A DNA stretch of 12,362 nt from Nitrospirota bacterium. Lineage in GTDB: Bacteria > UBA2233. This document shows, piece after piece, positions 1 through 12,362 of the stretch. The notes beneath the pieces were generated by a model. That model ran no database searches. It had not been told where the DNA came from and saw nothing but the letters and a program-made list of their open reading frames with translations. The position numbers and the translations under genes were made by a program. The stretch lies in assembly GCA_011620345.1 (NCBI GenBank), contig WOZJ01000008.1, positions 1 through 12,362 on the forward strand, given 5' to 3'. Each line of letters starts with the position of its first letter. The first letter of the stretch is position 1.

Positions 1-35
1 GTACAAACAATTCTCCAGCCCCCAATTTTTGGTAC

Positions 36-62
36 TTGCTGAAAGCCACTCTGTGTTATATT
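36..62 (+). promoter_or_regulatory. Extended -10 promoter of pckA
   Basis: A TG-N-TATATT box (54-62) is preceded by a loose -35 TTGCTG (36-41) with a 15-base spacer. Transcription would start near 69, upstream of the ATG at 99. The same 12 bases TGTTATATTGAA occur in front of the crcB operon. The site lies inside the longest open frame (TTG at 36), which argues against that early start. Confidence 0.55.
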
Positions 63-98
63 GAAGGCATAAAAACAACGGACGTTCCAGGGGGGGCC

Positions 99-1700
99 AT
101 GAACATCATCTCAGGCGTAGGAAGAGAGCTCCATGCACTCTTTGAAGACTTTGATGCCCTAGGAATCCGCAACGCCAACGCCGTCTACTGGAACTTAACT
201 ACGGGCGCACTCTATGAAGAGGCCGTCAGGCGTTCCGAGGGCCTGATCGCGCACCATGGCCCGCTGGTTGTCCGGACAGGCCACCACACGGGCCGTTCGC
301 CCAACGATAAGTTCATCGTCCACGACGAAACGACCGATTCGCTCGTAAACTGGGGGCCCGTAAATCAGCCTTTCACCCCAGAGGCCTTCGAAAGGCTCTA
401 TACGAGACTGCTTGCCTACTTGCAAGGCAAGGACCTCTTCATTCAGGATTGCTTGATCGGCCAGCATCCCAAGGCACGGGTAACGCTCCGGGTGATTACA
501 GAGAGCGCCTGGCACAGCCTGTTTGCCAGAAACCTATTCATCAGGCTTTTGCCAGGCCAAACCTTGCCAGAAAAGCCCTCTTGGACGCTCATCCAAGCCC
601 CCCGCTTCCATGCGATCCCGGAGATCGACCATACCCGCCAGGAGGTGTTCGTCATCCTAAACTTCGCCAGGAGGCTTGTATTGATCGGAGGCACGAGCTA
701 TGCGGGCGAAATCAAGAAGGCGATGTTCAGCGTGGCCAATTTCTTATACCCACAGATGGGCATTCTTTCGATGCACTGCTCGGCCAACGTGGGCAAAGAG
801 GGCGATACGGCGCTGTTTTTCGGGCTCTCTGGAACGGGAAAGACTTCGCTTTCGGCCGACCCGGAGCGCGCGCTGATCGGAGACGACGAGCACGGATGGG
901 CCGACGAGGGGGTTTTCAACATCGAAGGAGGGTGCTACGCCAAGACGATCAACCTCTCCAAGCAGGCCGAGCCGGTCATTTACGCTTGTACGCGGCGCTT
1001 CGGGACGGTTCTGGAGAACGTCTCGATCGACACGCAGACCAGGAGGCTCGACTTGGACGATGCAAGCCTCACCGAGAACACCAGGGCGGCATACCCCTTG
1101 AGCTACGTCACAAACGCTTACGAAGGCACGATCGCGGGGCACCCAAAGGTTATCTTTCTTTTAACCTGCGATGCCTTCGGTGTCTTGCCACCGATCGCCA
1201 AGCTCACCCCCGAGCAGGCGATGGCGCACTTCCTTTTGGGCTACACGGCCAAGGTTGCGGGAACGGAAAAAGGGCTCGGTAGCGAACCTCAAGCGACCTT
1301 CAGCGCGTGCTTTGGCGCACCCTTCCTGCCGCTTGCACCAAAGCGCTATGCAGAACTGTTCAAAGAGTGCACTCAGAACCACGAAGCAAGCATCTACCTG
1401 GTAAACACCGGCTGGATCAACGGGCCTTTCGGAGTTGGGGAGCGAATTCCCATTTCCTACACCCGGGCCATGATCCGCGGCGCACTGAGCGGGGTGCTAG
1501 AAAAGGCTGGCTTTCAGAAAGACTCGGTGTTCGGCCTTAGGGTTCCCAATCGCGTAGAGGGCGTCCCGGAAGCGCTCCTGATGCCGAAGAACACGTGGCC
1601 TGACCCTAAAGCGTACGAAAGCCAGGCCAAGGTGCTGCTCCAAAGATTCCGGGAGCAGGCACAGAAGCTTGGCATCGAAGCAGACGACCTCCTGGCCTAG
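99..1700 (+). CDS. pckA: Phosphoenolpyruvate carboxykinase (ATP)
   Basis: Cytosolic enzyme of gluconeogenesis that converts oxaloacetate and ATP to PEP, CO2 and ADP. The protein is 533 residues from this ATG, close to the usual ~530-540 of the ATP-dependent family. Visible signatures are HHTGRSPNDKF near the N-terminus (substrate-binding arginine), the PEPCK P-loop GLSGTGKTSLSADP at about 242-255, the metal-binding stretch GDDEHGWADEGVFNIEGG, and a typical C-terminus containing MPKNTWPDP. The frame is open back to a TTG at 36, but that segment overlaps the promoter and lacks family similarity. The ATG at 99 follows a G-rich stretch (a weak ribosome site) and gives the normal N-terminus. The gene stands alone and runs convergently to cysH. 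The call is firm; the exact start is slightly less so. Confidence 0.97.
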   Translation: MNIISGVGRELHALFEDFDALGIRNANAVYWNLTTGALYEEAVRRSEGLIAHHGPLVVRTGHHTGRSPNDKFIVHDETTDSLVNWGPVNQPFTPEAFERLYTRLLAYLQGKDLFIQDCLIGQHPKARVTLRVITESAWHSLFARNLFIRLLPGQTLPEKPSWTLIQAPRFHAIPEIDHTRQEVFVILNFARRLVLIGGTSYAGEIKKAMFSVANFLYPQMGILSMHCSANVGKEGDTALFFGLSGTGKTSLSADPERALIGDDEHGWADEGVFNIEGGCYAKTINLSKQAEPVIYACTRRFGTVLENVSIDTQTRRLDLDDASLTENTRAAYPLSYVTNAYEGTIAGHPKVIFLLTCDAFGVLPPIAKLTPEQAMAHFLLGYTAKVAGTEKGLGSEPQATFSACFGAPFLPLAPKRYAELFKECTQNHEASIYLVNTGWINGPFGVGERIPISYTRAMIRGALSGVLEKAGFQKDSVFGLRVPNRVEGVPEALLMPKNTWPDPKAYESQAKVLLQRFREQAQKLGIEADDLLA

Positions 1701-1712
1701 ACTGGGCTTTCT

Positions 1713-1732
1713 GGCCCCGCGCATGCGGGGCC
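1713..1732. terminator. Hairpin after pckA
   Basis: Eight-base perfect arms GGCCCCGC / GCGGGGCC enclose a GCAT loop, 13 bases past the pckA stop. There is no U-tract on either strand, so it is either a factor-assisted terminator or simply a stable 3' hairpin. Confidence 0.5.
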
Positions 1733-1763
1733 TACTCCCGGCATTTTCGCCATGGCTCAAGCG

Positions 1764-1876
1764 ATAGGCGAGGCATTCGTCCCACCATTACGCCCCCGCC
1801 CTATCCGCCGGGCCTGGAAAGCCCCGGCTATCGTCGTGGGAGATACACCATTCGCCCCCCTATAGGCGAGGCATTC
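1764..1876. repeat. Degenerate repeat area between convergent genes
   Basis: The 15-mer ATAGGCGAGGCATTC occurs at 1764-1778 and 1862-1876, each followed within a few bases by GTCCC. Between the copies lie two related C-rich tracts and an imperfect hairpin (GCCGGG / CCCGGC near 1808-1829). It looks like a decayed intergenic repeat. No coding signal is convincing between 1701 and 1941. Confidence 0.5.
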
Positions 1877-1927
1877 ACGTCCCGCCTGTTTGGCCGTACC
1901 GCCCGGGTTTGAAAACCATGGGCTATT

Positions 1928-1950
1928 AAGGGCTCGGACAATTAGCCCTT
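1928..1950 (-). terminator. Possible terminator hairpin of the sat-cysH operon
   Basis: Perfect 7-base arms AAGGGCT / AGCCCTT are separated by 9 bases and overlap the cysH stop codon. The next bases on the minus strand are AATAGCCC, not a U-run, so it is only a weak terminator candidate. Confidence 0.4.
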
Positions 1951-2661
1951 CTGGACGTTGCCCATGTGCAGGCCGCATTCCTTTTTGGTCGCCTCTTCCC
2001 ACCACCAACGGCCCTCTCGCTCGTGCTGGCCAGGGTTCACAGGCTTTGTACAGGGCTCGCAGCCGATCGAGACAAACCCTTTCTCGTGCAGCTCGTTGTA
2101 AGGAACGCCGTTTTCTACGATGTAGCCCCAGACCTGCTTCAAGCTCCAGTCGGCCAGGGGGTTGAACTTGACCAATCGATCCGTAAAGAACGTCGGGTCT
2201 ACCTGGACAACGGGAACGCGTGCCCTAGTGCCCGGGTTCTGGTCGTGGCGCTGGCCTGTCATCCAGGCCTCGAGCGTCGAGAGTATCCGCTTCAAGGGCT
2301 CGACCTTTCGAATACCGCAGCATTCACTATGACCTTCCTCGTAGAACGAGAAGAAGCCCTTTTGGGTCGTGAGGCGCTCGATTTCATTTGCATCCGGGAA
2401 CTGCACGTGGATCGCGATTCCATAGTGCTTACGCACACGATCTAAAAACCTGTAGGTCTCGGAGTGCAGCCTTCCCGTATCGAGGGTAAACACGCGAAAT
2501 TGCCGGCCGGTACGCTTGGCCATGTCGATCAACACGACGTCCTCGGCTCCGCTGAACGAAATGGCAAGGTTCGGGAAGCGCTCGAGCGCCTCGGCCACGA
2601 TCTCCACGGGATGGCTATGCTCGAGTGCTTGGTTCAGGCGTTCAATCTCTTGGGCGTTCAT
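1942..2661 (-). CDS. cysH: Adenylyl-sulfate reductase, iron-sulfur type (CysH family)
   Basis: Reduces activated sulfate to sulfite with thioredoxin or a similar donor, in cytosolic sulfate assimilation. The 239-residue protein has the PAPS-reductase fold motifs [13 protein letters not shown] (P-loop-like, about 35-47) and [10 protein letters not shown]. It carries the cysteine pairs Cys114-Cys115 and Cys201/Cys204 (GCEPC) that hold a [4Fe-4S] cluster in plant and bacterial APS reductases, and the catalytic Cys229 in ECGLH. In this family the two pairs mark APS rather than PAPS use, so the product is better called APS reductase. The start ATG has an excellent ribosome site (AAAAGGAGG, 7-base spacing). 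The gene follows sat by 100 bases on the same strand, which supports a joint operon. Confidence 0.95.
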
Positions 2662-2761
2662 GGTATTTCCTCCTTTTTTTACGCATCTTTAAAGGATCTA
2701 GCTCTTTACGGGGCCGCCCCTCCCCGGATGGGCGCGAGCCCAGATATTGATGATCGAGGCC

Positions 2762-3931
2762 TCAGCCAACGTGGGAGCGCATCGCATCGATCAACACCCT
2801 GGCAACCGCAGGCCTTGTGATCTCCTTGCCCGGCATCTCGCCATTCAAAAGTAGCTCTCTTAGCTTTGTTCCCGAAAGCGAAACGTGCGAGGAAGACGGG
2901 TGAGGGCAGGTCTTTGCCGTGGCCATCGCCTCGCAAGCGTTGCAGTAGAAGGCGTTGTCGAACTTGAGGATTTCCATTTCGAGTGCGCCCTTTGGGAGCG
3001 TATCGAATATTTTTTGGGCATCGAACGTGCCGTAGTAGCTGCCAACACCCGCATGGTCTCTACCCACGATGAAATGGGTACAGCCGTAGTTGAGGCGCAC
3101 AATCGCATGGAAAATGGCCTCCTTTGGGCCTGCATAGCGCATCGTGGCCGGGTTGATTCCGAGCACGACCCTGTCCTTGGGGAAGTAGTGCTCGATGAGC
3201 ACCTCGTAGCAGCGCATCCGAACGTCCGCCGGCACGTCGTCCGCCTTGGTCGCGCCGACGAGCGGGTGGAGGAACACCCCGTCCACTACCTCCAGCGCGC
3301 ATTTGATCAAGTATTCATGCGCCCTGTGGATGGGGTTGCGCGTCTGGAATCCGACGATCGTCTTCCAGCCCCTTTCCTGGAAGGCTTTGCGCGCGTCTAA
3401 AGGGCTCAAGCGGTGCTCGGGGAAGAGTTTAGGCAAGCGATCCAAATCGGCAAACGCCCTACCCGCCACAACCTGCGGGCTTTCTTCAAAGAGCATAGCC
3501 ACGCCAGGGTGTGCGGCATCGTCCGTTCCGAACGTGGCAAGCGCTTCTCTTTGGAGGTCGCGCTCGAACGCGTCCTCGACCTCCACGTAGCCTACGACCT
3601 TCCCCTCAAAGCAAAGGCCCACCGTTTCGCCAGGCTTGAGGGCTTTTTGAGGGTCGTCCAAGGGAAGCGTGATGGGGAAAGGGAAGAGCGTACCGTTTTG
3701 AAGGCACATGTCCTTAAGGACGTTTTCGTAATCCGCCTGGCCCATGAAGCCCGTAAGTGGGCTCAAGCCCCCGCTGGCGATCAGCTCCAAGTCCGAGAGC
3801 GCCTTGAGCCCCAGCTCGATGGCGTTTGTCTCGAGGGGCTCAACCTGGCAGCTTTCTAATCGGACGGCCTGACTTTGGACCAAGGGCCCTCCATGGGCCT
3901 TTGTGTGCACTTTGGATGAAGTAGACTGCAT
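2762..3931 (-). CDS. sat: Sulfate adenylyltransferase (ATP sulfurylase, Sat type)
   Basis: Makes APS and pyrophosphate from ATP and sulfate, the first step of sulfate activation. The 389-residue single-chain (non-CysDN) enzyme shows the active-site motif QTRNPIHRAHE at about 196-206, then HPLVGATKADDVP, GRDHAGVG and the C-terminal SGTKLRELL. Cysteines in FYCNACEAM and the following TCPH match the zinc-binding site of many bacterial Sat proteins. No APS-kinase domain is fused. The frame is open to an ATG at 3949, but the ATG at 3931 has GGAGGAA 9 bases upstream while 3949 has no ribosome site, so 3931 is preferred. Pairing with an APS-type cysH points to an assimilatory role; no dissimilatory aprAB or dsr gene is in view. 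Confidence 0.95.
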   Translation of the reverse strand: MQSTSSKVHTKAHGGPLVQSQAVRLESCQVEPLETNAIELGLKALSDLELIASGGLSPLTGFMGQADYENVLKDMCLQNGTLFPFPITLPLDDPQKALKPGETVGLCFEGKVVGYVEVEDAFERDLQREALATFGTDDAAHPGVAMLFEESPQVVAGRAFADLDRLPKLFPEHRLSPLDARKAFQERGWKTIVGFQTRNPIHRAHEYLIKCALEVVDGVFLHPLVGATKADDVPADVRMRCYEVLIEHYFPKDRVVLGINPATMRYAGPKEAIFHAIVRLNYGCTHFIVGRDHAGVGSYYGTFDAQKIFDTLPKGALEMEILKFDNAFYCNACEAMATAKTCPHPSSSHVSLSGTKLRELLLNGEMPGKEITRPAVARVLIDAMRSHVG

Positions 3932-3986
3932 CAGGGTTGCTTCCTCCATGATTCAAATAATTATTTATTGCAATGTAAGCCCGCTT

Positions 3987-4009
3987 AAAAAATGGCAAGA
4001 AACATGCCA
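3987..4009 (-). terminator. Intrinsic terminator of the crcB-DUF190 operon
   Basis: On the minus strand TGGCA-TGTTTCT-TGCCA is followed by six Ts. The stem is short (5 bp), but the U-run and the position 66-88 bases past the DUF190 stop fit a terminator. It separates this operon from sat. Between it and the sat start lies an AT-rich segment with the palindrome AAATAATTATTT (about 3956-3967), a possible sat promoter or operator area without clear boxes. Confidence 0.55.
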
Positions 4010-4074
4010 GGCACCTGAACGCCAAGACAGGGCCGACTAGCCCGGCCTACCGGACAACGCCCCCCGTCCACGCC

Positions 4075-4419
4075 TTAACCCTTCGGCCCGTCAGGCCTGT
4101 AGAAGACGACGTTGGCCGCCTCTTTCGTGATGAGCCCTTCTTTGATCACCGCATCCAAGAATGGAAGGATTTTTCCTACGTTCTCCTCGGTGTCAACGAT
4201 CTCGACGACGACTGGGAGGTCCTCGGAGAGCCTCAAGATCTTGGCAGTGTGGATCTTCGAGTGCGCCCCGAACCCGAGCATGCCCTTAAAGACCGTCCCT
4301 CCAGATAGCCCGAGCGCACGAGCCTTCTCTAGGATCGCCTGGTAGAGGGGCTTGCCGCCGTAGTGGTCGCTTTCTCCGATGAACACCCTCAAGAGCACGC
4401 ATCTCCCTTCAAGTCGCAT
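4075..4419 (-). CDS. DUF190 protein, PII-like partner of CrcB
   Basis: A 114-residue soluble protein of the DUF190 family, a small PII-like fold found again and again beside crcB. The sequence shows the family pattern GESDHYGGKPLYQAILEKA, then GGTVFKGMLGFG, then LPVVVEIVDTEE. Its biochemical role is not established; association with the fluoride channel suggests a regulatory or accessory part in fluoride tolerance (inference). The start ATG is preceded by GGGGAGG with 7-base spacing. The gene begins 15 bases after the crcB stop on the same strand, so the two are co-transcribed and probably translated together under the fluoride riboswitch. Confidence 0.9.
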   Translation of the reverse strand: MRLEGRCVLLRVFIGESDHYGGKPLYQAILEKARALGLSGGTVFKGMLGFGAHSKIHTAKILRLSEDLPVVVEIVDTEENVGKILPFLDAVIKEGLITKEAANVVFYRPDGPKG

Positions 4420-4434
4420 CGTCGAACCTCCCCG

Positions 4435-4809
4435 CTAAAAGAGACGAAAGAGGGTCAGGCCCAATAGCATCGAACCCAGGCCAAGCGCATGGCTGAGCGT
4501 AAAATATAAAAACGCTGTCAGGTAGGCCCGGTCCTCGAGCATGGAAAGCGCTTCAAAGACGAAAGAGGAAAACGTTGTGAACGCGCCGACAAACCCGATC
4601 AGCAAAACGGCCCTGGTCTCGCTCGAGATCAAGAAACGCTCTTCTGCGGCCCCAAAGATCAGCCCGAACAGGAAACATCCGAGCGTATTCACGGCAAGCG
4701 TACCAGCAGGGAAAAGGGCAGGAGTTCGAGTTTGAACCCAGCCGGCCATCGCATACCTTAGGAATGCGCCCGCCCCTCCCAAAAAGAACAGCGCTCCCAT
4801 CTTCCACAC
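4435..4809 (-). CDS. crcB: Fluoride channel CrcB/Fluc
   Basis: Small inner-membrane channel that exports fluoride as a dual-topology dimer. It has four hydrophobic segments and the family motifs GGAGAFLRY near the N-terminus, GTLAVNTLGCFLFG in the second segment, and GFVGAFTTFSSF in the third (the TTFSSF break that carries the pore phenylalanines). The GTG at 4809 is chosen because AGGAGGG (4825-4819) lies 9 bases upstream and the product is 124 residues, the usual size. The ATG at 4800 is an alternative. The longest frame starts at an ATG at 4890 and would give 151 residues, but its first ~17 codons are the fluoride riboswitch itself and resemble no CrcB N-terminus. Identity is firm; the exact start is moderate. 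Confidence 0.95.
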   Translation of the reverse strand: MWKMGALFFLGGAGAFLRYAMAGWVQTRTPALFPAGTLAVNTLGCFLFGLIFGAAEERFLISSETRAVLLIGFVGAFTTFSSFVFEALSMLEDRAYLTAFLYFTLSHALGLGSMLLGLTLFRLF

Positions 4810-4822
4810 AGGTCTCAACCCT

Positions 4823-4848
4823 CCTACCAAGCCCATCGCCCTAGTAGG
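4823..4848 (-). promoter_or_regulatory. Candidate expression platform covering the crcB ribosome site
   Basis: CCTAC (4848-4844) can pair with GTAGG (4827-4823). The first arm shares two bases with the 3' strand of riboswitch helix P1, and the second arm overlaps the AGGAGGG ribosome site. Formation of P1 with fluoride would therefore free the ribosome site. This is a translational-control model inferred from complementarity only. Confidence 0.45.
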
Positions 4849-4894
4849 CGTCATCAGCCCTGTCTGGAAGGCAGTTTTGGAGGACGCCATCTCC
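4844..4894 (-). promoter_or_regulatory. Fluoride riboswitch (crcB motif)
   Basis: The minus strand shows the crcB-motif architecture in order. GGAG (4894-4891) pairs in a pseudoknot with CTCC (4882-4879). After AT comes P1 5' strand GGCGTC (4888-4883), fully complementary to GACGCC (4852-4847). An AAAACT linker leads to a P3 hairpin (GCCT 4872-4869 with GGGC 4860-4857), followed by the conserved CTGATG and then CTACT. It matches segment by segment my recollection of the Thermotoga petrophila fluoride aptamer. It sits about 10 bases after the predicted transcription start and directly upstream of crcB, the classic target, so the genetic context supports the call independently. Confidence 0.94.
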
Positions 4895-4910
4895 TTTTGC
4901 TCTGTTTTTC

Positions 4911-4919
4911 AATATAACA
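4911..4919 (-). promoter_or_regulatory. Extended -10 promoter of the crcB operon
   Basis: TGTTATATT on the minus strand is a TG-N-TATATT extended -10 box with no recognisable -35. The predicted start (about 4904) places the riboswitch aptamer right at the 5' end of the transcript. Confidence 0.6.
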
Positions 4920-4920
4920 T

Positions 4921-4946
4921 AAAAAGTCCCGATGCATGCCGCATCG
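4921..4946 (-). terminator. Hairpin followed by T-run upstream of the crcB promoter
   Basis: CGATGC-GGCAT-GCATCG (4946-4930 on the minus strand) is followed by GGGAC and five Ts (4925-4921), resembling an intrinsic terminator. No minus-strand gene is visible just upstream, so it may instead be an operator-like dyad beside the crcB promoter. Confidence 0.4.
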
Positions 4947-5048
4947 AACAAATGGCACTAGCATATTCTTGGCGATATGCAAAACACTCCTTAATTTTTA
5001 AACGCGCCAAATAGGCTGGCATTTTTGCTCGAAAGGCAGGTTGAAATA

Positions 5049-5069
5049 ATTCATAAAATTATTATGAAT
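5049..5069. promoter_or_regulatory. AT-rich perfect palindrome, operator-like
   Basis: ATTCATAA-AATTA-TTATGAAT is a perfect 8-5-8 inverted repeat. Just downstream AGGTATAA occurs twice (5077-5084 and 5091-5098), the second ending in a consensus TATAAT (5094-5099, plus strand). The layout resembles a repressor site beside a promoter. The regulator family cannot be told from the sequence; only a loose resemblance to Fur/PerR-type sites is visible. Confidence 0.45.
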
Positions 5070-5423
5070 ATACCCAGGTATAAAATTCCAAGGTATAATG
5101 GCGATATCTCTTTCTCCCTAGCTCGCCTTCACGGGTATGCCCTATGGCAAGCATGCCTGGACGACGATCGATGGCGCCTGAATATTCCAAAAACACGGGG
5201 CTGTGAGCCTTGTATGCATTGACATGCCCGTATGCGAGTGGATATGATTCAAGACGGACCGGACCTTTAACTGCAACTTTGATTTTTCCAGGGAGGAGAA
5301 CACCCACTCTCAAGCCTACAGACGGCCTCAAGGGGTTGGCTTTGCGAAAGAGCGTGGGTAAGCCCGCGAAGGACTTGGAGCGATGAATCGGCTTCTCCAA
5401 GGAATAATGCCTTCTTTCGACTT

Positions 5424-5452
5424 TTGGGTATCCATCCCCGGCATTTTATAAA
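5424..5452 (+). promoter_or_regulatory. Candidate cydA promoter
   Basis: TTGGGT (5424-5429) and TATAAA (5447-5452) are separated by 17 bases, a good sigma-70-type spacing. Start of transcription would be near 5459, leaving a leader of about 90 bases. No clear FNR (TTGAT-N4-ATCAA) site is seen. Confidence 0.45.
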
Positions 5453-5551
5453 AAGAAGCGAGGGGGGAAATGTGCATCAGGGAATAGCGGGATGAGCAAA
5501 GAGTAGTAGTACAGGCGGGATCGTACACCTAACGCGAAAAGGAGGTTGCCT

Positions 5552-6856
5552 ATGGACGTATTGATGCTTTCGAGACTGCAGTTTGCCGTGGCCACGTTCT
5601 TTCACTTTCTTTTTGTTCCGCTGACGTTGGGGCTCTCCCTCCTGGTTGCCTTTATGGAGACAAAGTACGTGCGGTCAGGGGACGAGACCTACCTCAAAAT
5701 GACAAAATTCTGGGGGAAGCTTTTTCTGATCAACTTTACGATCGGAGTCGTTACCGGACTTACCCTTGAGTTTCAATTTGGGACGAATTGGTCGAACTAT
5801 TCTATGTTCATGGGAGACATCTTCGGCTCCTTGCTTGCCATCGAAGCTTTGGGATTCTTTTTTTTAGAGTCTATTTTACTCGGGGTGTGGATTTTTGGCT
5901 GGAAAAAGATTTCCAAGACAGCGCACGCCATCGTCATGTGGCTGGTTGCCTTCGCCGCTACAGGGTCGGCCGTCTGGATTCTAACCGCCAATGCATGGAT
6001 GCAGCATCCGGTTGGCTACGTAATCCGGAATGGCCGGGCCGAACTCGCGAACTTCGCCCAAGTGGCATTGAACCCCTTTGCAATTCTGATGCTTACGCAC
6101 ACGCTTTTTGCTGCATACATTATTAGCGCCTTTTTTGTGATGGGGATAAGCGCCTATCACCTTATCAGAAAACAGCATGTTGATTTCTTCACAAGGTCGT
6201 TCCGGATGGCGCTCGTCCTCGGGCTTGTCTTTTCGTTTGCCGAGATCGTAGAGGGACACATGCATGGGGCAGACCTAGCGCATAGTCAGCCTACCAAACT
6301 CGCGGCGCTCGAGTCGCACTGGCAAACCTCCAAGAATGCCCCCATCTACCTCTTTGCACTTCCAGACGATGCAAACGGGAAAAACAGGATTGAAATCGGC
6401 CCTATCCCAGGATTGTTAAGCCTCCTTGCATACCATAACATGAGTGCCGAAGTGAAGGGACTCGCAGATTTTCCAGCAGATGAGAGGCCTCCGGTGTTGA
6501 TTACCCATTTCGCCTTCAGGGCGATGGTAGGCTTGGGATTCTATTTCGCGCTCGTCACGTTGATCGGTTGGTTCAAGCGTAACAGCCTGCTGGAATCGCC
6601 ATGGTATTTGAAACTGATGCTTTACTCCACCCCACTGCCCTATATTGCAACCGAGCTGGGATGGACAGTAGCCGAGGTCGGTCGTCAGCCATGGATCGTT
6701 TACGGGCTGATGAGAACAAAAGACGCAGTTTCATCCATTGCCGCCTCACAGGTAGCGGTGACACTCGTAGGGTTTATTTTCGTGTATGGACTTCTTGGCG
6801 CAATCGGCTTCTATCTGATAATCAAGAAAGCGATAAAAGGACCGGCTGCGGATTGA
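5552..6856 (+). CDS. cydA: Cytochrome bd quinol oxidase subunit I
   Basis: Haem-bearing subunit of the bd oxidase, which oxidises quinol and reduces oxygen to water at the inner membrane without pumping protons. The 434-residue, multi-span protein keeps the expected ligands: His18 (E. coli His19), His183 (His186), Met325 in FRAMVGLGF (Met393), Glu98 and Glu106 (Glu99/Glu107), and Q-loop Lys249 and Glu254 in QPTKLAALE. GRQPW is at 377-381. It is shorter than E. coli CydA (about 520) and has the short Q-loop form. ATG 5552 is chosen over the in-frame TTG at 5546 because AAGGAGG lies 6 bases before it. The gene uses more A/T at third positions than its neighbours, perhaps a sign of transfer. It is followed by cydB after 85 bases. 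Confidence 0.96.
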   Translation: MDVLMLSRLQFAVATFFHFLFVPLTLGLSLLVAFMETKYVRSGDETYLKMTKFWGKLFLINFTIGVVTGLTLEFQFGTNWSNYSMFMGDIFGSLLAIEALGFFFLESILLGVWIFGWKKISKTAHAIVMWLVAFAATGSAVWILTANAWMQHPVGYVIRNGRAELANFAQVALNPFAILMLTHTLFAAYIISAFFVMGISAYHLIRKQHVDFFTRSFRMALVLGLVFSFAEIVEGHMHGADLAHSQPTKLAALESHWQTSKNAPIYLFALPDDANGKNRIEIGPIPGLLSLLAYHNMSAEVKGLADFPADERPPVLITHFAFRAMVGLGFYFALVTLIGWFKRNSLLESPWYLKLMLYSTPLPYIATELGWTVAEVGRQPWIVYGLMRTKDAVSSIAASQVAVTLVGFIFVYGLLGAIGFYLIIKKAIKGPAAD

Positions 6857-6890
6857 CGATTTCCCTGCGGTTTCTTTAGGAACGATTTTG

Positions 6891-6909
6891 GCGGTGGAAA
6901 ACCGCTTTT
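6891..6909 (+). terminator. Hairpin plus T-run between cydA and cydB
   Basis: GCGGT-GGAAA-ACCGC followed by TTTT sits in the 85-base gap between the two subunit genes. The stem is only 5 bp. It could act as a weak terminator or stabilise the cydA mRNA end. Confidence 0.35.
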
Positions 6910-6941
6910 GACGGTCTAAGAGATTTTACGGGAGGTCGAAA

Positions 6942-7970
6942 ATGGACTTGCAAGCAATCTGGTACTTCCTTTGGGTGCTCTTATGGGCTGTTTATTTTGC
7001 TACCGACGGGTTCGATCTGGGAATCGGAGCTCTTCTGCCTTTCCTGGGCAAGAATGATGAAGAAAAAAGGATCATGTTCAACTCGATCGGTCCTTTGTGG
7101 GATGGAAACGAGGTCTGGTTGATCACTGCCGGCGGTGTTACCTTTGCCGCCTTCCCGCTGATGTATGCGGTGATGTTCAGCTCACTGTACTCGGCATTGA
7201 TGTTGATACTCTTTGCTTTGATTATCAGGGGGGTCGCTTTTGAATTCCGAGGCAAGATCGACAGCCCCGGATGGAAGAAGTTGTGGGATTTTTGTCTGTT
7301 CATCGGTAGCCTTGTCCCCTCATTCCTCTTCGGCGTCGCATTCGCCAACATTTTTCAGGGCATCCCGATCGATGACAAGGGGGTCTATCACGGAACGTTG
7401 TTCACGCTGCTAAACCCTTACGGCATTCTGGGAGGCGCCCTATTTTTCCTTTTATTCCTTGTCCATGGTGCAATCTGGCTCGCCATCAAAAGCGATGGCG
7501 ACCTTCACGACCGCGCGGCAAGAACCGCAAGCGGGCTCTGGCCGGTTTTGCTTGTCGTCGCCGTCGTATTCCTGATCGCTTCGAAATTTACCACCCCGAT
7601 CTATGACAACTATACGGCCCATCCGATGCTGTTTCTACTCATCCTGATCACCGTGCTGGCCCTTTTAGGGGTAAAACTGTTTCTTTCCCTGAAGAACTAC
7701 TGGACGGCATGGCTTTCTTCAGCCGTAACGATCATCGGGGCAACCTTTTTCGGTTTCGTCGGGCTTTTCCCGAACATGTTCCCGTCGAGCCTGAACCCCG
7801 CCTTCAGTCTGACGGCATACAACGCCTCTTCGAGTCATCTGACTCTGCAAATTATGTTTACGCTTGCCGTGATTTTTGTTCCAGTGGTGCTTGCCTACCA
7901 GATCTGGGTATACAGCCTGTTCCGGCACAAGGTCTCCAAAGAGGAACTCGGGTACGACGAGGCCTATTGA
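6942..7970 (+). CDS. cydB: Cytochrome bd quinol oxidase subunit II
   Basis: Integral membrane partner of CydA, needed for haem assembly and stability of the oxidase. The 342-residue length is normal. The N-terminus LQAIWYFLWVLLWAVYFATD with GFDLGIGALLPFL is characteristic, as is the following IGPLWDGNEVWLITAGG motif. Several further hydrophobic spans follow. The start ATG is preceded by GGGAGG with 6-base spacing. Codon choice resembles cydA and is less GC-rich than the flanking genes. No cydX-like small frame follows within the next 100 bases. Confidence 0.96.
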   Translation: MDLQAIWYFLWVLLWAVYFATDGFDLGIGALLPFLGKNDEEKRIMFNSIGPLWDGNEVWLITAGGVTFAAFPLMYAVMFSSLYSALMLILFALIIRGVAFEFRGKIDSPGWKKLWDFCLFIGSLVPSFLFGVAFANIFQGIPIDDKGVYHGTLFTLLNPYGILGGALFFLLFLVHGAIWLAIKSDGDLHDRAARTASGLWPVLLVVAVVFLIASKFTTPIYDNYTAHPMLFLLILITVLALLGVKLFLSLKNYWTAWLSSAVTIIGATFFGFVGLFPNMFPSSLNPAFSLTAYNASSSHLTLQIMFTLAVIFVPVVLAYQIWVYSLFRHKVSKEELGYDEAY

Positions 7971-7981
7971 GTTCATAAAAG

Positions 7982-7995
7982 CGCCCTACGGGGCG
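7982..7995. terminator. Short hairpin after cydB
   Basis: CGCCC-TACG-GGGCG lies 11 bases past the cydB stop. On the plus strand it is followed by TCATAAAA and on the minus strand by CTTTTATG, so it is a poor U-tract terminator. It may work together with the larger hairpin downstream. Confidence 0.4.
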
Positions 7996-8007
7996 TCATA
8001 AAACACT

Positions 8008-8047
8008 CGGCATTCATCCCTCGGCTTCGGTCGCGGGATGAATGCCG
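8008..8047. terminator. Very stable UUCG-capped hairpin downstream of cydAB
   Basis: CGGCATTCATCCC (8008-8020) and GGGATGAATGCCG (8035-8047) are perfect 13-base arms. Inside, CGGC-TTCG-GTCG forms four more pairs with a UUCG tetraloop, leaving one mismatch (8021/8034). It likely ends or protects the cydAB transcript. Part of the arm resembles the repeats at 1771 and 1869. Confidence 0.6.
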
Positions 8048-8168
8048 TTCATGCCTTCTTTTGCGCCTCAAACGCGGGAACCCCTCTCTCTAGACCTTGG
8101 ACGTCTATCCCTTTATTCGTAGCATAACCTAGCCGGGGGCAATGTTCGGCAGGTAGCAAGGTTTCTCC

Positions 8169-8191
8169 AGCGCCCTAGCGCTTCCTACAAA
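8169..8191. promoter_or_regulatory. Candidate enhancer (activator) site upstream of the sigma-54 promoter
   Basis: The dyad AGCGC-CCTA-GCGCT (8169-8182) is followed at once by TCCTACAAA (8183-8191). The latter equals 9 of 10 bases of the half-site of the palindrome before the kinase gene (9434-9454). It lies about 75-95 bases before the predicted start at about 8265, a usual place for NtrC-type activator sites. Assignment is by position and partial match only. Confidence 0.35.
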
Positions 8192-8238
8192 AATAGCGAC
8201 TCATCGGACAAAGGCAAAACGAATGCCAAAGCGCATAA

Positions 8239-8254
8239 TGGCATGGTTTTTGCA
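8239..8254 (+). promoter_or_regulatory. Sigma-54 promoter (-24/-12)
   Basis: TGGCATG-GTTT-TTGCA matches the TGGCACG-N4-TTGCW consensus. The invariant GG (8240-8241) and GC (8252-8253) are exactly 10 bases apart. Predicted start is near 8265, giving a ~49-base leader to the ATG at 8314. A sigma-54 activator gene lies about 3 kb downstream. Confidence 0.75.
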
Positions 8255-8313
8255 TCTACTTATTAGTGAGTCTATCCAATTCAATGAACCACTTCCAAAA
8301 AAGGAGGATCTTT

Positions 8314-8631
8314 ATGGAAGGGACTTTCAAGAAACGCATGGCCATCCTAGGCGCAAGCCTCGGGCTCCTATCCAGCCCGGCGCTGCTTGCTTCGGCGCTT
8401 GCCTACGAGCATTCTGGCCAGTCCTCGCTCGTGCAGCTTGCCGCTAAGGGCAAGAAGAAGGAAAAGAAGCCTATGCAGGAGACCTTCGAGCTTGCCGCAA
8501 AAGGCAAGAAAAAGGAGAAGAAGCCCCAAGAACACTTCGCCCAGGCTTCCGTCATGCAGCTTGCCGCCGCTAAGGGAAAGAAGGCGCCCAAGAAGCCACA
8601 AACCCCGCCTCCTAGCTCGCCCAGCATGTAG
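8314..8631 (+). CDS. Secreted lysine-rich repeat protein, unknown function
   Basis: A 105-residue protein with a Sec-type signal peptide: FKKR, a hydrophobic core, then ALA at 28-30, so cleavage is likely before YEHSG. The mature ~75 residues hold three copies of LAAKGKKKEKKP (48 residues in from the start at about 42-53, again at 60-71, and the variant LAAAKGKKAPKKP at 83-95), separated by short linkers rich in Q, E, F and H; the tail is proline- and serine-rich. About 17 lysines and no cysteine give a basic, probably unfolded periplasmic or surface protein. The ATG has AAGGAGG 6 bases upstream; the earlier in-frame ATG at 8266 is at the predicted transcription start. It is driven by a sigma-54 promoter and precedes a two-component system. 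It loosely recalls lysine-rich acid-shock (Asr) proteins, but I do not recognise a family. Confidence 0.8.
   Translation: MEGTFKKRMAILGASLGLLSSPALLASALAYEHSGQSSLVQLAAKGKKKEKKPMQETFELAAKGKKKEKKPQEHFAQASVMQLAAAKGKKAPKKPQTPPPSSPSM
8437..8598 (+). repeat. Three in-frame lysine repeats
   Basis: Units at 8437-8472, 8491-8526 and 8560-8598 encode LAAKGKKKEKKP or a close variant. The copies differ mostly at third codon positions (for example AAG/AAA), so the protein repeat is kept by selection rather than by recent DNA duplication (inference). Confidence 0.8.
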
Positions 8632-8639
8632 CCTGCCAT

Positions 8640-8682
8640 CCCTGCGCCCCAATCTCGTTGGGGCGCAGGGCCTTTATTATTT
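8640..8682 (+). terminator. Intrinsic terminator after the lysine-rich gene
   Basis: Perfect 13-base arms CCCTGCGCCCCAA (8640-8652) and TTGGGGCGCAGGG (8658-8670) enclose a TCTCG loop, followed by CCTTTATTATTTT. The small gene is therefore probably a separate transcript. Confidence 0.85.
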
Positions 8683-8688
8683 TATAAT
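8683..8688 (+). promoter_or_regulatory. Consensus -10 box directly before the methyltransferase gene
   Basis: TATAAT lies 7 bases before the ATG at 8696, so transcription starting there would give a leaderless mRNA or force use of a later start. A -35 is unclear (TTGGGG at 8658, 19-base spacer, inside the terminator stem). Confidence 0.4.
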
Positions 8689-8695
8689 TATATTT

Positions 8696-9430
8696 ATGGA
8701 AGTGCTCGGAAGTCTTTTCTACCGTTTAGGAGATACCTTTTTGCCTTTAGGCGTGCTCCTGCTTGTACTTGGCACGCAAGAGGTCGATGGAACTCCTGAG
8801 GCTTTCTTGTGGGTCATGGCAGGGTTTGGGCTTGCTTTTTTTGGCCAGCTCCTTAGGATCCTGACCGTTGGGTTCACGGAGATCAGCTACGGAGAAGAGA
8901 CTGGGGAGTTGTATGCCGAACGGCTCATTCAAGATGGGCTCTACGCCTTCCTGAGAAACCCCCTGTACTTGGGCAACTTTTTGATTGGGGTTGGCCTTCT
9001 TTGGCTGACGCATCGCCCGATGTTTCTTGTTTGTGGGACGTTGGGCCTTTGGGCTTGGACGCTCCTGCTCGTTGAGGCAGAAGAGGCTTACTTAGAAAAG
9101 AGGTTCAAAGAAGCCTACACGCTGTATAAAAAACGCGTGCCTAGGTTCTTTCCCCATCGAAAAAGCCCGTGGAAAGGCTTGAGCCCGGGGCGCTTCGAGA
9201 CCCGCAGGGTTCTGGTCAAGGAGGCGGATACGGCGTTGGCCTGGACCGGAACGTTGTGTTTGATGCTTGCCCGTGGCTACGGAAAACCCCTTCTTCGGCC
9301 TTCCCTCCTCCCGATCTTGGGCGCTTGCCTTTTGATGCTGAGCGTGACCTGGCGCCCCTTCCGGCTCGTTCTTCACCGGACAAAGAAGGCACCCTTGGTA
9401 CCTGATCCTTCCAAAGACTACAATTTTTGA
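8696..9430 (+). CDS. Isoprenylcysteine carboxyl methyltransferase-like membrane protein
   Basis: Membrane protein of the ICMT/phospholipid-methyltransferase superfamily, which uses S-adenosylmethionine. It has hydrophobic spans at about 15-27, 36-55, 92-108 and 110-130. The signature GLYAFLRNPLYLGNF is followed by an EEAYLEKRF...YKKRVPRFFP motif that forms the cofactor-binding end in the family. The C-terminal part has two more hydrophobic stretches. Its substrate is unknown; bacterial members often act on lipids or small molecules rather than isoprenylated proteins. The frame is open far upstream into the lysine-rich gene, but that part is shadow. The ATG at 8696 has no ribosome site; an in-frame TTG at 8741 has TTAGGAGA 7 bases upstream and would give 229 residues. 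Either start is possible. It ends 39 bases before the kinase gene. Confidence 0.8.
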   Translation: MEVLGSLFYRLGDTFLPLGVLLLVLGTQEVDGTPEAFLWVMAGFGLAFFGQLLRILTVGFTEISYGEETGELYAERLIQDGLYAFLRNPLYLGNFLIGVGLLWLTHRPMFLVCGTLGLWAWTLLLVEAEEAYLEKRFKEAYTLYKKRVPRFFPHRKSPWKGLSPGRFETRRVLVKEADTALAWTGTLCLMLARGYGKPLLRPSLLPILGACLLMLSVTWRPFRLVLHRTKKAPLVPDPSKDYNF

Positions 9431-9433
9431 AGG

Positions 9434-9454
9434 ATCCTACAAATTTTGTAGGAT
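9434..9454. promoter_or_regulatory. Perfect 21-base palindrome before the kinase gene
   Basis: ATCCTACAAA-T-TTTGTAGGAT is a perfect 10-1-10 inverted repeat, 15 bases before the kinase ATG and 3 bases before its ribosome site GGAGG (9458-9462). It could be an operator for autoregulation. Weak promoter boxes TTGAAG (9427-9432) and TAGGAT (9449-9454) bracket it. Confidence 0.55.
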
Positions 9455-9469
9455 AACGGAGGCCAGGGC

Positions 9470-11212
9470 ATGGACATGAGCGCAAGAGAATCGGGCATAA
9501 GATTTCCCATGCGGCTCAAGCTCCTGCTCGCCTTCCTCGGGCTTAGCATCCCTTTGATGCTTCTTGCCGCCTTCCTGGCTAGCAGGGCAGCCTACGATGT
9601 GTACGAACACAATGTGGCCGCCTGGCAGAAGGAGGCGACGGACTCGTTCTTCAAGGCCTTCCACAACGACGAGAAAGAGGCCGAGCATGCCGCGGCCTTC
9701 CTGCTCGAGCGATTCCTTGAGGAATCCAAGGCCCAAACAGACTTCGAAGGCCTCGGACAAAGGCTCGGTCATATGGCCAGCGATGAGGGCTATGAAACAC
9801 TTATACTCATGGACCAAGGCGGCGAGGTCCGCTACAGCCCCATCCCGGCAGGGAGCCTTAGGGTCTATTCACTCCAAGAAGGGCTTGAGCTTTTCGTCCT
9901 CGAGAGGGCCCAGGGCCCAAGGGTACTGCTTGGAGCCCTCCGACCTTTCCGCTTCCAGGGCGCGCCGATGCGGCTTTTCTTGGGCAACCCCTTGCCCGGA
10001 GCCATGGAGGGGTTCGAAGACCTCCCCTTCTTGGAGGTACGCCTCTACATCCTCGAAGGAAAGTGGCTGCGCGGAGTCTACAGCTCCAATGGAACCTTCC
10101 CGATCGCCACGCTAGGAGAAAGCGTCTTGCGAGGCCTCGCCCAAAAAGGCGGGCTTTTGCTGCTCAAAGACCAAGAAGAGGGCTTCATGGCAAGCCTAAG
10201 GCCCCTTAGGGATAAAGAGGGCACTTTAAGGGCGGCGCTTTTTGTGGGGCTTCGCCAAAAGGCCAATATTCCCTACGGCATCGCGCCAAGGCACGTGTTC
10301 CTTAGCGTTTTCTTCATTGGAGCGTTGGTATCGTTCGTCTTCGCCACGCTGCTTTCCAGGCCTTTGAGCGCCCCGATCCGGAAGCTCGCCAAGGCTGCCC
10401 TTGCGATCCGGGGGGGAGATTATACCCAAAGAATCGAGGTCAAGGGCCGAGACGAGATTGCCTACTTGGCAAGGACGTTCAACCAAATGGCCCAAAAACT
10501 TCAAGAGCTCAAACGCCTCGAGGCGGAGCTCAGCCTCAAGGAGCGCATCGGGGCGATGGGCGAACTCGCCCTGGGAATCGCGCACGAGGTCCGGAACCCA
10601 CTGGGCATCATCAAGGCTTCCGCCCAGCTCATCCAAAGGAAGGGAGAGCTTGAGCCATCTCTGGCAAGGCTTATGGGGCAGCTCATCGAGCAGGTGGACA
10701 GGATCGAAGCGCTGCTAAGCAACTTCCTTCGGTTCGGAAGGCCGTCTGCGGAGACCCACTTCGCCCTTTTGGACCCGAAGGCCCTTATCGAGCGCTGCCT
10801 CAAGTTCTGCGAGCTCAAGCTCAAGGAGCAGAAGGTCCAAGTAAGCATCGAAGACCTCGCAGACGGGGCGAAAATCCTGGCCGACGAAGCGCTTGTGTTC
10901 GAGGCTGTGCTGAACATTGTCCTAAACGCCATGGAGGCCATGCCCCAGGGTGGGTCCCTCAAGGTCAGGCTAGAAAGAGAGGACGGGTCGTTGTTGATGG
11001 GCTTCCAAGATACAGGCCACGGTATCCCCCAGGGGTTAATGGGGCGCATCCTCGAGCCTTTCTTCACGACCAAGCCGAGCGGGACTGGGCTTGGGCTTAC
11101 GAGGGTCTATCATGTCATGCAAGCCCACCTTGGCAACTTGCGTGTCGGGACCAAAGAAGGAGAAGGCGCCGTGTTCACGCTCGTTTTCCCGATCGCAGGG
11201 ATGGAGGGCTGA
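9470..11212 (+). CDS. Membrane sensor histidine kinase (NtrB/ZraS/AtoS-like)
   Basis: A 580-residue two-component sensor. TM1 lies at about 15-36, a periplasmic sensing domain of ~235 residues at about 37-274, and TM2 at about 276-298. A HAMP domain follows at about 299-350, then a HisKA dimerisation helix with phospho-accepting His372 in AHEVRNP. The HATPase domain has N-box Asn482/Asn486 (NIVLNAMEAM), G1 DTGHGIP from 514, F-box EPFFTTK and G2 GTGLGL from 538. No PAS domain is evident between HAMP and HisKA. The periplasmic domain resembles the Cache-like sensors of this class only in size; its ligand is unknown. The start ATG has GGAGG with 7-base spacing. It ends 2 bases before the response regulator gene, so they are co-translated and form a cognate pair. 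Confidence 0.93.
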   Translation: MDMSARESGIRFPMRLKLLLAFLGLSIPLMLLAAFLASRAAYDVYEHNVAAWQKEATDSFFKAFHNDEKEAEHAAAFLLERFLEESKAQTDFEGLGQRLGHMASDEGYETLILMDQGGEVRYSPIPAGSLRVYSLQEGLELFVLERAQGPRVLLGALRPFRFQGAPMRLFLGNPLPGAMEGFEDLPFLEVRLYILEGKWLRGVYSSNGTFPIATLGESVLRGLAQKGGLLLLKDQEEGFMASLRPLRDKEGTLRAALFVGLRQKANIPYGIAPRHVFLSVFFIGALVSFVFATLLSRPLSAPIRKLAKAALAIRGGDYTQRIEVKGRDEIAYLARTFNQMAQKLQELKRLEAELSLKERIGAMGELALGIAHEVRNPLGIIKASAQLIQRKGELEPSLARLMGQLIEQVDRIEALLSNFLRFGRPSAETHFALLDPKALIERCLKFCELKLKEQKVQVSIEDLADGAKILADEALVFEAVLNIVLNAMEAMPQGGSLKVRLEREDGSLLMGFQDTGHGIPQGLMGRILEPFFTTKPSGTGLGLTRVYHVMQAHLGNLRVGTKEGEGAVFTLVFPIAGMEG

Positions 11213-11214
11213 CG

Positions 11215-12362
11215 ATGGAAGGGCGCGTCCTGGTGGTTGACGACGAACCCGGCATGCTAGAAGTGCTCTCCATGGCCCTCGAGGAAATGGGCTACAGGGC
11301 GCTTGTGACCCAAAGCCCTGAAAGGGCGCTTGAAATATTGAGGACCGAGGAAATCGAGCTGGCACTGTTGGACATCCGGATGCCCGGGATGGACGGCCGA
11401 GAGCTCATGCAAAAGATCAAGGAGCATTCCCCCCGGCTCCCGGTCGTGTTCCTTACGGCTTTCGGCAACATCAAGGATGCGGTGTCCGCTATCAAGGAGG
11501 GTGCCTTCGATTATTTAAGCAAGCCTTTCAACCTCGAAGACCTCCAGGCCGTCCTTGCCAGGGGCATACGTTACACAAGCCTCCTTAAGGATAACGAACG
11601 CCTAAGGGAGGCGCTCGAGGGCCGCTACAGCTTTAAAGGGATCATCGGCACAAGCCTAAAGATGAGGGCCGTGATCGAGGCAATCTCCAAGGTGTGCGAG
11701 AGCAACGTGAGCGTGCTCATCCTTGGCGAGTCAGGGACGGGCAAGGAGCTCGTCGCCCGGGCCGTTCATTTCAACTCACCAAGGAAGGATGGGCCGTTTC
11801 TTGCGATCAACTGCGCGGCCATCCCCGAGGGCCTTTTGGAAAGCGAACTCTTCGGCTATGTCAAGGGGGCATTCACGGGGGCTACGGGCAACAAGCCGGG
11901 CAAGTTTGCCCAGGCCAACAAGGGAACGCTCTTTTTGGACGAAATCGGCGACATGCCCTTAGGTCTGCAATCGAGGATTCTTAGGGTCCTACAGGAGCGC
12001 GCCTTCGAACCATTAGGGAGCAGCAAGCTCCAAAGCGTGGACGTGCGTATCGTCGCCGCCACGAACAAGGACCTGAAGGCTATGGTCCAAGCGGGGGCTT
12101 TCAGGGAAGACCTCTACTTCAGGCTCAACGTCTACCCTATCCAGCTTCCGTCCTTAAGGGAGCGCAAGGAGGACATCCCGCAGCTTGCCTTTCATTTCCT
12201 CACACAATCGGCCGAGGCGATGGGCAAGCGCATCAAGGGGTTGACGCCCTCGGCGCTCGAGGCCATGGCCCGCTACAGATGGCCCGGCAACGTAAGGGAG
12301 CTGATCAACTGCATCGAGCGGGCGGTGATTGTAAGCCAGGATGCGTTCATCGACCTTGCCGA
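11215..12362 (+). CDS. Sigma-54-dependent response regulator, NtrC family (partial, cut by window end)
   Basis: Cognate regulator of the preceding kinase. The receiver domain (1-~120) has Asp9/Asp10, phospho-acceptor Asp53 in LLDIRMPGMDG, Thr81 and Lys103. The central AAA+ domain has Walker A GESGTGKE from 171, the sigma-54 contact loop GAFTGA at 218-223, Walker B LFLDEIGD with Asp242-Glu243, then RVLQERAFEPLG, the arginine-rich FREDLYFRLNVYPI and WPGNVREL. The reading frame is open to the last base, so at least 382 residues are present and the Fis-type DNA-binding helix-turn-helix lies beyond the window. With an intact GAFTGA it should activate sigma-54 promoters, and one such promoter sits at 8239 upstream in the same cluster. 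It resembles ZraR/AtoC/HydG-type regulators; the signal is unknown. Confidence 0.96.
   Translation, partial: MEGRVLVVDDEPGMLEVLSMALEEMGYRALVTQSPERALEILRTEEIELALLDIRMPGMDGRELMQKIKEHSPRLPVVFLTAFGNIKDAVSAIKEGAFDYLSKPFNLEDLQAVLARGIRYTSLLKDNERLREALEGRYSFKGIIGTSLKMRAVIEAISKVCESNVSVLILGESGTGKELVARAVHFNSPRKDGPFLAINCAAIPEGLLESELFGYVKGAFTGATGNKPGKFAQANKGTLFLDEIGDMPLGLQSRILRVLQERAFEPLGSSKLQSVDVRIVAATNKDLKAMVQAGAFREDLYFRLNVYPIQLPSLRERKEDIPQLAFHFLTQSAEAMGKRIKGLTPSALEAMARYRWPGNVRELINCIERAVIVSQDAFIDLA

Follow-up and report, generated by a model that had tools for sequence, protein, structure and literature searches.

Background

In the zraP-zraSR system, divergent promoters, both sigma-54-dependent, were described, and the combination of a ZraP-type effector with such promoters is characteristic of it (PMC4987338). 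Another well-described envelope protein is Asr of E. coli, an intrinsically disordered periplasmic chaperone that helps acid-stressed cells to maintain outer-membrane integrity and is strongly acid-induced (PMC10746267). This study concerns a locus that shares traits with each of them, from a lineage about whose envelope stress hardly anything is known. The window (i.e. the whole stretch of DNA analysed) is an entire contig of 12,362 bases from a draft genome of 1.8 Mb. The comparison set for the source phylum was composed of two genomes, the source and one congener, from a single genus.

The right third of the window carries a small open reading frame (ORF), a PEMT/ICMT-superfamily gene, a sensor kinase gene and a regulator gene, all on the plus strand as seen from the ORF list and Pfam (Table 1). 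An earlier note on this DNA had reported there a near-consensus -24/-12 promoter, a small exported polycation without Cys/His cluster, an ICMT-like membrane methyltransferase and a sensor kinase with an NtrC-type regulator displaying an intact GAFTGA motif. Our results confirmed each of these parts: the sigma-54 site proved to be exact and the domains were retrieved by Pfam. That the group forms a single working system is a reasonable guess. The same note had drawn a parallel with the zraP-zraSR layout, which did not hold, as the genes of the locus are co-directional, no -24/-12 site precedes the kinase operon and a terminator isolates the small gene.

Table 1. Features of the locus, from the end of the part common with the congener to the contig edge.
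Feature	Position	Strand	Basis and remarks
Hairpin after cydB	8008-8047	+	16-nt inverted repeat, 94% complementary; last feature common with the congener
TCCTACAAAA, candidate half-site for an activator, ahead of the small gene	8183-8192	+	10-mer common with the pre-kinase palindrome; weak
Sigma-54 -24/-12 promoter TGGCATGGTTTTTGCA (probable)	8239-8254	+	TGGCAYRNNNNTTGCW matched exactly nowhere else in the window
Exported Lys-rich repeat protein, 105 aa	8314-8631	+	ORF (3' part of ORF 8266-8631), repeats, composition
Predicted intrinsic terminator of the small gene	8640-8670	+	14-bp stem, -28.9 kcal/mol, z -6.5, T-rich tail (folding only)
PEMT/ICMT-superfamily membrane methyltransferase, 244 aa	8696-9430	+	Pfam PF04191, PF04140
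21-bp palindrome ATCCTACAAAtTTTGTAGGAT ahead of the kinase gene	9434-9454	.	10+10 perfect arms around one base
Membrane sensor histidine kinase, 580 aa	9470-11212	+	Pfam HAMP-HisKA-HATPase; TM near 18-36 and 276-294
NtrC-type response regulator, cut by the contig end	11215-12362	+	Pfam Receiver, Sigma54_activat, AAA lid

Results and discussion

Small lysine-rich protein

The small protein opens with a KKR n-region, followed by a hydrophobic core (residues 11-25) and, ahead of YEHS, the signal-peptidase motif ALA; three imperfect copies of a 37-nt Lys-rich repeat follow the signal region in the gene. The presumed mature protein contains 23% Lys, with a net charge of about +11 and a pI of about 10.1, and the protein includes no Cys and only two His. 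By composition, it belongs to the same physical class as Asr, that of small exported low-complexity polycations. No family was matched in Pfam or NCBIfam, and no homologue was found in the congener, 386 genomes, plasmids and viral contigs. Matches at E 0.009-0.1 in 12 genomes were rejected as low-complexity chance, several of them containing internal stops.

This isolation in all collections searched would suit a fast-evolving low-complexity exported protein of little selected function, kept by chance behind a coincidental promoter-like site. We consider this improbable, since a Shine-Dalgarno (SD) sequence, a signal peptide, a terminator and an exact -24/-12 site all occur together, only ~3e-4 matches to such a site are expected in 100 nt on one strand, and the GC3 of the gene (0.726) is like that of core genes. 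The signal peptide and the repeats of a polycationic unit, together with the lack of Cys (hence of a lipobox) and of any membrane anchor after the signal peptide, would also fit a surface or extracellular polycation, not a periplasmic stress protein, with adhesion to minerals, to cells or to matrix polymers as its role. This appears rather doubtful: neither secretion machinery nor matrix genes accompany the small gene in the window, and location is predictable only as far as Sec export.

Probable sigma-54 promoter

The -24/-12 site displays consensus spacing and is followed by AGGAGG and by the ATG of the small gene, 60 nt downstream of the site. Genome-wide, TGGCAYNNNNNTTGCW occurred at 11 sites, against 2 for the reversed control pattern. 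Seven of the 11 were located shortly upstream of plausible starts, among which those of nifB and lpxC (gene names assigned by reading translations), and exact sites preceded both genes in the two species of the genus (loci L103, L104, L111 and L112). Besides a single RpoN, the genome has about seven clear enhancer-binding proteins. The presence of RpoN, the excess of sites over the control and the nifB and lpxC sites in both species make the promoter call credible, and the promoter of the small gene is probably real.

No NifA-type TGT-N10-ACA enhancer was found upstream of the small gene or of the genome's other sites tested, and dyads upstream of the small gene were at chance level. The tetranucleotide TAGC, present there in five copies, was rejected as an enhancer repeat, as 28% of shuffles contained some 4-mer equally often.

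Several of the genomic sites deserve mention in their own right. Those ahead of lpxC in both species suggest RpoN control of lipid A synthesis. On contig C68, three sites lie within 1.6 kb (L003 near 1501; L114 and L115) and precede a small exported-looking protein region, a glycosyltransferase and an MFS transporter. A 54-aa ORF (MPETxKAIAFHQDA...) also displays a sigma-54 site upstream in both species (L110 and L116, near 1501). Together, the genome sites would provide a first sketch of a sigma-54 regulon in this group, covering nitrogen fixation, lipid A synthesis and transport.

Transcription units

A strong terminator is predicted between the small gene and the methyltransferase gene. Methyltransferase, kinase and regulator probably form a separate transcription unit, and an exact-match scan of the window revealed no sigma-54 site ahead of the kinase operon. 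The palindrome ATCCTACAAAtTTTGTAGGAT was unique in the genome at up to 3 mismatches, with an RNA fold z of -1.9, and is a candidate operator or mRNA hairpin. The occurrence of TCCTACAAAA in both upstream regions hints weakly at a common operator; any 10-mer shared between these regions was seen in 11 of 1000 shuffles.

Methyltransferase

The two Pfam assignments of the methyltransferase exceeded their gathering thresholds (36.6 versus 25 for PF04191 and 32.3 versus 24 for PF04140), and its RNPLY and VPRFFP motifs were intact. The top NCBIfam model was LmtA (TIGR04571), at 57.8 bits for a cut-off of 325. A paralogue conserved in the genus (contig C15) scored 81.2 bits on the same model; since it fits LmtA better, the methyltransferase of the window can be called only loosely LmtA-like.

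Kinase and regulator

The H-box histidine of the kinase, H372 (HEVRNPL), was intact, and the regulator displayed GAFTGA, Walker A and the receiver motif DIRMP. The reading of the regulator stops before the HTH at the contig edge, which is not the gene end, and no overlapping contig end was found in the genome. The sensor domain (window 9560-10300) matched no Pfam family at E up to 10 and has no solved relative; its single-sequence structure model was poor (pLDDT 52) and a fold search gave no significant match. The domain still aligned along its length with kinases from alphaproteobacterial plasmids.

Kinase relatives that were full-length, sensor included, came from Roseomonas and Aureimonas plasmids, with 29-31% identity and adjoining regulators, the Roseomonas one being 52% identical to the regulator of the window. 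Neighbours of these pairs were HAD phosphatase, hydrolase, GNAT and EamA genes, that is, metabolic-looking operons, and no small Lys-rich exported gene was found near them. In the other 70 kinase relatives found, similarity was mainly in the catalytic half, and their flanks contained no exported Lys-rich gene behind a -24/-12 site. The earlier note had suggested checking whether homologues of the small protein co-occur with the pair elsewhere. This test failed, as the protein yielded no homologue and the loci of the kinase relatives lacked such a gene.

Comparison with the congener

The congener was colinear with the window through cydAB, at 95% identity, up to position 8063, with unrelated genes thereafter. 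The block from 8064 onward was missing after cydB in the congener. Orthologues of the kinase and the small protein were both missing from its whole genome, and the only methyltransferase of this type, 33% identical, was located elsewhere. With a congener genome ~93% complete, absence of the block genes is likely, not certain. We regard the block as accessory because it is missing from the congener, genome-wide for the kinase and the small protein. Recent horizontal transfer was considered and found unsupported by composition, as GC and GC3 match those of core genes.

Two further differences were recorded. A block with cysH, sat, DUF190 and crcB (1784-5109) is inserted between PEPCK and cydA in the window; in the congener these two genes are joined, and their matches lie only about one base apart. 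Just downstream of cydB, the congener displays a 115-bp piece 93% identical to the cysH 3' end (L140, reverse complement, 7519-7633 versus window 1951-2065), which hints at a rearrangement or deletion there.

Proposed function

The reading that we favour, with a probability of about 0.35, is that of an accessory envelope-stress locus in which a sigma-54-driven periplasmic polycation would act like Asr, the adjacent pair perhaps being its inducer. The membrane kinase would sense a periplasmic signal and, judging from the intact domains, phosphorylate the NtrC-type regulator. The latter would activate RpoN polymerase at 8239-8254, where the sequence supports a promoter and the choice of activator is presumed. 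Expression of the small protein would be strong and self-contained, ending at the terminator predicted by folding, and the product would be exported by Sec to the periplasm. As a disordered polycation, it could coat or screen anionic partners there, for instance polyphosphate, misfolded anionic proteins or the phosphate groups of lipid A. Since LpxC is present in the genome, this organism likely makes lipid A. More tentatively, the PEMT/LmtA-like neighbour might add methyl groups to a lipid of the envelope as part of this response. A stronger version, in which one sigma-54 pair couples a secreted polycation masking phosphates to a methyltransferase capping them, as a lineage-specific envelope defence, is improbable.

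Support for the favoured reading comes from the exact site with its SD and start, RpoN and the nifB and lpxC sites in two species; from the signal peptide, the Lys-rich repeats and a composition close to that of Asr; from the adjacent kinase and regulator with intact motifs and the shared TCCTACAAAA; and from LpxC. It is weakened by the lack of a homologue of the small protein with which promoter and linkage could be compared, by six other enhancer-binding proteins that could drive the promoter, by the metabolic-looking operons in which related pairs sit without such a gene, and by the missing Asr family match.

On the regulatory question, control by another activator is an equal rival. The small gene would then be the sigma-54 target of another enhancer-binding protein, the pair would control a target past the contig end and their adjacency would be accidental. 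The seven clear enhancer-binding proteins of the genome fit such a possibility, as do sigma-54 sites serving unrelated genes (nifB, lpxC, transporters), related pairs lying in operons of other genes and the terminator isolating the small gene. Yet, the genes form one block missing at the same place in the congener, whose genome lacks both the kinase and the small protein, and TCCTACAAAA is common to both upstream regions. The link between the small gene and the pair is based on their adjacency, on the congener lacking both and on this one shared 10-mer. The module proposed in the earlier note is thus partly sustained: an RpoN-encoding genome with enhancer-binding proteins, a functional-looking promoter, an exported polycation and an adjacent NtrC-type pair speak for it; the zraP-zraSR layout and co-occurrence do not.

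Comparison with known systems

The Roseomonas and Aureimonas plasmid pairs share full-length kinase likeness and the kinase-regulator gene order with the window, but they differ from it by the absence of an exported Lys-rich gene among their neighbours. LmtA, the Leptospira lipid A Kdo2 1-phosphate methyltransferase, belongs to the same superfamily as the gene of the window and provides its best curated model; the gene remains far under the cut-off, and the C15 paralogue is closer.

The parallel with zraP-zraSR is loose. Common points are a small exported effector, a sigma-54 promoter and an NtrC-family pair nearby, and ZraS and ZraR were among the closest NCBIfam models for the pair. Their cut-offs were not reached (159 versus 479 and 374 versus 760 bits, truncation of the regulator lowering its score somewhat), and the effector, with its lack of Cys, two His and no match in either database, gave no sign of being a ZraP-homologous metal binder.

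Asr is the nearest well-studied protein by size, charge and composition, a likeness of kind rather than demonstrated homology. Both Asr (b1597) and the small protein are composed of about 100 residues, with a Sec signal, Lys-rich repeats and no Cys, and their values are close (length 105 versus 102, mature net charge about +11 versus +14.5, pI 10.1 versus 10.5 for the small protein and Asr, respectively). The two differ by the absence of a His cluster in the small protein. Pairwise, they match at 28%, a value from a comparison in which the corrections for low complexity and for composition were switched off. A Pfam search extended to E 10 matched no Asr family profile and yielded only the unrelated FSAF1 (E 0.11). 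The asr gene is under PhoB/RstA-type control and is not known to be sigma-54-driven. We regard the present locus as a lineage-specific variant. If the favoured reading is true, Asr-type periplasmic polycation stress proteins arose independently outside enterobacteria, and here such a protein would obey a different control logic, that of sigma-54 and a dedicated two-component pair.
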